NCBI RefSeq assembly: GCF_018595675.2
Contig: NZ_CP092333.1
Span: 210,001-274,000 of the forward strand
Direction: 5' to 3'
Length of the DNA: 64,000 bases
Source of the DNA: Flavihumibacter fluvii
GTDB taxonomy: Bacteria; Bacteroidota; Bacteroidia; Chitinophagales; Chitinophagaceae
Part shown: piece by piece, positions 1 through 64,000 of the stretch
Position numbering within the stretch: the first letter of the stretch is position 1
How the letters are laid out: every line of letters starts with the position of its first letter
Position numbers and translations under genes: made by a program
Notes under the pieces: model-generated
Seen by the model: only the letters and a program-made list of their open reading frames with translations
Database searches by the model: none
What the model was told of the DNA's origin: nothing

Positions 1-2107
<2,107 letters not shown>

Positions 2108-2211
2108 ATTTTTTATATTTTTTATTAAGTATAGGGAATAATCACGTTGCTCTATTTATTACAACTCCCAATATGTTATTTTATTAAGTGGATCCGTCCA
2201 CCAATGTCTTA

Positions 2212-2318
2212 TGGTGCTTATGCCGAGGGTGTTCACCTCTTCCCATACCGAACAGAGAAGTTAAGCCCCTCATGGCCGATGGTACTGCTATACCAGGCGG
2301 GAGAGTAGGTAGGTGCCA
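2212..2318 (+). rRNA. 5S ribosomal RNA
   Basis: This lies about 105 bases after the 23S end. It has the 5S-typical ends (TGGTGCTTATGCC... and ...GGTAGGTGCCA), which pair to form helix I, and the internal CCCATACCGAACAGAGAAGTTAAGCCC signature at about 2241-2268 (quoted in part). The length of about 107 bases is normal. It is followed by a strong terminator, so it is the last gene of the rRNA operon. End positions are accurate to a few bases. Confidence 0.95.
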
Positions 2319-2330
2319 TATTTATTAAAA

Positions 2331-2358
2331 AGCCCCACGTTTATCGTGGGGCTTTTTT
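2331..2358 (+). terminator. Rho-independent terminator of the rRNA operon
   Basis: Perfect 9-bp stem AGCCCCACG/CGTGGGGCT (2331-2339 with 2345-2353), loop TTTAT, followed by a run of T. It begins 12 bases after the 5S gene. Confidence 0.93.
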
Positions 2359-2410
2359 GTGCCCATAACGCAACGAAATACCCAATTGCTCGCTCATGCT
2401 GATAAAAAAG

Positions 2411-2824
2411 ATGAAACCTAAACCTTTCCTGCTACTCGCCCTGATGTTATCTTTTTTCGCCTGCTCAAAATCCACCTCACGCCACCCCGGCCTTCCCGAT
2501 GGTACTTACACCGGTACCTTTCAAAGATTACACCAGGAAAATAGCCAGTTGGCAGCCGTATCCATCAAGTTTGACTTCCCAAACTGGACAGGTTACAGCA
2601 ATATCAACCGATACCCGGCCCTGGGCAGCGGTACTTTCCGGTATCTAAATGACGCCCTGACCTTTGAAAATGCCGGTGTATGGACCGCCGATTTCGACTG
2701 GACACTTATCCTTAAAGATGCTTATATCGACCAGGTAAAGGACGATAGCCTTATTTTTTCCAAAAGCTATGGCAATGGCTGGATAGATATCTACAGGTTA
2801 AAAAAGTTGCCTTCCAATGAATGA
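2411..2824 (+). CDS. Small putative lipoprotein of unknown function
   Basis: A 137-residue protein if translation begins at 2411; an in-frame ATG at 2396 would add five residues. The later start is preferred because it places MKPKPF directly before the hydrophobic stretch LLLALMLSFFAC, a signal peptide ending in a plausible lipobox cysteine. The mature part is rich in Gly, Thr, Tyr and Asp and shows no motif I recognise; its alternating pattern suggests a small beta-sheet domain. It is a single gene after the rRNA terminator with no obvious promoter box. Function unknown; membrane anchoring is inferred from the lipobox only. Confidence 0.6.
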   Translation: MKPKPFLLLALMLSFFACSKSTSRHPGLPDGTYTGTFQRLHQENSQLAAVSIKFDFPNWTGYSNINRYPALGSGTFRYLNDALTFENAGVWTADFDWTLILKDAYIDQVKDDSLIFSKSYGNGWIDIYRLKKLPSNE

Positions 2825-2980
2825 AACCCCTACCGCCCTTACGCACTAATTGTCCAGCTTCCTTTTGGTGACTGCATGACTTTTACTGTATTCATCGGAT
2901 CCCCGAAATGTTCCGGTTAGTACTATCGTTCTGATCCGGCAAAAAATGCAGTAATTTTTGGGACTTTTAAATGGAGCTAC

Positions 2981-3829
2981 TTGCAAAAACCTATTGCCAT
3001 CCTCTGTAACCCGCGCGCCGGAAAACACCGATCCGCTAAAATCTTTCAAACCATCACTTCGAAACTGGTAGAAAGGTCCATTCCTTTCCATGGATTTGAA
3101 GAGGAATGGCCGGATCAGCTTAACGGATTTTCTGCTGCCTGGCTGATCGGCGGGGATGGTACTCTGAATTATTTCATCAACCACTATCGTCAGGCCAGGC
3201 TCCCATTGGCTATATTTAAAGGCGGCACTGGTAATGATTTTGCGGAATACCTCTATGGTAAAGCCAACACCACTGAAATGGTGGATATCATTTTACAGGC
3301 AAGACCAAAACCCATCGATGCCGGAATATGTAACGGTCAACTTTTCCTGAATACGATCGGAATCGGGTTTGATGGGAAGGTCCTTGAACAAATGAACACC
3401 ATCCGCTGGATGGGAAGTTTTTTCGGGTACTATACAGCGATCATCAAGAATATTTTCACTTTTAAAGAACCCCTGTATTCAATTCAGTCCGACCAGCAAC
3501 AGCCTGTTAAAGGCCGGTTCTTATTGGTCCTGGTCAGCAATGCTCCGACGACCGGTGGCGGTTTTAAAGTTTCACCATTTGCCAGGCCAGATGACGGCGC
3601 ACTTAACGTTATTACTTGTGGTCCACTGAGTGTAATAAAAAGACTATGCAGCCTGCCCTCCGTAAGAACGGGGAACCACCTTCGTTTCCCCTTCATACAT
3701 CATCATACCATTCAATCCATCCAAATTGATTGTGCATTACGGGTACCTGCCCAGGTGGACGGCGAATTGATGGTTACCAACTCTTTTACCTGTAATGTTC
3801 TGCCCAAACATTATTTATTCTTGTATTAG
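2981..3829 (+). CDS. Diacylglycerol/lipid kinase family protein (YegS/DagK-like)
   Basis: A 282-residue soluble protein with the DAGK catalytic domain. The ATP-binding GGDGT motif is at residues 57-61, the GGTGNDFA motif at 81-88, and the conserved NTIGIGFDG segment near 120. The length is normal for the YegS/DagK/LCB5 family, which phosphorylates the hydroxyl of diacylglycerol or related lipids at the inner membrane face. The exact lipid substrate cannot be read from sequence. The only workable start is TTG at 2981, preceded by GGAG at 2973-2976; the nearby ATG at 2971 is in another frame. The start is therefore an uncommon TTG codon. Confidence 0.85.
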   Translation: MQKPIAILCNPRAGKHRSAKIFQTITSKLVERSIPFHGFEEEWPDQLNGFSAAWLIGGDGTLNYFINHYRQARLPLAIFKGGTGNDFAEYLYGKANTTEMVDIILQARPKPIDAGICNGQLFLNTIGIGFDGKVLEQMNTIRWMGSFFGYYTAIIKNIFTFKEPLYSIQSDQQQPVKGRFLLVLVSNAPTTGGGFKVSPFARPDDGALNVITCGPLSVIKRLCSLPSVRTGNHLRFPFIHHHTIQSIQIDCALRVPAQVDGELMVTNSFTCNVLPKHYLFLY

Positions 3830-3940
3830 TATCGATTGGTTGAATGCTTTTTCAGGGTAAACCACGGTTTTTGCGTTTTGCCTGAACTCGTCGATCGGGC
3901 AGCGTCAAATACATTTTTCCTTTTATATCTTTATTGTACA

Positions 3941-5173
3941 ATGCCAAAATTCAATGAATGGTTTTTTACGATGATATTTTTTTCAGCCATCCTGGGGATC
4001 GTTGTGGCATGCATACTTTTTTTTATTAATCGTAACCGATCACTTTCTCCCCGTTTACTGTCTGTTTATTTGCTGATGTTTTCCCTGGTTACACTGCAGA
4101 ATAGCCTGAGTTATACCAGTTTTTTTCTGCATTTCCCTCATTTGTGGCGGTTTACTGCATGGGCTTCATTTGGCGCTCCGGTTGTGGCATATTTATATGT
4201 AAGGTCCGTGTTGCAACAGAACTTTAAGTTAAAGCGGTCAGATTGGTTTTTTTTCGGGCTGGTTTTGTTCGGTGTGCTCACTTTCTCCAGGTTCTACCTG
4301 CTGCCTGCAGGAGAAAAACTTGAAGTGGTGAAGGCTTTTATGGCCAATAAGACACTGATCGGCAAAGAACCGGAAGGCTTACTGCCCATAGGTTGGGGAA
4401 TTGCCATACGGTTGATTATGGGTATGGGTTTCCTAACAGCCCAATATGTCATGCTGGCCAAAATGTTTCAAAAACTAAAAACCACAGCAGCTTCTGATGC
4501 CTTGCGCCAAAATATGAGTACGATCAGGTGGCTTTTTTTATTTACAACCGTAATTACAATTTTCTACTTGATCATAATTGTCGCCCATTATTTGCTGATC
4601 AGGTTCTCAATTGACCTATCGTCACTGATATTTTTTTCCTTCTTTTTTACCATCTTGTTCATCAGCTTATACCTGCTCGCTAAGCCATCCATCTTGTATG
4701 GTTTGCAAGGCTGGTTGCAGTCCCCCCAACCCTACACAAATATTACTCCGGCCGCTGAACCTGTTTTGGTGGATGATAAAAGGCCGACCTTGTCATTAGG
4801 ACAAGGACAGGTGTATAAATCTGCCCTGGAGACCCATGTTTTTCAGAACCAACCTTACCGGAAATCTGGTTACAAGATTAAAGATTTGGCTGATGAACTG
4901 GCAATACCTTCCTACCAGTTATCTGCTTTTATCAACCAGGAGTATGGTAAGAATTTTAATGAACTGATCAATGATTACCGGGTTGATTACATAACTAACC
5001 TGCTAAAAAACGATCCCGATTATTACCAGTTTACGCTGGAAGCCCTTGCCAGGGAAGCCGGCTTCAATTCCCGGAACTCCTTCTTCAGCGCTGTAAAAAA
5101 GAAAACCGGTAAAACACCTTCTGAATTTTTCAGTACCAGGTCACTAACTTCATATTCCGATAATTTGGGATGA
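3941..5173 (+). CDS. Membrane-anchored AraC-family transcriptional regulator
   Basis: The frame is open upstream to 3836, but the ATG at 3941 (410 residues) places the first membrane helix at the N-terminus and is preferred. About seven hydrophobic segments fill the first 270 residues. A C-terminal AraC-type double helix-turn-helix follows (about the last 100 residues, including IKDLADELAI and ALAREAGFNSRNSFFSAVKKKTGKTPSEF). This fusion of a seven-helix membrane domain to HTH_18 is widespread in Bacteroidota and suggests a one-component sensor that binds DNA from the membrane. Its ligand and targets are unknown. The following gene (5425) is on the same strand after a 251-bp gap. Confidence 0.85.
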   Translation: MPKFNEWFFTMIFFSAILGIVVACILFFINRNRSLSPRLLSVYLLMFSLVTLQNSLSYTSFFLHFPHLWRFTAWASFGAPVVAYLYVRSVLQQNFKLKRSDWFFFGLVLFGVLTFSRFYLLPAGEKLEVVKAFMANKTLIGKEPEGLLPIGWGIAIRLIMGMGFLTAQYVMLAKMFQKLKTTAASDALRQNMSTIRWLFLFTTVITIFYLIIIVAHYLLIRFSIDLSSLIFFSFFFTILFISLYLLAKPSILYGLQGWLQSPQPYTNITPAAEPVLVDDKRPTLSLGQGQVYKSALETHVFQNQPYRKSGYKIKDLADELAIPSYQLSAFINQEYGKNFNELINDYRVDYITNLLKNDPDYYQFTLEALAREAGFNSRNSFFSAVKKKTGKTPSEFFSTRSLTSYSDNLG

Positions 5174-5424
5174 TGGGTGGCTCAATCCCAATATCCTGAT
5201 GGCAGCCCGGAGCTCAATGTCCTTGGGCCTTTCAGCCAGGCACGCCTGCGAACAGTCGGGAATAAAGTACTGAATGAATCCCTGCGCTGTATTAAGGTTG
5301 CAGCCAAGGCTAATAACCCCTTTTTTGTAGGGCATCATACCATCCGGCCGGCGGATAAAATATTTCGAACTATATACCTGTCTGCCTGTGAATAGTATTA
5401 TATTAGGTTAAACAATTCAGGAAA

Positions 5425-5979
5425 ATGAGGTCATTCAAAACCTTTTGCTTGATGGGTTTACTACTTATCAGCGTAACATTATCTGGACAGGAAAAACATA
5501 GTGTGAGTCTTACCATCGGCCATGCCCATGTGTTAAATGGTCGTGATGCTGAAGGTGGAAGTAAGATGCTTTCGCTACCGATGTGGGGACTTGATTACAA
5601 TTACAAAATATCCAGCCATTGGCAGATCGGATTGCATACTGATTTAGTTCTTGAGACATTTGAAGTCGAAAAAAATCTTGAAGGTGATGAAGAGGTGGAA
5701 GTTGTTGAACGTTCCCATCCGATTGCCCCTGCCATCATGGGTATATACAAGCTAAACCACCACTGGGGATTTGGTTTCGGCGTGGGCGGCGAATTTGCAA
5801 AAGAAGAAAACTATCTGCTGAGCAGGGCAGCTGTTGAGTATGGCGCTGAAATACGAAATGGCTGGGAGGTTTTCGGTGTATTGCAATATGACTTCCGTTG
5901 GAATGCATATGACACCTGGACCATTGGGCTTGGTATTTCAAAATCATTAGGCAAGTCTTCCAAAGCCCATCATGAATAA
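5425..5979 (+). CDS. Secreted beta-barrel-like protein, function unknown
   Basis: A 184-residue protein with a clear signal peptide (MRSFKTFCLMGLLLISVTLSG, cleavage before QEKH). The mature part has alternating hydrophobic/polar strands ending in aromatic residues (WGLDYNYKI, WQIGLHTDLVL, WEVFGVLQYDFRW, TWTIGLGISKSLG). This is the pattern of a small outer-membrane beta-barrel of the OMP-b-brl type. An acidic loop (EGDEEVEVVE) lies near residue 90. No family name can be given with confidence. It follows the AraC-type regulator gene on the same strand, which may control it, but nothing in the sequence proves that. The 290 bp after it (5980-6269) hold no gene or clear site that I can see. Confidence 0.65.
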   Translation: MRSFKTFCLMGLLLISVTLSGQEKHSVSLTIGHAHVLNGRDAEGGSKMLSLPMWGLDYNYKISSHWQIGLHTDLVLETFEVEKNLEGDEEVEVVERSHPIAPAIMGIYKLNHHWGFGFGVGGEFAKEENYLLSRAAVEYGAEIRNGWEVFGVLQYDFRWNAYDTWTIGLGISKSLGKSSKAHHE

Positions 5980-6269
5980 GATTATTGCTATTGCGTATCA
6001 AACATGTAAACACAATAGATATGTCTATGAATTCCTTGCATCCTGGTAACCCAAACCATTCCGTAAAACTGATCGCTGTTTAAAAATTCAGGTTAAATAT
6101 TCCACTACATCAGGGTATTCATGGTGTTATGCATAATTTATGCCCTGGTACTTTTTCTACTGTAATTGCCAGGCAGGACAGTATACTTTTTGAATAGCTT
6201 GCAAGCCCTGCGGGTGAAATAGGATGAGTATACGGAAGCTGAAAAATAAACAAACTTAATTACCAGGTT

Positions 6270-8915
6270 ATGCATGAGCATCTTTTCCAGGCTGCAGAGC
6301 AAAAACGGTTAGACGCGAATGCGAAAAAACCTACGCCGCTTGAACTTTGGGGGCCATACCTCAGTGAAAGGCAATGGGGTACTGTCCGCGAAGACTATAG
6401 CGCCAATGGTGATGCGTGGAATTATCTTACGCACGACCAGGCCCGTTCAAAAGCCTACCGGTGGGGCGAAGATGGGATTGCCGGGATCTCAGATTATAAC
6501 CAGTATCTCTGCTTTGCACTTACATTATGGAACCATAAGGATCCCATCCTGAAAGAAAGAATGTTTGGACTGACTAATGGTGAAGGGAATCATGGCGAAG
6601 ATTGCAAGGAACTGTACTATTTCCTCGATAATGTGCCCACCCATAGTTATATGCGGATGTTGTATAAGTACCCGCAGGCCGCCTTCCCATACGAAGAACT
6701 TGTCCGGGTCAACCGCGAAAAAGGGAAAGCTGACCCGGAATTTGAAATACTGGATACCGGAATATTTGAGGATAACCGCTATTTCGATGTATATACCGAA
6801 TATGCCAAGATCGACAGCAACGATATCATGATCCGCATTACTGTCATTAACCGGAGCGATGAACCGGCTCCTCTAACGGTGATGCCTACGCTATGGTTCA
6901 GGAACAACTGGTCCTTTCACCCGAATGTCGCAAAGCCGCAATTGAACCTTTCAGAGAATGAGTTTGGTCAGTTTATTACTGTGAAACATGCACACTTAAG
7001 CAATTATCATTTGTACTTTAATCAGCCTGCTGACATGGTTTTGTTTACTGAAAATGAAACCAACCTGGAGAAATTATATGGCATCCATAATCCTCACCCA
7101 TGCGTAAAAGATGCATTTCATGATGTGATCGCAGGTGGAAAGAAAGATTTGTTAACAGGCAAAACGGAAGGCACCAAAGCGTCGCCGGTATACCGGTTAA
7201 TAATTAAGGGTCATGGTAAGGAAGAAATCTACCTTAGGTTATCAAATGGGTTAATCACTGGTTCGCCATTGGAAGATCCCGGCAAAATTTTCGAGAAGCG
7301 TATTATTGAAAAGGATGAATTCAATAAATGCATCGCACCGTTAAATGCTGATGCAGATCTCACTAATATTATGAACCAGGCTATTGCCGGTCTTATTTGG
7401 AGTAAGCAGTTTTATTATTATGATGTGGATGAATGGTTAAATGGGGACAAATCCATGCCACCACCACCACCCGAACGGCTGATGGGCCGTAACAAGGAAT
7501 GGAGTTTTCTCAATAACCGCGACATTATTTTAATGCCAGACACCTGGGAATTTCCCTGGTATGCTTCCTGGGATTTGGCATTTCACTGCATTCCAATGGC
7601 ATTTGTGGATCCGGTTTTTGCCAAACATCAAATGGTATTATTGCTTCGGGAATGGTATATGAGTCCAATGGGTCAACTGCCTGCATATGAATGGAATTTC
7701 TCGGACGTCAATCCGCCTGTTCATGCCTGGGCCAGCCTGAATATTTACAGGATAGAAAAAGCTGTTCATGGAAGGGCTGATGTTGACTTCCTGAAAAGGA
7801 TTTTCCAGAAACTGCTGATCAATTTCACGTGGTGGGTTAACCGCAAAGACAAAGATGGTAATAACCTTTTTGAAGGCGGCTTCCTGGGTCTGGATAATAT
7901 TGGGGTGATCAACCGTAATGAGATCCCTGCCGGTTATACGCTGGAGCAGGTGGATGGGACCAGCTGGATGGCTATGTATGCCTTGAATATGCTGGATATG
8001 GCACTGGAGATAGCCAAAACAGATAAGACCTTTGAAGATGTTGCGACCAAATTTTATGAACATTTCGTACTGATATCAGCTTCATTGAACGAGGCCCACT
8101 TATGGCATAAGGAAGACGAGTTTTTTTACGATGTACTCATTGATCCGGTTGGTGGTTTATATCCCATCAGGGTAAGGTCTGTGGTTGGGCTAAGCGTATT
8201 ATTCGGGGTTTCGGTTATACCAGGTGAGACCATGACCGCATTAAAGGATTTTGAAAGGCGTACCGAATGGTTCAAGGACAATCGGAAAGTGCGGGGGCGC
8301 TACCTTCCAAATGAAGAAAGGAAGGAGGATAAAGCGGTGCTGCTAACGCTTATCCATAGGGGAAAACTTGAAAAGATACTGAAGACACTATTTGATGAGG
8401 ATGAGTTCCTGGCTCCTGGAGGCATCAGGGGTTTATCGAAATACCACCTGGAGCATCCCTGGCATTATTTCAATGGCGATAAGAATTTTGACATAAAATA
8501 TGACCCCGCAGAATCCACTACTGATATGTTTGGAGGCAATTCTAACTGGCGGGGACCGATCTGGCTGCCGATTAATTACCTGATCATTAAGTCCCTCAAA
8601 AAGTACCACCAGTTTTATGGCGACCAGTTTAAAGTGGAATTTCCGACAGGCTCTGGCAACTGGATGAACCTGGGTGAGGTTTCTAATGAATTAGCGAGGC
8701 GGGTGATCAGTATTTTCAGGAAAGATGCAATGGATAACCGGCCTGTGCATAGCGATCATGCGGCATTTTATAATCGGCCGGAAAACAGGAACCTGGTGTT
8801 GTTCTATGAATATTTCCATGGCGATCTTTCACGGGGGGTAGGGGCATCGCACCAAACTGGTTGGACCGCATTGGTGGCGGAACTGATAAACGATGATTCA
8901 TGGGAATGGGAATAA
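6270..8915 (+). CDS. Large glucosidase (MGH1-like/GH63-like glycoside hydrolase)
   Basis: An 881-residue protein without a signal peptide, so probably cytoplasmic. The overall length and motifs match bacterial proteins annotated as glucosidase with an MGH1/GH63-type (alpha/alpha)6-barrel in the C-terminal half. Recognisable pieces include WGEDGIAGISDYNQ near residue 65, FPWYASWDLAFHCIP near 430, FLGLDNIGV near 535, and the C-terminal GASHQTGWTALVAELI. The barrel acids expected for inverting hydrolysis probably lie among the conserved W-D-x-A and D-x-x-G-x-x-W segments, but I cannot assign them with certainty. The likely role is hydrolysis of an alpha-glucosidic compound, perhaps intracellular glucan or glucosylglycerate; the substrate is unknown. 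Confidence 0.8.
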   Translation: MHEHLFQAAEQKRLDANAKKPTPLELWGPYLSERQWGTVREDYSANGDAWNYLTHDQARSKAYRWGEDGIAGISDYNQYLCFALTLWNHKDPILKERMFGLTNGEGNHGEDCKELYYFLDNVPTHSYMRMLYKYPQAAFPYEELVRVNREKGKADPEFEILDTGIFEDNRYFDVYTEYAKIDSNDIMIRITVINRSDEPAPLTVMPTLWFRNNWSFHPNVAKPQLNLSENEFGQFITVKHAHLSNYHLYFNQPADMVLFTENETNLEKLYGIHNPHPCVKDAFHDVIAGGKKDLLTGKTEGTKASPVYRLIIKGHGKEEIYLRLSNGLITGSPLEDPGKIFEKRIIEKDEFNKCIAPLNADADLTNIMNQAIAGLIWSKQFYYYDVDEWLNGDKSMPPPPPERLMGRNKEWSFLNNRDIILMPDTWEFPWYASWDLAFHCIPMAFVDPVFAKHQMVLLLREWYMSPMGQLPAYEWNFSDVNPPVHAWASLNIYRIEKAVHGRADVDFLKRIFQKLLINFTWWVNRKDKDGNNLFEGGFLGLDNIGVINRNEIPAGYTLEQVDGTSWMAMYALNMLDMALEIAKTDKTFEDVATKFYEHFVLISASLNEAHLWHKEDEFFYDVLIDPVGGLYPIRVRSVVGLSVLFGVSVIPGETMTALKDFERRTEWFKDNRKVRGRYLPNEERKEDKAVLLTLIHRGKLEKILKTLFDEDEFLAPGGIRGLSKYHLEHPWHYFNGDKNFDIKYDPAESTTDMFGGNSNWRGPIWLPINYLIIKSLKKYHQFYGDQFKVEFPTGSGNWMNLGEVSNELARRVISIFRKDAMDNRPVHSDHAAFYNRPENRNLVLFYEYFHGDLSRGVGASHQTGWTALVAELINDDSWEWE

Positions 8916-8934
8916 TAAGTGCGGGCAACAAAAA

Positions 8935-8955
8935 AGGTCTGGCAATGCCAGACCT
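8935..8955 (-). terminator. Terminator of the RRM protein gene
   Basis: Perfect 9-bp inverted repeat AGGTCTGGC/GCCAGACCT with a 3-base loop. Read on the minus strand it is followed by a run of six T. It lies between the convergent glucosidase and RNA-binding protein genes. Confidence 0.88.
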
Positions 8956-8982
8956 GTATGCTTGGAAAGTTTTAGTCAATGA

Positions 8983-9420
8983 TTAATAATCACGACCGCC
9001 GCCACCGTAACCGCCACGGCCACCGCCGTAACCGCCACCACCGCTACGGTTGCCACCGCCGCCGTAACCGCTACCGCCGCGACTTCCGCCGCCGCCGCCA
9101 CCGTAACCGCCACGACTACCGCCGCCGCCGCCACCGAAGCTTTTCTTCTTGAATCCACCACCACCTGAACCGCCTTCGCGAGGTTGTGATTCGTTCACAA
9201 CAATGCTACGACCTTGCACTTCAGTTCCGTGAAGCGCTGCAATAGCCGCATTACCAGCTTCTGCATCGGTCATCTCTACGAAACCGAAACCCTTGCTGCG
9301 ATTGTTGTTGAATTTGTCTGTAACGATTTTTGCGGAAATAACTTCGCCATAAGGGGCGAACATCTCCTGCAGATCCTGCTCAGTGAGATCCCAACTGAGA
9401 TTGCCAACGTAAATGTTCAT
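8983..9420 (-). CDS. RRM-domain RNA-binding protein with glycine-rich tail
   Basis: A 145-residue protein. Residues 1-80 form one RNA-recognition motif: RNP2 is IYVGNL at 3-8 and RNP1 is KGFGFVEM near 44-51. The tail (about 85-145) is a low-complexity GGGGG/GGYGGGR/GGS stretch ending in GRDY. This architecture is that of cyanobacterial and Bacteroidota glycine-rich RBPs, which bind single-stranded RNA and are often cold-inducible. The gene has its own promoter and terminator, and a leader of about 120 bases is predicted upstream, consistent with post-transcriptional or temperature control (inference). The strongly repetitive tail coding sequence is GC-rich compared with its neighbours. Confidence 0.93.
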   Translation of the reverse strand: MNIYVGNLSWDLTEQDLQEMFAPYGEVISAKIVTDKFNNNRSKGFGFVEMTDAEAGNAAIAALHGTEVQGRSIVVNESQPREGGSGGGGFKKKSFGGGGGGSRGGYGGGGGGSRGGSGYGGGGNRSGGGGYGGGRGGYGGGGRDY

Positions 9421-9545
9421 TTTCTAATTTTTTAAAACCAATAAATAACCCATAATGAAGCACAGTGCGAAAAACCAGATGATTTACATTTACTTGGAAA
9501 CGCTCTGGGAAGTCTGAAACTGTAAAGATCATTAAGGAACCGCAA

Positions 9546-9578
9546 CGAAGATAATAAATTTGTTCCGAAACATACAAA
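9546..9578 (-). promoter_or_regulatory. Predicted promoter of the RRM protein gene
   Basis: On the minus strand TTTG (9578-9575) is followed after 21 bases by TATCTTCG (9553-9546), close to the Bacteroidota consensus TTTG-N17-23-TAnnTTTG. Transcription would start near 9541 and leave a leader of about 120 bases. Confidence 0.55.
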
Positions 9579-9592
9579 TTGTATAAATATAA

Positions 9593-9617
9593 AAAGCCCC
9601 GGGGTTACCGGGGCTTT
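9593..9617 (-). terminator. Terminator of the rpsF-rpsR-rplI operon
   Basis: Perfect 10-bp stem AAAGCCCCGG/CCGGGGCTTT with a 5-base loop, 22 bases past the rplI stop. On the minus strand the stem ends in a T-rich run (CTTTTTATATTT). Confidence 0.9.
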
Positions 9618-9638
9618 CAATTAGGTTGAAAAGTGGAC

Positions 9639-10085
9639 TTATTCAGCGACCACTTCGAATTCAACTTCTGTACTTTTTCCGTTTCCGAAGTCGATCGTGG
9701 CCTTATACTGGCCCAGTTCCTTCACCTCGTCGGTGATATGGATCCTTTTACGGTCAATTTCATAGCCTTTCTGCTCACGGATAGCACGGGAAAGCTGCAG
9801 TGAAGTTACACTTCCGAAGATCTTTCCGCTTGTACCTGTTTTGGCACCCAGCTTCAGGGCTCCGTCCTGCAGTTTCGCGATCACCTGGTTGATTTCAGCC
9901 AGCATTTTGTCTTCTTTCTTCTTTTTCACTTTCAGCTTCTCTTCGAGTTGCTTCAGGTTTGAAGGCGAAGCCTCAATAGCCAATTTCTTGGGAATGAGGA
10001 AGTTACGGGCATAACCATTCTTTACGGCCACCAATTCATTGGCTCCGCCCAGGTTATCTACGTCTTGAATAAGAATTACTTGCAT
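9639..10085 (-). CDS. rplI: Large-subunit ribosomal protein bL9
   Basis: A 148-residue protein of normal bL9 length. The N-terminal domain has the family signature: MQVILIQDVDNLG followed by VAVKNGYARNFLIPKKLA. A long charged central helix (LEEKLKVKKKKEDK) and a C-terminal domain containing the SVTSLQLSRAI segment follow. It binds 23S rRNA near the L1 stalk base. It is the last gene of the minus-strand operon rpsF-rpsR-rplI, the usual bacterial arrangement without a single-strand-binding protein gene between. The 94-base gap to rpsR holds a 6-bp GC-rich stem (TCCGCC/GGCGGA at 10129-10134 and 10150-10155), of unknown significance. Confidence 0.98.
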   Translation of the reverse strand: MQVILIQDVDNLGGANELVAVKNGYARNFLIPKKLAIEASPSNLKQLEEKLKVKKKKEDKMLAEINQVIAKLQDGALKLGAKTGTSGKIFGSVTSLQLSRAIREQKGYEIDRKRIHITDEVKELGQYKATIDFGNGKSTEVEFEVVAE

Positions 10086-10179
10086 TTTTTCTTTTTTAAG
10101 TCCCCTGGCGCCCAGCTCATTAACTGTCTCCGCCTGCGGCTATTGCTTCGGCGGATTAGGGAGCGGTTACTTCTTTAAT

Positions 10180-10443
10180 TTACTTGAACAGGTCAGTCAC
10201 ATAGGGCAGGATAGCCATCTGACGGGCTTTTTTCACTGCTTCTGCAACCTTACGCTGAAATTTCAGGCTGTTACCAGTCAAACGACGGGGTAACATCTTG
10301 CCCTGCTCATTCAGGAATTTCTTTAAAAATTCACCGTCTTTGTAGTCTACGTACTTGATACCGTACTTCTTGAAACGGCAGAATTTCTTCGCACGCTTCT
10401 CGGTCTTAATCGCGGTCAGGTACTTAATTTCGTTCTTTGCCAT
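10180..10443 (-). CDS. rpsR: Small-subunit ribosomal protein bS18
   Basis: An 87-residue basic protein with the bS18 core [18 protein letters not shown] and the conserved [24 protein letters not shown] segment (quoted in parts) near residues 53-76, followed by MAILPYV. It pairs with bS6 on the 30S platform. Its start codon follows the rpsF stop by two bases, so the two genes are translationally coupled. The N-terminal extension before the core is short, as is common in Bacteroidota. Confidence 0.98.
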
Positions 10444-10445
10444 GA

Positions 10446-10799
10446 TTAAGCCTCCACTTTTTCGGTTCCGGTTGGTACGCCACTTCTCTTTTTAGCATTG
10501 TACTCGACGGCGTATTTGTCGAGAACAGTGAACATGTGACGCAGGACATTGTCGTCACGCAGAAGCTGGATCTTCAGCTTCTCATTGAAGTCGGATGGCG
10601 CTTTGTAATCCATCACCCAGTATAAACCAGTGGTCTTTTTCTGGATGGGATACGCCAGTGATTTTAATCCCCAAGGATTAGTGTTCACCAATTCGCCACC
10701 GTTTGCGGTAACTAAATCAATGAATTTTTTCTGAGCTGCTTTGTAGTCCTCTTCGCTCAGAACAGGGGTAAAAATCACCATCAATTCGTAGTTGTTCAT
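10446..10799 (-). CDS. rpsF: Small-subunit ribosomal protein bS6
   Basis: A 117-residue protein with the bS6 ferredoxin-like fold signature: N-terminal [17 protein letters not shown], central [19 protein letters not shown] and [11 protein letters not shown]. It forms a heterodimer with bS18 on the 30S subunit. It is the first gene of the operon, with an exact -7 box 37 bases upstream. The C-terminal tail after the fold ([15 protein letters not shown]) is a short disordered extension. Confidence 0.98.
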
Positions 10800-10835
10800 G
10801 AATCCCTGATTTGATTAAATAAAAATTATGGGCTG

Positions 10836-10843
10836 CAAAGGTA
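10836..10843 (-). promoter_or_regulatory. -7 promoter box of the rpsF operon
   Basis: TACCTTTG on the minus strand matches TAnnTTTG exactly, and the predicted start near 10832 gives a leader of about 32 bases. No clear -33 TTTG is seen at the usual spacing. Confidence 0.55.
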
Positions 10844-10983
10844 AGACAAACCCGCTAAATTACCATGTCAATCCCCGCTTTTTTTACCCCCTGCGTGTCA
10901 TCCGGTTGGTAAACATGCAGGAAATGCTGCCACCTGAACAGGCCCCCTGCCAATTTTGCCGTTTTTTATCCTGGAATTCCCTG

Positions 10984-10998
10984 TGGCACTTGATTTGA
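10984..10998 (+). promoter_or_regulatory. Possible sigma-54-like promoter of htpG
   Basis: TGGCAC-N5-TTGA has the correct -24/-12 spacing for sigma-54 (consensus TGGCAC-N5-TTGC) with one mismatch in the -12 GC. The predicted start near 11009 would give a leader of about 25 bases. No CIRCE element (TTAGCACTC inverted repeat) is present. This is a motif match only. Confidence 0.3.
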
Positions 10999-11033
10999 CA
11001 CCCCCAGGTAGCTAAACTGAAAAAACAGAACAT

Positions 11034-12860
11034 ATGCAAAAAGGTAGTATCCGGGTACAAACAGAGAACATTTTCCCCATAATTAAGAAATTCCTGTACA
11101 GCGAACACGATATTTTCCTTCGTGAACTGATCAGTAATGCAGTAGATGCCACCCAAAAGCTGAAAACACTCTCCTCCATCGGTGAAGCCAAGGGGGAATT
11201 GGGTGACCTTTCCATTGTGGTTTCCATAGACAAAGAAGCGAAAACCCTCACTATTTCCGATAAGGGTGTGGGCATGACCGGCGAAGAAGTTGATAAATAC
11301 CTTAACCAGGTAGCATTTTCCGGCGCAGAAGAGTTCCTGAACAAATACAAAGGCCAGAACGAAAACAATATTATCGGGCATTTCGGACTCGGTTTTTATT
11401 CCTCATTTATGGTGAGTGACAAAGTGGAAGTAATTACCCGCAGTTTTAATGAAGCGCCGGCAGTTAAATGGGAATGTGATGGTAGTCCGGAATACGAACT
11501 TACCGGGATAACCAAAGAGAACAGGGGGACTGATATTGTTCTTCATATAAACGAAGAAAGCCAGGAATTCCTGGAGCCAGCCCGCATAAAAACTGTGCTG
11601 AACCGGTTCTGCCGTTTCCTGCCTGTGCCTATTTTCTTTGAAGGCGAACAGGTCAATAACCCAACGCCGGCATGGACACGCAAGCCTGCTGATTTATCGC
11701 CTGAAGATTACCAGGCTTTTTACAAGGAACTTTATCCCTATAATGAACCGCCTTTATTCTGGATCCACCTCAACGTGGATTACCCCTTCAACCTTACCGG
11801 CATTTTGTATTTCCCGAAGATCAAACAGAGTTTTGAGATTCAGAAAGACAAGATCCAGCTCTATAGCAACCAGGTTTTTGTTACAGATGAAGTAAAGGAT
11901 ATCGTTCCCGAATTCCTGATGCTGCTGCAAGGCGTGATCGATAGCCCGGATATACCGCTTAACGTTAGCCGAAGTTACCTGCAGGGCGATCCTAACGTTA
12001 AAAAGATCAACAACCACATCACGAAGAAAGTCGCTGATAAACTTGAGGAAATTTTTAATAAGGACCGAAAGGAGTTTGAGGAGAAATGGGAAAACCTGGG
12101 ATTGTTTGTGAAATATGGCATGATGACCGATGATAAGTTCCTTGACAAGGCGGTGAAATTCCATATCATGCAGGACGCAACGGGCGAAAGCTTTTATACC
12201 ATTGATGAATATAAAGCCATCACCGCCGACCTGCAGAAAAACAAGGAAGGCAAACAGGTGATTATTTACTCCACTGAACCTGTTCAGCAGGATGCTTTCA
12301 TAAAAGCGGCTGTTGATAAAGGTTATAAAGTTGTGAAGCTGGAAACTATTGTTGATGCTGCATTCATTAACCAGATGGAAATGAAATGGGCTGATGTCCA
12401 TTTTATCAGGGTGGATGCCGATATCGCGGATAACCTGGTCGACAAACAAGAGAGCAGCGAATCAGTGCTTTCAAAAGAACAGGAAGAACAATTGAAAAAA
12501 TTATTTGAGCAACAGTCTGCCGGGCTGCACCTCTCTGTTGAAGTTAAAGGCCTGAGCAAAGATGCTGCACCCGTAATTGCCACAAGACCAGAATTCATGC
12601 GCAGGATGAAAGATATGGCTGCAGTAAGCGGACCAATGGGTAGTTTTTATGCCAGCATGCCCGATGAAGTAACCCTTACGGTTAATGGCAATCACGCCAT
12701 TTACCAGCAAATATTATCATTAGGTGAGGATAATAAAAAGGAAAAACTTACACATAACCTGGCGGACCTGGCTTTGTTATCGCAAGGTTTGCTGAAAGGC
12801 GCCGCGCTAACCTCGTTTATCGAACGCAGTGTTGAATTAATGGCGAACAGTCCATCTTAA
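11034..12860 (+). CDS. htpG: Molecular chaperone HtpG (Hsp90)
   Basis: A 608-residue protein covering all three Hsp90 domains. The N-terminal GHKL ATPase carries the ELISNAVDA motif (about residues 31-39), SDKGVGMT and GHFGLGFYSSFMV. The middle domain includes RSYLQGD and VSRSYL. The C-terminal dimerisation domain contains the MRRMKDM segment. The eukaryotic MEEVD tail is absent, as expected for bacteria. HtpG uses ATP to remodel client proteins in the cytoplasm, often during heat stress. It is a single gene; its downstream region carries a GC-rich inverted repeat that probably terminates transcription and faces the convergent recJ. Confidence 0.97.
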   Translation: MQKGSIRVQTENIFPIIKKFLYSEHDIFLRELISNAVDATQKLKTLSSIGEAKGELGDLSIVVSIDKEAKTLTISDKGVGMTGEEVDKYLNQVAFSGAEEFLNKYKGQNENNIIGHFGLGFYSSFMVSDKVEVITRSFNEAPAVKWECDGSPEYELTGITKENRGTDIVLHINEESQEFLEPARIKTVLNRFCRFLPVPIFFEGEQVNNPTPAWTRKPADLSPEDYQAFYKELYPYNEPPLFWIHLNVDYPFNLTGILYFPKIKQSFEIQKDKIQLYSNQVFVTDEVKDIVPEFLMLLQGVIDSPDIPLNVSRSYLQGDPNVKKINNHITKKVADKLEEIFNKDRKEFEEKWENLGLFVKYGMMTDDKFLDKAVKFHIMQDATGESFYTIDEYKAITADLQKNKEGKQVIIYSTEPVQQDAFIKAAVDKGYKVVKLETIVDAAFINQMEMKWADVHFIRVDADIADNLVDKQESSESVLSKEQEEQLKKLFEQQSAGLHLSVEVKGLSKDAAPVIATRPEFMRRMKDMAAVSGPMGSFYASMPDEVTLTVNGNHAIYQQILSLGEDNKKEKLTHNLADLALLSQGLLKGAALTSFIERSVELMANSPS

Positions 12861-12871
12861 ATATATTTTCC

Positions 12872-12942
12872 GCAAAGCCGCAAAGGGACAGAGGCGCCAG
12901 GGGTTATTTTCTCTTTGCGGCTTTGCTCCTTTGCGGCTTTGC
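12872..12942. repeat. Inverted repeat of GCAAAGCCGCAAAG units between htpG and recJ
   Basis: GCAAAGCCGCAAAG (12872-12885) is complementary to two tandem downstream copies of CTTTGCGGCTTTGC (12913-12926 and 12929-12942). Either copy can pair with the first arm. It starts 11 bases after the htpG stop, between two convergent genes, so it can serve as a bidirectional terminator; this role is inferred. Confidence 0.75.
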
Positions 12943-12956
12943 CCGAAAAAAGCAGG

Positions 12957-14660
12957 TCAGCCTGCCCGGAGATCCACTACTTTCAGCTGCAATTGTTTGT
13001 TGCCGTTCCAATCATTTTCCTCAAGCGTGAAAACAATATCCACCGGGGCGTCTTTTTGTAACAACGGGAATTTTTTCGCCAGGTTAAAACCGATTCCCGA
13101 AAAAGTGATATTGCCCTGAATGAGGGTGAATTTGATGTGTGTCTCTTTCACTACCCGAGACCACCCATTGTTGCGTACGTTTCTTGCCAGCCATAGCGGT
13201 TTGGTGTTTTCAGGCCCGAATGGTTCCATCTGGCGGATAATGTTGTGGAATGCTGGTTTTAATTCACTGAATTGAACTTCTGCATCTATCAGTAACTCGG
13301 GCACCAGCTGTTCTTCCGTGATATTTGCTGAAACCACTTCCTCAAATTTTGACCGGAAGGCTTCCACTTTTTCAGGCTCCAGGGTCATTCCTGCGGCAGC
13401 AAAATGACCGCCATAACCAATAAGGTGCTCACGGCAGGCATGGATGGCTTCATATAAATTAAAACCGGCCACACTGCGGGCGCTACCGGCCACAATATCC
13501 CCGCTTTGGGTAAGTACGATGGTCGGTCGGTAATACCTGTCGATCAGCCTTGAAGCAACAATACCCACAACTCCTTTGTGCCAGTGCGGCTGGAAGACCA
13601 TGGTTGATTTCCTGCCGGTATATTGCTGGTCGGCTATAATCATAGCCAACGCTTCCTCAGTGATCAGCAGGTCAGCTTCTTTGCGGTCATCGTTATGTGA
13701 ATGCAACAGGTTGGCAAATCCTTTTAATTTTTCGGGGTCTTTTTCAATGAAGAGCTGGACCGCAATTTTGGCATCATCCATCCTGCCGGCTGCATTTACC
13801 CTTGGAGCGATGACAAAGATGAGGCTATTGGCCTGTAAAGGCTGTCCGCTTAACCCGGCCAGGTCTATAAGCGCCTTGATACCCGGAGACGGATGTTCGT
13901 TTACTTTTTTTAATCCAAAATAGGAAAGCACCCTGTTTTCACCTGTTACTGGCACAATATCGGCGGCTATCGCAGTCGCTACCAGGTCGAGGTAGCATAA
14001 ATAGTACTCATCACTTAATCCGATATGCCGGCTAAGTGCAGTAATTAATTTAAAACCCACCCCACATCCGCATAATTCCTTATAAGGATAAGGGCAATCC
14101 AGTTGTTTGGGATTCAGGATGGCTGTAGCAGGCGGCAATACCGGGTCTGGCTGGTGGTGGTCACAAATAATAAATTCAATCCCAAGTTCCAGTGCATAAG
14201 CTACTAAATCTGTGGATTTTATACCGCAATCCAGTGAAATGATGAGGGTGACACCAGTTTCGGCCGCATAATCAATGCCATTTTTTGAAACGCCATAACC
14301 TTCCTTATACCGGTGGGGGATATAAAAATCGAGCCGGTCCGATTCATAGACCTGCAGCAGGAACTGGTACATGGAAGCTACTGCAGTAGTGCCATCCACA
14401 TCATAATCTCCGAAAACAAGGATTTTTTCCCTTGATTTCATGGCCTTCATGATCCGGCTGACCGCTTTATCCATGTCTTTCATCAGCATGGGGTCGTGCA
14501 ATTGATCAAGGGAAGGCCTGAAAAAGGCCCGGGCAGCCTCATAATCGCGTATGCCCCTTTGGACCAGGATTTTGCAGATGGACCGGCTGATTCCCAACTT
14601 TTGGTGCAGGGATTCCACCTCAGGAGTTGCCGCTTCTAATAATTTCCATCGCTTTTCCAT
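12957..14660 (-). CDS. recJ: Single-stranded-DNA-specific exonuclease RecJ
   Basis: The chosen start at 14660 (MEKRWKLL) gives 567 residues, the usual RecJ length; the frame stays open to 14759 but that stretch lies inside the upstream gene. DHH-family motifs are present: GDYDVDG at residues 84-90, DCGIKS near 145, DHHQP at 167-171, and the C-terminal DHHA1 segment GYGGHFAAAGMT. RecJ degrades single-stranded DNA 5' to 3' with metal ions and acts in recombination and mismatch repair. The start codon lies four bases after the stop of the polyprenyl synthase gene, so the two are co-transcribed. Confidence 0.96.
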   Translation of the reverse strand: MEKRWKLLEAATPEVESLHQKLGISRSICKILVQRGIRDYEAARAFFRPSLDQLHDPMLMKDMDKAVSRIMKAMKSREKILVFGDYDVDGTTAVASMYQFLLQVYESDRLDFYIPHRYKEGYGVSKNGIDYAAETGVTLIISLDCGIKSTDLVAYALELGIEFIICDHHQPDPVLPPATAILNPKQLDCPYPYKELCGCGVGFKLITALSRHIGLSDEYYLCYLDLVATAIAADIVPVTGENRVLSYFGLKKVNEHPSPGIKALIDLAGLSGQPLQANSLIFVIAPRVNAAGRMDDAKIAVQLFIEKDPEKLKGFANLLHSHNDDRKEADLLITEEALAMIIADQQYTGRKSTMVFQPHWHKGVVGIVASRLIDRYYRPTIVLTQSGDIVAGSARSVAGFNLYEAIHACREHLIGYGGHFAAAGMTLEPEKVEAFRSKFEEVVSANITEEQLVPELLIDAEVQFSELKPAFHNIIRQMEPFGPENTKPLWLARNVRNNGWSRVVKETHIKFTLIQGNITFSGIGFNLAKKFPLLQKDAPVDIVFTLEENDWNGNKQLQLKVVDLRAG

Positions 14661-14664
14661 GGCT

Positions 14665-15627
14665 TTAATATTTGCGGTCGGTGGTAAAGCGGACCAGTTC
14701 TTCAAGTGCCTTCCTGCTTTCGCTTTCGGGGAATTCGTGTAAAATAGCCAGGGCTTCATCCCGGTAACGGTTCATCTTATCGGCTGCGTATTCGATGCCA
14801 CCGGCGGCATTAACAGCAGCGATCACTTCCTTCACCTTTTTGGTATTCCTGCTATCGTTTTTAATCGTATTGATGATTTTTCGCCGGGTGGCCGAATCGG
14901 CCTTACTGAGCGTATAGATTAATGGTAAGGTAAGTTTTTTCTCCTTGATATCATTGCCTGTAGGCTTTCCTACATCGGCCGCACCATAATCGAAGAGGTC
15001 ATCCTTGATCTGGAAGGCAATGCCCACTTTTTCACCAAAATTGCGCATCTGTTCGGCTTGGGTTTCGCTGGAAATTGCCGAAAAAGCCCCGGCAGCGCAG
15101 GCTGAAGCGAGGAGGGAAGCGGTTTTATTACTGATAATCTCGAAATAGACCGATTCATCAAGGTTGAGAGTCCTGGATTTCTCAATTTGCAGTAATTCAC
15201 CTTCACTCATCCGCCTTACCGCCTCGGAAAGTAGCTGGAGGATCCTGAAATCATTATTGTCGAGGGACAGCAGAAGCCCTTTTGCCAGCAGGTAATCTCC
15301 GATCAGCACCGAAACCTTGGTCTTCCAGAGGGCATAGGTCGAGAAAAAGCCCCGCCTTTCCATGGATTCGTCCACCACATCATCATGAACCAGGGTTGCC
15401 GTATGCAGTAATTCCACCAAAGAAGCAGCCCTGTAGGTACTTTCTGTGATCCCGCCGCACAATTTAGCTGTTAACAGCACAAACATGGGCCTTAGCTGTT
15501 TTCCCTTTCTTTTTACAATGAAGCGGGTAATCCGGTCCAGCATCGGGACCTGGCTTTTTACGGCATCCTTAAATCTGCTTTCGAATATTTCCAGTTCTTC
15601 GGCTATTACTGACGGTGATATACTCAT
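14665..15627 (-). CDS. Polyprenyl diphosphate synthase (trans-isoprenyl, IspB-like)
   Basis: A 320-residue protein from the start MSISPSVIAEEL at 15627; the frame is open 20 codons further upstream, but the family normally begins here. The first aspartate-rich motif HDDVVDE is at about 81-87 and the second, KDDLFDY, at about 208-214; GKxxRP appears as KGKQLRP near 41-47. It condenses isopentenyl diphosphate onto an allylic primer to make the long side chain for menaquinone, the usual Bacteroidota quinone. Chain length cannot be read reliably. It is followed directly by recJ. Confidence 0.92.
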   Translation of the reverse strand: MSISPSVIAEELEIFESRFKDAVKSQVPMLDRITRFIVKRKGKQLRPMFVLLTAKLCGGITESTYRAASLVELLHTATLVHDDVVDESMERRGFFSTYALWKTKVSVLIGDYLLAKGLLLSLDNNDFRILQLLSEAVRRMSEGELLQIEKSRTLNLDESVYFEIISNKTASLLASACAAGAFSAISSETQAEQMRNFGEKVGIAFQIKDDLFDYGAADVGKPTGNDIKEKKLTLPLIYTLSKADSATRRKIINTIKNDSRNTKKVKEVIAAVNAAGGIEYAADKMNRYRDEALAILHEFPESESRKALEELVRFTTDRKY

Positions 15628-15748
15628 GCTATTAAATAACCCGGGCAAATTACTACAATGCAGGCCATTTTCAAGCGCCAAAGACAATCCATAATATGTC
15701 TTTATATTGATTCTCTTTGCGTTAAATACAATTTCTGGCGTTATTTTA

Positions 15749-15779
15749 TTTGGTTTTTAATTCGCATTTGATATTTTTG
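15749..15779 (+). promoter_or_regulatory. Promoter of the OmpA-family gene
   Basis: TTTG (15749-15752), 19-base spacer, TATTTTTG (15772-15779): an exact match to the Bacteroidota sigma consensus. The start of transcription is predicted near 15783, leaving a leader of about 58 bases. Confidence 0.75.
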
Positions 15780-15840
15780 CCTATATTTTTAATCTTCCGT
15801 ATCCTATCAATTCATTCACCTTTACTTATAAAATCTCTTT

Positions 15841-17493
15841 ATGGCAAACAAAAAATTCACAGCACTTTTGAGTTTACTGTGCTTGTTTGCGTCCAGCTCG
15901 TTTTCCCAGATAGGTACGAGTTACGATGTGCAAGATTCCTCTTTGATACCGCGAAAAAGACTTCCGCAGCACAACGAGTTCATGAACAACACCTATCCTT
16001 TTCCTGCAAAACCACGCAATCAGTGGGAAATAGGGATTAAAGGCGGGTTGTTTAACATTTATGGGGATGTGCCCTCAGATGGCTTGAATTTTGGTGGTGG
16101 CCTTCATGTTAGAAAGGCGCTTGGGTATGTGGTTTCCCTGAGAACTGAATTTATGTATGGGGTTGGTAAAGGCCTGAATTGGAAAGAGAGGACCGCAGGA
16201 TTTAGTGCGCCGGCCCGTGCAGCAGGCTATGGCCAGGTTGCAGCACCGACCTTCTTTGATAATTACAAGACAACGATGAAGGACCTGAATCTTCAGGCCG
16301 TTTTCTCTTTAAATAATATCAGGTTCCATACGGCCCAGTCCAAATGGAATGCCTATGGATTTTTGGGTGGGGGTATTTCCTGGTGGAAAACGAAGGTTAA
16401 TGCCCTGGATGGCAATAATAATCCCTATACTTATGGTAGCGTAAGCAATCCAAACGATTATAGTGAAAGGAAAAAGACCAAGGATGAGCTTAAAGCCATT
16501 ATGGATGACAGCTACGAATCAGATGGTGAAACTGATGGTGAAGCAAGGTCTGTATTTAGTGGAAACACCTTGAAACCAAACTTTAACCTGGGTGCTGGTT
16601 TTACCTACAGGCTGAGTAAAAAGCTTAACCTCTCAATTGAAGATAAACTGACCATTACCAAAAGTGACCTTTTGGATGGACAGCGCTATCAGAATGTAAG
16701 GGTTAACAATAACAGCCCTTTCAGCAATGTTCTTACACCGGACTATGATACCTACAATTACCTGACAGTTGGATTGAATGTCAATCTTGGTAAGAATGCT
16801 ACAGAGCCTTTATACTGGCTGAATCCACTTGATTACGCCTATAATGAACTGAATGCCCCCAAACACATGAAACTGCCAAAACCCATTCTGGATGATGCTG
16901 ATGGTGATGGCGTTACTGACCAGTTTGACCTTGAGCCAAATACACCTTCAGGTGCCCCGGTTGATAGCCATGGTGTGAGTAAGGATACGGATGGTGATGG
17001 TGTTCCTGACTTTAAAGACAAGGAACTCATTACCCCTACACAATGTCAGCCTGTTGACGCTGATGGTATTGGAAAATGTCCAGAGCCTCCTTGTTGTAAA
17101 GAACTTCGCGAGAATGGATTTACTGCAAAGAATGCTTGTAGCATTGGTGATTTGCCAAGTATTACATTCCCTGGCCGTACAGTTAGCCTTGACAACGATT
17201 CTAAAGCAGTCCTGGCCAGTGTTGCAGAGAAAATCCGCAACAACCCGAACTGTAAGATCGCTGTAATTGGTTATGGTGAGTCCAGCAAGTCTGCACAGCA
17301 GCTGAGCTGGGATCGTGTAAACGCGGTGATCAACTACATGGTGGAGAAAGAAGGTATCAGCGCCGACCGCTTTATCTTCAAATATGGTGAAGGCGGCGGG
17401 GATCCAAATACAGTGGACCTGCGCGACGGAACTGCTGAAGAAGGTCCGAATGCAGTGCCTGCACCGCACCCGAACCTCCGTAAAAAAGGATAA
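15841..17493 (+). CDS. OmpA-family outer membrane protein with calcium-binding repeats
   Basis: A 550-residue secreted protein. A signal peptide (residues 1-23, ending ASSSFSQ) is followed by a beta-barrel-like region (about 50-330). Thrombospondin type-3-like repeats with acidic calcium loops come next (DADGDGVTDQFD and DTDGDGVPDFKD, about 350-395). A cysteine-rich linker (PEPPCCKELRENG) follows, then an OmpA-like domain (about 440-520) with DNDSKAVLASVAEKI and SSKSAQQLSWDRVNAVINYM. The family anchors the outer membrane to peptidoglycan. It is transcribed alone from a strong promoter and ends at a UUCG-loop terminator, which suggests an abundant envelope protein (inference). The C-terminal tail NLRKKG is short. 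Confidence 0.9.
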   Translation: MANKKFTALLSLLCLFASSSFSQIGTSYDVQDSSLIPRKRLPQHNEFMNNTYPFPAKPRNQWEIGIKGGLFNIYGDVPSDGLNFGGGLHVRKALGYVVSLRTEFMYGVGKGLNWKERTAGFSAPARAAGYGQVAAPTFFDNYKTTMKDLNLQAVFSLNNIRFHTAQSKWNAYGFLGGGISWWKTKVNALDGNNNPYTYGSVSNPNDYSERKKTKDELKAIMDDSYESDGETDGEARSVFSGNTLKPNFNLGAGFTYRLSKKLNLSIEDKLTITKSDLLDGQRYQNVRVNNNSPFSNVLTPDYDTYNYLTVGLNVNLGKNATEPLYWLNPLDYAYNELNAPKHMKLPKPILDDADGDGVTDQFDLEPNTPSGAPVDSHGVSKDTDGDGVPDFKDKELITPTQCQPVDADGIGKCPEPPCCKELRENGFTAKNACSIGDLPSITFPGRTVSLDNDSKAVLASVAEKIRNNPNCKIAVIGYGESSKSAQQLSWDRVNAVINYMVEKEGISADRFIFKYGEGGGDPNTVDLRDGTAEEGPNAVPAPHPNLRKKG

Positions 17494-17514
17494 ATCGTTA
17501 ATTATTAGATAATT

Positions 17515-17540
17515 AAACCCCGCTTCGGTGGGGTTTTTTT
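17515..17540 (+). terminator. Terminator of the OmpA-family gene
   Basis: Stem AAACCCCGC/GTGGGGTTT (one G-T pair) closed by a C(TTCG)G tetraloop, followed by a T run. Confidence 0.92.
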
Positions 17541-17558
17541 ATATTTGGGCAAATCAGT

Positions 17559-17566
17559 TAACTTTG
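17559..17566 (+). promoter_or_regulatory. -7 promoter box of bamD
   Basis: TAACTTTG is an exact TAnnTTTG match ending 9 bases before the ATG of bamD, so the mRNA leader would be only about 5 bases. A second match, TATATTTG, lies at 17540-17547 and could be used instead. Confidence 0.55.
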
Positions 17567-17575
17567 CAGGCCTTT

Positions 17576-18391
17576 ATGAGAGTATTTAGTTTAATTATCC
17601 TGGTCGCATTTTTGGCTACTGGCTGTTCCAAATTTGCGAAAGTGCAGAAGAGCACGGACTATGATTACAAGTTGCGTATGGCAGATCAGTATTTCGCTAA
17701 AAAGAAATACAATCAGGCCCAGCAATTATATGAAGAGTTGTTTCCTTTGCTTAAAGGCAATGATAAATTTGAGAATGTATATTATAATTTCGCATATTGT
17801 GCCTACAATCAGCGGGATTACATGAATGCGGAGAACCTGTTCAAAGGGTTTACTGAGGTTTTTCCAACCAGTAAGCGGGCGGAAGAAATGGAGTATATGC
17901 GCGCGTATACCTACTATAAGCAATCGCCTAAAGTAGAACTTGACCAAACGAACACCTCCAGGACAATTGGATTGATGCAGGCTTTTATCAATACACATCC
18001 TGGCTCTGAACGTAATAAGGAAGCGACAGAAATTATGGATAAATGCCGGGTTAAGCTGGAAATGAAGGAACAGAAAAGTGCGGATTTATATTTTAACCTG
18101 AGGCAGTATAAGGCTGCAGCCATTGCCTATGAGAACCTGATGAATAATTATCCCGATTCCCAGAAGGGCGATGAATATAAGCTGCAAATCATAAAATCAT
18201 ATTTCCTGTACGCAGGATTCAGTGTGGATGAGAAAAAGGAACAACGGTACCAAAAAGTAATTGAACAATGTAATGAATTTACCGACCGGTTCCCGGAAAG
18301 TAAACTCAAGCGGGATGTAGAAAGGTTATTCAATAATTCGACAAACAACATTAAAGAAATAAAAAATGAGCAAGTTAAGACGTCAGCTTAG
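17576..18391 (+). CDS. bamD: Outer membrane assembly lipoprotein BamD
   Basis: A 271-residue protein starting at MRVFSLIILV; the frame is open to 17528 but that part overlaps the upstream terminator. The signal peptide ends in the lipobox LATGC (Cys17). The mature protein is a chain of tetratricopeptide repeats (YDYKLRMADQYFAKKKYNQAQQLYEE in part, then YYNFAYCAYNQRDYMNAENLF and later YPDSQKGDEYKLQII), as in BamD/YfiO. With BamA it folds beta-barrel proteins into the outer membrane. Its 3' end overlaps rpoZ by 26 bases, and the order bamD-rpoZ-coaBC-porD is typical for Bacteroidota. Confidence 0.92.
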   Translation: MRVFSLIILVAFLATGCSKFAKVQKSTDYDYKLRMADQYFAKKKYNQAQQLYEELFPLLKGNDKFENVYYNFAYCAYNQRDYMNAENLFKGFTEVFPTSKRAEEMEYMRAYTYYKQSPKVELDQTNTSRTIGLMQAFINTHPGSERNKEATEIMDKCRVKLEMKEQKSADLYFNLRQYKAAAIAYENLMNNYPDSQKGDEYKLQIIKSYFLYAGFSVDEKKEQRYQKVIEQCNEFTDRFPESKLKRDVERLFNNSTNNIKEIKNEQVKTSA

Positions 18392-18707
18392 TTCCAACAC
18401 CAGTAACGTAGCGGAAGCTAAAAACCTGGCAGACATCAAGGGTAAAACCGGTAATCTGTATGAGTCAATTGCAGTTATTGCTAAAAGGGCTAACCAGATT
18501 AACATAGCCCTGAAAGAAGAGCTGCACAATAAACTCGAAGAGTTTGCAACCCATACCGACAGCCTCGAAGAAATTCATGAGAACAAAGAGCAGATTGAAA
18601 TTTCCAGGGCGTATGAGCGTATGCCTAACCCTGCATTACTGGCTACCCAGGAATTCATGGAAGAGAAAGTGTACTATCGCAAGAACGACGACAAGTTGTT
18701 TAGTTAA
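18366..18707 (+). CDS. rpoZ: RNA polymerase omega subunit (RpoZ/Rpb6 family)
   Basis: A 113-residue protein resembling the Bacteroidota omega subunit. The segment NLYESIAVIAKRANQINIALKEEL (quoted in part as NLYESIAVIAKRANQI) fits the Rpb6/omega helix that clamps the beta-prime C-terminus. A charged region (EEIHENKEQIEISRAYE) and the PNPALLATQEFMEEKVYYRK tail follow. Its start lies inside the 3' end of bamD (26-base overlap), so it is translationally coupled. A strong terminator follows 22 bases after its stop. Bacteroidota omega is divergent, so similarity to the E. coli subunit is low; neighbourhood supports the call. Confidence 0.85.
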   Translation: MSKLRRQLSSNTSNVAEAKNLADIKGKTGNLYESIAVIAKRANQINIALKEELHNKLEEFATHTDSLEEIHENKEQIEISRAYERMPNPALLATQEFMEEKVYYRKNDDKLFS

Positions 18708-18729
18708 TGCTGTATCCATAAAATTTGTT

Positions 18730-18758
18730 AAAGCGACGGCCCGGCCGGCGCTTTTTTT
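18730..18758 (+). terminator. Terminator after rpoZ
   Basis: GC-rich palindromic stem around CGGCCCGGCCG flanked by AAAGCG/CGCTTT, followed by seven T. It separates bamD-rpoZ from coaBC. Confidence 0.88.
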
Positions 18759-18804
18759 ATGTCAGATTATCAGGCTGCTGCTGAAAAAACTATAATTTTA
18801 AAGC

Positions 18805-20001
18805 ATGTTGCACGGAAAAAAAATTCTGCTGGGCATTTCAGGCAGTATCGCTGCCTATAAATCCATTACCCTTGTCCGCCTGCTGGTAAAAAGCGGTGCG
18901 GAAGTGAAAGTGGTCATGACGCCTTCAGCCCGTGATTTTGTTTCACCCCTTACGCTTTCCACACTTTCTAAAAATCCGGTACTGATTGACCTTTTTAGTG
19001 AAGGTGCCTGGGCTAACCATGTAATGCTGGGGAGATGGGCAGACCTCTTCGTAATTGCACCCCTGAGCTGTAACACACTCGCCAAAATGGCCAACGGCCT
19101 TTGCGATAACCTTTTGCTGGCCGCTTACTTATCTGCTACCTGCCCGGTTTGGGTCGCGCCAGCGATGGATGAAGACATGTGGTTTCATCCCAGCACGGCA
19201 GGAAACCTGGCAACATTGGCCTCCTTTGGGAATAAGGTCATCCCTGTAAATAATGGGGAACTGGCGAGCGGTTTGACCGGACCGGGCCGAATGGCTGAGC
19301 CAGAAGAGATGTTAAGCCTTGTACAGGCTTTTTTTGAGACATCTGAGAACCTCGCAGGCAAAACGGTGCTGGTGACTGCCGGACCAACTTATGAACCCAT
19401 TGATCCGGTGCGGTTTATTGGTAATCATTCTTCTGGCAAAATGGGCGTTGCTATCGCTCATGAAATGGTCGCCCGCGGGGCAAGGGTAACCCTGGTTGCT
19501 GGTCCGGGCGTGCAGGTTCAGGCCCATCCCAATTTGCAGGTGGATTATGTTCAAACTGCCGCACAAATGTATGATGCCTGCATAGCGAACTTTCCAAAGA
19601 CAGATATTGCTGTAATGGCCGCCGCAGTTGCCGACTTTACACCGGTCACCGTAGCAGAAGAAAAGATCAAAAAAAATGAAGGCGGACTGGTGATCGAATT
19701 GCTGAAAACACGTGATATACTGGGGGAAATGGGCAGGCAGAAGAAAGCCGGGCAATTCCTGGTTGGATTTGCCCTGGAAACCAATAACGAACAGGCGTAT
19801 GCGCGGCAAAAAATGGCTGCAAAAAATGCCGATATGATCGTATTGAATTCCTTAAGAGATGCGGGCGCCGGATTTGGTACTGATACCAATAAAGTGACCA
19901 TTTATTCCCGGAATGGACTTGAACAGAGTTTTCCGGTAAAGTCTAAGACCGCTGTGGCGACCGATATCGTAGATGCTATCATTAAAGAATTTTATGCGTA
20001 A
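18805..20001 (+). CDS. coaBC: Bifunctional phosphopantothenoylcysteine decarboxylase/phosphopantothenate-cysteine ligase
   Basis: A 398-residue two-domain enzyme of coenzyme A synthesis. The N-terminal CoaC flavoprotein domain (about 1-180) carries GISGSIAAYKS and APLSCNTLAKMANG, plus WVAPAMDEDMW. The C-terminal CoaB domain begins at VLVTAGPTYEPIDPVRFIGN with SSGKMG, then AAAVADFTP and the NTP-contact lysine region KIKKNEG. It joins cysteine to 4'-phosphopantothenate and decarboxylates the product. Its last 8 bases overlap the start of porD, and the set is co-transcribed with the DUF4296 gene. Confidence 0.96.
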   Translation: MLHGKKILLGISGSIAAYKSITLVRLLVKSGAEVKVVMTPSARDFVSPLTLSTLSKNPVLIDLFSEGAWANHVMLGRWADLFVIAPLSCNTLAKMANGLCDNLLLAAYLSATCPVWVAPAMDEDMWFHPSTAGNLATLASFGNKVIPVNNGELASGLTGPGRMAEPEEMLSLVQAFFETSENLAGKTVLVTAGPTYEPIDPVRFIGNHSSGKMGVAIAHEMVARGARVTLVAGPGVQVQAHPNLQVDYVQTAAQMYDACIANFPKTDIAVMAAAVADFTPVTVAEEKIKKNEGGLVIELLKTRDILGEMGRQKKAGQFLVGFALETNNEQAYARQKMAAKNADMIVLNSLRDAGAGFGTDTNKVTIYSRNGLEQSFPVKSKTAVATDIVDAIIKEFYA

Positions 20002-20914
20002 ATATTTGTGTATAATGGTGTTTTTCTGGGGGGTGTCCAGCTCCGTTATTGCCCAGGAACTGCAGGCAAAGGTGGTGGTTAATGCCAGCCAGGTGAATAC
20101 CAAGGTGGACCGGAAAGTATTCCTTACCCTTCAAAATGCGCTGAATACTTTCGTCAACAACCGCAAGTGGAGCAAGGATAGCTACCAGCCTAACGAAAGA
20201 ATTATTTGTAATTTCCTGATCAATATCAGTGAGGCCCTTGATGCCAATATTTACCGGGCTACCTTAACCGTTCAGGCTGCCCGGCCGGTTTACAACACGT
20301 CTTATTCCAGTCCGCTCATTAACTATCTCGATGAAACCCTATTATTCAGGTATGTCGAATTTCAACAGGTTGAATTCAATGAAAACCGGGTGGTCGGAAA
20401 TGATCCTTTGGTCTCTAACCTTACCGCGGTTATTGCATTTTATGTAAATATTATCCTTGGTTTAGATGGTGATTCCTTTTCCCTGAAGGGCGGAGACCCA
20501 TTTTATGTGAAAGCACAGAATATCGTGAACAATTCCCCCGAAAGCCGGGATATATTAGGATGGAGGGCATTCGATGGACAAAGAAACCGTTATTGGCTGA
20601 TGGAGAACCTGACCAGTAGTCGCTATACATTGATACATGATGCGTTGTACGGATATTTCAGGCTCGGGCTTGACCATTTTTACGAAAAGGAAGCAGAGGC
20701 CCGTAAAGCCGTTCTTGCAGCCTTGCAACAGATCAGTACGCTGAACGGGGAAGTGCCCAATTCCATGATTGTCCCCTTTTTCTTCCAGGGAAGAACGGCC
20801 GAATTGTCCCGGATGTTCCGCAAATCACCTCCCGATGAAAAAGCGGTAGCACTGGAATTGCTGACACGGTTAGATATAACTAATGCCAATACGTATAAAC
20901 AGGAGATCAAATGA
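19994..20914 (+). CDS. porD: Type IX secretion system protein PorD (DUF4835 family)
   Basis: A 306-residue protein starting at MRKYLCIMVFFWG; the frame is open 7 codons further into coaBC, but this start gives a clean signal peptide ending VIAQ. The mature region contains the family's ELQAKVVVNASQV, a FNENRVVGNDPLVSNLTAVIAFY block (quoted in part) and FYVKAQNIVNNSPES. The length and the position directly after coaBC are typical of DUF4835, annotated as PorD because of its link to type IX secretion and gliding in Bacteroidota. Its biochemical role is not known. It overlaps coaBC by 8 bases and the next gene by 4. Confidence 0.88.
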   Translation: MRKYLCIMVFFWGVSSSVIAQELQAKVVVNASQVNTKVDRKVFLTLQNALNTFVNNRKWSKDSYQPNERIICNFLINISEALDANIYRATLTVQAARPVYNTSYSSPLINYLDETLLFRYVEFQQVEFNENRVVGNDPLVSNLTAVIAFYVNIILGLDGDSFSLKGGDPFYVKAQNIVNNSPESRDILGWRAFDGQRNRYWLMENLTSSRYTLIHDALYGYFRLGLDHFYEKEAEARKAVLAALQQISTLNGEVPNSMIVPFFFQGRTAELSRMFRKSPPDEKAVALELLTRLDITNANTYKQEIK

Positions 20915-21333
20915 AGTATAATGGCATTTTGCTGACCTGTTCTTTCTTGGCCCTGGGGATGCTGGCTTGCAGGAATATGCGCAATAAGGAAAAGCCGGCG
21001 CTGTCCCAAAAGGAGATGGTGCCGATCATTTATGAACTCATGTTAAGTGAGGAATATGCTACTCAGTTAAAAGGCCGGGACAGCACAATCCAGGTCGAGG
21101 ACCTGAGTAAGGAAAAATATGACCAGGTTTTTCAATTGCACCAGACCAGCCAGAAGGAGTTTAAAGAAAGTTATGCTTATTACCTGGGGCACCCCGATCA
21201 GATAAAAGCCATTTACGATTCGATTGATGCGGAAGCAAAACGCCGGAGGCTGCAGATCATGAACCCGGCCTTTAAGAACCGGGAAAAGCCAAAGCGGGGC
21301 CCGGTTAAATTAAAAAAGGATAGCGTACAGTAA
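20911..21333 (+). CDS. DUF4296-family lipoprotein
   Basis: A 140-residue protein with a lipoprotein signal peptide (MKYNGILLTCSFLALGMLAC, Cys20). The mature part is charged and helical: KEMVPIIYELMLSEEYATQ is the recognisable DUF4296 core, followed by a QLHQTSQKEFKESYAYYLGHPDQ region. The C-terminus is very basic (KPKRGPVKLKK). Its ATG overlaps the TGA of porD (ATGA), so it is translated together with it. The family is restricted to Bacteroidota and has no known function; an envelope role is suggested only by the signal and the neighbours. Confidence 0.8.
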   Translation: MKYNGILLTCSFLALGMLACRNMRNKEKPALSQKEMVPIIYELMLSEEYATQLKGRDSTIQVEDLSKEKYDQVFQLHQTSQKEFKESYAYYLGHPDQIKAIYDSIDAEAKRRRLQIMNPAFKNREKPKRGPVKLKKDSVQ

Positions 21334-21358
21334 ACAATGACCTTAAACCGATTGCCGT

Positions 21359-22063
21359 ATGAATAAGGTATTGAATAATGCAGATGAAGCCATTGCCGAT
21401 ATTCCCGATAACGCCACAATAATGCTCGGTGGTTTCGGCCTCTGCGGAATTCCCGAAGCTTGTATAGCTGCCCTGGTAAAGAAGGGTATAACCGGACTCA
21501 CCTGCATTTCCAATAATGCCGGGGTGGATGATTTTGGCCTTGGCTTATTATTAAAAACCCGCCAGGTAAAAAAAATGCTCAGCTCCTATGTTGGGGAAAA
21601 TGCAGAGTTTGAAAGGCAGTTGTTAAGCGGGGAACTTGAAGTGGACCTTATTCCGCAAGGCACCCTGGCCACCCGGATCCAGATGGCTGGTATGGGTATT
21701 CCCGCCTTTTTTACACCCGCAGGGTATGGAACCGAGATCGCCCAGGGGAAAGAAGTACGGGTATTCAATGGAAAACACTACCTCATGGAAGAGGCCCTGC
21801 ATGCCGATTTTGCTATCGTAAAGGCGTGGAAGGGTGACCGATATGGTAACCTGGTGTTCAGGAAGACAACCCGGAATTTTTCCACCTCCATGGCCAGGGC
21901 AGGTAATACCACAATTGCAGAAGTTGAAGAACTGGTTGAGCCCGGCGATCTTGACCCGGATGCCATACATGTACCCGGAATTTATATTCACCGCATTTTT
22001 CAATACAACCAGTATGAAAAACGAATAGAAAAAAGAACGGTTCAGTTATCCGATATATCCTGA
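21359..22063 (+). CDS. scoA: 3-oxoacid CoA-transferase subunit A
   Basis: A 234-residue protein of the family I CoA-transferase alpha subunit. It has the motif [10 protein letters not shown] at about 24-33, [15 protein letters not shown], and [14 protein letters not shown] near 120. Together with ScoB it moves CoA from succinyl-CoA to acetoacetate or related 3-oxoacids, in ketone body or amino acid breakdown. The partner subunit is not the next gene but lies beyond an unrelated 253-residue gene on the same strand (17-base gap, then a 14-base overlap), so all three are very likely one operon. Confidence 0.94.
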
Positions 22064-22080
22064 TTTAACCATCGATCACT

Positions 22081-22842
22081 ATGTTTACCAGCAAACAACA
22101 TTTAACCATTGACCTGGGCGTAGATCCTGCCATTGCTGCATTTTTTGTGGACCGCGCCGTACCCAAAAATAACAGTTACTGGAAAGGGCGTTATCTCTAT
22201 GTTGCGAGGGGGACTGGGTATTTGTTTATCCCGTTATTTTTTGACCTTCAGCGTAGAGCTGGCGTTGACCTGAAACGCTTACTGGATGAGGATTACGTGC
22301 AACTGATGGAGAATATTCTCGACCTGGCGGGTAAATATGAAGGCCACGAGCTGGACTTTGCCACGCATATTCAACAGATAGAGGCGCTCGTGAGTAACCG
22401 AAGTGTTCAGCCGGAATTGCTGGATGACCTTCGTAGGTATTTCAGCCGCCAGCCGCAACAGCCTGTTGGGAATATAGGTACTGAAAATCCGGCCTTAAAC
22501 CGTGGTGATGCGTTATTATATCTCTTAACAGTTTTGCCGGATAGTCATGAAATAATACAGAAAATAATCGGTTACTGGTATTTGTTAGTGCCTTCCTTTT
22601 TGTTGATGGACGATATCATGGACCTTCATGAAGACAAGGAAAAGCAGGAAGAAAACTCATTGGCTCATTTTGGGTATGATGCTGCCGGGGTGAAAAAAGC
22701 CCTTGCGGTACTGGATGTTAGTTTTTCAAAACTTGAAGCCGTCAATCCATTGCTCGGTACATTTTTCCGTTCCAACCTGGATCGCCAGTTAGCGTCACCT
22801 TATTTTAAATTCATATTAAACGAAAAAGATGTCACTGGATAA
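22081..22842 (+). CDS. Unknown protein, distantly like isoprenoid synthases, between scoA and scoB
   Basis: A 253-residue, mostly helical, soluble protein. I do not recognise a named family. Visible features are [21 protein letters not shown] near residues 21-41 (quoted in part as [13 protein letters not shown]), and a striking [19 protein letters not shown] at about 167-185 followed by [15 protein letters not shown]. The DDIMD sequence in an all-helical setting resembles the aspartate-rich motif of trans-prenyl synthases (DDxxD), but a second such motif is not evident. It starts 17 bases after scoA and overlaps scoB by 14 bases, so it is co-translated with the CoA-transferase. Function unknown. 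Confidence 0.75.
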
Positions 22843-23485
22843 GTATGGCATTGCTAAAAGGATAGCCCGGGAATTGCAGGATGGCATGTATGTGAACCTG
22901 GGGATTGGGATTCCGACCCTGGTTGCCAATTATATTCCGGCAGGCATGTTTATCATGCTGCAAAGTGAAAACGGGATGCTGGGTATGGGGCCGTATCCGC
23001 TGGAAGCAGGCATTGATGCCGACCTTATCAATGCCGGTAAAGAAACGGTCACTGTTTTACCTGGTGGGGCATTCTTTGACAGTTCTGAAAGCTTTGGAAT
23101 GATCCGGGCTGGTAAAGTGGACCTGACGGTTTTGGGAGCTATGGAAGTGAGCGACGGCGGCGATATAGCCAACTGGAAGATTCCGGGTAAAATGGTGAAG
23201 GGGATGGGCGGGGCGATGGACCTGGTAGCAAGTGCCCGCAATATCATAGTCGCCATGATGCATACCAACCCTAAGGGCGAGTCCAAATTGTTGCCGGCCT
23301 GTACCTTGCCCCTTACAGGAGTGGGCTGTGTGCGTAAAGTGGTCACTGAGCTGGCGGTACTGGATATCACACCAGGAGGATTCCGGCTAATTGAGCGGGC
23401 ACCAGGTGTAACAGTGGAGGAGATCAGGCAAAAAACAGCAGGAAGGCTGGTGGTTGAAGGCGATATTCCTGAAATGTCGCTTTAG
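22829..23485 (+). CDS. scoB: 3-oxoacid CoA-transferase subunit B
   Basis: A 218-residue protein of the CoA-transferase beta subunit family. The catalytic glutamate is Glu47 in QSENGMLG, which forms the glutamyl-CoA intermediate. [13 protein letters not shown] near 25 and the [13 protein letters not shown]-like segment (here [13 protein letters not shown]) near 140 are typical. It works as a complex with ScoA. The start overlaps the preceding unknown gene by 14 bases, and its stop overlaps the tail of the convergent response regulator gene by 4 bases. Confidence 0.94.
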
Positions 23486-24132
23486 TCGATCAGGTTATTT
23501 TTTACGGCGAAGAATACGAGTCCGGCCGTGTTTTTTGTACCAAATTTCTCCATCAGACGGTCTTTAATCGCTTCCACCGTGCGTGGGCTTACATCCATTT
23601 TCTGGGCAATTTCCTGGGCGGTAAATTCCATACAGATGTATTTGATCACGTCTTTTTCCCGTTCATTCAGGGTGATTTCGCTACTGAGGCTGGGAATGGT
23701 TTTCTGTTTTGAATGCGATTTTTTAAGCAGGATCCGGTTGACGAAATTATTGAGGTAATAGCCTTTTTCAGCCACATCCATGATAGCCCGGCGGATTTCC
23801 GAGGGGTCGGCACTTTTTAGAAGGTAACCATTTGCACCTATTTCCATCAGGTGGCTCACAAATCTCTCATCCTCAAACATGGTGAGGATCACAATATGGA
23901 TGGTCGGGTATTGCTTGGCGATCTGTTTGGTAGTTTCAATGCCGTCTTTCTGTGGCATCCTGAGGTCCATCAGGATAACATCCGGCTCGGATTTTCCCAG
24001 GCCATCGATCAGTTCCTGGCCGTTTTCTGCTTCCTGTACAAATTTGATATTGGTGAAAGGTCGCAACGAAAGGATCACCCCTTTACGGAATATTTTATGG
24101 TCATCAGCGATGGCTACTTTAATCACGTCCAT
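23482..24132 (-). CDS. NarL/LuxR-family response regulator (cassette 1)
   Basis: A 216-residue two-domain regulator. The receiver domain has the acidic pocket ADDH at 9-12, the phosphoacceptor Asp56 in LMDLRMP, and the conserved LTMFED and LLKSADP segments. The C-terminal LuxR-type helix-turn-helix (about 150-216) includes [12 protein letters not shown] and [22 protein letters not shown] (quoted in part). It is phosphorylated by the kinase encoded 56 bases upstream, from which it is separated by a hairpin. Base composition is like the neighbouring housekeeping genes. Target genes are unknown. Confidence 0.93.
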
Positions 24133-24160
24133 GGGATATTGCAGTTAGCGCGTAAATTTA

Positions 24161-24183
24161 ACACTTCCGAACGTAGGAAGTGT
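24161..24183 (-). promoter_or_regulatory. Hairpin between kinase and regulator genes of cassette 1
   Basis: ACACTTCC/GGAAGTGT form a perfect 8-bp stem with a 7-base loop, starting 6 bases after the kinase stop. No strict T run follows on the minus strand (TAAATTTACG), so it could be a weak attenuator or an mRNA-processing/stability element that sets the kinase to regulator ratio. Confidence 0.55.
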
Positions 24184-24188
24184 ATCAA

Positions 24189-25016
24189 TTATTGGGCTTC
24201 TTCTCGGTTTAATTCGATGGTTACTTTATAATAGGTTTGGGAGGGGTCTTTTTCAAAGAATATACGTCCTTGCAGCACTTTCAGCCGGCTTTGGATATTC
24301 TTCAGGCCCAGGCCCGCCGAGCTCTTGGTGAGGCGTTCAAAATCGGCCTGGGTCATGCCCTTGCCATCGTGGTGCATCCTTATGTAGAATTTATTGCCGT
24401 TGGTATTTTGGGTCAGGTGGATGAAACTGGCGTTACTGTGTTTGAGGATATTATTGATCAGTTCCTGGATGACACGAAAAACGATCAATTCGTTATCGGT
24501 GGGAAGGCGTTCCTTGTAATCGTGGAATCTTGAGCTGGCATTCAGGTTGCCAGACCCGCTGATTTTCTGGAAAGTATCATTCACTGCCGATTCAAGTCCG
24601 AAGTTCTTAAGGGTCGGCGGCATCAGGCTGTGGGAGATATTCCGGATCAGCTGGATGGTATCGTCGATGATCTGTTTAGCGTTATATATGCTCTGCAGCT
24701 GGGTGGTTTTATCCATATTCACCAGGTTCTCATTCAGGTAAAGTCTGGCTGTTGCCAGCAATGGACCGGCATCGTCATGGAGATCAGCCGCGATTCGCTG
24801 ACGCTCCTCTTCCTGGAGTTTTATAGATGCATTCAACAACATTTTCTGCTGCTCATATTCCAGTTTTTGCAGTGTCATTTGGTATTTAATGACCTTGCGT
24901 TGGTGAAAGATGATGAAAATGATAAGGCTAATTGTCAAAGCGAGCATTCCTATTGTACCAAAGAATAAGACTACGGAAACATTTGCTGGGTTATTATTAA
25001 CCTGTAAAAATAGCAT
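24189..25016 (-). CDS. Sensor-less histidine kinase, HisKA_3 type (cassette 1)
   Basis: A 275-residue kinase. There is one membrane helix at about 14-38 with only a 13-residue N-terminal tail outside, then a coiled linker (YQMTLQKLEYEQQKMLLNASIKLQEEE, quoted in part as QKLEYEQQKMLLNA). The HisKA_3 phosphoacceptor is His80 in RIAADLHDDAGP. The HATPase domain follows, with QELINNILKHSNAS (N box), HDGKGM (G1) and SAGLGLKNIQSRL (G2). No periplasmic, PAS, GAF or other sensory domain is present. The gene lies 23 bases after the seven-helix membrane protein gene, which may supply the sensing part (inference). Confidence 0.92.
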   Translation of the reverse strand: MLFLQVNNNPANVSVVLFFGTIGMLALTISLIIFIIFHQRKVIKYQMTLQKLEYEQQKMLLNASIKLQEEERQRIAADLHDDAGPLLATARLYLNENLVNMDKTTQLQSIYNAKQIIDDTIQLIRNISHSLMPPTLKNFGLESAVNDTFQKISGSGNLNASSRFHDYKERLPTDNELIVFRVIQELINNILKHSNASFIHLTQNTNGNKFYIRMHHDGKGMTQADFERLTKSSAGLGLKNIQSRLKVLQGRIFFEKDPSQTYYKVTIELNREEAQ

Positions 25017-25039
25017 TTGGGTTAGGAAGTTAGCTTTGA

Positions 25040-25723
25040 TTAAAAATTGTCAAAATTGATAATTGAATTGTTTTCGAGTGACCTTTTTTTTTGATAGTAG
25101 CCAACTGCAAAAAAAATATTCTTTAGAATGTTACAAACAAGATTGATTTTCCAAAATAAGTTAAACTCGGCTTTTGTAAGGCTCTTAGCTTGAAGGAATA
25201 AGAAAAAGGTACCAGAAAAGTAAATCATCAAACCAACAACAATCCAAAATTCAAAAGTCCCATATATAAATGTGGTATCTGGTGTTTGAATTTTTTCATA
25301 TAATAAAAAGATAGAATATATAATTAGGACTAAGCTACTAAATGATGACGCAATACTATCAAATTGAGTACTATCTAAATTGAGAAAACTTCGATACAGA
25401 GTTATTATTGCTACAATAATAAAAATAGAAGAAAATAAATAAGCAAATTTCTTAAAAGCCTCTGAATTAAAAGTGTTTACAAAAAATATAAGAATTAATA
25501 AATGTTCAAATATTGTAAAAAAACTATTGAAGAAAAAAACACCATTACCAAGAGAATAATAAGAAATAATAGTTGTAGCTAAGTCATTAAATAAGGAGTA
25601 TAGCAAGTATATAAAAATAACCCTTGACCGTATCAATTTTTCTTTTGAATTAGAAAAAATCGATACAATCAAGGGTATTAAGACAGAAAATATACTAAAA
25701 TATACTAATAATTTCTCACCCAT
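25040..25723 (-). CDS. Seven-helix membrane protein, putative detached sensor (cassette 1)
   Basis: A 227-residue, very hydrophobic protein with seven predicted membrane segments (about 5-23, 33-56, 62-85, 90-113, 121-144, 157-178 and 187-212) and short loops. No enzyme motif is visible. A topology twin lies at 28071-28736, and both share a FWIVVGLM/FWIIMGIM-type sixth helix. The gene is strongly AT-rich, unlike the kinase gene 23 bases downstream. A palindrome covers its -7 box and start codon. The gene order (membrane protein, kinase, regulator) suggests it senses a signal for the kinase; this is inference. Confidence 0.75.
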   Translation of the reverse strand: MGEKLLVYFSIFSVLIPLIVSIFSNSKEKLIRSRVIFIYLLYSLFNDLATTIISYYSLGNGVFFFNSFFTIFEHLLILIFFVNTFNSEAFKKFAYLFSSIFIIVAIITLYRSFLNLDSTQFDSIASSFSSLVLIIYSIFLLYEKIQTPDTTFIYGTFEFWIVVGLMIYFSGTFFLFLQAKSLTKAEFNLFWKINLVCNILKNIFFAVGYYQKKRSLENNSIINFDNF

Positions 25724-25747
25724 TTGAGATTGATAATCTCAAATATA
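25722..25747 (-). promoter_or_regulatory. Palindrome covering -7 box and start codon of the cassette 1 membrane protein gene
   Basis: ATTTGAGATT/AATCTCAAAT are perfect 10-bp arms around a 3-base centre (25722-25744). The minus-strand -7 box TATATTTG (25747-25740) overlaps one arm and the ATG (25723) overlaps the other. It can act as an operator or, in the mRNA, hide the start codon. Confidence 0.6.
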
Positions 25748-25776
25748 ATAAAGAGAATTAAAGAATTATAATTAAA

Positions 25777-26166
25777 TCAATCAGACCAACTCCAAGTAGT
25801 TGTGGAAGTTGAGGTTTTAACACCACCACCGCCGTTATTTGAACGATCTGCTACAATACCTTGCTTATTGGATAACTTACCTTCGTTATCAATGATTTTA
25901 TATTCATTAATAATCTGATTGAAGGAATCTATTCCTACATAAACCAATGTCTTTTCTCCAATTTCATTTAATCCCATATAATATCGTATACCGACACAAC
26001 CTGGTTGAGCCAGAATCTCGTCAATTATATTTCTACCAATGTAGAATACATTAGTATCATTAGGATACTTATCCTGGAAGTCTTTAACCATTTTAGCACC
26101 CAACTCTTGGCCAATTTCTTCGCCAATTGTTTCCAGGGAGGGGTTTAAAATTTCTGATTTAATCAT
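25777..26166 (-). CDS. Small protein with GCVGIRYY motif and Gly4-Ser/Thr/Trp tail
   Basis: A 129-residue soluble protein with no signal peptide or membrane helix. The N-terminal 35 residues are helical and charged. The centre has ILAQPGCVGIRYYMGLNEIGEKTLVYVGID (quoted in part: QPGCVGIRYYMGLNE at 54-68). After a polar stretch come four glycines at 112-115 and the tail VKTSTSTTTWSWSD. I do not recognise a characterised family, though similar PGCVGIR-type small proteins are, to my knowledge, frequent in Chitinophagaceae. The shape (core, Gly4, short polar/aromatic tail) resembles a precursor-like layout. It lies between the two signalling cassettes and is AT-rich. Confidence 0.7.
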   Translation of the reverse strand: MIKSEILNPSLETIGEEIGQELGAKMVKDFQDKYPNDTNVFYIGRNIIDEILAQPGCVGIRYYMGLNEIGEKTLVYVGIDSFNQIINEYKIIDNEGKLSNKQGIVADRSNNGGGGVKTSTSTTTWSWSD

Positions 26167-26629
26167 AACCTTAAGTTTTAGTAAGAAGAGGGTTGTTTTT
26201 CAATGTGTGAATAACCCGCAAAAAAAAAAATCCGACAATGGGGTATTTCTTGCTTTTTTGTTCTAAATTGGCTGTAATTCAATGTGGTAGTGGATTTACG
26301 ATATATTATATAGTATAGTTACTATGTAAAAAAAAGTAAAAATACGCACTAAAATTAGTAAAAACCACATTAATAAATTAGGAATTTTACGATTTCCGGG
26401 TTATAGAATTTAATAACAAAGGCATTTGGGTAGAATAAAGGAGGAGTATGATTAAAATTTTATTTCATAAATGAAGGATGTGGCATAGTATTTTCCACTT
26501 ATTCTTTGCGCTATTGATGTATAGTAAAATTCATAAATACGAAAAAAATCGAGTGGAAATACGATATTGTACGCATTTACGTTAATTATCAACCAAAACT
26601 GAACATCCTAATAAAAACTACCCAAACCT
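26167..26629. other. 463-bp AT-rich intergenic control region with a cluster of TACG motifs
   Basis: This region separates two divergent genes, the GCVGIRYY protein (minus) and a response regulator (plus). It holds a run of 11 A (26220-26230) and seven TACG motifs, all on the plus strand (at about 26297, 26343, 26388, 26538, 26560, 26570, 26578), with no CGTA found. An inverted pair TTTCCACT/AGTGGAAA lies at 26492-26499 and 26552-26559. A degenerate -7 box TATTCTTTG is at 26500-26508. No gene is evident here. Confidence 0.55.
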
Positions 26630-27289
26630 ATGAGTGCCGATTTAACGATTAAGGTTAGCCTAGCAGATGATCATAAGATCTTCCGTGATGGCATTAAAAT
26701 GGCCCTGAAAGGCAAGGATTATCTTAAAATCTTATGGGAAGCTGAGGATGGCAGGGACCTGATGCATAAGATGCAGTTGAAAAAACCAGATGTTTTGTTA
26801 ATGGATATCCGGATGCCTGAAGTGGATGGGGTTAATGCGATTGGAATGCTCAGGAAAGAATATGATGATGTCCGGATTATAGTGCTCACTATGTATGATG
26901 ACCAGGAGATGATTACTAAAATGATGGAGATGGGTGCAAATGCCTATTTGACTAAAACATCCGATCCAGAAGAGATTTACCAGGCTATCCTGGCTTGCAT
27001 GAACGAAGATTTTTATTTTAATGACCTGGTAAATAAGGCGGTTCTTTCCAAACTGCAAACAAAAAAAGCTGTCCGCCAGTATTATCCCAACCCGGTAAAA
27101 TTTTCAGAAAAGGAGACAAGAATTTTAAAGCTTTTGGCAGAAGATAAAACTACCGAAGAAATTTCTAAAGAAGTTTTTTTAAGCCCTCGTACAATTGAAA
27201 CGATCCGTCAAAATATGAAGTCAAAAGTTGGTGCAAAAACAATTGCAGGCTTAATAATGTATGGGATGAGGAATAAAATAATTGATTAA
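26630..27289 (+). CDS. NarL/LuxR-family response regulator (cassette 2)
   Basis: A 219-residue regulator closely resembling the one at 23482. The receiver domain carries LADDH at 11-15, phosphoacceptor Asp59 in LLMDIRMPEVDG, LTMYDD and LTKTSDP. The C-terminal LuxR helix-turn-helix includes FSEKETRILKLLAED and SPRTIETIRQNM. Unlike cassette 1, the gene runs opposite to its kinase: the two stops overlap by 4 bases (convergent). Its own promoter must lie in the TACG-rich region upstream. Codon composition is intermediate between AT-rich island and flanking genome. Confidence 0.92.
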   Translation: MSADLTIKVSLADDHKIFRDGIKMALKGKDYLKILWEAEDGRDLMHKMQLKKPDVLLMDIRMPEVDGVNAIGMLRKEYDDVRIIVLTMYDDQEMITKMMEMGANAYLTKTSDPEEIYQAILACMNEDFYFNDLVNKAVLSKLQTKKAVRQYYPNPVKFSEKETRILKLLAEDKTTEEISKEVFLSPRTIETIRQNMKSKVGAKTIAGLIMYGMRNKIID

Positions 27290-28098
27290 TGTAAATTGCA
27301 ATCTTCATTATGAATAGGAATTGCAATTGTTATTTTTGTCCCTTTGCCTATGTCTGAACTTATTGTTAGATTTCCGTTAATTGAAGAAACCCTTTTCTGA
27401 ATGTTTTTCAACCCCTGAGAAAATTTTTTATTATTTAATATTTCAATATTAAAACCCACCCCATCGTCATTGATTTCGAAGTGCAATATTTTTTTAATTA
27501 ATTTTACTTTTAAAAATATATTTTTTGACTGCCCGTGAATTATAGAATTCCTAAATGCTTCTTGCGATATTCTAAAAATTATTAGTTGATATTCTGGGTT
27601 AATATTATCTATTTCATCATTATACTCAAAGTCAATAATAGTTGGTTTAATAGAATTTATCCTTTTTATTTCCTCCAATAAAATTTTTGTCAAACCAATG
27701 TTTTTAATAAGATCACTATTTAAAGTCTTTGAAATAGACGTTAGGCTTTTAATAGCCTCTCCAATAAACTGACTACTATTATTAATTTTTGATTTCAAGT
27801 CACTTATGTTTCCATAATCAACAGAATTTAAATTTAATTTGGCTAAAGTTAAGACTTGATTTATATTATCATGTATCTCTCGTCCAATTAACTCAAATGA
27901 CTCTTCCTGGACTATAATTCTAGTATTTAATATTTCTTTTTCTTTTTCAAGGTTTAATATTTTAATTCCATTTTGGAATTCAATTTGCTTACGATTATAA
28001 AGACACAGCAATTTATATATGAATACAATAAGAAGTATTAAAATTATAATACTTGAAAATATTGATAGAATTAGAATAATTGTGTTTCTTTCTCCCAT
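27286..28098 (-). CDS. Sensor-less histidine kinase, HisKA_3 type (cassette 2)
   Basis: A 270-residue kinase with one N-terminal membrane helix (about 6-31) preceded by only five residues. The phosphoacceptor is His76 in LIGREIHDNINQ. HATPase motifs are ISQEAFRNSIIHGQS (N box), NDDGVGFN (G1) and SQGLKNIQKRV (G2). There is no sensory domain. It is very AT-rich: 27541-27600 has only 16 G/C of 60. The start codon lies inside the 3' end of the seven-helix membrane protein gene (28-base overlap), and its stop overlaps the regulator gene. This tight coupling argues that membrane protein and kinase act together. Confidence 0.92.
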   Translation of the reverse strand: MGERNTIILILSIFSSIIILILLIVFIYKLLCLYNRKQIEFQNGIKILNLEKEKEILNTRIIVQEESFELIGREIHDNINQVLTLAKLNLNSVDYGNISDLKSKINNSSQFIGEAIKSLTSISKTLNSDLIKNIGLTKILLEEIKRINSIKPTIIDFEYNDEIDNINPEYQLIIFRISQEAFRNSIIHGQSKNIFLKVKLIKKILHFEINDDGVGFNIEILNNKKFSQGLKNIQKRVSSINGNLTISSDIGKGTKITIAIPIHNEDCNLH

Positions 28099-28736
28099 TT
28101 AAATGCTTTTATAAAAAATAAGTGCATAATTATATTCAATGCTAAGAATACGTAAGTTAAAGTAAGCGAGAAGTTTGTATGCTCTTGAGTATTTCCTGCG
28201 ATGTCAAGTATGAATGCTCCTAAGCACGAAGGTAAACTTGTTGTATAACAGAACATTATTCCCATAATAATCCAGAAGTGTTTGGAATTTGGTATATCAA
28301 TTATTGTGCTATCAGAAAAAAGCCATATTAAATATTTTATGCAAAATAATGATACAAATATTCCAGATATGACCTGCAAAATGGATGATATTTCAAATGA
28401 ATATTTTAATGATATTAAGATCGAAGTAATACTGACAAAAATCGAATAATTCCAATTGTGCTTTTTATTTATGACTGAATCAATATATGCTGGTAATAAT
28501 ATTATTTCTGAACACATGAAAATAATATTCACATAGTTCCTAATTCGGAAATCCACATCGATGAAAATTAACGTAAAACCAATACTACTTGAAATAAAAT
28601 CGATAATGCAAAATGAATAAATATATTTTATTTCATTTTTGAAGGAATTACTATCTCTAAATAGTTTTACACCTGTAATGACATTAAACATGCATACTGA
28701 AAGTTGTAATACGACAAGAGTATATACAATAGGCAT
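28071..28736 (-). CDS. Seven-helix membrane protein, putative detached sensor (cassette 2)
   Basis: A 221-residue hydrophobic protein with seven predicted helices (about 3-26, 36-59, 67-89, 94-113, 117-140, 152-177 and 189-214). Helix arrangement and length match the 25040 protein, although sequence identity is low. No catalytic motif is visible. It is strongly AT-rich. It overlaps the kinase gene by 28 bases, so both are translated from one message. The C-terminus (KAFKWEKETQLF) should face the cytoplasm if the N-terminus is outside. Function is unknown; a sensing subunit for the kinase is inferred from the duplicated arrangement. Confidence 0.75.
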   Translation of the reverse strand: MPIVYTLVVLQLSVCMFNVITGVKLFRDSNSFKNEIKYIYSFCIIDFISSSIGFTLIFIDVDFRIRNYVNIIFMCSEIILLPAYIDSVINKKHNWNYSIFVSITSILISLKYSFEISSILQVISGIFVSLFCIKYLIWLFSDSTIIDIPNSKHFWIIMGIMFCYTTSLPSCLGAFILDIAGNTQEHTNFSLTLTYVFLALNIIMHLFFIKAFKWEKETQLF

Positions 28737-28756
28737 AAATAAATTTCCTACAATAT

Positions 28757-28772
28757 ATTAATGTTCATTAAT
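28757..28772 (-). promoter_or_regulatory. Palindrome upstream of the cassette 2 membrane protein gene
   Basis: ATTAATG-TT-CATTAAT, perfect 7-bp arms, lying 20 bases upstream of the start codon (28736) and just upstream of a possible -7 box TATATTG on the minus strand. A plausible operator. Confidence 0.45.
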
Positions 28773-28776
28773 TCCT

Positions 28777-28799
28777 AAAAGGGTGTTTTCACCCTTTTT
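28777..28799. terminator. Terminator-like hairpin between ispH and the signalling locus
   Basis: AAAAGGGTG-TTTT-CACCCTTTT, flanked by T on the plus side and by TTTT on the minus side. It lies between two minus-strand genes, downstream of the ispH stop at 28826. It probably ends ispH transcription before the signalling genes. Confidence 0.75.
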
Positions 28800-28825
28800 G
28801 AACACCCTGAATTCATGTATGTATA

Positions 28826-30034
28826 TTAGGTTACCCCTTCCAGTGAACCACCGGTTAGCTCCGCAAGTCTGTTGATCACGTCTTCCACTAAAGCATCGGG
28901 ACATGAAGCACCGCTGGTAATCAGTATTTTAATTGGGGCTTTTGATGGCAGGAAGGACGCAGAAACCAACTCCTGCTTAGTATGGAAATCGAAGTGCAAA
29001 ATTTCGGAAGCCGAAATGATTTTATCCGCCTGGTTGATGAAATAGGTGGGCAACTTTTCTTCGCAAAGCTCAACAAGGTGTGTTGTGTTGGATGAGTTAT
29101 ACCCGCCTACCACAATGGCCAGGTCGGCCGGCGTTTCCAGCATGCCTGTTACAGCCGTCTGGTTATCACTGGTGGCATAGCATAATGTGTCCCTGGTATC
29201 AGCGAAACGTTCACCAATAGTCGCTGTTGCCAGGTTGTAGTGTTTCATCACCAACACTTTCAGGTATTCCGCAATTGCCTGGGTATCGCTGGCCAATTGG
29301 GTGGTTTGGTTCACCACACCAAAACGCTGGAGGTCGCGTGTGATATCAAAGCCTGGCGAATATTTGCCTTTAAAATCTTCATAAAAATTTTCGGGGGCAA
29401 GCACGCCGGTGATGTATTTTCCCAATAGTACGGCATCATTCATATCATTCACAATTACCGCCGGGGCATTGGATGCTGCATGCGAAAAAGTTGCCCTGGT
29501 TTCTTCATGCATTGGCTTTCCATGGATTACAATGCTGTACCCCTTTAACGCAATCTGTTCACTGCGGTTCCAGACCTTTTCCACAAACGGGCAGGTAGTA
29601 TTGTATTTCTCGGTTTGGATCCCTTTTTCACGCAATACTGCTTCGATGGGCAGGGTGGTGCCAAAGGCCGGAATCAACACGATATCTTCCGGAGTGATCT
29701 TGTCAAAAGGAATGAGCTGCTTGCCATAAGTGTCCTGCATGAACTGTACCCCATGGGCCTGAAGGTCGGCATTCACCTGTGGATTGTGGATCATTTCACT
29801 TAATAGAAATATCCGCTTGCCAGGGTTTTCCTCAACCGTACGAAAAGCAATTTCAATGGCATTTTCCACCCCGTAACAAAACCCGAAATGCCGGGCCAGG
29901 TAGATCTGGACAGGTCCGAGGTCAAGCAGGGTAGGGGAAAAATCCTTCTTCAAACGATCTTCCTGTTTCCGCTTGTTCTTGATGGCCGTAATGATGGGGC
30001 TTCGGTATTTTACCGGGACTTCAAATTGTTTCAT
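28826..30034 (-). CDS. ispH: 4-hydroxy-3-methylbut-2-enyl diphosphate reductase
   Basis: A 402-residue IspH/LytB, the last enzyme of the non-mevalonate isoprenoid pathway, which reduces HMBPP to IPP and DMAPP with a 4Fe-4S cluster. Cluster cysteines are in FGFCYGVENA (Cys53), NTTCPFVEKV and SGASCPDALVED. The substrate-binding HGKPMHEETRAT segment and NQTTQLASDT are also present. It belongs to the long form (about 400 residues), with an N-terminal extension of about 40 residues before the core. An exact -7 box lies about 38 bases upstream. Confidence 0.96.
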   Translation of the reverse strand: MKQFEVPVKYRSPIITAIKNKRKQEDRLKKDFSPTLLDLGPVQIYLARHFGFCYGVENAIEIAFRTVEENPGKRIFLLSEMIHNPQVNADLQAHGVQFMQDTYGKQLIPFDKITPEDIVLIPAFGTTLPIEAVLREKGIQTEKYNTTCPFVEKVWNRSEQIALKGYSIVIHGKPMHEETRATFSHAASNAPAVIVNDMNDAVLLGKYITGVLAPENFYEDFKGKYSPGFDITRDLQRFGVVNQTTQLASDTQAIAEYLKVLVMKHYNLATATIGERFADTRDTLCYATSDNQTAVTGMLETPADLAIVVGGYNSSNTTHLVELCEEKLPTYFINQADKIISASEILHFDFHTKQELVSASFLPSKAPIKILITSGASCPDALVEDVINRLAELTGGSLEGVT

Positions 30035-30071
30035 TGCTGGACTATAGTCTTGTCTCCCTTTTTAACAGTTG

Positions 30072-30079
30072 CAAATGTA
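30072..30079 (-). promoter_or_regulatory. -7 promoter box of ispH
   Basis: TACATTTG on the minus strand is an exact TAnnTTTG match; the predicted start near 30068 gives a leader of about 33 bases. No clear -33 element. Confidence 0.5.
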
Positions 30080-30216
30080 CTTAGTTGAGTCGGAAGCCAG
30101 CATCTGTGTTTTTATCTTATTTTCACCCTATTCACTACAAATGCCCAGGCTACCGGGTTATGCAGTAGTTATAGAATTTGACTGGTGGCTAAGGGTTAAC
30201 CAGATAATCTGCTAAT

Positions 30217-31506
30217 ATGAAAACGGCTTCTTTTACACCTTTGGAATGGAGTCACTCGACCAATATCTATGAAGTGAACCTTCGCCAATACACCATCGAG
30301 GGCAGTTTTAGTGCCTTCTCAAAGGAATTGCCCCGTCTACGGGATATGGGCGTTGAAGTATTGTGGTTCATGCCAATTACACCCATCGCTATCGAAAAAA
30401 GATTGGGTACGCTGGGCAGCTATTATGCCTGTTTAGATTATACTGCCACAAATCCTGAATATGGGACCATTGACGACTTTAAAACCCTTGTCAACGACGC
30501 CCATCTGCAAGGTTTTAAAGTGATTATCGACTGGGTGGCCAACCACACGGGTTGTGGCCATGTATGGACAAAAACGCACCCGGACTATTTCAGGAAGAAC
30601 GCCAGGGGTGAATTTTATGATAAAAACGGTTGGGAAGATGTTATTGACCTTGATTTCGATAATCCTGCCATGCGCCATGACCTCATTGAAGCCATGCGCT
30701 TCTGGGTAAGGGAATGTGATATCGATGGTTTCCGGTGCGATATGGCCATGCTGGTGCCACTTGATTTCTGGAAGGATGCCCGCACCATCCTGGATCAGGA
30801 TAAGAAATTATTCTGGCTGGCTGAATGTGAAGATGCCCACTACCATGAGGCTTTTGACGCTACCTATACCTGGGAATGGATGCATAAAACCGAAGAGTTT
30901 GTAAAACATAAAACGGATATGCACGGCCTCGAGAGCTTGTTGTGGAAGTATAGCCACCATTTCGCGCCGACTGCAATCCGCGCCTTTTTTACCACCAACC
31001 ACGATGAAAACAGCTGGAATGGTACTGAGTTTGAAAAGTATGGTGATGCCGCTAAAACATTGGCAGTGTTTAGTGCAACTTGGAATGGCATCCCCCTGGT
31101 ATACAGCGGGCAGGAATTGCCCAACCTGAAAAGGCTTAAGTTTTTTGATAAGGATCCCATCGATTGGAATGGCAGGTATGAATTACACGATTTCTATAAA
31201 ACCTTACTTACGCTGCATAAAACACACCCGGCTTTAAGAGCAGGCGATCTGCAGGTCACCACCCACCGCGTCAGGACAACAAACGATAAAGAAATATTTG
31301 CTTTCATCCGTAAACATGATCAGGGAGAAGTGCTTGTGCTGTTGAATTTATCCGCTCATCAAAAGCATTCCTTCACCATCCATGACAAATTTGTACGTGG
31401 AGCATTTAAGGAGGTCTTTGATGGAAGTATCCAGGATTTTACACATGATCATAATAGCTGCCTTCCCGCCTGGGGATATAAGGTGTATGCCAGGAATACG
31501 TATTGA
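30217..31506 (+). CDS. Alpha-amylase-family glycoside hydrolase (GH13), cytoplasmic
   Basis: A 429-residue enzyme without a signal peptide. It has the (beta/alpha)8 GH13 core. Conserved regions are DWVANHTG (region I, 105-112), DGFRCDMAML with nucleophile Asp175, LAECE with acid/base Glu203, and TNHDENSW with Asp263. A short C-terminal beta domain follows (VLVLLNLSAHQKHSF). It probably hydrolyses or rearranges alpha-glucan or maltooligosaccharides inside the cell; exact specificity cannot be told. It is divergently placed from ispH and monocistronic. Confidence 0.9.
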   Translation: MKTASFTPLEWSHSTNIYEVNLRQYTIEGSFSAFSKELPRLRDMGVEVLWFMPITPIAIEKRLGTLGSYYACLDYTATNPEYGTIDDFKTLVNDAHLQGFKVIIDWVANHTGCGHVWTKTHPDYFRKNARGEFYDKNGWEDVIDLDFDNPAMRHDLIEAMRFWVRECDIDGFRCDMAMLVPLDFWKDARTILDQDKKLFWLAECEDAHYHEAFDATYTWEWMHKTEEFVKHKTDMHGLESLLWKYSHHFAPTAIRAFFTTNHDENSWNGTEFEKYGDAAKTLAVFSATWNGIPLVYSGQELPNLKRLKFFDKDPIDWNGRYELHDFYKTLLTLHKTHPALRAGDLQVTTHRVRTTNDKEIFAFIRKHDQGEVLVLLNLSAHQKHSFTIHDKFVRGAFKEVFDGSIQDFTHDHNSCLPAWGYKVYARNTY

Positions 31507-31810
31507 TGTGGGGATGCTAACCTATTTCGTTATCGGTTTCCCCGACTTCCCCAAGCATTTTTAATCGACTGATCAAATTCGCATAATAGCTTTAAAACCG
31601 GTACGTCCCTGGGTTCTATATATCTGGTCCCGGAAATGAGTATAGCCCGTCCCAAATGCCGGAAAACGGTGATTTGCAGCATTGTTTTTGGAGGGTAGAT
31701 ATTGCTGCAGGAGCATCACATAAGCTGAACCGGGAGTTGTGACTCGCCAGGCTTCCTTCTGCAGCAAGCACAAAAAACCAATTTTTATAAAAAACTAAAA
31801 AACAAAAAAA
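31507..31810. other. 304-bp intergenic stretch without a gene
   Basis: This region lies between the GH13 gene and the 31811 gene. I see no conserved RNA, repeat or clear promoter match. The last 40 bases before 31811 are very A-rich, a common feature of Bacteroidota translation initiation regions. Confidence 0.5.
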
Positions 31811-32380
31811 ATGGCCAGGATTACCCAAAATGCGCTCGTTAAAGGAGCGCGTGGAAACGTAGGTAAACAATTCGTTTACAAAAAAAGGGGAAAGAACACG
31901 CATATCGCGCTGATGCCCACCATCGACAAAAACACCGTCCCTACCGATAACCAGATTCGGGTGCGTGATAAATTTGCTGATGCTTCGGCCTATGCAACAG
32001 GTGCAATGGCTTCTCCGGAATTAAAGGCAGAGTATGACAGAAAAACCCCGGCGGGCAAAACCGGCCATAACATGGCCTTCAGGGATGCCCTGAAAGCACC
32101 GGTGGTTAAAAGCATCGACCCGGGGAAATATGCCGGACTTACCGGCGCATTGATTGAGATTAGTGCCAAAGACGATTTCAGGGTGGCGAGTGTGTTTGTC
32201 AGCATCCGCACCGCCACCGGCGAATTGGTGGAAGAAGGTAATGTCCTCCTGAATCCCATCCACCGTAACAGGTGGGTGTATACGACAGTAAAGGAAAATC
32301 CGTCGATGGCTGGCGGCAGTATCAGTGCCACCGCGAAGGATATCCCGGGCAATGAAGGGAAACTAGACATTACCCTGTAA
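31811..32380 (+). CDS. Conserved hypothetical protein (DUF6266-like N-terminus)
   Basis: A 189-residue basic protein without a signal peptide or membrane segment. The N-terminal MARITQNALVKGARGNVGKQFVYKKRG (quoted in part as MARITQNALVKGARGNVGK) resembles the opening of DUF6266-type Bacteroidota proteins (MARIxxGxxGxxxGKVG), but I cannot confirm membership. The C-terminal half looks like a beta-sandwich (FRVASVFVSIRTATG, WVYTTVKENPS), similar to small Ig-like or fibronectin-like domains. The gene stands alone, with a good terminator 8 bases after its stop. Function unknown. Confidence 0.7.
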   Translation: MARITQNALVKGARGNVGKQFVYKKRGKNTHIALMPTIDKNTVPTDNQIRVRDKFADASAYATGAMASPELKAEYDRKTPAGKTGHNMAFRDALKAPVVKSIDPGKYAGLTGALIEISAKDDFRVASVFVSIRTATGELVEEGNVLLNPIHRNRWVYTTVKENPSMAGGSISATAKDIPGNEGKLDITL

Positions 32381-32387
32381 AAAGAAG

Positions 32388-32422
32388 ATTCCCCTGGTAC
32401 CGGTGCCGGGGGAATACTTTTT
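32388..32422 (+). terminator. Terminator after the 31811 gene
   Basis: ATTCCCC (32388-32394) pairs with GGGGAAT (32409-32415), with further pairing inside around GGTACC; ACTTTTTC follows. Confidence 0.7.
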
Positions 32423-32575
32423 CTTCGGCGCCGGTCGAACTTACCGAATATACCAGCCGTTTACTATTTATTGGTCATGAAGATGGTCATATCCACTGAG
32501 GTCCTCCTATGATCCGGCTAAAGTAACAACGCACAAACGCCACAATGCACAACAGCCCGTAATTAACTTTTTTAT

Positions 32576-34168
32576 TCATGGTTGGCGCATGGTTAATATA
32601 TAGCCAGGTTGTTCTTCATCGGTCAGGTCCAGCAGTATATCATAGCGACCTGCAGCTACTTTTATATCACTGCCATCAGCCTCTAATTTTCCATCGGCAT
32701 CGTTATCACCAAAGTTGATGGTCCAGTCATTATCGAACCTGAATTTTATATTGCCTGTACTGAGTTGGATATTGGTGATAGTCCAGATGCCTTTATGCTG
32801 AGCATCCTCCGTAAAGACAAGGTCCGGCTGCCTGCCTTCCCAGCCAACAGCAGTCGCATTGCCCAACAGTCCCCAGCCCGGGTAGATTCTTTTAAAGGAA
32901 TCTTCTTTCCCATTTCTTTTCACCACCATCTGCGTGATCTTATTGTTGCTGTCTTTTTTGAATAGAAGATGGCCCTCTAAATCATCAACATAAAAATCCA
33001 GCGGACTTTGTGCCAGCAATACTGATTTTCTTTGTGTGGCTGGTTGCGCAACCAGCTTTCCATCTGCTACATAGATGTATACATGGAATGTATCGTTGCT
33101 ATAGGTGCCGGTAATGGCGCGTTGTGCTTCACGGTTAATGCAATAGCGTTCTACAGGCACCTGGTAGGGTTTGCTGAACAGGACTGCCAGTATTCTCCGG
33201 GTGATCAGGTCCAGGTTGGCGATCTCATTGTTCGATAGCAGCACGATACAAAGATCCAACTCGGGAATCCGTACAAAATTGCTCCGGAAGCCAGCAGCAC
33301 CGCCGCTATGGCCAACTACCTGCTGCCCTTCGAAACTACTGGTGAACCAACCCAATCCATAATTGTTCCTGAGCGGCGTATACGCTTTGTCCAGCGAAGC
33401 CTTGCTGATAATGCTGAACTTTTGTAAGGCCTGGTGGTATTTGAATAAGTCGCCCACAGTAGAATAGATGGCACCTGCTGCAAAAGGTCCGGGAGCTGCA
33501 TATATGATCGCGGGTTTCTTTTCTTTGGAAGTGAAAACGGAATAGCCGATGGTTTTATTCGGACTAGCCAATGCTTTAAAATCAAAACCACTCCTGGTCA
33601 TCTGCACCGGATCAAGGATGTATTGGTGTATTGCTTGTTCATAAGGAATACCCGTTACCCTTTGTATGATATAGCCTAATAAATAATAACCGGAATTGCT
33701 ATAACTCCAGCCTGTTCCCGGTGCGAAGTCGAGTTCTTTTTTGGATAGGAAACCGATGAGTGTTTTTTCCTGCATATCGGGCATGTCGTTTCCATGGGTA
33801 TAATCAAAGAGCCCGGAAGTATGGCTTAATAGTTGTTCAATGGTGATACTATCTCCTTTTGGAAAACCTGGGTAATATTTGCTGAGTTTATCTGTGACCG
33901 ATAATTTCCCCTCCTCCGATAGTTTCAATACCAGGGTAGATGTGAATGTTTTGGTGATGGAATAAATCTGGAAGATGCCACTTGCCTTAGTGCCATATCC
34001 TTTTTGCAGCAGGATCTTGCCTTTTTGTGCTACCAATGCCGAACCATTAAACAGGTTCAGTTGGGCATAGGCCGACAGGAGAGCATCGATTTTTGCTGTT
34101 GTTGGACTCTGGGCAAAAGATGCCCGTGCTAACCCGAGGGTTAACAAAATCAGGATGAACTGTTTCAT
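32576..34168 (-). CDS. Serine hydrolase of the beta-lactamase/class C family, secreted
   Basis: A 530-residue protein with a signal peptide (ending ARASFAQ). The catalytic triad region is complete: SxxK is SITK (Ser70, Lys73), YxN is YSN at 156-158, and HxG is HSG in VVGHSGGAAGF. A lipocalin- or beta-sandwich-like C-terminal extension of about 180 residues follows the hydrolase domain. It is related to class C beta-lactamases, D-amino-acid peptidases and esterases; the substrate is unknown. It lies 3 bases after the LytTR regulator gene in the same operon, so the two-component system may control it directly (inference). Confidence 0.88.
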   Translation of the reverse strand: MKQFILILLTLGLARASFAQSPTTAKIDALLSAYAQLNLFNGSALVAQKGKILLQKGYGTKASGIFQIYSITKTFTSTLVLKLSEEGKLSVTDKLSKYYPGFPKGDSITIEQLLSHTSGLFDYTHGNDMPDMQEKTLIGFLSKKELDFAPGTGWSYSNSGYYLLGYIIQRVTGIPYEQAIHQYILDPVQMTRSGFDFKALASPNKTIGYSVFTSKEKKPAIIYAAPGPFAAGAIYSTVGDLFKYHQALQKFSIISKASLDKAYTPLRNNYGLGWFTSSFEGQQVVGHSGGAAGFRSNFVRIPELDLCIVLLSNNEIANLDLITRRILAVLFSKPYQVPVERYCINREAQRAITGTYSNDTFHVYIYVADGKLVAQPATQRKSVLLAQSPLDFYVDDLEGHLLFKKDSNNKITQMVVKRNGKEDSFKRIYPGWGLLGNATAVGWEGRQPDLVFTEDAQHKGIWTITNIQLSTGNIKFRFDNDWTINFGDNDADGKLEADGSDIKVAAGRYDILLDLTDEEQPGYILTMRQP

Positions 34169-34171
34169 AAT

Positions 34172-34864
34172 TTACCTGGTTATTTTTTCAATTTCGTTGA
34201 GGTATGCTGCGCCAATGGGCAATTCTGTTTTGTTGATCCAGATTGATTTCCGGTCCATCTTTTGGATCTGTTTTTTTGCGACAATATAGGACCGGTGAAT
34301 TCTTATGAATGCTGACCCTGGTAAGATTTCTTCCGCTTCAACCATGGTAAGCCGCGAGGCGATCTTCTTGTTATCCAGCACAAATTGAACATAGTTGCCG
34401 CTGCTCTCCACGTATAGGATATCCGCCAGCAGGATGCGGATCTGTTCATAACCGCTTTTGATAAAAATAAAGTTGGGCTCTGTGTTTTCGCCTGTTGGCC
34501 GGGCCCTGCGGCCAGCAGCGTCATATGCTTTATTGCAGGCTTTTAAGAAACGTACCATGGAAAATGGTTTCAGCAGGTAGTCGATGGCGTCTAATTCAAA
34601 GCTTTCCACGGCATGCTCACTATAGGCCGTTGTGAAAATGACCATCGGTGGATTGGGTAAGGATTTCAGGAAATCAATACCTGAGATATCGGGCATTTTA
34701 ATATCGAGGAAGACCAGGTCAACGGGGTTTGTTTTCAGGAAATCCATCGCTTCAAAGGCATTGGTGAAATAAGCCAGCACATCCACAAAGCTTACTTTCT
34801 CCGTCATGCTTTTCACAACTTCTAGGGCCAGGGGCTCATCGTCCAGCACAATAGCTTTTAGCAT
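34172..34864 (-). CDS. LytTR-family response regulator
   Basis: A 230-residue regulator. The receiver has LDDE at 7-10, phosphoacceptor Asp54 in VFLDIKMPDISG and FTTAYSEHA. The LytTR DNA-binding domain (about 125-228) includes FIFIKSGYEQIRI, DILYVESSGNYVQF and FIRIHRSYIVA. LytTR domains bind DNA as beta sheets on direct repeats. It sits between its sensor kinase (1-base gap) and a secreted hydrolase. Confidence 0.95.
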   Translation of the reverse strand: MLKAIVLDDEPLALEVVKSMTEKVSFVDVLAYFTNAFEAMDFLKTNPVDLVFLDIKMPDISGIDFLKSLPNPPMVIFTTAYSEHAVESFELDAIDYLLKPFSMVRFLKACNKAYDAAGRRARPTGENTEPNFIFIKSGYEQIRILLADILYVESSGNYVQFVLDNKKIASRLTMVEAEEILPGSAFIRIHRSYIVAKKQIQKMDRKSIWINKTELPIGAAYLNEIEKITR

Positions 34865-34865
34865 A

Positions 34866-36413
34866 CTAATTTTTTGATGGGGTTTCTTTGATCAATAACC
34901 TGGCGATGAATTCCCGGGCATTCTGGTGGATATACAATTCATGCCGGTTGGGATAGATCAGGTTCAGCCTTTCTTTAACATTGGCCAACCCAATTCCTGA
35001 AGGATCCTTATCCGGGCTGGCATCCCTGTTTTTATGCAAACTGTTCTTCACTTCAAAATAAATGGTGTTATCCCCGCATTCCAGCCTTATATGGATCCAG
35101 GATTTTTCCTGGTGGCTGATGCCATGTTTAAATGCATTCTCCACTAAGGGGATCAATAGCATCGGTGCGATTTGCTGGCTGCAATGGGTTTCTTCAATAT
35201 TATCTTCAATCAGGATGTCTGGCGAGGTCTGCAGGCGAAGTTTCTGCAGGTCAATATAGTTAGACAGGTATTCTGTTTCCTTTTGCATGGAAATAAAGTC
35301 CTTATTGTTTTCATGCAACACGAAGCGCATCATATCGCCTAGTTTTTGAATGCCATTGGCAGTAAGTTCGGATTTCTCCATCAATGCGGTTCCGTACAAG
35401 GTATTCAGGGCATTGAATAAAAAATGGGGATTGATCTGCGCGCGCAGGAATTGCAGGTCAGCTGTTGAATGGGCCAGCTCAGCCTGCACACCCCGGAGCG
35501 CTAACAGGTTGTCTTTCCTTAATTGGTAGAGAATCCAGAATATTGGTGTAACTATAAAAACAAGTACCCCCCAGGTGATCAGTAACATGACAGGCCAGGC
35601 ATCATCAAACACAATGCTGAAAGGGATGGCGCAGAGGAATGCAGCCAACAATAACCGTATCAATACCGGTTTGCTCCGGAAATTCCTGTCTGCCTTAAAT
35701 GGGAAAAGCCAGAATGTTGTATAGATATAAAATAGCAGCCCGGCTATTCCCGTAAATAACAGGCGGATAAATGGATTATGCAATGGGTTGATGAAGGAAA
35801 TGATGATCATGTAAATGGCAATGATCAGGGTAATATTGTTCGCCATTAAGATCCGGTAGGCTTTTTGGGGTCCTTCCCTTTCAATGCGTGAAATGGCGAG
35901 CTCGCGCAGGATGGCCAGTGCCAGCCACAGCAGCACAATACTTAAAGCGCGGTGAAAGCCGAAGAAGATATCGGTTAGTGGCTGGTCGTTAAAACCAAAG
36001 TTGGAAAGAAGCCCGTATTCCGCATAATTGAAAAAATCTGGCCGGCCCAGGTAGCAAAAAAAGTTTGCGCCTATTGCGAGCAGGAAACTTAATGTGAGCA
36101 CCATCGCGCATACCCTGGCAATATTTGCGGAATGAAGTTTTTCAAGGTCATCGAATGAAATCTTGCGAAACATGGGTATGATGAGCTTGTTAATCGCCAG
36201 GTAGGTACTGTAAAAAATAGCAATAGATCCTACCTGGGGTAATACTACATTCAATCCGTAGTTAAAAGGCAGCACTGCCTGCCTGAATCTTTCCGTTAAT
36301 TGCCTGATCTCCTCATACCCGACATGGTAGGAAGCCACAAGGATATTGATAACCTGTACAACCGCTAAAATCGTTACCAGAAGTATTTCATGTTCGCGCC
36401 ACCTGATTTGCAT
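34866..36413 (-). CDS. LytS-type sensor histidine kinase
   Basis: A 515-residue membrane kinase. About eight hydrophobic segments occupy residues 10-300. They are followed by the HisKA_7TM-like/His_kinase domain (PF06580) with phosphoacceptor His330 in QINPHFLFNALNTLYG, and an HATPase domain with PLVENAFKHGIS (N box) and GIGLANVKERL (G2). It belongs with the LytTR regulator encoded one base downstream. Signal unknown; the large membrane domain is its own sensor, unlike the kinases at 24189 and 27286. Its promoter region carries an 8-bp direct repeat. Confidence 0.93.
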   Translation of the reverse strand: MQIRWREHEILLVTILAVVQVINILVASYHVGYEEIRQLTERFRQAVLPFNYGLNVVLPQVGSIAIFYSTYLAINKLIIPMFRKISFDDLEKLHSANIARVCAMVLTLSFLLAIGANFFCYLGRPDFFNYAEYGLLSNFGFNDQPLTDIFFGFHRALSIVLLWLALAILRELAISRIEREGPQKAYRILMANNITLIIAIYMIIISFINPLHNPFIRLLFTGIAGLLFYIYTTFWLFPFKADRNFRSKPVLIRLLLAAFLCAIPFSIVFDDAWPVMLLITWGVLVFIVTPIFWILYQLRKDNLLALRGVQAELAHSTADLQFLRAQINPHFLFNALNTLYGTALMEKSELTANGIQKLGDMMRFVLHENNKDFISMQKETEYLSNYIDLQKLRLQTSPDILIEDNIEETHCSQQIAPMLLIPLVENAFKHGISHQEKSWIHIRLECGDNTIYFEVKNSLHKNRDASPDKDPSGIGLANVKERLNLIYPNRHELYIHQNAREFIARLLIKETPSKN

Positions 36414-36429
36414 GCCGTATTATTTTCAC

Positions 36430-36455
36430 CAAAACTAGGTTGCCGCCGGTTGCCG
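36430..36455 (-). promoter_or_regulatory. -7 box and direct repeat upstream of the LytS-type kinase
   Basis: TAGTTTTG on the minus strand (36437-36430) matches TAnnTTTG. Right upstream, GGTTGCCG occurs twice (36438-36445 and 36448-36455 in plus-strand reading), one helical turn apart, where a -33 box is expected. It may be an activator site. Confidence 0.45.
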
Positions 36456-36499
36456 TTTTTGGATATGTGATAAAACCACCAATAAATGTGACGAAAAGA

Positions 36500-36527
36500 A
36501 ACTGCCGGCCAAATTTGGCCGGCAGTT
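36500..36527 (-). terminator. Terminator of htrA
   Basis: A near-perfect 28-bp palindrome with arms AACTGCCGGCC/GGCCGGCAGTT around AAATTT. On the minus strand it is followed by TTCTTTTC. It is 47 bases past the htrA stop. Confidence 0.88.
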
Positions 36528-36543
36528 TCACTATTCACCATTC

Positions 36544-36573
36544 ACTATTGACTATTCACTATTGACTATTCAC
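36544..36573. repeat. Tandem 14-bp repeat next to the htrA stop codon
   Basis: ACTATTGACTATTC occurs twice in tandem (36544-36557 and 36558-36571) with degenerate flanking copies (CTATTCAC). It abuts the htrA stop. A related CTATTCAC motif lies next to the rhodanese stop at 42004. Confidence 0.75.
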
Positions 36574-38067
36574 TTACTCACTAATCTTCATCGGATACCT
36601 GAACACGCCCTCATAACCGGGATACATACCATCCAGGGTTACTGAGTTGCCGGCTTTTTCCATTTCAAGCTGGAACTGTTCAACGCTGGTCACTTCTTTG
36701 CCATTTACTTTCAGGATCACGAAACCTTCTTCCATCCTGGTCTTGCTGAAGGCGCCGTTTTCATCAATTCCTTTAACGATTACCCCGCCTTTAACACCCA
36801 TTTCTTTGGCTGTTTTCGCATCAACGGTAGCCAGGTCTGCACCCAGTTTATCGATCACGGTGGTTTTTACAACAGCGGTAGTACCACTGCTATTGCGTAA
36901 AACGATATCGCTGGTCATTTCACGGCCGTCACGGCGGTAGTGGATCTTCACTTTGTCACCAGGACGGTAAGTGGCAATTTGTCCCACCATTTCAGCACCT
37001 GATTTTACAGGGATATTATTGATCTGGGTAATGAAATCACCCTTCCGGATACCGGAAGCAGCGGCGGCACCATCTTTTGTCACATCCATTACATATACGC
37101 CATCACCCTCTTTGATACCCTGTTCTTTTTTCACTTCTTCGCTCAGGTTATCCGGTGCATAATTAATGCCCAGGTAAGCCCGCTGAACAGTACCGAATTT
37201 CATCAGGTCAGCAACGATTTTTTTCACCACATTCACCGGGATGGTAAATGAATATCCGGCATAAGAACCCGTTGGTGATGCAATTGCTGAGTTAATACCG
37301 ATCAGTTGACCGGAGGTATTGATCAATGGACCGCCACTATTACCGGGGTTAACAGCAGCATCGGTCTGGATGAAAGATTCGATCGGGCTCTTGCTCTGGC
37401 GACGGTTGATGTCGAGGGTCCGGCTTTTTGCGCTCACGATACCTGCGGTAACAGTGGCTTCCAGGTTAAGGGGATAACCAACAGCCAGTACCCATTGGCC
37501 AATCTTTACATCGTCTGAGTTGCCATAGAGCAGGAAAGGAAGGTCCTTGGCATCAATTTTAATGACAGCCAGGTCACTGGACGGATCAGCCCCAACCAGT
37601 TTGGCCTTAAATGATTTTTTATCAGCCAGGTTTACCGTAATCTCGTCTGCACCTTCAATGACGTGGTTATTGGTCACGATATAGCCATCCTGGCTAATGA
37701 TCGCACCTGAACCTGATGCCATCTGGGGCAGGCTGCGGGGTGACATGCCTTCATCCCAATCGAAACCAAAAAGGTCGAACAGCGGACTTCTTTTGGGCAG
37801 GTTATTGCTGGCTGTGCGGGTTGCTTTTGTTTTGATATGCACTGTAGCCGGGATGGAGGTGCTTGCGGCATCCGTAAAGTCGTTGGGAGCTCCGTTCACG
37901 CCATCAAAAAATCCGGCATAATTTGCGGGAATCTGGTTTTTGTTGCTGTCAGAGCTACGGTAAGTGTAAGTGGTTTCATGGCTTACATATTTATTGTAGG
38001 CCCACATGCTTCCCACCGATGTAACCGCACTGATCAGTACTACGGGTAGAATTTGCTGCAGTTTCAT
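36574..38067 (-). CDS. HtrA/DegP-family periplasmic serine protease
   Basis: A 497-residue protein. An N-terminal hydrophobic segment (LQQILPVVLISAVTSVGSMW) anchors or exports it. The trypsin-like domain has the triad His135 (TNNHVIEG), Asp165 (SSDLAVIK) and Ser244 (NPGNSGGPL). Two PDZ domains follow (about 290-390 and 400-490; GIRKGDFITQINN and MEEGFVILKVNGK). Such proteases degrade or refold damaged envelope proteins. It is monocistronic, with a terminator downstream. Confidence 0.94.
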   Translation of the reverse strand: MKLQQILPVVLISAVTSVGSMWAYNKYVSHETTYTYRSSDSNKNQIPANYAGFFDGVNGAPNDFTDAASTSIPATVHIKTKATRTASNNLPKRSPLFDLFGFDWDEGMSPRSLPQMASGSGAIISQDGYIVTNNHVIEGADEITVNLADKKSFKAKLVGADPSSDLAVIKIDAKDLPFLLYGNSDDVKIGQWVLAVGYPLNLEATVTAGIVSAKSRTLDINRRQSKSPIESFIQTDAAVNPGNSGGPLINTSGQLIGINSAIASPTGSYAGYSFTIPVNVVKKIVADLMKFGTVQRAYLGINYAPDNLSEEVKKEQGIKEGDGVYVMDVTKDGAAAASGIRKGDFITQINNIPVKSGAEMVGQIATYRPGDKVKIHYRRDGREMTSDIVLRNSSGTTAVVKTTVIDKLGADLATVDAKTAKEMGVKGGVIVKGIDENGAFSKTRMEEGFVILKVNGKEVTSVEQFQLEMEKAGNSVTLDGMYPGYEGVFRYPMKISE

Positions 38068-38232
38068 ATGATTGATCCTTTATATTTTTCTAAATGCTGT
38101 CAAAGCTTATGCCTGACTGGTTACAAATTAACGAAGGCGACATCTTTTCAGTTCACCCCATGCGGAGTTTAACAATTGTTTTACTAAGGTCTTCGTACAT
38201 GTCTTAAAGTTACGCCAAATCCTGCTTTTATG

Positions 38233-39243
38233 TCATTGCTTGTTTAAACCTTGTAAAAATGACATAGTGTTGATGCCGTCTGCATAATCTTCCCATCCGG
38301 GGTACTGTGCCTGGCCAAAGGGAAGAAGACCCTGTCCAACGATACATTGCACTGAATTATTGTTTCGCAGTTCTTCCAGCACCTTGTCTTTATCGGCGTA
38401 ATATTCATAATTCAGCTGGCTGATCGGGGAAAAAAGGGAAGCAGTTTCCGATAGCAAAACTGATCCATTGGTCATATAGAACTGGTTATTCAGCAGGTGA
38501 ATGGCCAGTTGGTAGTCGTAGTTGTTTTTGTATTTGGCATGGTCAGCAAAATCGGCGTATTTCCGCATGGCTTCGAGCAGGGGAACAAAATCATATTCAT
38601 AGGGCACATAAATTTTAGTGACGTTCCGGCAGCCGAGCCCGAAATAAAGGTGGGTGTCATCGGCAAGGCCTTCCAGCTCCCCGGCTGTTTCCTGTCCGGT
38701 TAATATGGCTGCGGAGGTCCGGTTTCGCCGGATGATACTGGGGAAGCGTTTAAAATAATAATCGAAATAACGGGCGCTGTTATCGCTGCCGGTGGCAATG
38801 TAGGCGTCACAGCCTTTAAGCATGTCTGAAATCAACGTAAGGTGTTGTGCTGTAGGCTCCCATTCGGTTAATTTACCAAGCAAATGAGTCAGCAGGATAT
38901 TGTCTTTGGAGGACAGTTTGACCATCGCAGTGTGACCGCTCAGGAATACACAGAGCCAGTCGTGGAAGCCAACCATGGGAATATTGCCGGCCATCACGAT
39001 CCCCACCGTAACCGGTTTTGCAGGAAGTTTGCCGATGTGGTATTTCTCTGCCATTTGGTATAACACGCTTTCTGATAGGAAGTTTTGGGCAATATTGCTG
39101 GCGGAGATGTCGATAAAATGCGGGGTAAACCAACCATTGACCTGGCTGGCCCGCTGTTTTACGGACTGCCATTCTGTGTCACTATTCCGAATATATTTGC
39201 CAAGTTGAATCAATAAATCGATCCGGTGTTGTAAATTCAACAT
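38233..39243 (-). CDS. Acyl-CoA reductase, LuxC family
   Basis: A 336-residue protein of the LuxC-type family (PF05893). Recognisable parts are VGIVMAGNIPMVGFHDWLCVFLSG (quoted in part as VMAGNIPMVGFHDW), VKLSSKDN and the LYFGLGCRNVTKIYVP segment with the likely catalytic Cys. LuxC enzymes reduce acyl-CoA or acyl-protein to aldehyde with NADPH. There is no luxA/B/D/E nearby, and the organism need not be luminous; in Bacteroidota this gene commonly sits next to the ferredoxin found here, in divergent orientation. Its physiological role in this group is unknown. Confidence 0.9.
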   Translation of the reverse strand: MLNLQHRIDLLIQLGKYIRNSDTEWQSVKQRASQVNGWFTPHFIDISASNIAQNFLSESVLYQMAEKYHIGKLPAKPVTVGIVMAGNIPMVGFHDWLCVFLSGHTAMVKLSSKDNILLTHLLGKLTEWEPTAQHLTLISDMLKGCDAYIATGSDNSARYFDYYFKRFPSIIRRNRTSAAILTGQETAGELEGLADDTHLYFGLGCRNVTKIYVPYEYDFVPLLEAMRKYADFADHAKYKNNYDYQLAIHLLNNQFYMTNGSVLLSETASLFSPISQLNYEYYADKDKVLEELRNNNSVQCIVGQGLLPFGQAQYPGWEDYADGINTMSFLQGLNKQ

Positions 39244-39300
39244 GTCCCTTTAAATTTGTTGCAAGTTAATTCATAACTAACCCATATAAAATTTGTCTTT

Positions 39301-39648
39301 ATGGCGATTAAGATCACAGAAGAATGTATCAATTGCGGTGCCTGCGAACCAGAATGTCCGAACAATGCCATTTATGAAGGTGGCGTAGAATGGGCCCTTA
39401 GTGATGGAACAACCGTAAAAGGAAGTTATAAACTGATTGATGGTACCACATTGGATGCTGACCAGCGAAATGCACCAATAAGTGTGGATACCTATTATAT
39501 TGTTCCGAATAAATGCACTGAGTGCCAGGGTTTTCATGAAGAGCCCCAATGCGCATCTGTTTGTCCGGTTGACTGTTGCGTTCCCGACGAAATGTATGTG
39601 GAAACCGTGGAGCAACTGATGGAGAAAAAAGATCGTTTGCACCTTTGA
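39301..39648 (+). CDS. 4Fe-4S dicluster ferredoxin
   Basis: A 115-residue protein carrying two 4Fe-4S cluster motifs: Cys9, 12, 15, 19 (CINCGACEPECP) and Cys72, 75, 84, 88 (CTECQGFHEEPQCASVCPVDC, quoted in part as CTECQGFHEEPQCASVCP), plus adjacent Cys92/93. The extended spacing in the second motif (GFHEEPQ) is characteristic of the YfhL/Alvin-type ferredoxins. It carries electrons. It is divergent from the LuxC-type gene across 57 bases, suggesting a shared control region. A T-rich -7-like sequence ends 5 bases before the ATG, so the leader is very short. Confidence 0.93.
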   Translation: MAIKITEECINCGACEPECPNNAIYEGGVEWALSDGTTVKGSYKLIDGTTLDADQRNAPISVDTYYIVPNKCTECQGFHEEPQCASVCPVDCCVPDEMYVETVEQLMEKKDRLHL

Positions 39649-39713
39649 TTTTCTTTGGAATATCCTTGCAGGAACCCAATGAAAAGCGTATCTTAACAGT
39701 AGAATAGTTTAAT

Positions 39714-39792
39714 AGTAGCGCGAGCTACTTTGTATAGGTGGGTGATATTTCCCATCGTGAAACGGGTGAAGGATTAGCTCCTTCACCTTTTT
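39714..39792 (+). ncRNA. Candidate structured RNA or leader upstream of ddl
   Basis: Three consecutive hairpins. The first is AGTAGC-GCGA-GCTACT (39714-39729, GNRA-type tetraloop). The second is GGTGGG/CCCATC (39737-39742 with 39751-39756). The third, a terminator, is GGTGAAGGA/TCCTTCACC (39765-39773 with 39779-39787) followed by TTTTT. It lies between the ferredoxin gene and ddl. It may be a small RNA, or simply the trailer of the ferredoxin message. No conserved family is recognised. Confidence 0.4.
39765..39792 (+). terminator. Terminator upstream of ddl
   Basis: Perfect 9-bp stem GGTGAAGGA/TCCTTCACC, 5-base loop, T5. It is only 24 bases before the ddl ATG and 116 bases after the ferredoxin stop, so ddl needs its own promoter within or near it unless transcription reads through. 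Confidence 0.85.
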
Positions 39793-39816
39793 ATTATTAA
39801 AACCAATTGAACCAAT

Positions 39817-40809
39817 ATGCATGCGAGACCAGTTATCGCTTTCCTGACCGGTGGCTATTCCGGCGAAGCAGAGATATCCTATTTAAGCGCAAAAACCATT
39901 GAGAAAAATATTGATCCCGCCCGGTACGAAGTGTTTAAAATTGATATCCGTAAGGATGGCTGGGTATACACACACACCAATGGGAAGGTGTATTTTATTG
40001 ATAAGAATGATTTCAGCCTGTTGATTGATGGTGTGCCTGTTTATTTTGATGCGGTGCTGATCGGCATTCATGGAACACCAGGTGAGGATGGTAAGCTTCA
40101 GGGTTATTTTGATATGCTGGGCATTCCCTATACCAGTTGTGATGCCGCAACTTCCGCGCTCACTTTCAATAAGCGGTATACGGTTGCTGTAGCTGCATTT
40201 GCAGGGATACATGTGGCCAGATCGCTCCATCTGTTCAAGGACCGGAAAATTGCTGTTGATGAAATAGCAGCAACCTTGCAGTTTCCTGTTTTTGTAAAAC
40301 CCAACAATGGTGGCAGCAGTATTGGTATGAGTAAAGTGAATGCCGCAGATGGACTGGCAGCTGCATTGGACAAGGCTTTTCATGAAGACGACCAGGTATT
40401 GGTGGAAGAGTTTATTGCAGGCCGCGAGTTTACCATCGGGGTTTTTCGCAGCCAGGGGAAAATAATCACCCTGCCATTCACGGAAATAATTGCCAAAAAC
40501 GAGTTTTTTGATTTTGAGGCGAAGTACCACGGCAAAAGCGAAGAGATCACACCTGCAGTGGTAGATGAAGCGGTTGCAGAAAAAGTGCGGGCAGCGGCCC
40601 GGCAGGTTTACGAGGTGTTTAATTGCCGCGGCGTGGTACGGATCGATTTCATTTACAATGAAGCCAAAGGCGCACCATATATGCTTGAAATCAACACGGT
40701 ACCCGGACAAAGCGAGGCCAGTATTGTTCCGCAGCAGGTTCGGGCCATGAAGTGGACGCTTCAGGACTTTTACTCGGCTTTAATTGATGACGCATTGGCG
40801 CTTAAATAA
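39817..40809 (+). CDS. ddl: D-alanine-D-alanine ligase
   Basis: A 330-residue ATP-grasp enzyme. Conserved parts are FLTGGYSGEAEISYLSA at the N-terminus, GIHGTPGEDGKLQGYFDMLGIPYT (quoted in part as GIHGTPGEDGKLQGYF), FVKPNNGGSSIGMSKV, VEEFIAGREFTIGV and the Mg-binding LEINTVPGQSEASIVPQQ. It makes the D-Ala-D-Ala dipeptide for peptidoglycan precursors. The downstream genes encode a PASTA-domain membrane protein and a rhodanese, possibly one transcript. Confidence 0.96.
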   Translation: MHARPVIAFLTGGYSGEAEISYLSAKTIEKNIDPARYEVFKIDIRKDGWVYTHTNGKVYFIDKNDFSLLIDGVPVYFDAVLIGIHGTPGEDGKLQGYFDMLGIPYTSCDAATSALTFNKRYTVAVAAFAGIHVARSLHLFKDRKIAVDEIAATLQFPVFVKPNNGGSSIGMSKVNAADGLAAALDKAFHEDDQVLVEEFIAGREFTIGVFRSQGKIITLPFTEIIAKNEFFDFEAKYHGKSEEITPAVVDEAVAEKVRAAARQVYEVFNCRGVVRIDFIYNEAKGAPYMLEINTVPGQSEASIVPQQVRAMKWTLQDFYSALIDDALALK

Positions 40810-40852
40810 TTTTCGTTTTCTTTGAATCCATTCCTTATTAAAAATTGAGCTA

Positions 40853-41674
40853 GTGTTTGCATCCTTAACAAAAAAGCCACTTTGGGTAAACCTGCTGGTC
40901 GCCTTTTCGATAGTGGCCGTTTTCACGATACTGTTTTTCGGTTCACTTGATTTTTTTACCAGGCATGGAGATGAAATTGCCGTTCCTTCCGTAACGGATA
41001 AACCCTTTGGTGTTGCTAAAGAAGAACTTGAGGAGAAGGGCTTTGAAGTTGTGGTGCAGGATTCAGTGTACCGTGATAACCTTGCTCCAATGGCTGTTGT
41101 AAAACAATTCCCTGAAGCTGATGCCAGTGTTAAAGTGAATAGAACTGTTTACCTCACCGTAAACCGCTCCGTTCCACCTGAAGTAGTTATGCCTAACCTG
41201 GTAGGTATGAGTGTTCGTAATGCAATGATCGTCCTGAAGCAATTTGGCTTAAAAATGGGCGACACAACTTACCGGCCCGATTTTGCAAAAAACTCCGTGC
41301 TCAGCCAGCTAAAAGATGGCAAGGAAATCAAACCAGGTACAAAGTTGCCGATGAGTACCCCCATTTCACTTGTTTTAGGAAGTGGCCTTTCGGATATTGA
41401 TATGTCAGTCCCTGATTTATTTGGGATGACCTATTCAGAAGCGGCTTCCTTCCTGGGTACAACGGGAATCAGTTTTGGCGCGAAAGTGCTAGACCCCGAT
41501 GTGAAGGATACGGCCACGGCATTTATATACAAACAGAGTCCGGACCGCAGTACGGAAGACAACCGCATGAACCGGATAAGACCGGGGCAGATGATTGATG
41601 TCTGGCTCAGTACACAAAAGCCGCAACGGGATACCACGAACCATCCTGCTACTCCTGTAGAAAATAATTATTGA
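40853..41674 (+). CDS. PASTA-domain membrane protein
   Basis: A 273-residue protein with one N-terminal membrane helix (about 11-32) and three extracytoplasmic PASTA domains (about 40-105, 110-178, 185-255). The signature VMPNLVGMSVRNAMIVLKQFGLKMG (quoted in part as MPNLVGMSVRNAMIVLKQ) lies in the second. There is no kinase domain. PASTA domains bind peptidoglycan stem peptides or other wall fragments. The only in-frame start is GTG at 40853. It is placed between ddl and a rhodanese, consistent with a cell-wall role (inference). Confidence 0.87.
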   Translation: MFASLTKKPLWVNLLVAFSIVAVFTILFFGSLDFFTRHGDEIAVPSVTDKPFGVAKEELEEKGFEVVVQDSVYRDNLAPMAVVKQFPEADASVKVNRTVYLTVNRSVPPEVVMPNLVGMSVRNAMIVLKQFGLKMGDTTYRPDFAKNSVLSQLKDGKEIKPGTKLPMSTPISLVLGSGLSDIDMSVPDLFGMTYSEAASFLGTTGISFGAKVLDPDVKDTATAFIYKQSPDRSTEDNRMNRIRPGQMIDVWLSTQKPQRDTTNHPATPVENNY

Positions 41675-41691
41675 CAAATAAACAACTGGTT

Positions 41692-42003
41692 ATGGAGATC
41701 ATTTCAGTAGAAGAACTAAAAGCGCGTATGGATGCCGGTGAAACCCTGAACGTCATCGACGTACGTGAGCCCGAAGAATATGCTGAATTCAATATCGGGG
41801 CTAAATTGATACCGTTGGGTAAGATACAGTCCATGCAGATTGACGAACTGGAAGACCTTAAAAATGAAGAGCTGATCATACATTGCCGCAGTGGAAAAAG
41901 AAGTGCAACAGCCTGTTTGTTCCTGGAGGCTATGGGATTCACCAATACCAAAAATGTAGAGGGTGGTATGCTGGCCTGGCAGGAAAGGATAGGGAATAAG
42001 TGA
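41692..42003 (+). CDS. Rhodanese-like sulfurtransferase
   Basis: A 103-residue single rhodanese domain. The start is ATG at 41692; the frame is open to a TTG at 41671 inside the previous gene. The active-site cysteine is Cys65 in IIHCRSGKRSA. The N-terminal ISVEELKARMDAGE and VIDVREPEEYAEFNI segments are typical. It carries persulfide sulfur, with partners unknown. It has the size of GlpE/PspE-type proteins and is cytoplasmic (no signal peptide). It ends next to a CTATTCAC-type repeat. Confidence 0.92.
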   Translation: MEIISVEELKARMDAGETLNVIDVREPEEYAEFNIGAKLIPLGKIQSMQIDELEDLKNEELIIHCRSGKRSATACLFLEAMGFTNTKNVEGGMLAWQERIGNK

Positions 42004-42023
42004 ACTATTCACCTATTCACTAA

Positions 42024-42067
42024 AATAAGCGAAAAGCATAACAGTCGCCTGCCGCTATTCGCTTATT
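42024..42067. terminator. Inverted repeat between rhodanese gene and convergent microprotein
   Basis: AATAAGCGAA (42024-42033) and TTCGCTTATT (42058-42067) are perfect 10-bp arms, loop 24 bases, with T-rich flanks on both strands (TATTTT on plus, TTATTTTAG on minus). It can terminate transcription from both sides. Confidence 0.7.
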
Positions 42068-42083
42068 ATTTTGTCACTCCTGC

Positions 42084-42161
42084 TTATTTGCCTCCAGCTA
42101 CAAAAAAGATGAAGTAAAACAGCAGAATGAAAATGACATTCAGCGTGATGGTCTTCTTCAT
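42084..42161 (-). CDS. Candidate 25-residue membrane microprotein
   Basis: Minus-strand ATG at 42161 to TAA at 42084 encodes a 25-residue peptide: MKKTITLNV, then a hydrophobic run (IFILLFYFIFFVA), then GGK. The two N-terminal lysines followed by one membrane helix are what is expected of a small inner-membrane peptide. It follows the TonB receptor gene (stop at 42257) in the same direction and precedes a terminator-like inverted repeat. It is too short for confident gene calling; conservation in relatives would decide. Confidence 0.45.
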   Translation of the reverse strand: MKKTITLNVIFILLFYFIFFVAGGK

Positions 42162-42256
42162 AAGGATGGATTATTATGACAGGTTTATCCTTACAAAATA
42201 ATGCCAAACCTTAATTATCCATATAGGAATACTACAAGGATATTTACGAACAGTAT

Positions 42257-44602
42257 TTATAGCCGGATATTTACGCCTGCCATCCAGTTAAGTCCCGCCA
42301 TCGGGTATACGTAGTTCTCCGTATTGACTGTTTTATTGTAGATATAGCTGAATGTATAGCCATTAGGCTCATACAATTTGCTGAAAAGGTTATTCACCTG
42401 GAATACCAGGCTGATTTCACTGGCTGATTTTCCTTTAACAGTGTAGCGTAACCGAAGATCCTGCACATAAAAATCGGCCAGGCTTCGGTTCAGGTTGGAG
42501 GTATTGTCGAGATACTGCCTGCCAACATATTTCCCGATCAGTGCAATTTCTGCATGATGGAAAGGGATGAAGATTGCTGAAGCACCTGCGACCACAGCCG
42601 GTGAAAAGGAAATATCGGTTTTGTTGTAGGTGTTGGTCACCTGGCCACCTTCGTCATAGTCATCGAGGTATTCAATAAAGTCTGCTACTTTGTTTTCACT
42701 TAATGTCAGGTTACCCTGCAGTATCAGCCAATTCGCAGGTTTTACACTGCCCTGCAGTTCGATGCCAAGCCGGTAGCTTTTAGCAATATTGGTACGTGTG
42801 TAAGCGCCCACATCGTTTACCTTACCCGTCAGCACCAGTTGGTTATGGTAATTCATATAATACAGGGTAGCGCTCCAGGCGGCTGTCGCTCTTTTCTTTT
42901 CGATGCCCAGCTCAAGATCGTAGAGGGTTTCTTTTTGTGGTTGCTGGTCCTGGCCGGCTTCAAAATCATCGCGATTGGGTTCCTTGTTTCCCACGGAGAA
43001 AGAACCAAAGGCAGTCCAGTTGTTTTTGCGGTAGGAAATGCCGGCTTTGGGATTGAAAAAATCATACGTGTTTGAAATGAATAAGGTAGGATTGTCCCGG
43101 AATCCCCATATATCGTACAATACCCTTCTGTATTGCAGGTCAAGGAAGCTGGACCAGTTTTTGGATAGTTGCTGTTGCCATTTTCCGTAAATGTTAACAT
43201 CCTTTTTCCGGGCATCCAGGTCATACCATTGGTGGCCATTGGGGATGCCCACTGCAGCCCAAATTATCTTGCCATAGTGGTTGCCATCATATTGGTTAAT
43301 TCCGCCACCTGCTGTCAGCTGCGTATTCTTGTGTTTGAATTGCAATGAATAGATGCCGCCATAATAATAATTGTCAAGCCATAATTGGCGGATCAGGTCG
43401 GTAGTTTCTATGGTGGTATTGCCGATGACCGGGTTTTCTAACCCATACTTGCCGTATTCTTCAGCAGCTTTATATTGTTCATAATAGCCCTTTCCCCTTG
43501 AGAGGAAAGCGGCCGCATTGAGGGATAATTTTTCAGAAAATGCGTGATTGTAAAAAAGCTGGTAGTGATCCTGCTGGTAATTATCGGTTTCGTTTTCATA
43601 GGGTGTTCCGGGTTTTTCAGTGCCAGCAGAATTACAGGTTCGGCAGGTGGCCAGGTCACTCTGTAATACACCGTTCCAGGCCTGGTAAGTTTTTTCCTTA
43701 CCGGAAAATACATTGAGACGCAGGCTGGATTTTTCGGTGAGGTAGGCACCTGAGATATAAAATGCGGCCAGGTTACTGCTGGCCCTATCCATATAACCAT
43801 CGCTGGTGATTCGTGAAAGCCGGGTATCGATGGTAAAATGGTTGCCCAGCAGTCCGCTTCCTGCTTTAACTGTATTCTTCCAGGTATTGAAGGATCCATA
43901 GCTATTGTTCAGTTCTGCATAAGGGTCTTCATTGAACTCGTGGGTGCTCAGGTTCAGGGTAGCGCCAAAAGCGCCGGCACCATTGCTGGAGGTGCCCACC
44001 CCCCGTTGGATCTGTATACTGCTGACGGAAGAGGCGAAATCGGGCAGGTTCACAAGGAAGAGTCCCTGGCTTTCTGCATCATTATACGGGATGCCGTTGA
44101 GGGTCATATTGATGCGGGTGGCATCTGTTCCCCGGATCCGGATGCCGGTATATCCAACCCCATTTCCGGCATCAGAATTGACCACCACAGACGGGGTTTG
44201 GTTGAGCAGGAAGGGGAGGTCCTGTCCAAGGTTTTGGTTTTCAATATCTTTGGCACTAAGATTGGTGTGCGCAAAGGGGGCTTTTTCGCCTGCCCGTGTA
44301 GCTTTCACCTCCACAGGTTGCAGGAAGAGATTTACCCGCTCCAGGGAAAGCACCGATTGGCCGTTCAGCGTGAAACTGGCCTTCCGGTAACCGATACTGC
44401 TGAGGGTTACCTGGCTGACTGATGGGGGGAGGAAGATTTTCCCATTGGCATCTGTTGCCAGCAGGGTTCCGTTGGGAAGTTCGATGGTAACTCCGGCCAG
44501 TGGCTGATTTGTGCTGGCGTCGGTGATCAGAATCTGGCGATCTTGCGCCATAAGGGGGAAAACAAAAAGTACAATGCAAATCCCCAAAAACATTTTTTTC
44601 AT
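42257..44602 (-). CDS. TonB-dependent receptor, probable thiamine-compound uptake
   Basis: A 781-residue outer membrane receptor. It has a signal peptide (ending FPLMAQ), a carboxypeptidase-regulatory-like domain (about 20-105; TDASTNQPLAGVTI and IGYRKASFTL), a plug domain (about 110-220; VVVNSDAGNGVGYTGIRIRGTD, quoted in part as GYTGIRIRGTD, and DAESQG), then a 22-strand barrel to the end. The upstream TPP riboswitch makes thiamine, its phosphate or a precursor the likely cargo, as for Bacteroidota thiamine receptors. No thiamine permease gene follows here. The classic SusD partner is absent, which also points to a vitamin rather than a glycan receptor. Confidence 0.9.
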   Translation of the reverse strand: MKKMFLGICIVLFVFPLMAQDRQILITDASTNQPLAGVTIELPNGTLLATDANGKIFLPPSVSQVTLSSIGYRKASFTLNGQSVLSLERVNLFLQPVEVKATRAGEKAPFAHTNLSAKDIENQNLGQDLPFLLNQTPSVVVNSDAGNGVGYTGIRIRGTDATRINMTLNGIPYNDAESQGLFLVNLPDFASSVSSIQIQRGVGTSSNGAGAFGATLNLSTHEFNEDPYAELNNSYGSFNTWKNTVKAGSGLLGNHFTIDTRLSRITSDGYMDRASSNLAAFYISGAYLTEKSSLRLNVFSGKEKTYQAWNGVLQSDLATCRTCNSAGTEKPGTPYENETDNYQQDHYQLFYNHAFSEKLSLNAAAFLSRGKGYYEQYKAAEEYGKYGLENPVIGNTTIETTDLIRQLWLDNYYYGGIYSLQFKHKNTQLTAGGGINQYDGNHYGKIIWAAVGIPNGHQWYDLDARKKDVNIYGKWQQQLSKNWSSFLDLQYRRVLYDIWGFRDNPTLFISNTYDFFNPKAGISYRKNNWTAFGSFSVGNKEPNRDDFEAGQDQQPQKETLYDLELGIEKKRATAAWSATLYYMNYHNQLVLTGKVNDVGAYTRTNIAKSYRLGIELQGSVKPANWLILQGNLTLSENKVADFIEYLDDYDEGGQVTNTYNKTDISFSPAVVAGASAIFIPFHHAEIALIGKYVGRQYLDNTSNLNRSLADFYVQDLRLRYTVKGKSASEISLVFQVNNLFSKLYEPNGYTFSYIYNKTVNTENYVYPMAGLNWMAGVNIRL

Positions 44603-44674
44603 GCGAAACTTTTAATTTGAAAAAATGATTTGAGAGAAATGCTGCGAAAGCAAAAGGAGGAAATTAATCCGGCC

Positions 44675-44765
44675 ACCTTCCCTGCGCAGGCATTACCCTG
44701 TCCAGGTTCTACGGGTATTATCTCAGCATCCGGATCATCGTGATCATCCGGCAGCACCCCGAGGA
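44675..44765 (-). promoter_or_regulatory. TPP riboswitch (thiamine box)
   Basis: Read on the minus strand this contains the conserved TPP aptamer elements in order: TCGGGGTGC, CTGAGATAATACCC, GAACCTGGACAGGGTAATGCC (quoted in part as GAACCTGGACAGGGTAAT) and TGCGCAGGGAAGG. The variable helix P3a is GCCGGATGATC/GATGATCCGG. It sits about 73 bases upstream of the receptor start codon. No clear intrinsic terminator follows, so control may be at translation or by another mechanism. An exact -7 box TATTTTTG (44804-44797) lies just upstream. Confidence 0.93.
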
Positions 44766-44796
44766 AACTGTTTCGGCCACAAAAGCGGCCGAAGCA

Positions 44797-44804
44797 CAAA
44801 AATA
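44797..44804 (-). promoter_or_regulatory. -7 promoter box of the TPP-controlled receptor transcript
   Basis: TATTTTTG on the minus strand. Transcription would start near 44793, at a hairpin (TTCGGCC/GGCCGAA, 44771-44792 region) that precedes the aptamer. Confidence 0.5.
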
Positions 44805-44879
44805 CCAGCATTTCCGGAATTTGCTGTAACATTTTGTTGCAGCTGTCCGTCACACTATTATAAACCTAAAAACAGGATA

Positions 44880-45602
44880 ATGAAAAAGATACTCCTAATG
44901 GCATTTTTGCTGGTATCGGCAGCCAGTGTATGGGCCCAGACGACTACGGTCACAGACAATAATGCCCGGGTCCGTGAAGTAGGCAATTTTTCAGGGGTTA
45001 AAGTTTCTGCGGGGATAGAACTCCTGTTGCAGCAGGGGGATAAAGACGCTGTAGCGGTAAGTTGCAGCCATCCTGAGTACCTCGAGCGCATCAAAACAAG
45101 TGTGGAAGGGAATGTTTTAAAGATATCAATCGATAATATGTCCGGCGGCGACTGGAAATGGCGTAAGAATGTAAAATTCAAGGCATATGTATCCATCCGG
45201 CAGCTGGAAAAATTATATGCCTCATCTGGTTCGATCGTGAAAACAGGGGCAGTCATCCAGGTGCAAACCCTTGATCTGGATGCCAGTTCCGGTGCAATAG
45301 TGGAGGCAGAATTCAAGGGCCAGTCCATTACCGTTGACAATAGCAGCGGTGCGATAGTAACACTGAAAGGAACTGTAGAAAGCCTGGATGTAGAAGCCAG
45401 CAGTGGTGCAATTTTCAAAGGGTTTGACCTCTCAAGTGTAAATTGTTCGGCCGATGCCAGCAGCGGTGGCACCATCAGTATTACCGTAACTAAGGAGTTG
45501 AATGCAGAGGCCAGCAGTGGTGGTGAAATCAAATACAAGGGCGGCGGTGTGATCCGGAAATTACATACCGGCAGTGGCGGCAGTGTGCGGTCCAATGGCT
45601 AA
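44880..45602 (+). CDS. Secreted head-GIN (DUF2807) domain protein, paralogue 1
   Basis: A 240-residue protein with a signal peptide (MKKILLMAFLLVSAASVWAQ). The mature part is the DUF2807 putative autotransporter adhesin head domain: REVGNFSGVKVSAGIELLLQQGD opening (quoted in part as NFSGVKVSAGIELLLQQG), then a right-handed beta-helix whose turns repeat the motif ASSGA/ASSGG about every 20-24 residues (DASSGAIVE, NSSGAIVT, ASSGAIFK, ASSGGTIS, ASSGGEIK, GSGGSV). The domain is common in Bacteroidota and its function is unknown. A near-paralogue follows 18 bases after its stop. Confidence 0.88.
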   Translation: MKKILLMAFLLVSAASVWAQTTTVTDNNARVREVGNFSGVKVSAGIELLLQQGDKDAVAVSCSHPEYLERIKTSVEGNVLKISIDNMSGGDWKWRKNVKFKAYVSIRQLEKLYASSGSIVKTGAVIQVQTLDLDASSGAIVEAEFKGQSITVDNSSGAIVTLKGTVESLDVEASSGAIFKGFDLSSVNCSADASSGGTISITVTKELNAEASSGGEIKYKGGGVIRKLHTGSGGSVRSNG

Positions 45603-45620
45603 TTGAAAAAAATAAAGTGT

Positions 45621-46340
45621 ATGAAAAAGATAGTTTTTGTAATGGTCATGTTCCTGGCAGCCATCAGTACCCAGGCACAGAAGTTTGTGATTACTGATGG
45701 TAATGCGGAAATGCGGAAGGTGAGTGAATTTTCCGGGGTCAGGGTATCCAGCGCCATTGACCTCTATATTTCACAAGGCGATGAAATTGGGGTTGCCGTT
45801 AGTGCGTCTGATACAAAGGTGCGGGACAGGATCAGGACAGAAGTAAAAGATGGCGTGCTGAAGATTTGGTTCGATGGCAGCGGCTGGAATGACTGGAAGG
45901 GGAACAAGCACATGAAAGCGTATGTTTCTGTGAAGACGCTGAATATGATCAAGGCCGATGGTGCTTGCGACGTGGAGTTGATGGGTAGAATAAAAACCGA
46001 TAAGCTTTCCATTGATTTAGGTGGTGCCAGTGATTTAAGTGGTCAATTGGATTGCGGCGAACTGGATATGGATATTAATGGCGCAAGTGACACCAAATTG
46101 ACCGGGAATGTCGGCAGTGTTTCTGTGAGGCTGAATGGCGCCAGTTCAATAAAAGGATGGGGACTGATAACAGATTTTTGTGATATTGATGCCAATGGTG
46201 CATCATCCATTAATGTAACGGTGAACAAGGAAATGAAGGTGAAAGCCAGCGGCGCAAGTGATATTAATTATAAAGGAACCGGAGTAATAAGGGAAATGAA
46301 ATCGAGCGGGGCAAGTAGTATCAATAGAAAGGACGGATAA
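45621..46340 (+). CDS. Secreted head-GIN (DUF2807) domain protein, paralogue 2
   Basis: A 239-residue protein from MKKIVFVMVMFLAAISTQAQ (the frame is open six codons earlier, from a TTG). It has a signal peptide and a DUF2807 domain beginning EFSGVRVSSAIDLYISQGDE. Its beta-helix turns use GASD/GASS in place of the ASSGA of paralogue 1 (GGASDLS, NGASDTK, NGASSIK, NGASSIN, SGASDIN, SGASSIN). This pair likely arose by tandem duplication and then diverged. Its terminator lies 22 bases after the stop. Confidence 0.88.
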   Translation: MKKIVFVMVMFLAAISTQAQKFVITDGNAEMRKVSEFSGVRVSSAIDLYISQGDEIGVAVSASDTKVRDRIRTEVKDGVLKIWFDGSGWNDWKGNKHMKAYVSVKTLNMIKADGACDVELMGRIKTDKLSIDLGGASDLSGQLDCGELDMDINGASDTKLTGNVGSVSVRLNGASSIKGWGLITDFCDIDANGASSINVTVNKEMKVKASGASDINYKGTGVIREMKSSGASSINRKDG

Positions 46341-46361
46341 TGTTTTGATAGGAATGAATGT

Positions 46362-46395
46362 TGAAAGTCCCGGTTGACGGGACTTTCATGGTTTT
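46362..46395 (+). terminator. Terminator of the DUF2807 pair
   Basis: Perfect 10-bp stem TGAAAGTCCC/GGGACTTTCA, 7-base loop, followed by TGGTTTT. Confidence 0.88.
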
Positions 46396-46418
46396 ATACA
46401 TCGAAAGCACCAGATTTA

Positions 46419-46450
46419 TTTGGAACAGAACCTGCGCCGCATTAACTTTG
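46419..46450 (+). promoter_or_regulatory. Promoter of the initiator tRNA gene
   Basis: TTTG (46419-46422), 20-base spacer, TAACTTTG (46443-46450): a canonical Bacteroidota promoter. The mature tRNA begins only 4 bases after the -7 box. Confidence 0.8.
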
Positions 46451-46453
46451 CAT

Positions 46454-46528
<75 letters not shown>

Positions 46529-46530
46529 GG

Positions 46531-46572
46531 AAAAGCAGGAATTTTGGTCAGCCAGATTCCTGCTTTTGTATT
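46531..46572 (+). terminator. Terminator of the tRNA gene
   Basis: Perfect 12-bp stem AAAAGCAGGAAT/ATTCCTGCTTTT, 13-base loop, followed by GTATTT. It begins 3 bases after the CCA end. Confidence 0.88.
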
Positions 46573-46769
46573 TAACGGGCGTTAAAAGGGGAGCCTAAAG
46601 GGTTGATAATAAGAAGCATAGTTGAGATAATGCTGAATCATTTCCCCGGGCGCCTGAATTCAACTACCTTTGCGCTCTTTATTATGCTAACGGCGGCAAT
46701 GCCACGCAGCAGAATCTGACTACCTCCTGTATTCTTTAGCGTATATATTGTTGCCGGCAAACACTAAAG

Positions 46770-47639
46770 ATGAAAGCAGGATTTGTAAATATATTCGGGA
46801 AACCTAATGCAGGCAAGAGTACTTTGCTGAATGCCTTTATGGGCGAGAAGCTGGCCATTGTTTCGCCAAAAGTGCAAACCACCCGACACCGGATCAAAGG
46901 AATTTTAACGGAACCTGGTTACCAGGTCATCTTTTCCGATACCCCAGGCATTATAGAACCCAGGTACAAGCTGCATGAAAAAATGATGCAGGCCGTAAAA
47001 AGCGCTTTGGAAGATGCGGACCTGGCCTTATTACTGGTCGATATTTATGATGATTGGGCAGAAAGTGACGCGATCTTTTCGTCGCTTCGCTTAAGGATGC
47101 CGGCACTTTTAGTGCTTAACAAAATAGATGGCATCTCCACTTCCCGCCTGGAAGAAGCCACGAAGTTTTTTACCGGTAAGCCTTATGTGAAGGAAATTGT
47201 TGCAGTATCTGCCCTTAAAAAAGACGGTGTGGATGACTTGTTGCAAAAGATAGTAACGCTGCTGCCGGAAGGGGAACCATTTTTCGATGAAGACAATTTA
47301 ACGGACCTGCCTACACGGTTTTTTGTGGGTGAGTTGATAAGGGAACAGATATTCCAGTTATACCAGGATGAGATTCCTTACCATACTGCGGTTCTTGTGC
47401 AGGAGTTTAAGGAAAAATCGACCCTTGTAAAGATCCAGGCAGATATTATCGTGCAGCGCGATACCCAAAAAGGAATTGTGCTGGGGGAAAAAGGTAAGGG
47501 GATCAGGGAACTGGGCACCAGGTCGCGGATAGAAATTGAGAAATTCCTGGACCGGAAGGTGTTCCTGGAATTGTTTGTGAAAGTGCGCCCAAAATGGCGG
47601 GATAATGATTTGCATTTACGGGAATATGGATATAATTAG
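46770..47639 (+). CDS. era: GTPase Era
   Basis: A 289-residue GTPase. The G domain has NIFGKPNAGKSTLLNA (G1, about 7-22), DTPG (G3, near 57-60) and NKID (G4, near 118-121). A C-terminal KH domain binds the 3' end of 16S rRNA (GKGIRELGTRSRIEIEKFL region near 245-265, quoted in part as GIRELGTRSRIEIEKFL). It assists 30S maturation. An exact -7 box TACCTTTG (46665-46672) would give a leader of about 94 bases. An inverted repeat directly follows the stop, before der. Confidence 0.97.
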   Translation: MKAGFVNIFGKPNAGKSTLLNAFMGEKLAIVSPKVQTTRHRIKGILTEPGYQVIFSDTPGIIEPRYKLHEKMMQAVKSALEDADLALLLVDIYDDWAESDAIFSSLRLRMPALLVLNKIDGISTSRLEEATKFFTGKPYVKEIVAVSALKKDGVDDLLQKIVTLLPEGEPFFDEDNLTDLPTRFFVGELIREQIFQLYQDEIPYHTAVLVQEFKEKSTLVKIQADIIVQRDTQKGIVLGEKGKGIRELGTRSRIEIEKFLDRKVFLELFVKVRPKWRDNDLHLREYGYN

Positions 47640-47705
47640 GAAGCAGTTAGCAGTAAGCAGTAAGCAGGGGAAACCTCTTGTTGCCTGCTTACTGCTAACT
47701 GCTTC
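47640..47705. repeat. Perfect 21-bp inverted repeat between era and der
   Basis: Arms at 47640-47660 and 47685-47705 are perfectly complementary over 21 bases and consist of repeated AGCAGT(T/A)AGCAG-type units, with a 24-base loop. It abuts the era stop. The strength suggests a terminator or mRNA 3' stabiliser, though no clean T run follows. Confidence 0.8.
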
Positions 47706-47730
47706 CTGCTCACTTTTAAATTGTTAAGTT

Positions 47731-49044
47731 ATGGCTGGATATACAGTTGCCATTGTTGGCAGACCGAATGTTGGAAAGAGTACATTTTTTAATCGCCTGC
47801 TGGAGCAACGGAAGGCCATTGTGGATGATGTAAGTGGTGTTACACGCGATCGCCAGTATGGTGTGGCGGAGTGGACAGGCAAGACTTTTAATGTAATAGA
47901 TACCGGAGGTTTTGTTCCACGAAGTGATGATGTTTTTGAACAGGAAATCAAGAAGCAGGTATTGATCGCTTTGGAAGAAGCTGATGCCATGGTATTTATG
48001 ACGGATACTACCACAGGCATCACTGACCTTGATGAATCCATGGCCGATGTGCTGCGCCGTACCACCAAGCCAGTTTACCTGGTGGTGAATAAAGTTGATA
48101 ATAACCAGCGTTTACTGGAAGCCTCTGAGTTTTATAGCCTGGGCTTTGAACAGATATTTTTCCTGTCTGCCATCAGCGGCAGCGGAACCGGCGAACTGCT
48201 GGATGCTATCGTTGAAAATATACCGGAAGACAGGTATGCTGAAGATGAAGGAGCAGGCATCCCTAAATTCGCCATAATTGGCCAACCCAACGTGGGCAAG
48301 TCGTCTTTATTAAATGCATTGGTTGGACAAGAACGAACGATCGTCAGTGATATCGCAGGGACCACCCGTGATACCATTCATACGCACTATAATTTATTCC
48401 AGAAAGAATTTATCCTGATCGATACTGCAGGTATCCGGCGTAAACAAAAAGTCAATGAAGACCTTGAATTTTATTCAGTGATCAGGGCTATTAAAGCGAT
48501 GGATGAAGCTGATGTTTGCCTGATCTTACTTGATGCAGAAAAAGGTATTGCAGCACAGGACCTGGCTATATTCAGCCTGGCTGCAAAAAAAGGCAAGGGG
48601 ATTGTGATATTGGTCAATAAATGGGACCTGATGGAAAAAGCTACCAATACTGCCCGGGATTATGAGAAGAAATTAAAAGAAAGGCTGGCGCCATTTACAG
48701 ATGTACCTATCCTTTTCATTTCCGCAAAAGACAAAACCCGGATTTTTAAGGCGATCGAAATTGGACTGGAAGTAGTGGAAAATCGCCAGCGGAAAATACC
48801 AACGTCCCAACTCAATGATGCCATGCTGAAAGCGATTGCCGCTTATCACCCACCAGTGGTTAGGGGTAATCCGGTAAGTATAAAATATGTTACGCAATTA
48901 CCAACCGTGGTACCATCTTTTGCATTTTTCTGTAATTATCCGGATGATGTAAAAGCGCCGTATAGAAATTACCTGGAGAATAAATTGCGGGAGCAATTTA
49001 ATTTCAAAGGGGTGCCGGTCAGGATATTTTTCAGGAAAAAGTAG
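47731..49044 (+). CDS. der: Double-domain GTPase Der (EngA)
   Basis: A 437-residue protein with two GTPase domains: GRPNVGKST (about 10-18) with DTGG and NKVD, and GQPNVGKSS (about 185-193) with DTAG and NKWD. The C-terminal KH-like domain includes ISAKDKTR and LPTVVPSFAFFCN. It is essential for 50S assembly. It lies 91 bases after era, with a long inverted repeat between. Confidence 0.97.
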   Translation: MAGYTVAIVGRPNVGKSTFFNRLLEQRKAIVDDVSGVTRDRQYGVAEWTGKTFNVIDTGGFVPRSDDVFEQEIKKQVLIALEEADAMVFMTDTTTGITDLDESMADVLRRTTKPVYLVVNKVDNNQRLLEASEFYSLGFEQIFFLSAISGSGTGELLDAIVENIPEDRYAEDEGAGIPKFAIIGQPNVGKSSLLNALVGQERTIVSDIAGTTRDTIHTHYNLFQKEFILIDTAGIRRKQKVNEDLEFYSVIRAIKAMDEADVCLILLDAEKGIAAQDLAIFSLAAKKGKGIVILVNKWDLMEKATNTARDYEKKLKERLAPFTDVPILFISAKDKTRIFKAIEIGLEVVENRQRKIPTSQLNDAMLKAIAAYHPPVVRGNPVSIKYVTQLPTVVPSFAFFCNYPDDVKAPYRNYLENKLREQFNFKGVPVRIFFRKK

Positions 49045-49069
49045 CCGGATCAAAAAAAATGGCCCGAAG

Positions 49070-49100
49070 TTTGTTTAAAATCGGAAACTGTGTAATTTCG
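49070..49100 (+). promoter_or_regulatory. Promoter of the small lipoprotein gene
   Basis: TTTG (49070-49073), 19-base spacer, TAATTTCG (49093-49100), one mismatch from TAnnTTTG. The predicted leader is about 40 bases. Confidence 0.6.
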
Positions 49101-49143
49101 CGCACGGTTCACAAAAAAACCGTACAAAAAAACAAAATAAAAC

Positions 49144-49356
49144 ATGAAAAAGGTATTCGCTCTTCTGGCTATCGCCGCTACATTCGCTGCTTGTAACAAT
49201 ACTGCTGAAGCTACTGATGCAACTGTTGATTCAGCTGCAACTGCAACTATTGATTCTACTGTTGCAATCGTTGATTCTGCTGCTGCAAAAATTGATTCTA
49301 CAGTTAAAGCTGCAACAGATTCAATTGCTGCAAAAGTTGACAGCCTGAAGAAGTAA
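49144..49356 (+). CDS. Small heptad-repeat lipoprotein (Lpp-like candidate)
   Basis: A 70-residue lipoprotein. The signal peptide MKKVFALLAIAATFAAC ends at Cys17, leaving a mature chain of 54 residues. The chain repeats a DS motif at intervals of 7 or 8 (TVDS, TIDS, IVDS, KIDS, ATDS, KVDS), leaving I/V at helix-repeat positions, as in a trimeric coiled coil. It ends in LKK. This recalls Braun's lipoprotein Lpp, whose C-terminal lysine is bound to peptidoglycan. It has its own promoter and a strong terminator 31 bases after the stop. Confidence 0.8.
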   Translation: MKKVFALLAIAATFAACNNTAEATDATVDSAATATIDSTVAIVDSAAAKIDSTVKAATDSIAAKVDSLKK

Positions 49357-49387
49357 TTTCTTTCAATAGCAACTCCTTGCAAGAAGG

Positions 49388-49414
49388 CCCCTTTCCAACC
49401 GAAAGGGGTTTTTT
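49388..49414 (+). terminator. Terminator of the small lipoprotein gene
   Basis: Perfect 8-bp stem CCCCTTTC/GAAAGGGG, 5-base loop, T6. Confidence 0.93.
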
Positions 49415-49513
49415 ATTTCATCTTACTGTATACCGTTTTTTCACCCATTGTGATTCCTGCACTTGCAATTGGCAGATGCTGTTTGTAATTTTCTGGCAGC
49501 AAAAAAGTGCGGT

Positions 49514-51592
49514 ATGGTATGCAGGTGTATGTTGTTGCTACTATTGCTTTCAGTGAAAGCAGGAGCTGAAGTAAGGTGGACCGGTTTGTCGGCGAACGGA
49601 TTGTGGGCCGACCCTGGCAATTGGGAAAATGGGTTCCTGCCTGGGGCAAATGACGATGTCTTACTCGACAATAGTTTTCAATTAACGGATTACACGGTAA
49701 GGCTCCCGGATTTTGCCGTGAGCGTCCGGTCCTTACAGGTGCTTCCCGGTTCCTTGCAATCAATAATTGTTGAATTACCGGTGACCAACCTGGTAAGCAG
49801 TGCTGCCGGCAGTTTGCTGGACAGGGCTTTTACCACCACGGGAAACGGATACACGCTCTTGTTAGGTAAGGGAGCCGTTTTTATAAATGCATCGGGCAGC
49901 AGTAGCGGATATGCATTGCGCCTCAATGATTCCCTGCAGGTGAAAAACGGGGCGAAATATATCCATAGGACCCGCACTGGCCACGCAGACATTGTACAGT
50001 TTCTCAGTAAAGCTGCGGGGACGGAAAACGGTATTTTCCGGTTTGAAAACCCAGATGCTGCATCTACCATTTCACTGAGTGGCCGGGTTTATGGCAGCCT
50101 GGAACTTTCTGCCTCGGCCAGCAATACCGGCATAGTATCTTATTCTGCTGCAGGGACTAATCCAGTGGTCATCAGGGGAGATCTGCTGATGGAACCCGGC
50201 GCCGGACTGGCCATCAACTTCGATGATACGATTCATGTTTTCGGTGACCTGGTCATTAATAATGCCATTTTTAATATGGCCAGTGGAAACAGGTCGTCCG
50301 TACTGTTGTTACAGGGGAACTGGCTACAAACTGGTGGTGCGATCAGCGAAACAAATGTCCAGCAAAAGACAGGCACCCTGCTTTTAAATGGGACTGTGGG
50401 CCAGACAATAAGCTGCACCGGCATATTAACAGATAGTATTGTTGTAGACATTATGAATTCCGCCGGCGTGCAGTTATTACAACCTTTACGCTGTTCCTTT
50501 GGCCTGCGGTTAAGTAAAGGGCAACTGCGTACCTCAAATTCCTTCCTGTTAACCATGGCGCCTAATGCCTGGTTGCTGGCCGATAGTATCGCACAACAGG
50601 AATTTGTGGATGGCCCCATTAAAAAAGAAGGATTGAATAATGGTTATTTTTTATTTCCCGTTGGCAGGAATGGAAAACAACGTTGGCTTGCCCTAAGGAA
50701 TGTAACGGGTGATATAGTGGTTGAATACCATCCTGAAACCGCTTATGGCATCAGTACCTCAATAGGTGCCGGAATCGATCATCTTTCCCGCCTGGAATAT
50801 TGGTCGGTGAATAATGCTGCAATGGGCTTCGGACAAGTGGAGTTATCTTATGATCACCTGCTAAGTGGTGGTGTTTCGGAATTAGTGAGTCTCCGTGTAG
50901 CTTCGTTTTCAGGCGGCACCTGGTCAGATGCCGGAAACCTTGCCACCAGTGGTGCGGCTTTTGAAAAAGGATCTGTAACAAGTGGGGATATCCAGGGTCT
51001 TGGGACAATAACCCAATTTGTTACCCTGGCCAGTTCCAGCAGGTTTACCAATGTGCTGCCTATCCTGTTTGCAGATCAATGGATGGACTATTTGTCCACG
51101 GGATGGAATTGCAATTGGCGTGTGGGGAATGATGATGGAATTTTCATGTATGCCATCGAACTATCTGAAGATGGCATAGCATTTGAAAAAATCGCTGATA
51201 TACCAGCCGGCCACGAGCAAAAATATTTCCGTCATAGCCTTCCTGCCAATTGGAATAAAGGGTATTGCAGGATTAATGCGATTGGGGATGGTGGGAAAGC
51301 GGTAAAAGGAGAAGTGATGCGTTTCGGTTTACCAATGAAATCAGCCGGGCTAATAAGTATGTTGCAGCCTGCAGGTAGTGGAACCGTTCAGATTCAGTCG
51401 TCACAAAACCGGCAGGTATTTGTTGAAATATTTGATAGCGGCGGCAGGTTGTTCAACAGGAGAAACCTTCAGTTGCATAAAGGCGTCACCACCGTACAGC
51501 TACTCCATCAGTCAGTACCTGCGGGAGTATATTGGTTGACCGTAAGCGAAAATGGCAATAAACTGTTGACCAGGGGATTATTTCTTCAATAG
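49514..51592 (+). CDS. Secreted T9SS cargo protein with C-terminal sorting domain
   Basis: A 692-residue protein if the ATG at 49514 is used; the frame opens at a TTG at 49463, but the later start gives the cleaner signal peptide (MVCRCMLLLLLLSVKAGA). The opening RWTGLSANGLWADPGNWENGFLPGANDDVLLD (quoted in part as GNWENGFLPGANDDVLLD) is typical of repetitive Bacteroidota surface proteins with beta-helix-like domains. The last 80 residues (EIFDSGGRLFNRRNLQL and VPAGVYWLTVSENGNKL) form a type A T9SS sorting domain. PorD, encoded at 19994, belongs to the same secretion system. Function outside the cell unknown. Confidence 0.85.
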   Translation: MVCRCMLLLLLLSVKAGAEVRWTGLSANGLWADPGNWENGFLPGANDDVLLDNSFQLTDYTVRLPDFAVSVRSLQVLPGSLQSIIVELPVTNLVSSAAGSLLDRAFTTTGNGYTLLLGKGAVFINASGSSSGYALRLNDSLQVKNGAKYIHRTRTGHADIVQFLSKAAGTENGIFRFENPDAASTISLSGRVYGSLELSASASNTGIVSYSAAGTNPVVIRGDLLMEPGAGLAINFDDTIHVFGDLVINNAIFNMASGNRSSVLLLQGNWLQTGGAISETNVQQKTGTLLLNGTVGQTISCTGILTDSIVVDIMNSAGVQLLQPLRCSFGLRLSKGQLRTSNSFLLTMAPNAWLLADSIAQQEFVDGPIKKEGLNNGYFLFPVGRNGKQRWLALRNVTGDIVVEYHPETAYGISTSIGAGIDHLSRLEYWSVNNAAMGFGQVELSYDHLLSGGVSELVSLRVASFSGGTWSDAGNLATSGAAFEKGSVTSGDIQGLGTITQFVTLASSSRFTNVLPILFADQWMDYLSTGWNCNWRVGNDDGIFMYAIELSEDGIAFEKIADIPAGHEQKYFRHSLPANWNKGYCRINAIGDGGKAVKGEVMRFGLPMKSAGLISMLQPAGSGTVQIQSSQNRQVFVEIFDSGGRLFNRRNLQLHKGVTTVQLLHQSVPAGVYWLTVSENGNKLLTRGLFLQ

Positions 51593-53773
51593 CGTGCTGA
51601 CCATTTTTTTATAATTCCGGAAAAGTTTTTGTTCTTCAAGTATAAAACTATTATCACTGATTTTCCCTAAAACCGTATCCATTTCTGCAGGGTTATCATA
51701 GACCATCTGGCGGAATGGATTTTGGTAATCCTTTTCCCTTGATGCGACAATCAGTTGGGTGAGTTGTTGCCGGAAAGCAATACTTCGTTCCAGTAATACC
51801 ACCAGGTTGTTTTTATCCTGTGAAAGGTTTGTGCCGTGGGTCAATGCATATATAGATAGGGCATGAGCCAGTTTTTGGTCACCGTAAACAGCAGCTTGTT
51901 TCCGGTAAAAATCATGTATGGCATCCCAGCTGTTCACCGTTCCTTTTTTGACCTGGGAAAGGAAATTAGTTACGGCCTCTTTTTCAATCAACTGCCCGCC
52001 AATATTTTCCCATTCCCTGGGTTTACCGGGAACAGGCAGTTTCCTGGATAGTTTGAGGAGGCTGGAATAGGCATGCCTATGTTGAAAATTGAGTATTTCT
52101 TTTACGGCATAATGTTCAAGAAACGAAAGGTACCAACGGTAAGCAATAGCTGCTTTCAGGACAACCACGGGACGGTTGCTGTTCTCGGCGCCGGCCAATT
52201 CGATCTGCAGGTCAGCAATGGCATCATCACCGGCAAGAAGCAATGCCTTGCCTTTTTTCCTGGCCAGGTTTTCCGACACTTCTTTTCCTGATTTTTTATA
52301 AAAGGCTTCCCCCGTGATTTTCTCCAGGATTGCAATAGCCCTGAACATTTCATTAGCTGTGTCCGGGGCGAGGTAATCGAATTCTATATGCTGGGTCTTA
52401 TCAGTGCGGTGATCACGGTCAACATATTTCCAGGAATTCCTTGCCAGTGCATACATATTGTACTGGAACCAGAAACCAGGTAAAATAACCAGGCGATCAT
52501 TGGCCACATCATTACTGATGAGAGAAAAAGGAAGTTCTATATTTAATTCAGCCGGGTAGTCGCCTTTTGCGAGGATCGCAAACGAGGCGAATTTTGAGTT
52601 GTGTTTAAGGCTGACACATAATCCAGGCCAGAAACCCCTTCCGGCAATCAGTTCCCCATCGGCGCTCCTGGAATTATGGTTGGATCCTATGGTGGCTCCC
52701 GCAGCCATATTACTTTGGCCCATTACAAGGGCTGCACATAAAAATGAATTATTATGGTGTTGTTCGTGGGCCGGGAAGATCAGGGAATTCAGCACTTCGC
52801 AACAGGAGATTGTCGCGTTATTCCCAAGGTAAGAGTTGATCAGCCTGGCACCATATTTAAGTTGTGAATGGGAAGCCATAACAAACCTTACCGCTTTAAC
52901 GCCATAGAAAACCCTGCAGCCAACACCTATTATTCCATTTACCAGTTCACATCCTTCCCCAATTTGTGTACGCGCGTCTGCTGTGGAATGGATGGTGACG
53001 TTTTTTATTTTATTAGCCCCTTTTATGTAGGCATCCTGGCCGATCAGTGTATCCTTTAATATCCGGGAATTCTTGATAACAGTCCGGTCGCCCACCATGC
53101 CGTAGTAACCGCGCTGGTCGTCGAAGCGTATTGCGGTGAAATCAACGAATTTTTGTTGTAAAACTTTATCATCCCGGTGCCGGCTCCACAGGTAAGCATC
53201 ACCAGGCAACATGCCATCAAAAGGCAGGATACTACGGCCGCCATTTTCATTACACACTTCAAGCCATATCCTTACTTTCTCTTCTTCTCCTGCCTTGAGG
53301 ATGCCGTTCCCGAATTTTGAATGGTTACTGGTGGCCAGCTCATTGATATTCACCAGCATTACTTCATTGCCTATAATATAATGCGCCATGTAGTTGACAT
53401 TATCTACCACAACATTATCGCCAAAATCGCAGCTGATGATGGTGCTGTTGTATAATCCTACCGGCATCCGGAGATTATTAAACTCCATGCAATAGGGTTC
53501 GAGTTTGCCAATGCGCACCAGTCCAAAGAATTTGCAATTCTTTACCAGCTCCGGGTTAAAGGCATCAGAGACCAGCAGTTTATTCCAGTCGTCGCTTTGG
53601 TTCCTGTTCCTGACCAGCACTTCAATTTCATACGCAGTAAGTTGCCGGTAATTGATCCCGCTTTTATTCTGCTTATTTCGCAGGTAATATTCGTCTTTCC
53701 CGGTAGGAAGAAAAGTTGCTGGAATGAAATCATATCCCAATGCCTGCAGTGGGCTTTTCCTGATGAAGTTCAT
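51578..53773 (-). CDS. DUF4954-family protein with left-handed beta-helix
   Basis: A 731-residue cytoplasmic protein. A left-handed beta-helix (hexapeptide repeats of acyltransferase type) occupies about 100-320 (IISCDFGDNVVVDNVNYM, VIKNSRILKDTLIGQDAYIKG in part, then LINSYLGNNATISCCEVLNSL in part). Helical domains follow, with the C-terminal stretch rich in charged helices. It is of the Bacteroidota-specific DUF4954 type; by fold it may be a sugar-nucleotide or acyl transferase regulator, but no activity is known. It is the second gene of an operon with glmS (23-base gap), which suggests a link to hexosamine metabolism. Confidence 0.82.
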   Translation of the reverse strand: MNFIRKSPLQALGYDFIPATFLPTGKDEYYLRNKQNKSGINYRQLTAYEIEVLVRNRNQSDDWNKLLVSDAFNPELVKNCKFFGLVRIGKLEPYCMEFNNLRMPVGLYNSTIISCDFGDNVVVDNVNYMAHYIIGNEVMLVNINELATSNHSKFGNGILKAGEEEKVRIWLEVCNENGGRSILPFDGMLPGDAYLWSRHRDDKVLQQKFVDFTAIRFDDQRGYYGMVGDRTVIKNSRILKDTLIGQDAYIKGANKIKNVTIHSTADARTQIGEGCELVNGIIGVGCRVFYGVKAVRFVMASHSQLKYGARLINSYLGNNATISCCEVLNSLIFPAHEQHHNNSFLCAALVMGQSNMAAGATIGSNHNSRSADGELIAGRGFWPGLCVSLKHNSKFASFAILAKGDYPAELNIELPFSLISNDVANDRLVILPGFWFQYNMYALARNSWKYVDRDHRTDKTQHIEFDYLAPDTANEMFRAIAILEKITGEAFYKKSGKEVSENLARKKGKALLLAGDDAIADLQIELAGAENSNRPVVVLKAAIAYRWYLSFLEHYAVKEILNFQHRHAYSSLLKLSRKLPVPGKPREWENIGGQLIEKEAVTNFLSQVKKGTVNSWDAIHDFYRKQAAVYGDQKLAHALSIYALTHGTNLSQDKNNLVVLLERSIAFRQQLTQLIVASREKDYQNPFRQMVYDNPAEMDTVLGKISDNSFILEEQKLFRNYKKMVSTLLKK

Positions 53774-53796
53774 AAATCTGATTAGGTTAATGGTCC

Positions 53797-55632
53797 TTAT
53801 TCAACCGTAACGCTTTTTGCCAGGTTCCTGGGTTTGTCTACATCCAACCCTTTTGCAATGCCAATATAATAAGCAATTAATTGCATGGGTATAGCATTTA
53901 TGATGGGGGCTATCAGCTCATCGGCATAGGGTACTACAATGAGGTCGTCTGCCAGGGCATTGGCTGCATCGTCACCCTCGCTCACAATAGCAATGATTTT
54001 TCCTTTTCGGGCTTTTATCTCCTGCATGTTGCTTAGGACTTTTTCATGAAAGCTGTCTTTAGTCGCAACAAAAAATACCGGCAGGTTTTCGTCAACCAGT
54101 GCGATCGGACCATGTTTCATTTCAGCGGCAGGATAGCCTTCGGCATGTATGTAGGAAATCTCTTTCAATTTCAATGCCCCTTCAAGGGCAACCGGGAAGT
54201 TATATCCGCGGCCCAGGTAAAGCGCATCGGTGGCATTTTTATACTTCAGTGCCACCTTTTCAATATTGTCTTTATGCAACAAAGCGGCAGCCACTTTTTC
54301 AGGAACTTCATTCAATTCATTCAGCAGGTGCAGGTAACGTTTTTCAGAAAGGGTTCCTTTAAGGTAACCAATCTTCAGTGCCATCATGGTCAATACAACC
54401 AATTGCGCGGTAAATGCTTTTGTGCTGGCCACGCCAATTTCAGGTCCGGCATGCGTATAGGCGCCACCGTGTGAAGTACGTGCAATGGAAGATCCTACAA
54501 CATTCACCACACCAAGAATGATCGCACCTTTTTCCTTTGCACTTTCTATGGCTACCAGTGTGTCTGCGGTTTCACCGCTTTGTGAAATGGCGATGATCAC
54601 ATCACCTTTGTTGATGACAGGGTTCCTGTACCTGAACTCTGAGGCATATTCAACTTCTACGGGAATCCTGGTTACTTCTTCAAAAATATATTCAGCTATG
54701 AGCCCTGCATGCCAGCTGGTGCCGCAGGCTACAATGATGATGCGGTTGGCGCTGATCAATTGCTCTGCATATTGCTGGATACCACTCATGGTAATGGTGC
54801 CGGCTGCTGCATCGAGTCTTCCGCGGAGGCAATCAAAAATGGTATTGGGTTGTTCGAAAATTTCTTTCAGCATGAAATGGTCATAGCCGCCTTTTTCAAT
54901 AGCCGCCAGTTCCATATCGAGTTTTGTGATAAAGGGAGTGATCTTTTCGTTACCCAGGTTCTTCAGGATCAGTTCATCCGATTTAATAATGGCGAGTTCA
55001 TAATCATTTACATACACTACTTCTTTGGTGTATTCAATGATCGGTGATGCATCGCTGGCCAGGAAATGTTCTCCTTTGCCAATACCAATTACAAGTGGGG
55101 ATCCTTTTCTGGCTGCGATAAGGGTATCGGGATTATCTTCATCCAGCACAACAATTACATAGGCACCAACAATGCGTTTCAGTGCTATGCGGATTGCTTC
55201 TTCCAATGCACCGCCATTATTGGTATGGATATCATCTATGAAGTTCAATAAAACCTCCGTGTCAGTATCACTGGTGAATGCATAGCCTTTTTTGATTAGT
55301 TCGGATTTGATCTGTGCATAATTTTCGATGATCCCGTTGTGGATCATGGATAATTTTCCGCTGCGGGACAAGTGGGGGTGGGCATTACGGTCGCAGGGTT
55401 CACCATGCGTTGCCCAGCGGGTATGGCCAATGCCAATATGGGCATGCAGGTCTTTTCCTACCAGCAACTCTTCAAGTTCTGCCACCTTCCCCTGCTTTTT
55501 ATACACTTTGAGGCCGTTATTGATCAATGCTACACCCGAACTGTCATAACCACGATATTCAAGTCTCTTCAATCCTTTCAGGATAACCGGGTAAGCTTCC
55601 CTATGTCCTATATATGCTACGATTCCACACAT
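53797..55632 (-). CDS. glmS: Glutamine-fructose-6-phosphate aminotransferase (isomerising)
   Basis: A 611-residue enzyme with an N-terminal glutaminase domain: the nucleophile Cys (MCGIVAYIG), GYDSSGVA and GHTRWATHG. Two SIS sugar-isomerase domains follow (ACGTSWHAGLIAEYIFEE, quoted in part as ACGTSWHAGLI, and SQSGETADTLVAIESAKE, plus VALEGALKLKEISY). It makes glucosamine-6-phosphate for peptidoglycan and other amino-sugars. There is no glmS ribozyme upstream (122 bases of leader and gap without its conserved core). DUF4954 follows directly. Confidence 0.97.
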   Translation of the reverse strand: MCGIVAYIGHREAYPVILKGLKRLEYRGYDSSGVALINNGLKVYKKQGKVAELEELLVGKDLHAHIGIGHTRWATHGEPCDRNAHPHLSRSGKLSMIHNGIIENYAQIKSELIKKGYAFTSDTDTEVLLNFIDDIHTNNGGALEEAIRIALKRIVGAYVIVVLDEDNPDTLIAARKGSPLVIGIGKGEHFLASDASPIIEYTKEVVYVNDYELAIIKSDELILKNLGNEKITPFITKLDMELAAIEKGGYDHFMLKEIFEQPNTIFDCLRGRLDAAAGTITMSGIQQYAEQLISANRIIIVACGTSWHAGLIAEYIFEEVTRIPVEVEYASEFRYRNPVINKGDVIIAISQSGETADTLVAIESAKEKGAIILGVVNVVGSSIARTSHGGAYTHAGPEIGVASTKAFTAQLVVLTMMALKIGYLKGTLSEKRYLHLLNELNEVPEKVAAALLHKDNIEKVALKYKNATDALYLGRGYNFPVALEGALKLKEISYIHAEGYPAAEMKHGPIALVDENLPVFFVATKDSFHEKVLSNMQEIKARKGKIIAIVSEGDDAANALADDLIVVPYADELIAPIINAIPMQLIAYYIGIAKGLDVDKPRNLAKSVTVE

Positions 55633-55756
55633 AATTTTCAGTTGTCATTAATGAATACCCCCTTGCGCTTTTGCTAAAGCTTCGGCGGAAAAGTTACTTA
55701 TGGGGCAATATTAGGTAATTAAACTATCAGAATATGCCAACGGTTCATCATATAAT

Positions 55757-58096
55757 TTATTGTTTTAATGTCCGTTCAAAAAGGGAATAGATGCGTTTAT
55801 ATTCGTCAGTCCAGCTGCTGGGTTCTACAAATCCATGGTCTTCAAGAGGGTAGGATGCCAGTTCCCAATTTGTTTTTCCCAATTCAATCAGGCGCTGGCT
55901 AAGCCGCACCACGTCTTCAAAATGGACATTGGTATCAATCATGCCATGGCAGATCAGCAGGTTGCCCTGCAGGCCGGCTGCATGGTAAATAGGTGAACTT
56001 CTGCGATAGGCCAGGCTATCGGTAAAAGGTTCATTGAGTATATTGGAGGTATAGCCATGGTTATAATGTGCCCAGTCCGTAACGGGCCTTAAAGCGGCCC
56101 CGGCTGCAAAAGTCCCCGGGCTCGTAAACATAGCCATCAGCGTTATGAATCCGCCATAAGAGCCGCCATATATACCTATGTTTTTTGGGTTGATGCCATA
56201 TTTCCCGGCCAGCAATTTGGCTCCATCGATATGATCGGTAAGGTCTTTGCCGCCCATGAAGCGATAGATACCCGTACGCCAGTTGCGGCCATAGCCTGAG
56301 CTGGCCCGGTAGTCAATATCTAAAACGGTATATCCGTTATCGGCCAGGAGGTTGTGGAACATGTATTCGCGGTAATAACTACTCCACCATTTATGTGCGT
56401 TTTGGAGGTAGCCGGCACCATGAACAAAAATTACCGCTGGTTTAGATGGATGCGGATTTGCAGCGGGGTATAGCCTTGCATATACAGTGGCGCCGTCCCT
56501 TGCTGTAAAGTTGATGAGTTCGGGAACACGCCAGGGATAACCGGAAAATTCTTCACTGGTTGCGTTAAAGGTTAATTGCAGCGGATGACTGCCTGCCTTA
56601 TTATCCTGCAGGTATAATTCCCAGGGTTTGTTGCTATAGGAATAGAGGATGCCCAGTTTTTTTTCATCAGGTGACAGGCTCACCAGGTTTGCCCCGGTCA
56701 TGGCGGTAAGTCGTTCCCTTTGTCCACCTTGGACCGATAGCCGGTAATATTGTTGTTCACCCGGGTGCACTTCATTGGTGGAAATGTAGAAATGTTTTTT
56801 ATCGGCTGAAAGGCGTGCTGATTGCACTTCAAAATTACCTTCTGTTAATGCAACAGCAGCGTTCTCTTTTCTGGAATATACATACAGGTGTGAATAGCCG
56901 GTTTTTTCTGATTGGTACCAGAATTGCTGGTCATTGATCCAGCCATAATTTCCGTAAATACCCGGACCACCGATCCAGGCTGAATCATGTTGGTGGTCGA
57001 GCACAGTAAGCGTAGCGTCTTTACCGGATAACAACATCAGCCAGCGGTCTTTATGATCTATTGAACGGATATCCACCACAGCATAAGGTGCAGCAGGTGC
57101 CCATTTTACGCTGGTGAAATTAATTTTCCTCACAGGGGGCTCTGCCAGTTTTATGGCAAAATCGGGCTGGTTCCTGATACCGGGAAGGGAATCTGTACGG
57201 ATGGTATAAATTGTGTCAGCATATCGGTCATACAAAAATAATTCCTGGCTGCCAGGTGGTTCGCCCACTTTCGTCCGGCTGGGAATTTCTTCTGTAAAGC
57301 CTGATAAAGTGACATAAGCAGGAACAAATGTTTTCCTTGCACCGGATGCATCCCTGTTAAGCTGGTAAGTAATGAATTGGCCATCTTCACTGAGTTCCAG
57401 GTCATCCAGCTCCTTGTCCTCAATATAAATGGTGCGCAAGGGTTTGATGGTTGATTTTTTTTGGAGGGAATCTTCGAGGTCCTTTTTGTTTTTCCTTTTC
57501 CTGAGCACATCAAATGTTGCCAGTTGGTCTTCTTTCAACCATTTTTCCTGCTCATTGCTATTGTCTTTTTTGCTATTCTTTGATGGGTTATCACCGGATC
57601 TTATATTACTTAACTGTGTTATTTCACCAGACCGGATATCCCAGGAAAACAGGTTGAGGTCACGGCGGTAAATTATTTTGCTGTCCCCAAAACCGAACCT
57701 GGACTGGTATTCAGCATCCGTGGTTTGTGTAATTCTTTTTCGAACGCCGGACTTTTTTTCGACATAGTAAATGTCACCGTCTTTACTGTACGTGTAGGCC
57801 GTATTTGATACGTTGTACTTCAGGCTGGATTGCGGAACAAGGGTCTGGCGCATGGCCAGGTCAGCTTTTATGATCCCTGGTTTTCCGGGTTGTATAAAAT
57901 ACAGCGAATCACTCATTGCTTTTTCGGGATTCCAGTAGAAGTACAGTTTGCCATCTTCTGACCAGAATGGATTAGATGGGGAGCTGCCGATCCATTTAGG
58001 ATCACGCATAATTTTTTCAACGGTAAGCACCGGTTTTTGCTGCGCCATAAGGCCCAGGGTCAACGAAAAGGCCAGCAGTAAACTAATAGATTTCAT
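55757..58096 (-). CDS. S9-family peptidase (dipeptidyl peptidase IV-like)
   Basis: A 779-residue protein with a signal peptide (SLTLGLMAQQ). The N-terminal region is a beta-propeller, the C-terminal about 250 residues form the alpha/beta-hydrolase. The triad is Ser646 (GGSYGGF), Asp721 (GMIDTNVH) and His754 (EDHGF). S9 peptidases remove dipeptides or cut after proline in oligopeptides. It is probably periplasmic. It follows mgtE after 31 bases on the same strand. Confidence 0.92.
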   Translation of the reverse strand: MKSISLLLAFSLTLGLMAQQKPVLTVEKIMRDPKWIGSSPSNPFWSEDGKLYFYWNPEKAMSDSLYFIQPGKPGIIKADLAMRQTLVPQSSLKYNVSNTAYTYSKDGDIYYVEKKSGVRKRITQTTDAEYQSRFGFGDSKIIYRRDLNLFSWDIRSGEITQLSNIRSGDNPSKNSKKDNSNEQEKWLKEDQLATFDVLRKRKNKKDLEDSLQKKSTIKPLRTIYIEDKELDDLELSEDGQFITYQLNRDASGARKTFVPAYVTLSGFTEEIPSRTKVGEPPGSQELFLYDRYADTIYTIRTDSLPGIRNQPDFAIKLAEPPVRKINFTSVKWAPAAPYAVVDIRSIDHKDRWLMLLSGKDATLTVLDHQHDSAWIGGPGIYGNYGWINDQQFWYQSEKTGYSHLYVYSRKENAAVALTEGNFEVQSARLSADKKHFYISTNEVHPGEQQYYRLSVQGGQRERLTAMTGANLVSLSPDEKKLGILYSYSNKPWELYLQDNKAGSHPLQLTFNATSEEFSGYPWRVPELINFTARDGATVYARLYPAANPHPSKPAVIFVHGAGYLQNAHKWWSSYYREYMFHNLLADNGYTVLDIDYRASSGYGRNWRTGIYRFMGGKDLTDHIDGAKLLAGKYGINPKNIGIYGGSYGGFITLMAMFTSPGTFAAGAALRPVTDWAHYNHGYTSNILNEPFTDSLAYRRSSPIYHAAGLQGNLLICHGMIDTNVHFEDVVRLSQRLIELGKTNWELASYPLEDHGFVEPSSWTDEYKRIYSLFERTLKQ

Positions 58097-58127
58097 GAGT
58101 TATAATACGATTGAAATATTGGCGTTT

Positions 58128-59522
58128 TTATAAAAGGATTCCCCTTAAGAAAAAATAGGCGAAGGAAAAATAAATGATCAGTCCGGTCACATCCACCAGT
58201 GTAGCTACGAAGGGGGCAGAGGATACTGCAGGGTCTGCGCCGGCCCTTTTCAATACAATCGGCAACATGGAACCACTTAAGGTGCCCCACAAGACTACTC
58301 CCACCAGGGAAAAGCCAACCGTAAAGGCGATGGCTAAATAATGATCACCATAAACTTGCGGGAAAAACTGGGACCATAAAATTACACGGGCGAAACCGAT
58401 GAGTCCAAGCACGGATCCCAACAGGAGCCCCGATAAAATTTCGCGTCTCAGCACCCGCCACCAATCAGAAATGGTAATTTCCCCAACAGCCATTGCCTGG
58501 ATAATCAGTGTCGATGCCTGGGAGCCGCTGTTACCACCACTTGATATAATCAGTGGAACGAAAAGCGCGAGCACAACAGCTTTTGAGATCTCATCTTCGA
58601 AATAGCCCATAGCCGTAGCCGTTAGCATCTCGCCAATGAATAAGACCACCATCCAGACAACCCTTTTTTTGAATAATTTCAGTAGGGGGATTTCCAGGTA
58701 GGGTTCATCGAGGGCTTCGGTTCCCCCGATTTTCTGGATGTCTTCACTGAATTCTTCACTGGCCACCCACAACACGTCATCGATGGTAACGATACCGAGC
58801 AGGAGGTTGTGGTCATCCAATACCGGCAGGGCCATGCGGTTATTCATTTTGAAAATCTGGTTGGCCACTTCCTGGTCGTCTGTCACCTTCAGGGCAATAT
58901 ACCGGTTGTCTATGATTTCACTCACGATGCGGTCCGGGCTGGCCAGGATGACTTCCCTGATCCGCATATCATCAACAAATTCACCTTTATCATTCACCAC
59001 ATAGATCACATCAATGGTTTCGCTGTCGCGGCCCACTTCGCGGATATGTTCCAGCACTTCACCCAGGGTCCAGTCAGTATTCACAGCAATATAATCGGGC
59101 GTCATCAGGCGACCTACGCTGCCTTCGGGATAACCCAGCAGGGATAACGTGATCTTTCTTTCTTCAGGATTCAGCGTTTTGATCAATTCCTTAACGACCT
59201 CGCTGGGCAATTCTTCGAGGAAGGCCGTACGGTCATCGGCGGGCAATTCATTCAGTAGCTCAGCTGATTTTAAAGGAGGTAATTCCTGTATGACATCTTT
59301 CTGCACAGATACATCCAGTATTTTAAACACACTGGCCGCCCGGTGGGTACTCATATTGCCGATGATCTGGCTGGCATATTCGTCATACTCATTCACCAGT
59401 TCAGCCACATCACTGATATTCTGGTTATTCAGGAATTCCCGGATACGCAGTTTGTCCTCCAGGTGAATGATAGATTCAAACTGTTCGCTTAGTGTTAATG
59501 GGGTTTCCAGTTCTTCAGGCAT
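58128..59522 (-). CDS. mgtE: Magnesium transporter MgtE
   Basis: A 464-residue protein. The N-terminal domain (about 1-130) has helical MgtE_N repeats (LLNELPADDRTAFLEELP, quoted as in the sequence). Two CBS domains follow (about 140-265; MTPDYIAVNTDWTLGEVL and VLDDHNLLLGIVTIDDVL). A C-terminal membrane domain of about five helices (285-464) includes FVPLIISSGGNSGSQASTL (quoted in part as SGGNSGSQASTL), the ion path. It imports Mg ions and closes at high intracellular Mg. The -7 box TATTTTTG ends 4 bases before the ATG, so the mRNA may be leaderless. Confidence 0.95.
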   Translation of the reverse strand: MPEELETPLTLSEQFESIIHLEDKLRIREFLNNQNISDVAELVNEYDEYASQIIGNMSTHRAASVFKILDVSVQKDVIQELPPLKSAELLNELPADDRTAFLEELPSEVVKELIKTLNPEERKITLSLLGYPEGSVGRLMTPDYIAVNTDWTLGEVLEHIREVGRDSETIDVIYVVNDKGEFVDDMRIREVILASPDRIVSEIIDNRYIALKVTDDQEVANQIFKMNNRMALPVLDDHNLLLGIVTIDDVLWVASEEFSEDIQKIGGTEALDEPYLEIPLLKLFKKRVVWMVVLFIGEMLTATAMGYFEDEISKAVVLALFVPLIISSGGNSGSQASTLIIQAMAVGEITISDWWRVLRREILSGLLLGSVLGLIGFARVILWSQFFPQVYGDHYLAIAFTVGFSLVGVVLWGTLSGSMLPIVLKRAGADPAVSSAPFVATLVDVTGLIIYFSFAYFFLRGILL

Positions 59523-59526
59523 AGGT

Positions 59527-59534
59527 CAAAAATA
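59527..59534 (-). promoter_or_regulatory. -7 promoter box of mgtE
   Basis: TATTTTTG on the minus strand, an exact TAnnTTTG match, four bases before the ATG at 59522. The mRNA would be leaderless or nearly so. Confidence 0.5.
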
Positions 59535-59559
59535 CCAACTTAGCCCTTTATATTGTGGT

Positions 59560-59943
59560 ATGATTTTACCCTGCTTGCTGGTGGCACCCACCAAGACGAT
59601 GGGTAGAGGTGTTTTCACAACGGAAGCCCTCCCTGTCAATACAGTTATTGAGATCAGTCCGGTAATCGTTTTGTCGGCCAGTGACCGGTTATTGGTGGAC
59701 CAGACCAGTCTGTGCAATTATGTGTTTGAATGGGGCGAGGACCGCAAACAATGTTGCATGGCCCTTGGATATGTACCTGTATATAACCATGCATATGCCA
59801 GTAATTGTGAATATGAAATGGATTTTGAGGCGGAACTCATCCGGATTACTACAGTGCGGGATATTGCTGCCGGGGAAGAATTATACATCAATTATAATGG
59901 AGACTGGGATGATGTGACGCCATTATGGTTTGATGCGCACTAG
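59560..59943 (+). CDS. SET-domain protein
   Basis: A 127-residue protein starting at MILPCLLVA (59560); the frame is open to 59467 but that lies inside the mgtE gene on the other strand. It has the minimal SET fold: MGRGVFTTEALP (SAM-binding loop), YNHAYASNCEY (the NH-C motif) and AAGEELYINYNGDW (the GEELxxxY motif). SET domains transfer methyl groups to lysine in proteins; bacterial examples have poorly known targets. It has no pre- or post-SET domain. It is divergent from mgtE across 37 bases and convergent with the DUF4403 gene (4-base overlap of stops). Confidence 0.88.
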   Translation: MILPCLLVAPTKTMGRGVFTTEALPVNTVIEISPVIVLSASDRLLVDQTSLCNYVFEWGEDRKQCCMALGYVPVYNHAYASNCEYEMDFEAELIRITTVRDIAAGEELYINYNGDWDDVTPLWFDAH

Positions 59944-61367
59944 TTTCCCTGAAGTTGCGCAATCACCAGGCTGGCATTTCCTGTAACATTGGTCTGCACC
60001 TGCACATTATCTTTATTTATAACAAGCCCGGTTAGCCGAAGTTGGGTCGTTCCGCCTGTAAGGTTAATGCCTTCAGTAACCTTACGGTTGAATTGCGCAT
60101 CTATACGGGATTTGTTTTTCAGGTACAATTCTGCAACATTTACTTTTGCCTGTTTGCGAAGGTTTTCAAGGATCTGGTGGTTGAAAAATGTTTTGCCCAG
60201 TTGCAGGGTGATACTCGATGAATTCAGGTCATATTCCAGGTCGGGAACCGTGATGGTTTGTGTGAGGATGTCTAGTTCCGGACTGCCTTTCAGGAAAAGT
60301 GTGCCTTTTTTTGAGCCAATAAAACTGATCCTGAATTCAACCTGGTAATTATCGAGTCCGCGTACCTTAACATCAGCGATTTTTATTTTTTCCCCTTTCA
60401 CATCAAATTCCCGGTTACGCAGCGTCCTGGTAAGCAGTGTGTCTATGGTGTTGTAATCGTAGATCGCATTGGCGTGAAGGGTAAATCCATTACCGACGAT
60501 ATTGCCCTTTAAAGGCGGCAGGTGGCGGGAGATACTGTAATTAATACTATCTGAACTGATTTCCGGGAAACAGGAAATGCCTGCAATAAAGGATAATGTA
60601 TCGGCAGCGAAATTTACGGGACCGAGGTTCAGTTCATTAGCATTCAGGTTAAGGTAGCCATAAGTGCTTAGCGGTATTTTTTTTCCTGCTTTTTCAGCAA
60701 TGGGCAATAGTGAGCTATCGAAATTCAAGGCCCGGATCATGGCATCGATATTTTTTCCGTATGCATTCACGGATGCGGCAATACTATCCAGAATTTGCGG
60801 GGTTACATCATTTTTGAAAACAGTCACCAGGCATTTATCAACAGGAAGCACATTGCCTGTCCGGGTAAAAGTCTGCAGGTGGTAATCCGGGGTGAATTGC
60901 AGGTCGGAAACCAGGTTGATATTAACCCGCCGCATTGGTTCATTTCCAAAACCGCAACTGCCGTTTACCCAGGGGTATACCGCCTGGTTCATAACACAAA
61001 CCGTTTTGCTGCCTGCGATCTGGTAGTTGCCGTTCATGGTCACGGAAATCCTGTTGTTCGTGCAGGAGAATTGAAATGCCGATCGTACAAAACGGTATTT
61101 GTACCGGAAATCACAGCTGCTGTTGATATAGTCAGGCCAACCGGTTGAGGTGATCTCTTTTGGCGCCAGTTTTTCAGCCTGCACCAAAAAAGGACGGATA
61201 GCAATCTTAACCGGCAGGTTCAATACCGACTCTGGAAGCGGTGGCAGCGTTTTATGCACTGGTGCGGGCCGGGGAGGTTGACTGCTAGTGGTTTTCCTGG
61301 AAGGTGAGCAGGCCGTTAGTAATCCGATCAACAAACAGGTAAGGAAAATAAATTTTCGGTTAATCAT
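59940..61367 (-). CDS. DUF4403-family lipoprotein
   Basis: A 475-residue protein from MINRKFIF at 61367; the frame is open to 61463 but inside the bestrophin gene. A lipoprotein signal (FIFLTCLLIGLLTAC) ends at a lipobox Cys. A Pro-rich linker (TTSSQPPRPAPVHKTLPP) follows, then DUF4403 repeats (VKIAIRPFLVQAEKLAPKEI at about 55-75, quoted as in the sequence in part). The domain resembles duplicated lipid-binding-like (SMP/TULIP) folds; this resemblance is a guess. It overlaps the bestrophin gene by 8 bases, so it is co-translated with it. Confidence 0.85.
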   Translation of the reverse strand: MINRKFIFLTCLLIGLLTACSPSRKTTSSQPPRPAPVHKTLPPLPESVLNLPVKIAIRPFLVQAEKLAPKEITSTGWPDYINSSCDFRYKYRFVRSAFQFSCTNNRISVTMNGNYQIAGSKTVCVMNQAVYPWVNGSCGFGNEPMRRVNINLVSDLQFTPDYHLQTFTRTGNVLPVDKCLVTVFKNDVTPQILDSIAASVNAYGKNIDAMIRALNFDSSLLPIAEKAGKKIPLSTYGYLNLNANELNLGPVNFAADTLSFIAGISCFPEISSDSINYSISRHLPPLKGNIVGNGFTLHANAIYDYNTIDTLLTRTLRNREFDVKGEKIKIADVKVRGLDNYQVEFRISFIGSKKGTLFLKGSPELDILTQTITVPDLEYDLNSSSITLQLGKTFFNHQILENLRKQAKVNVAELYLKNKSRIDAQFNRKVTEGINLTGGTTQLRLTGLVINKDNVQVQTNVTGNASLVIAQLQGN

Positions 61368-62250
61368 GACTGGGGGTAAGGATTTCAGTGATGTGGACCC
61401 GGATATTTTCTGCGATCTTTTCTGTCGGCACATCATTGGCATCACCACCGAAAGGTTCTTCAATTTCTTCCGCGATCAGTTCAAGGCTGGCTAATACATA
61501 AAATACAAATGCCACCACCGGTATCACCAGGTAACCAAGGTTGAATACAAACCCGATTGGCAGGGTGAGCACATAGATGGAAATGAATTTTTTGATGAAT
61601 ACACTGTAAGAATACGGGATGGGTGTATTCTTGATACGTTCACAGGCACCACAGATATCGGTGAAAGACAGCAATTCATTATTCAGCAGGATCAGTTGGT
61701 CACCGGTAAGGATGTTTTTTTTGTACAGTTCCTGGATGCGATTCATGATTAGTGTGGCCACCTGGTTGGGCAGGTGACGGCTGGCATCAACCGCAAGTTC
61801 AGGGTGGTCTATTTCATCCAGGGCCAGGCGTGTGGTTTCAGAACGCAGGTGATCGCGTAGCATACTGGCATAGAGGGAAATCGCCTTACGGAAAAAATTC
61901 CGGTTCACCTTGTCGTCTTCAGGTAACATTGCGTTCAGCTTGATGGCAAGGTTCCTGGAGTTATTTGTGAGTGCGCCCCATAGCTTACGGCCTTCCCACC
62001 AGCGGTCGTAAGCAGTGTTGGTACGAAAAACCAGTAACATGGAAATAGCAAATCCCAGCAGGCTGTGCATGAGGGATATATTGCGCAGATGGGTATTCTC
62101 AGACAGGTTAAAGATCTCAACTTCGAGATAGGCTATGAGCCAGGAATAAAAGCTGATGGCAAGGATCAGCGGCATCAATTTCCTGATCGTGTCTGCCTTA
62201 TTAAACCGGAAGAGGACTGCCAGCCAGTCCTTCGTATTATAACTGATCAT
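61360..62250 (-). CDS. Bestrophin-family anion channel
   Basis: A 296-residue membrane protein of the bestrophin/UPF0187 family. Its hallmark AYDRWWEGRKLWGALTNNSR lies at about 80-99, with further helices at about 25-50, 65-82, 210-240. Bacterial bestrophins form pentameric anion channels, though the native ion is not certain. The start (62250) overlaps the fmt stop by 4 bases (ATGA), and it is followed by the DUF4403 gene. Confidence 0.92.
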   Translation of the reverse strand: MISYNTKDWLAVLFRFNKADTIRKLMPLILAISFYSWLIAYLEVEIFNLSENTHLRNISLMHSLLGFAISMLLVFRTNTAYDRWWEGRKLWGALTNNSRNLAIKLNAMLPEDDKVNRNFFRKAISLYASMLRDHLRSETTRLALDEIDHPELAVDASRHLPNQVATLIMNRIQELYKKNILTGDQLILLNNELLSFTDICGACERIKNTPIPYSYSVFIKKFISIYVLTLPIGFVFNLGYLVIPVVAFVFYVLASLELIAEEIEEPFGGDANDVPTEKIAENIRVHITEILTPSHD

Positions 62251-63203
62251 AAGGATGCATCATTTTTTACAAAGCGGTAACCGCGAAGGAAATCTTCTAC
62301 AGGCATTCTTTTTTTGCCTTGCAATTGAATATCCTTAACATGAATATAGCCATCAGCGGCTGCAAATTTCAATCCTGTTTTATGATCGGTAACGTAAGCA
62401 CCCGGCGTTTCGGCAGGTTGGGTGTGTTCTTTTGCGGCGGAAAATATTTTCAGGACTTTCCCATCCAGGAAGGTGTAAGCGGCAGGATAGGGTGATAGTC
62501 CACGGATGAGGTTATAAATGGTGTCAATGGATTCATCCCAATTGATCTCACAGGTTTCGGTGAAGATCTTTGGGGCTAGGCGAACCAGTAAGGGATCAAT
62601 TTCCAGCATACTTTGGGTGATTTCCTCCAATTGGCCTGCTGCCAGTTGTTGAATGGTCTCCAGTAATAGTCCGGCGCCTAATAGTTTCATGCGGTCATGC
62701 AGGGAGCCTGCATTTTCATTTTTGCCGATATCCAGTTTGGCATGCATCAGGATATTGCCGGTATCAATTTCATGGCGCAGTTTGAAAGTGGTTACGCCGG
62801 TTTCTTCTTCGCCATTGATGATGGCCCAGTTAATTGGGGCGGCACCCCGGTATTGGGGCAATAATGAACCATGCACATTGATGGTACCCAGGGGTGGCAT
62901 ATTCCAGACCACTTCGGGCAACATGCGGAATGCGACTACGACCTGCAGGTCGGCTTTCAGGTTCCGAAGCTGTTGAATGAAGCCAGGATCTTTCAATTTT
63001 GGCGGTTGCAGGATATTCAGTTGGTGGCTCAGGGCATATTGTTTCACTGCACTTTGCTGAAGTTGCATGCCTCTTCCACCGGGCTTATCGGGTGCGGTAA
63101 TAACGCCCACGATTTTACAACCACCCTGCACCAGGGCGTCCAGGGAAGCCACGGCAAATTCGGGTGTACCCATGAAAACGATGCGTAGCTGTCGATAATC
63201 CAT
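62247..63203 (-). CDS. fmt: Methionyl-tRNA formyltransferase
   Basis: A 318-residue enzyme. The formyltransferase domain has MDYRQLRIVFMGTPEFAVASL, HGSLLPQYRGAAPINWAIINGE (the catalytic Asn/His/Asp region, quoted in part as HGSLLPQYRGAAPI) and TGVTTFKLRHEIDTGNIL (in part TGVTTFKLRHEIDTG). The C-terminal domain recognises the acceptor stem of initiator tRNA; it pairs functionally with the tRNA-fMet gene at 46454. It is the first gene of fmt-bestrophin-DUF4403. A -7 box TAATTTTG ends 4 bases before the ATG. Confidence 0.97.
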   Translation of the reverse strand: MDYRQLRIVFMGTPEFAVASLDALVQGGCKIVGVITAPDKPGGRGMQLQQSAVKQYALSHQLNILQPPKLKDPGFIQQLRNLKADLQVVVAFRMLPEVVWNMPPLGTINVHGSLLPQYRGAAPINWAIINGEEETGVTTFKLRHEIDTGNILMHAKLDIGKNENAGSLHDRMKLLGAGLLLETIQQLAAGQLEEITQSMLEIDPLLVRLAPKIFTETCEINWDESIDTIYNLIRGLSPYPAAYTFLDGKVLKIFSAAKEHTQPAETPGAYVTDHKTGLKFAAADGYIHVKDIQLQGKKRMPVEDFLRGYRFVKNDASL

Positions 63204-63207
63204 GGCA

Positions 63208-63215
63208 CAAAATTA
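63208..63215 (-). promoter_or_regulatory. -7 promoter box of fmt
   Basis: TAATTTTG on the minus strand, an exact TAnnTTTG match, four bases before the ATG at 63203. Leaderless transcription is implied. Confidence 0.5.
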
Positions 63216-63237
63216 CAATACAGGTAGTGATTCACCT

Positions 63238-64000
63238 CTATTCAAAATCGGGATAACACAAATATTTTTTACGAATGGCTTTGAACTGTTTGAGGGCTGG
63301 TTGCCAGGATTTACGGATATCCGCTTCCGAAAGCCCACTTTTTACCTGGGCCATCAGTGAGGCATTGCCAGCAAGTTTGTTGAAAAAATAGGCGGTTGGC
63401 TGTGCGCCGGGTTTACCCAGGAAAAAACTGTCCTTTTGCGGGAAGAGTTCATAGGCCTTCAACAGGTATTTTAGTTGGATCTGTTGCTGAATGGCCGCTT
63501 CGGCATCTTCTGCAGTTCCTGAAATATTCCAGCCATAACAAAGCTGGTTCTTCAATTTTGGGTCTTTCGCACCTTCGCGAGAAACGGGTGTAAAAGCGAA
63601 TAAATTTTTTGGTAAGGAGGGGTGGCCAAAGATAAGGAAGGGATGTTCGGTACCGCGGCCTTCGCTAAGAGCTGTGCCTTCAAAAAAACAGGTTGATGGA
63701 TACCAGTAGATGGCTGACATGTCGGGCAGGTTAGGGGATGGTTTCACAGGTAATGTATACCTGCTTTTATGGGTATAGTTACCGCAGGGAATCACCGTTA
63801 ATTTAAAGGATGCCATTGCGCCATGCAGGCTGGAATCCAGCCATTTTTCGCCCAGGAGCATTTTGGCATATTCCCCCATGGTCATTCCATACACTACAGG
63901 AACGCTTTGCATGCCGACAAAGGATCGGTAAGGTTTTTCCAGTACTGGTCCATCTACATAGAACCCATTTGGATTGGGGCGGTCAAGGATCACCAGGGGT
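63238..64000 (-). CDS. NamZ-like exo-beta-N-acetylmuramidase (DUF1343), 5' end outside window
   Basis: The C-terminal 254 codons of a protein continuing past the right edge. The start is outside; no in-frame stop precedes the segment and the conserved VILDRPNPNG block lies at the edge, so this is not a complete gene. It carries the typical FFEGTALSEGRGTEHPF, VYGMTMGEYAKMLLGE and YWYPSTCFF segments of the DUF1343/NamZ family, which releases N-acetylmuramic acid from the ends of peptidoglycan fragments. It precedes fmt by 34 bases on the same strand. Confidence 0.9.
   Translation of the reverse strand, partial: PLVILDRPNPNGFYVDGPVLEKPYRSFVGMQSVPVVYGMTMGEYAKMLLGEKWLDSSLHGAMASFKLTVIPCGNYTHKSRYTLPVKPSPNLPDMSAIYWYPSTCFFEGTALSEGRGTEHPFLIFGHPSLPKNLFAFTPVSREGAKDPKLKNQLCYGWNISGTAEDAEAAIQQQIQLKYLLKAYELFPQKDSFFLGKPGAQPTAYFFNKLAGNASLMAQVKSGLSEADIRKSWQPALKQFKAIRKKYLCYPDFE

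Follow-up and report, generated by a model that had tools for sequence, protein, structure and literature searches.

What does a small seven-helix membrane protein do when it is encoded beside a histidine kinase that has no sensor domain of its own? Flavihumibacter fluvii poses this question twice within our window, by which we mean the whole stretch of 64,000 nt analysed here (GCF_018595675.2, contig NZ_CP092333.1, positions 210,001–274,000, forward strand; coordinates below count from its first base). The initial annotation read the locus as two three-part cassettes, each a split sensor in which the seven-helix protein detects a signal and the kinase relays it to a regulator.

Gene content of the locus

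The six genes of these two sets were confirmed in open reading frame, strand and length: on the minus strand RR1 (23482–24132; 216 aa, downstream of HK1), HK1 (24189–25016; 275 aa, one membrane helix), 7TM1 (25040–25723; 227 aa), HK2 (27286–28098; 270 aa, the second sensor-less kinase) and 7TM2 (28071–28736; 221 aa), which overlaps HK2 by 28 bases as described, and on the plus strand RR2 (26630–27289; 219 aa). At Pfam cut-offs HK1 carries only HisKA_3 and HATPase_c, with no sensor domain, and RR1 and RR2 each carry Response_reg and GerE, in keeping with their assignment as NarL/LuxR-type response regulators. HK2 has HATPase_c above cut-off, while its HisKA_3 match, at 19.4 bits, stays below the cut-off of 24; both kinases score far under the cut-off of 408 bits of the UhpB model (HK1 72, HK2 70).

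A further gene, SP1 (25777–26166, minus strand; 129 aa), lies directly upstream of 7TM1 and was missing from the earlier description. In 79 named loci we called 83 SP genes, one of which enters the count twice (as L144 and L163); of these, 73 are followed by a 7TM gene, 69 by HK1 and 64 by RR1, and a divergent RR2 stands beside 65. Because 73 of the 83 SP genes precede a 7TM gene, we count SP1 as a cassette member in the conserved order RR2<->SP1-7TM1-HK1-RR1. The pairing at the heart of the split sensor held up well beyond this family of loci. In a class-wide sample, which took the 30 best 7TM loci out of 56 genomes with a match (29 of these loci outside the window), an HK-like open reading frame lies downstream of the 7TM match in all 29 loci outside the window, so that 7TM homologues do not occur mainly without kinases. 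The count of exactly three parts did not survive, since SP1, or a micro-ORF replacing it, is a usual further part.

Nor are the two cassettes equivalent. Since 47 of 68 RR2-bearing loci have no HK2-like kinase nearby, we assign RR2 to cassette 1 (SP1-7TM1-HK1-RR1) and reject it, as a general rule, as the regulator of 7TM2-HK2. In the window and in three loci of the same genus (L062–L064), RR2 is the sole regulator beside 7TM2-HK2, and in this genus it may possibly serve that pair. We saw no precursor or other ligand gene beside 7TM2-HK2.

The slot upstream of 7TM1

SP1 is built as a conserved domain of ~108 residues followed by a hypervariable tail (residues 109–129; 25780–25842, minus strand) that ends in a Trp-bearing peptide, in the window TTTWSWSD, with Trp 3 and 5 from the C-terminal end. 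Trp falls within the last 12 residues of 77 of the 83 SPs, against 2.6% expected, and is absent there from the other six. The tail shares with ComX a Trp within the last 5–10 residues of the precursor, and SP1 most likely makes a short Trp-ended peptide sensed by 7TM1. SP1 matches no Pfam family at E ≤ 1, and on inspection by eye no signal sequence is evident in it. Some homologues of the SP domain elsewhere have N-terminal segments that look, again by eye, membrane- or signal-like.

Loci without SP often carry something much smaller in its place. A Trp-ended micro-ORF with a start element was found in 18 of 30 SP-less loci, whereas the reverse strand gave one in 1 of 30, and 200 resamplings a mean of 1.0 (maximum 4) loci; the other 12 hold no micro-ORF passing the rule. 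The slot upstream of 7TM1 is filled in 61 of 73 HK1 loci, 43 by an SP-type gene and 18 by a rule-passing Trp micro-ORF. The micro-ORFs encode 15–26 aa, probably too few for ordinary gene calling, and five of the micro-peptides have no Pfam match at E ≤ 10. No Pfam or NCBIfam family was found above cut-off for the SP, 7TM and PQ proteins scanned, which together with the shortness of the micro-ORFs would explain why the system has been overlooked.

The element at the micro-ORF start offers a further view of this slot. The exact 16-nt element, AACGTTACTGTT, has 24 matches across 394 genomes. Beside this operon, the reading frame that it starts has Trp third or fourth from its end in 13 of 13 cases, seven of which are the loci that supplied the element itself, and away from the operon Trp stands near the end in 1 of 11; the six other operon-linked matches all agree on the Trp position (p 0.0006). 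We reject a role solely as translation signal of the micro-ORF, because 10 of the 24 exact matches lie ~420–520 bp before another LuxR-type regulator gene, which makes AACGTTACTGTT more likely a promoter or operator. In the window, a AAAACTTA-type element resembling the one before micro-ORFs abuts the SP1 start within the divergent region between SP1 and RR2 (26167–26629). We also considered a Trp-codon attenuation leader and think it unlikely, given that Trp sits at the end of the reading frame, that the number of Trp varies and that a 129-aa protein fills the slot in sister lineages.

A proposed receptor, its kinase and a possible modifying enzyme

The 7TM1 model (pLDDT 92.5) has seven long segments, each a helix or a pair of helices long enough to cross a membrane, which we take to be membrane-embedded, and a long C-terminal helix (residues 184–224). 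In Foldseek, the 50 matches listed, of 547 at E ≤ 10, are GPCRs and rhodopsins, with none at E ≤ 0.001, so the listed folds are not those of the transporters or enzymes that would have spoken against a sensor. Profile comparison shows the second protein, 7TM2, to be a homologue of 7TM1 (hhalign probability 96.7), and for neither did Pfam or NCBIfam give a match at E ≤ 1. Under the inferred topology, the outer half of the 7TM1-family helices varies more than the inner half (p 0.0008).

Precursor and receptor evolve fast and co-diverge at the sequence level, in contrast to a conserved kinase and conserved regulators. With the window as reference, median identity is 90% for RR2, the most conserved part, 81% for HK1 and for RR1, 47% for SP1 and 30% for 7TM1, with minimum bit scores for inclusion that differed between families. 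Within HK1 the first 14 residues are the most variable segment (43%), leaving room for the kinase itself to contact something variable; its membrane helix is conserved (74%). Across 54 loci, divergence of the SP tail tracks that of 7TM over and above HK1 and RR1 (partial Mantel r 0.20, p 0.0005), and still does with the SP core additionally controlled (r 0.11, p 0.025). The tail correlates with RR1 too after controls (r 0.15, p 0.0055), so part of the tail–7TM signal may be shared descent, and co-divergence with 7TM is stronger for the SP core (r 0.48) than for the tail.

Cassettes of 7TM and kinase recur across the class. A partner with an SP domain or a recognised tail occurs in 18 of the 29 sampled loci; in the other 11, no SP or CPxxC-tail protein was recognised immediately upstream. 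Among 12 class-wide partners found by the SP profile, none has a Trp tail and eight have a CPxxC tail, which is conserved, not variable, and so fits a pherotype less well.

PQ (22081–22842, plus strand; 253 aa) is a helical, weakly isoprenoid-synthase-like protein with an invariant DDxxDxxxD motif, which we propose as a ComQ-like modifier of SP1. Its weak matches among PDB profiles include a prenyl cyclase at E 0.024 and, at E 0.15, a prenyltransferase, and isoprenoid enzymes make up 35 of the 50 Foldseek matches listed, none at E ≤ 0.001. We do not accept PQ as a proven prenyltransferase: comparison of its profile (A3) with a polyprenyl synthase alignment that we built is not significant, giving a 13-column hhalign match at DDIMD only (probability 1.1% and p 0.049, with p 0.11–0.45 for five unrelated controls). 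Strong SP matches occur in 28 of 31 PQ genomes versus 23 of 213 without PQ. Of the three PQ genomes lacking a strong SP, one has a 7TM near a contig end (G148) and two have weak partial SP matches only (G053, G139). PQ lies on the opposite strand or elsewhere in the genome, and in Chitinophaga it is divergent to SP; in four Chitinophaga genomes with both SP and PQ, none of 14 7TM matches adjoins an HK1-grade kinase. A universal PQ requirement is ruled out by the 23 of 51 SP genomes that lack it, and no PQ was found in any of the 18 genomes whose micro-ORF passes the rule.

A candidate peptide-sensing system

On balance we lean towards reading this locus as a ComX/ComP-like peptide-sensing two-component system with a split receptor. 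The sequences themselves show which genes make up the set, that these are conserved and linked, the Trp tails, the substitution by micro-ORFs, the contrast in rates and the co-divergence; binding, export, modification, phosphotransfer and targets are what we infer. The signal would be the last few, Trp-holding residues of SP1, with the 108-residue domain as their carrier, and many relatives would use a bare micro-ORF instead of a carrier-borne signal. Released or presented by its carrier, the tail peptide would bind 7TM1, whose outer half varies most, and the state of 7TM1 would pass to HK1, probably through the long C-terminal helix of the one and the membrane helix of the other. HK1 would then phosphorylate RR1 and probably RR2. 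PQ may act on SP1 as ComQ acts on ComX, by modifying Trp, and 7TM2-HK2 would be a second receptor–kinase pair that may feed RR2.

Compared on the features of Bacillus (Firmicutes) ComQXPA given in PMC4008528 and PMC5331326, the locus shares a peptide with Trp near its C-terminal end, a HisKA_3 kinase behind a multi-helix membrane receptor, a NarL/LuxR-type regulator, a peptide and receptor that vary while kinase and regulator are conserved, and possibly an isoprenoid enzyme. It differs in that ComP joins multi-helix sensor and HisKA_3/HATPase in one polypeptide, whereas 7TM1 and HK1 are separate; in that ComX (PF05952) has 52–73 aa, whereas here the precursor has 129 aa, or 15–26 aa as a micro-ORF, without a ComX Pfam match; and in having two regulators. 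ComQ is an isoprenyl transferase with a conserved FARM (DDxxD), while PQ, with DDxxDxxxD, is a putative prenyltransferase, and the four adjacent same-strand genes Q-X-P-A contrast with a PQ on the other strand or elsewhere. As in UhpABC, a separate membrane protein would signal to a HisKA_3 kinase and a NarL-type regulator. There, however, sugar phosphate is sensed by the transporter-like UhpC, and UhpB itself contains a membrane domain, whereas here a seven-helix bundle comes with a small precursor-like partner. Agr-type loci bring together a small precursor, a multi-helix membrane protein, a kinase and a regulator, with precursor and receptor variable, and the same four kinds of part and the same variability recur here. 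The regulators here are LuxR-type rather than LytTR, the kinase is HisKA_3, and no AgrB-like cysteine peptidase was recognised, by Pfam match or as an invariant Cys or His in 48 7TM sequences.

That last result bears on an account in which 7TM1 processes or exports the peptide, as AgrB does, and HK1 itself is the sensor. The gene does lie between precursor and kinase, varies as much as a processing partner might and stands beside a kinase whose 14 N-terminal residues vary. Yet no Cys or His is invariant or even near-invariant, the model is GPCR/rhodopsin-like, the HK1 membrane helix is conserved and 7TM2-HK2 exists without an adjacent precursor gene, and we consider the account very improbable. 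The lack of an evident signal sequence would suit a partner that stays inside the cell, SP1 or the micro-peptide docking its tail on 7TM1 from cytosol or membrane and SP1 acting as a soluble sensor or adaptor. We judge this unlikely while giving it real weight: the CPxxC tail conserved in many of the class-wide partners is what one would expect of a fixed docking motif, and co-divergence with 7TM is greater for the SP core than for the tail, set against the more variable outer helix half, a dispensable carrier domain and the N-terminal segments seen in some homologues elsewhere. We find it improbable that 7TM1 simply detects an unrelated chemical for HK1 to relay, with SP1 an accessory or a regulated product, because SP1 or a Trp micro-ORF precedes 7TM1 in most HK1 loci and SP co-diverges with 7TM; the 7TM–HK adjacency in all 29 loci sampled across the class and the 11 of these with no recognised partner directly upstream are what speak for it.

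If the peptide-sensing reading is right, its reach may extend well beyond this locus. We tentatively propose that ribosomally made peptides, a large family borne on interchangeable carriers (SP domains or micro-ORFs), serve Bacteroidia as signals and are read by rhodopsin/GPCR-fold receptors that feed separate HisKA_3 kinases, and that in Chitinophagaceae these peptides form species-specific Trp 'pherotypes', with a new isoprenoid enzyme modifying their Trp wherever PQ occurs. Signalling by peptides is generally ascribed to Gram-positive bacteria (PMC5388746), and the 2014 comQXPA census reports no locus outside Firmicutes (PMC4008528). Among the papers listed by a literature search, none describes a system of this sort in Bacteroidota, which is not proof of absence. 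If true, bacterial cells would be signalling in a way of which we found no description: the phylum would have a first family of quorum-sensing peptides, and bacteria an equivalent of peptide–GPCR signalling in which a GPCR-like bundle signals to a histidine kinase. It would give Bacteroidota a cell–cell language, with testable ligand–receptor pairs by the dozen.

A precursor-like gene beside a proposed receptor and a kinase

The six open reading frames placed by the initial annotation agree exactly with the ORF calls: a seven-helix protein, a sensor-less kinase and a LuxR-type regulator in cassette 1 (7TM1, 25040–25723; HK1, 24189–25016; RR1, 23482–24132; all minus strand), a second such regulator (RR2, 26630–27289, plus) and, in cassette 2, a second kinase and seven-helix protein (HK2, 27286–28098; 7TM2, 28071–28736; both minus). 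In a Pfam/NCBIfam scan, HK1 carries HisKA_3 and HATPase_c, and HK2 carries HATPase_c with HisKA_3 below threshold; RR1 and RR2 each combine a receiver with GerE. On direct reading, the motifs that we take to be the H-boxes (DLHDDAG in HK1, EIHDNIN in HK2) and the receiver aspartates (LMDLRMP in RR1, LMDIRMP in RR2) appear intact. Neither 7TM1 nor 7TM2 has a Pfam or NCBIfam match at E ≤ 1, and the two are homologous to each other (hhalign probability 96.7, E 3.6e-10).

That annotation lacks a further ORF of 129 aa, SP1 (25777–26166, minus), a proposed signal-peptide precursor, which is co-oriented with 7TM1 and immediately precedes it. The conserved domain of SP1 runs to about residue 108 (GIVADR); a linker rich in P, T and G follows, and then a short aromatic end, which reads WSWSD in the window and DWWS, DWWA, SDWW, LDWW or EWTTLL in same-genus or Flavihumibacter-named relatives. 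Of the 244 family genomes searched, 127 have 7TM1 homologues and 82 have SP1 homologues at E ≤ 0.01, the latter strong (E ≤ 1e-14) in 51. Scanning the genome collection with the SP1 alignment gave 118 confirmed relatives, of which 80 were kept, representing 79 distinct loci, largely Chitinophagaceae, with three labelled Williamsia, Gammaproteobacteria and Beijerinckiaceae. These loci yielded 83 SP gene calls (81 distinct proteins; one gene lies in two overlapping loci, L144/L163), 77 with Trp within the last 12 residues, where 2.6% would be expected from Trp frequency elsewhere in the same proteins.

The usual order in the fetched neighbourhoods is RR2 (divergent), SP1, 7TM1, HK1, RR1: a 7TM is next to 73 of the 83 calls, with HK1 at 69, RR1 at 64 and divergent RR2 at 65. 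The ten calls without a 7TM are L121, at a contig end, and nine across five Chitinophaga loci; contig ends are among the causes of other missing neighbours. Two open frames of 293–295 aa (G071:C8:17268–17918, G150:C16:5998–6645) each hold two tandem SP-like matches.

RR2 had been read as the regulator of the 7TM2–HK2 half; it instead goes with the SP1 module. Of the 73 HK1 loci, 68 have RR2 in divergent orientation, and in 47 of these the fetched region contains no HK2-like kinase, which is why we assign it there. Only 89 bases, with a terminator-like hairpin seen by eye, separate 7TM2–HK2 from the next gene, and this gap holds no precursor gene for the pair. HK2-like kinases have their own regulator in several relatives and none in the window and same-genus loci L062–L064; another same-genus locus, L078, has no 7TM2–HK2 pair in the fetched region. 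The pair may share RR2.

Micro-ORFs and alternative tails

We fetched 80 regions around 7TM1 matches; shares among them are not prevalences, because the second 40 were picked largely for a strong SP missing or unfetched. HK1 is present in 73 and absent in 7, and of the 73, SP is present in 43. In 18 of the 30 SP-less HK1 loci, the SP slot holds a micro-ORF passing a rule set after the first examples had been seen (14–32 codons, Trp among the last six residues, a TTA[CA] element just 5′ of ATG). The reverse strand passes in 1 of these 30, and 200 resamplings average 1.0 passes with a maximum of 4. The 18 plausible micro-ORFs have 17–25 codons (for example MKKVVLVKRRIDWDDISIFVWED and MTKKVFRAVPPIEWPTTPSWWEF); one peptide is common to two genomes, and L091 has an extra, spurious 14-codon match. 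Among the 12 loci failing the rule, a Trp-ended ORF is visible by eye in four (L265, L266, L291 and L284, the last truncated where its contig starts), two have a micro-ORF with no Trp in the last six residues (L082, L274), and in six no micro-ORF was seen (L263, L264, near a contig end, L271, L273, L285, L287).

The 16-mer AACGTTACTGTTATGA matches 24 times in 18 of 394 genomes, and its reversed control pattern once. Thirteen matches sit 5′ of a 7TM–HK1 operon, and in all 13 Trp is third or fourth from the ORF end, the position reported in PMC5331326 for the modified Trp in most ComX pheromones; of the other 11, one has an ORF with Trp near its end (Fisher p 5.6e-6). Seven of the 13 supplied the pattern itself; the six new loci all agree on Trp position (p 0.0006), and the slot-rule and 16-mer tests overlap, which slightly lowers our confidence in peptide signalling. 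A palindrome, CAAATCGATTTG, about 25–37 bp 5′ of the micro-ORF start codon in L341, L347, L348 and L349, is a candidate operator of RR1 or RR2. The AACGTTACTGTT element also lies about 420–520 bp before another LuxR-type regulator gene (L334, L336, L342, L344, L346, L351–L355), 3′ of a terminator-like hairpin and 5′ of an inverted repeat, which in several loci reads AAAGTTGATTG..CAATCAACTTTC; this arrangement may encode a small RNA or structured leader and may mark another promoter belonging to the regulon.

Across the class Bacteroidia, the 7TM profile matches 56 of 295 genomes (E ≤ 1e-6). We kept 30 loci, one being the window, and all 29 others have an HK-like ORF 3′ of the 7TM, bearing out the regular adjacency that the initial annotation proposed to check; in two, a second 7TM intervenes. 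An SP-profile protein is directly upstream in 12 of the 29 (two weak), and a protein with a CPxxC tail in a further six (L310, L313, L316, L320, L326, L330). The remaining 11 comprise degenerate tails (L321, L322, L325), tandem 7TMs (L327, L329), a contig end (L315), a Trp-less micro-ORF (L303) and four with nothing recognised upstream of the 7TM (L304, L307, L312, L314). The exact CPxxC tail ends 8 of the 12 class-wide SPs, and the Trp tail none. Six Chitinophagaceae SPs (L093, L272, L292, L297, L298, L299) have CPPxC and a Trp end together, which suggests a series from CPxxC through CPxxC plus Trp and Trp to a bare micro-ORF.

By eye, SP-domain proteins in L188, L189, L191, L203 and L204 have N-terminal membrane, signal or lipoprotein-like segments, and several end in a CPPxC-type tail. 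One of the class-wide SPs, at L308:1151–1462, matches the effector-associated domain EAD10 of Pfam below threshold (16.7 bits against a cut-off of 24.1), and at G402:C1:2383461–2386101 an SP-domain match precedes a run of three 7TM matches, followed by a kinase.

The 7TM1 model and PQ

Built from a 48-sequence alignment, the 7TM1 model (pLDDT 92.5) shows seven helices of membrane length, with a last helix of 41 residues. Foldseek gives 547 matches at E ≤ 10, of which the best 50 are GPCRs or rhodopsins, led by the yeast pheromone receptor Ste2 (E 0.008) and including a thermophilic rhodopsin (TM-score 0.63); because none of these 50 reaches E 0.001, we read the modelled likeness as fold class, not homology. 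Loop charges mostly favour N-out, C-in, with one predicted inner loop opposing. Under that predicted topology, outer helix halves are more variable than inner (2.41 versus 1.98 bits, p 0.0008), with the reverse trend in TM6. In HK1, conservation is 74% in the membrane helix, 95% in the HisKA_3 region and only 43% in the first 14 residues.

PQ (22081–22842, plus, 253 aa) lies between two CoA-transferase genes and has homologues beside SP genes in Chitinophaga, in divergent orientation; of the 79 named loci, 23 have PQ near SP. The motif DDxxDxxxD is common to 21 PQ sequences. A PDB profile search places tetraprenyl-beta-curcumene synthase on top (E 0.024) and trans-hexaprenyltransferase (E 0.15) below two designed proteins; the PQ model (pLDDT 91.8) first matches MoeN5, a geranyltransferase and CrtE in Foldseek, with weak E-values, and by our own count isoprenoid enzymes make up 35 of the best 50 structure matches listed. 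PQ occurs at E < 1e-20 in 31 of 244 genomes, and a strong SP in 28 of those 31 versus 23 of the 213 without PQ (Fisher p 1.4e-19, genomes counted as independent of phylogeny). A ComQ-like role for PQ is plausible.

Of the two polyprenyl synthases (PF00348) in the genome, one (14815–15546, minus) lies about 7 kb from PQ. A many-helix protein of about 225 aa often follows RR1 (L068, L069, L073, L075, L079 and others), by eye mostly in genomes without PQ; L072 and L077 are among the exceptions. In Chitinophaga loci L140, L144, L153 and L155, up to three nearby SP copies lie beside PQ (accompanied by a PQ fragment in L140) and the HK1 operon is absent from the region; these SP genes are possibly orphan signals.

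Readings of the locus

Median identity to the window is 90% for RR2, 81% for HK1, 81% for RR1, 47% for SP1 and 30% for 7TM1 (33–36 sequences each, window included), the HK1, RR1 and RR2 medians being raised somewhat because their minimum bit scores were higher (300–350, versus 40–60 for SP1 and 7TM1). For the 54 rows (of 83) in which each of the four parts was called and the 7TM has 170–260 aa, median pairwise distances are 0.23 for RR1, 0.25 for HK1, 0.56 for the SP core and 0.71 for 7TM, and 0.97 on a separate BLOSUM-based scale for the final ten SP residues. Over these rows, with HK1 and RR1 as controls, SP tail distance follows 7TM distance (r 0.20, p 0.0005); adding the SP core as a control weakens the correlation (r 0.11, p 0.025). 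When 7TM and RR1 are the controls, tail distance does not follow HK1 distance (r 0.04, p 0.31). The tail also tracks RR1 (r 0.15, p 0.0055), and this speaks against a co-divergence signal cleanly confined to the putative receptor.

We regard peptide signalling through a split receptor, in which the tail of SP1 or of a micro-ORF would act via 7TM1 on HK1, as somewhat probable. The chief alternative makes SP1 an intracellular partner of 7TM1, and a plain split sensor, as the initial annotation had it, is unlikely. The split-sensor idea of that annotation is probably right in kind; what we add for cassette 1 is a likely signal, a Trp-ended ribosomal peptide. The proposed peptide system would work like ComX/ComP/ComA but lacks several defining features of ComQXPA and so falls outside that family. 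Together, the Trp micro-ORFs in the slot of SP-less loci and the Trp ends linked to the start element point to the Trp-ended peptide as the recurring element and to a carrier domain that is dispensable.
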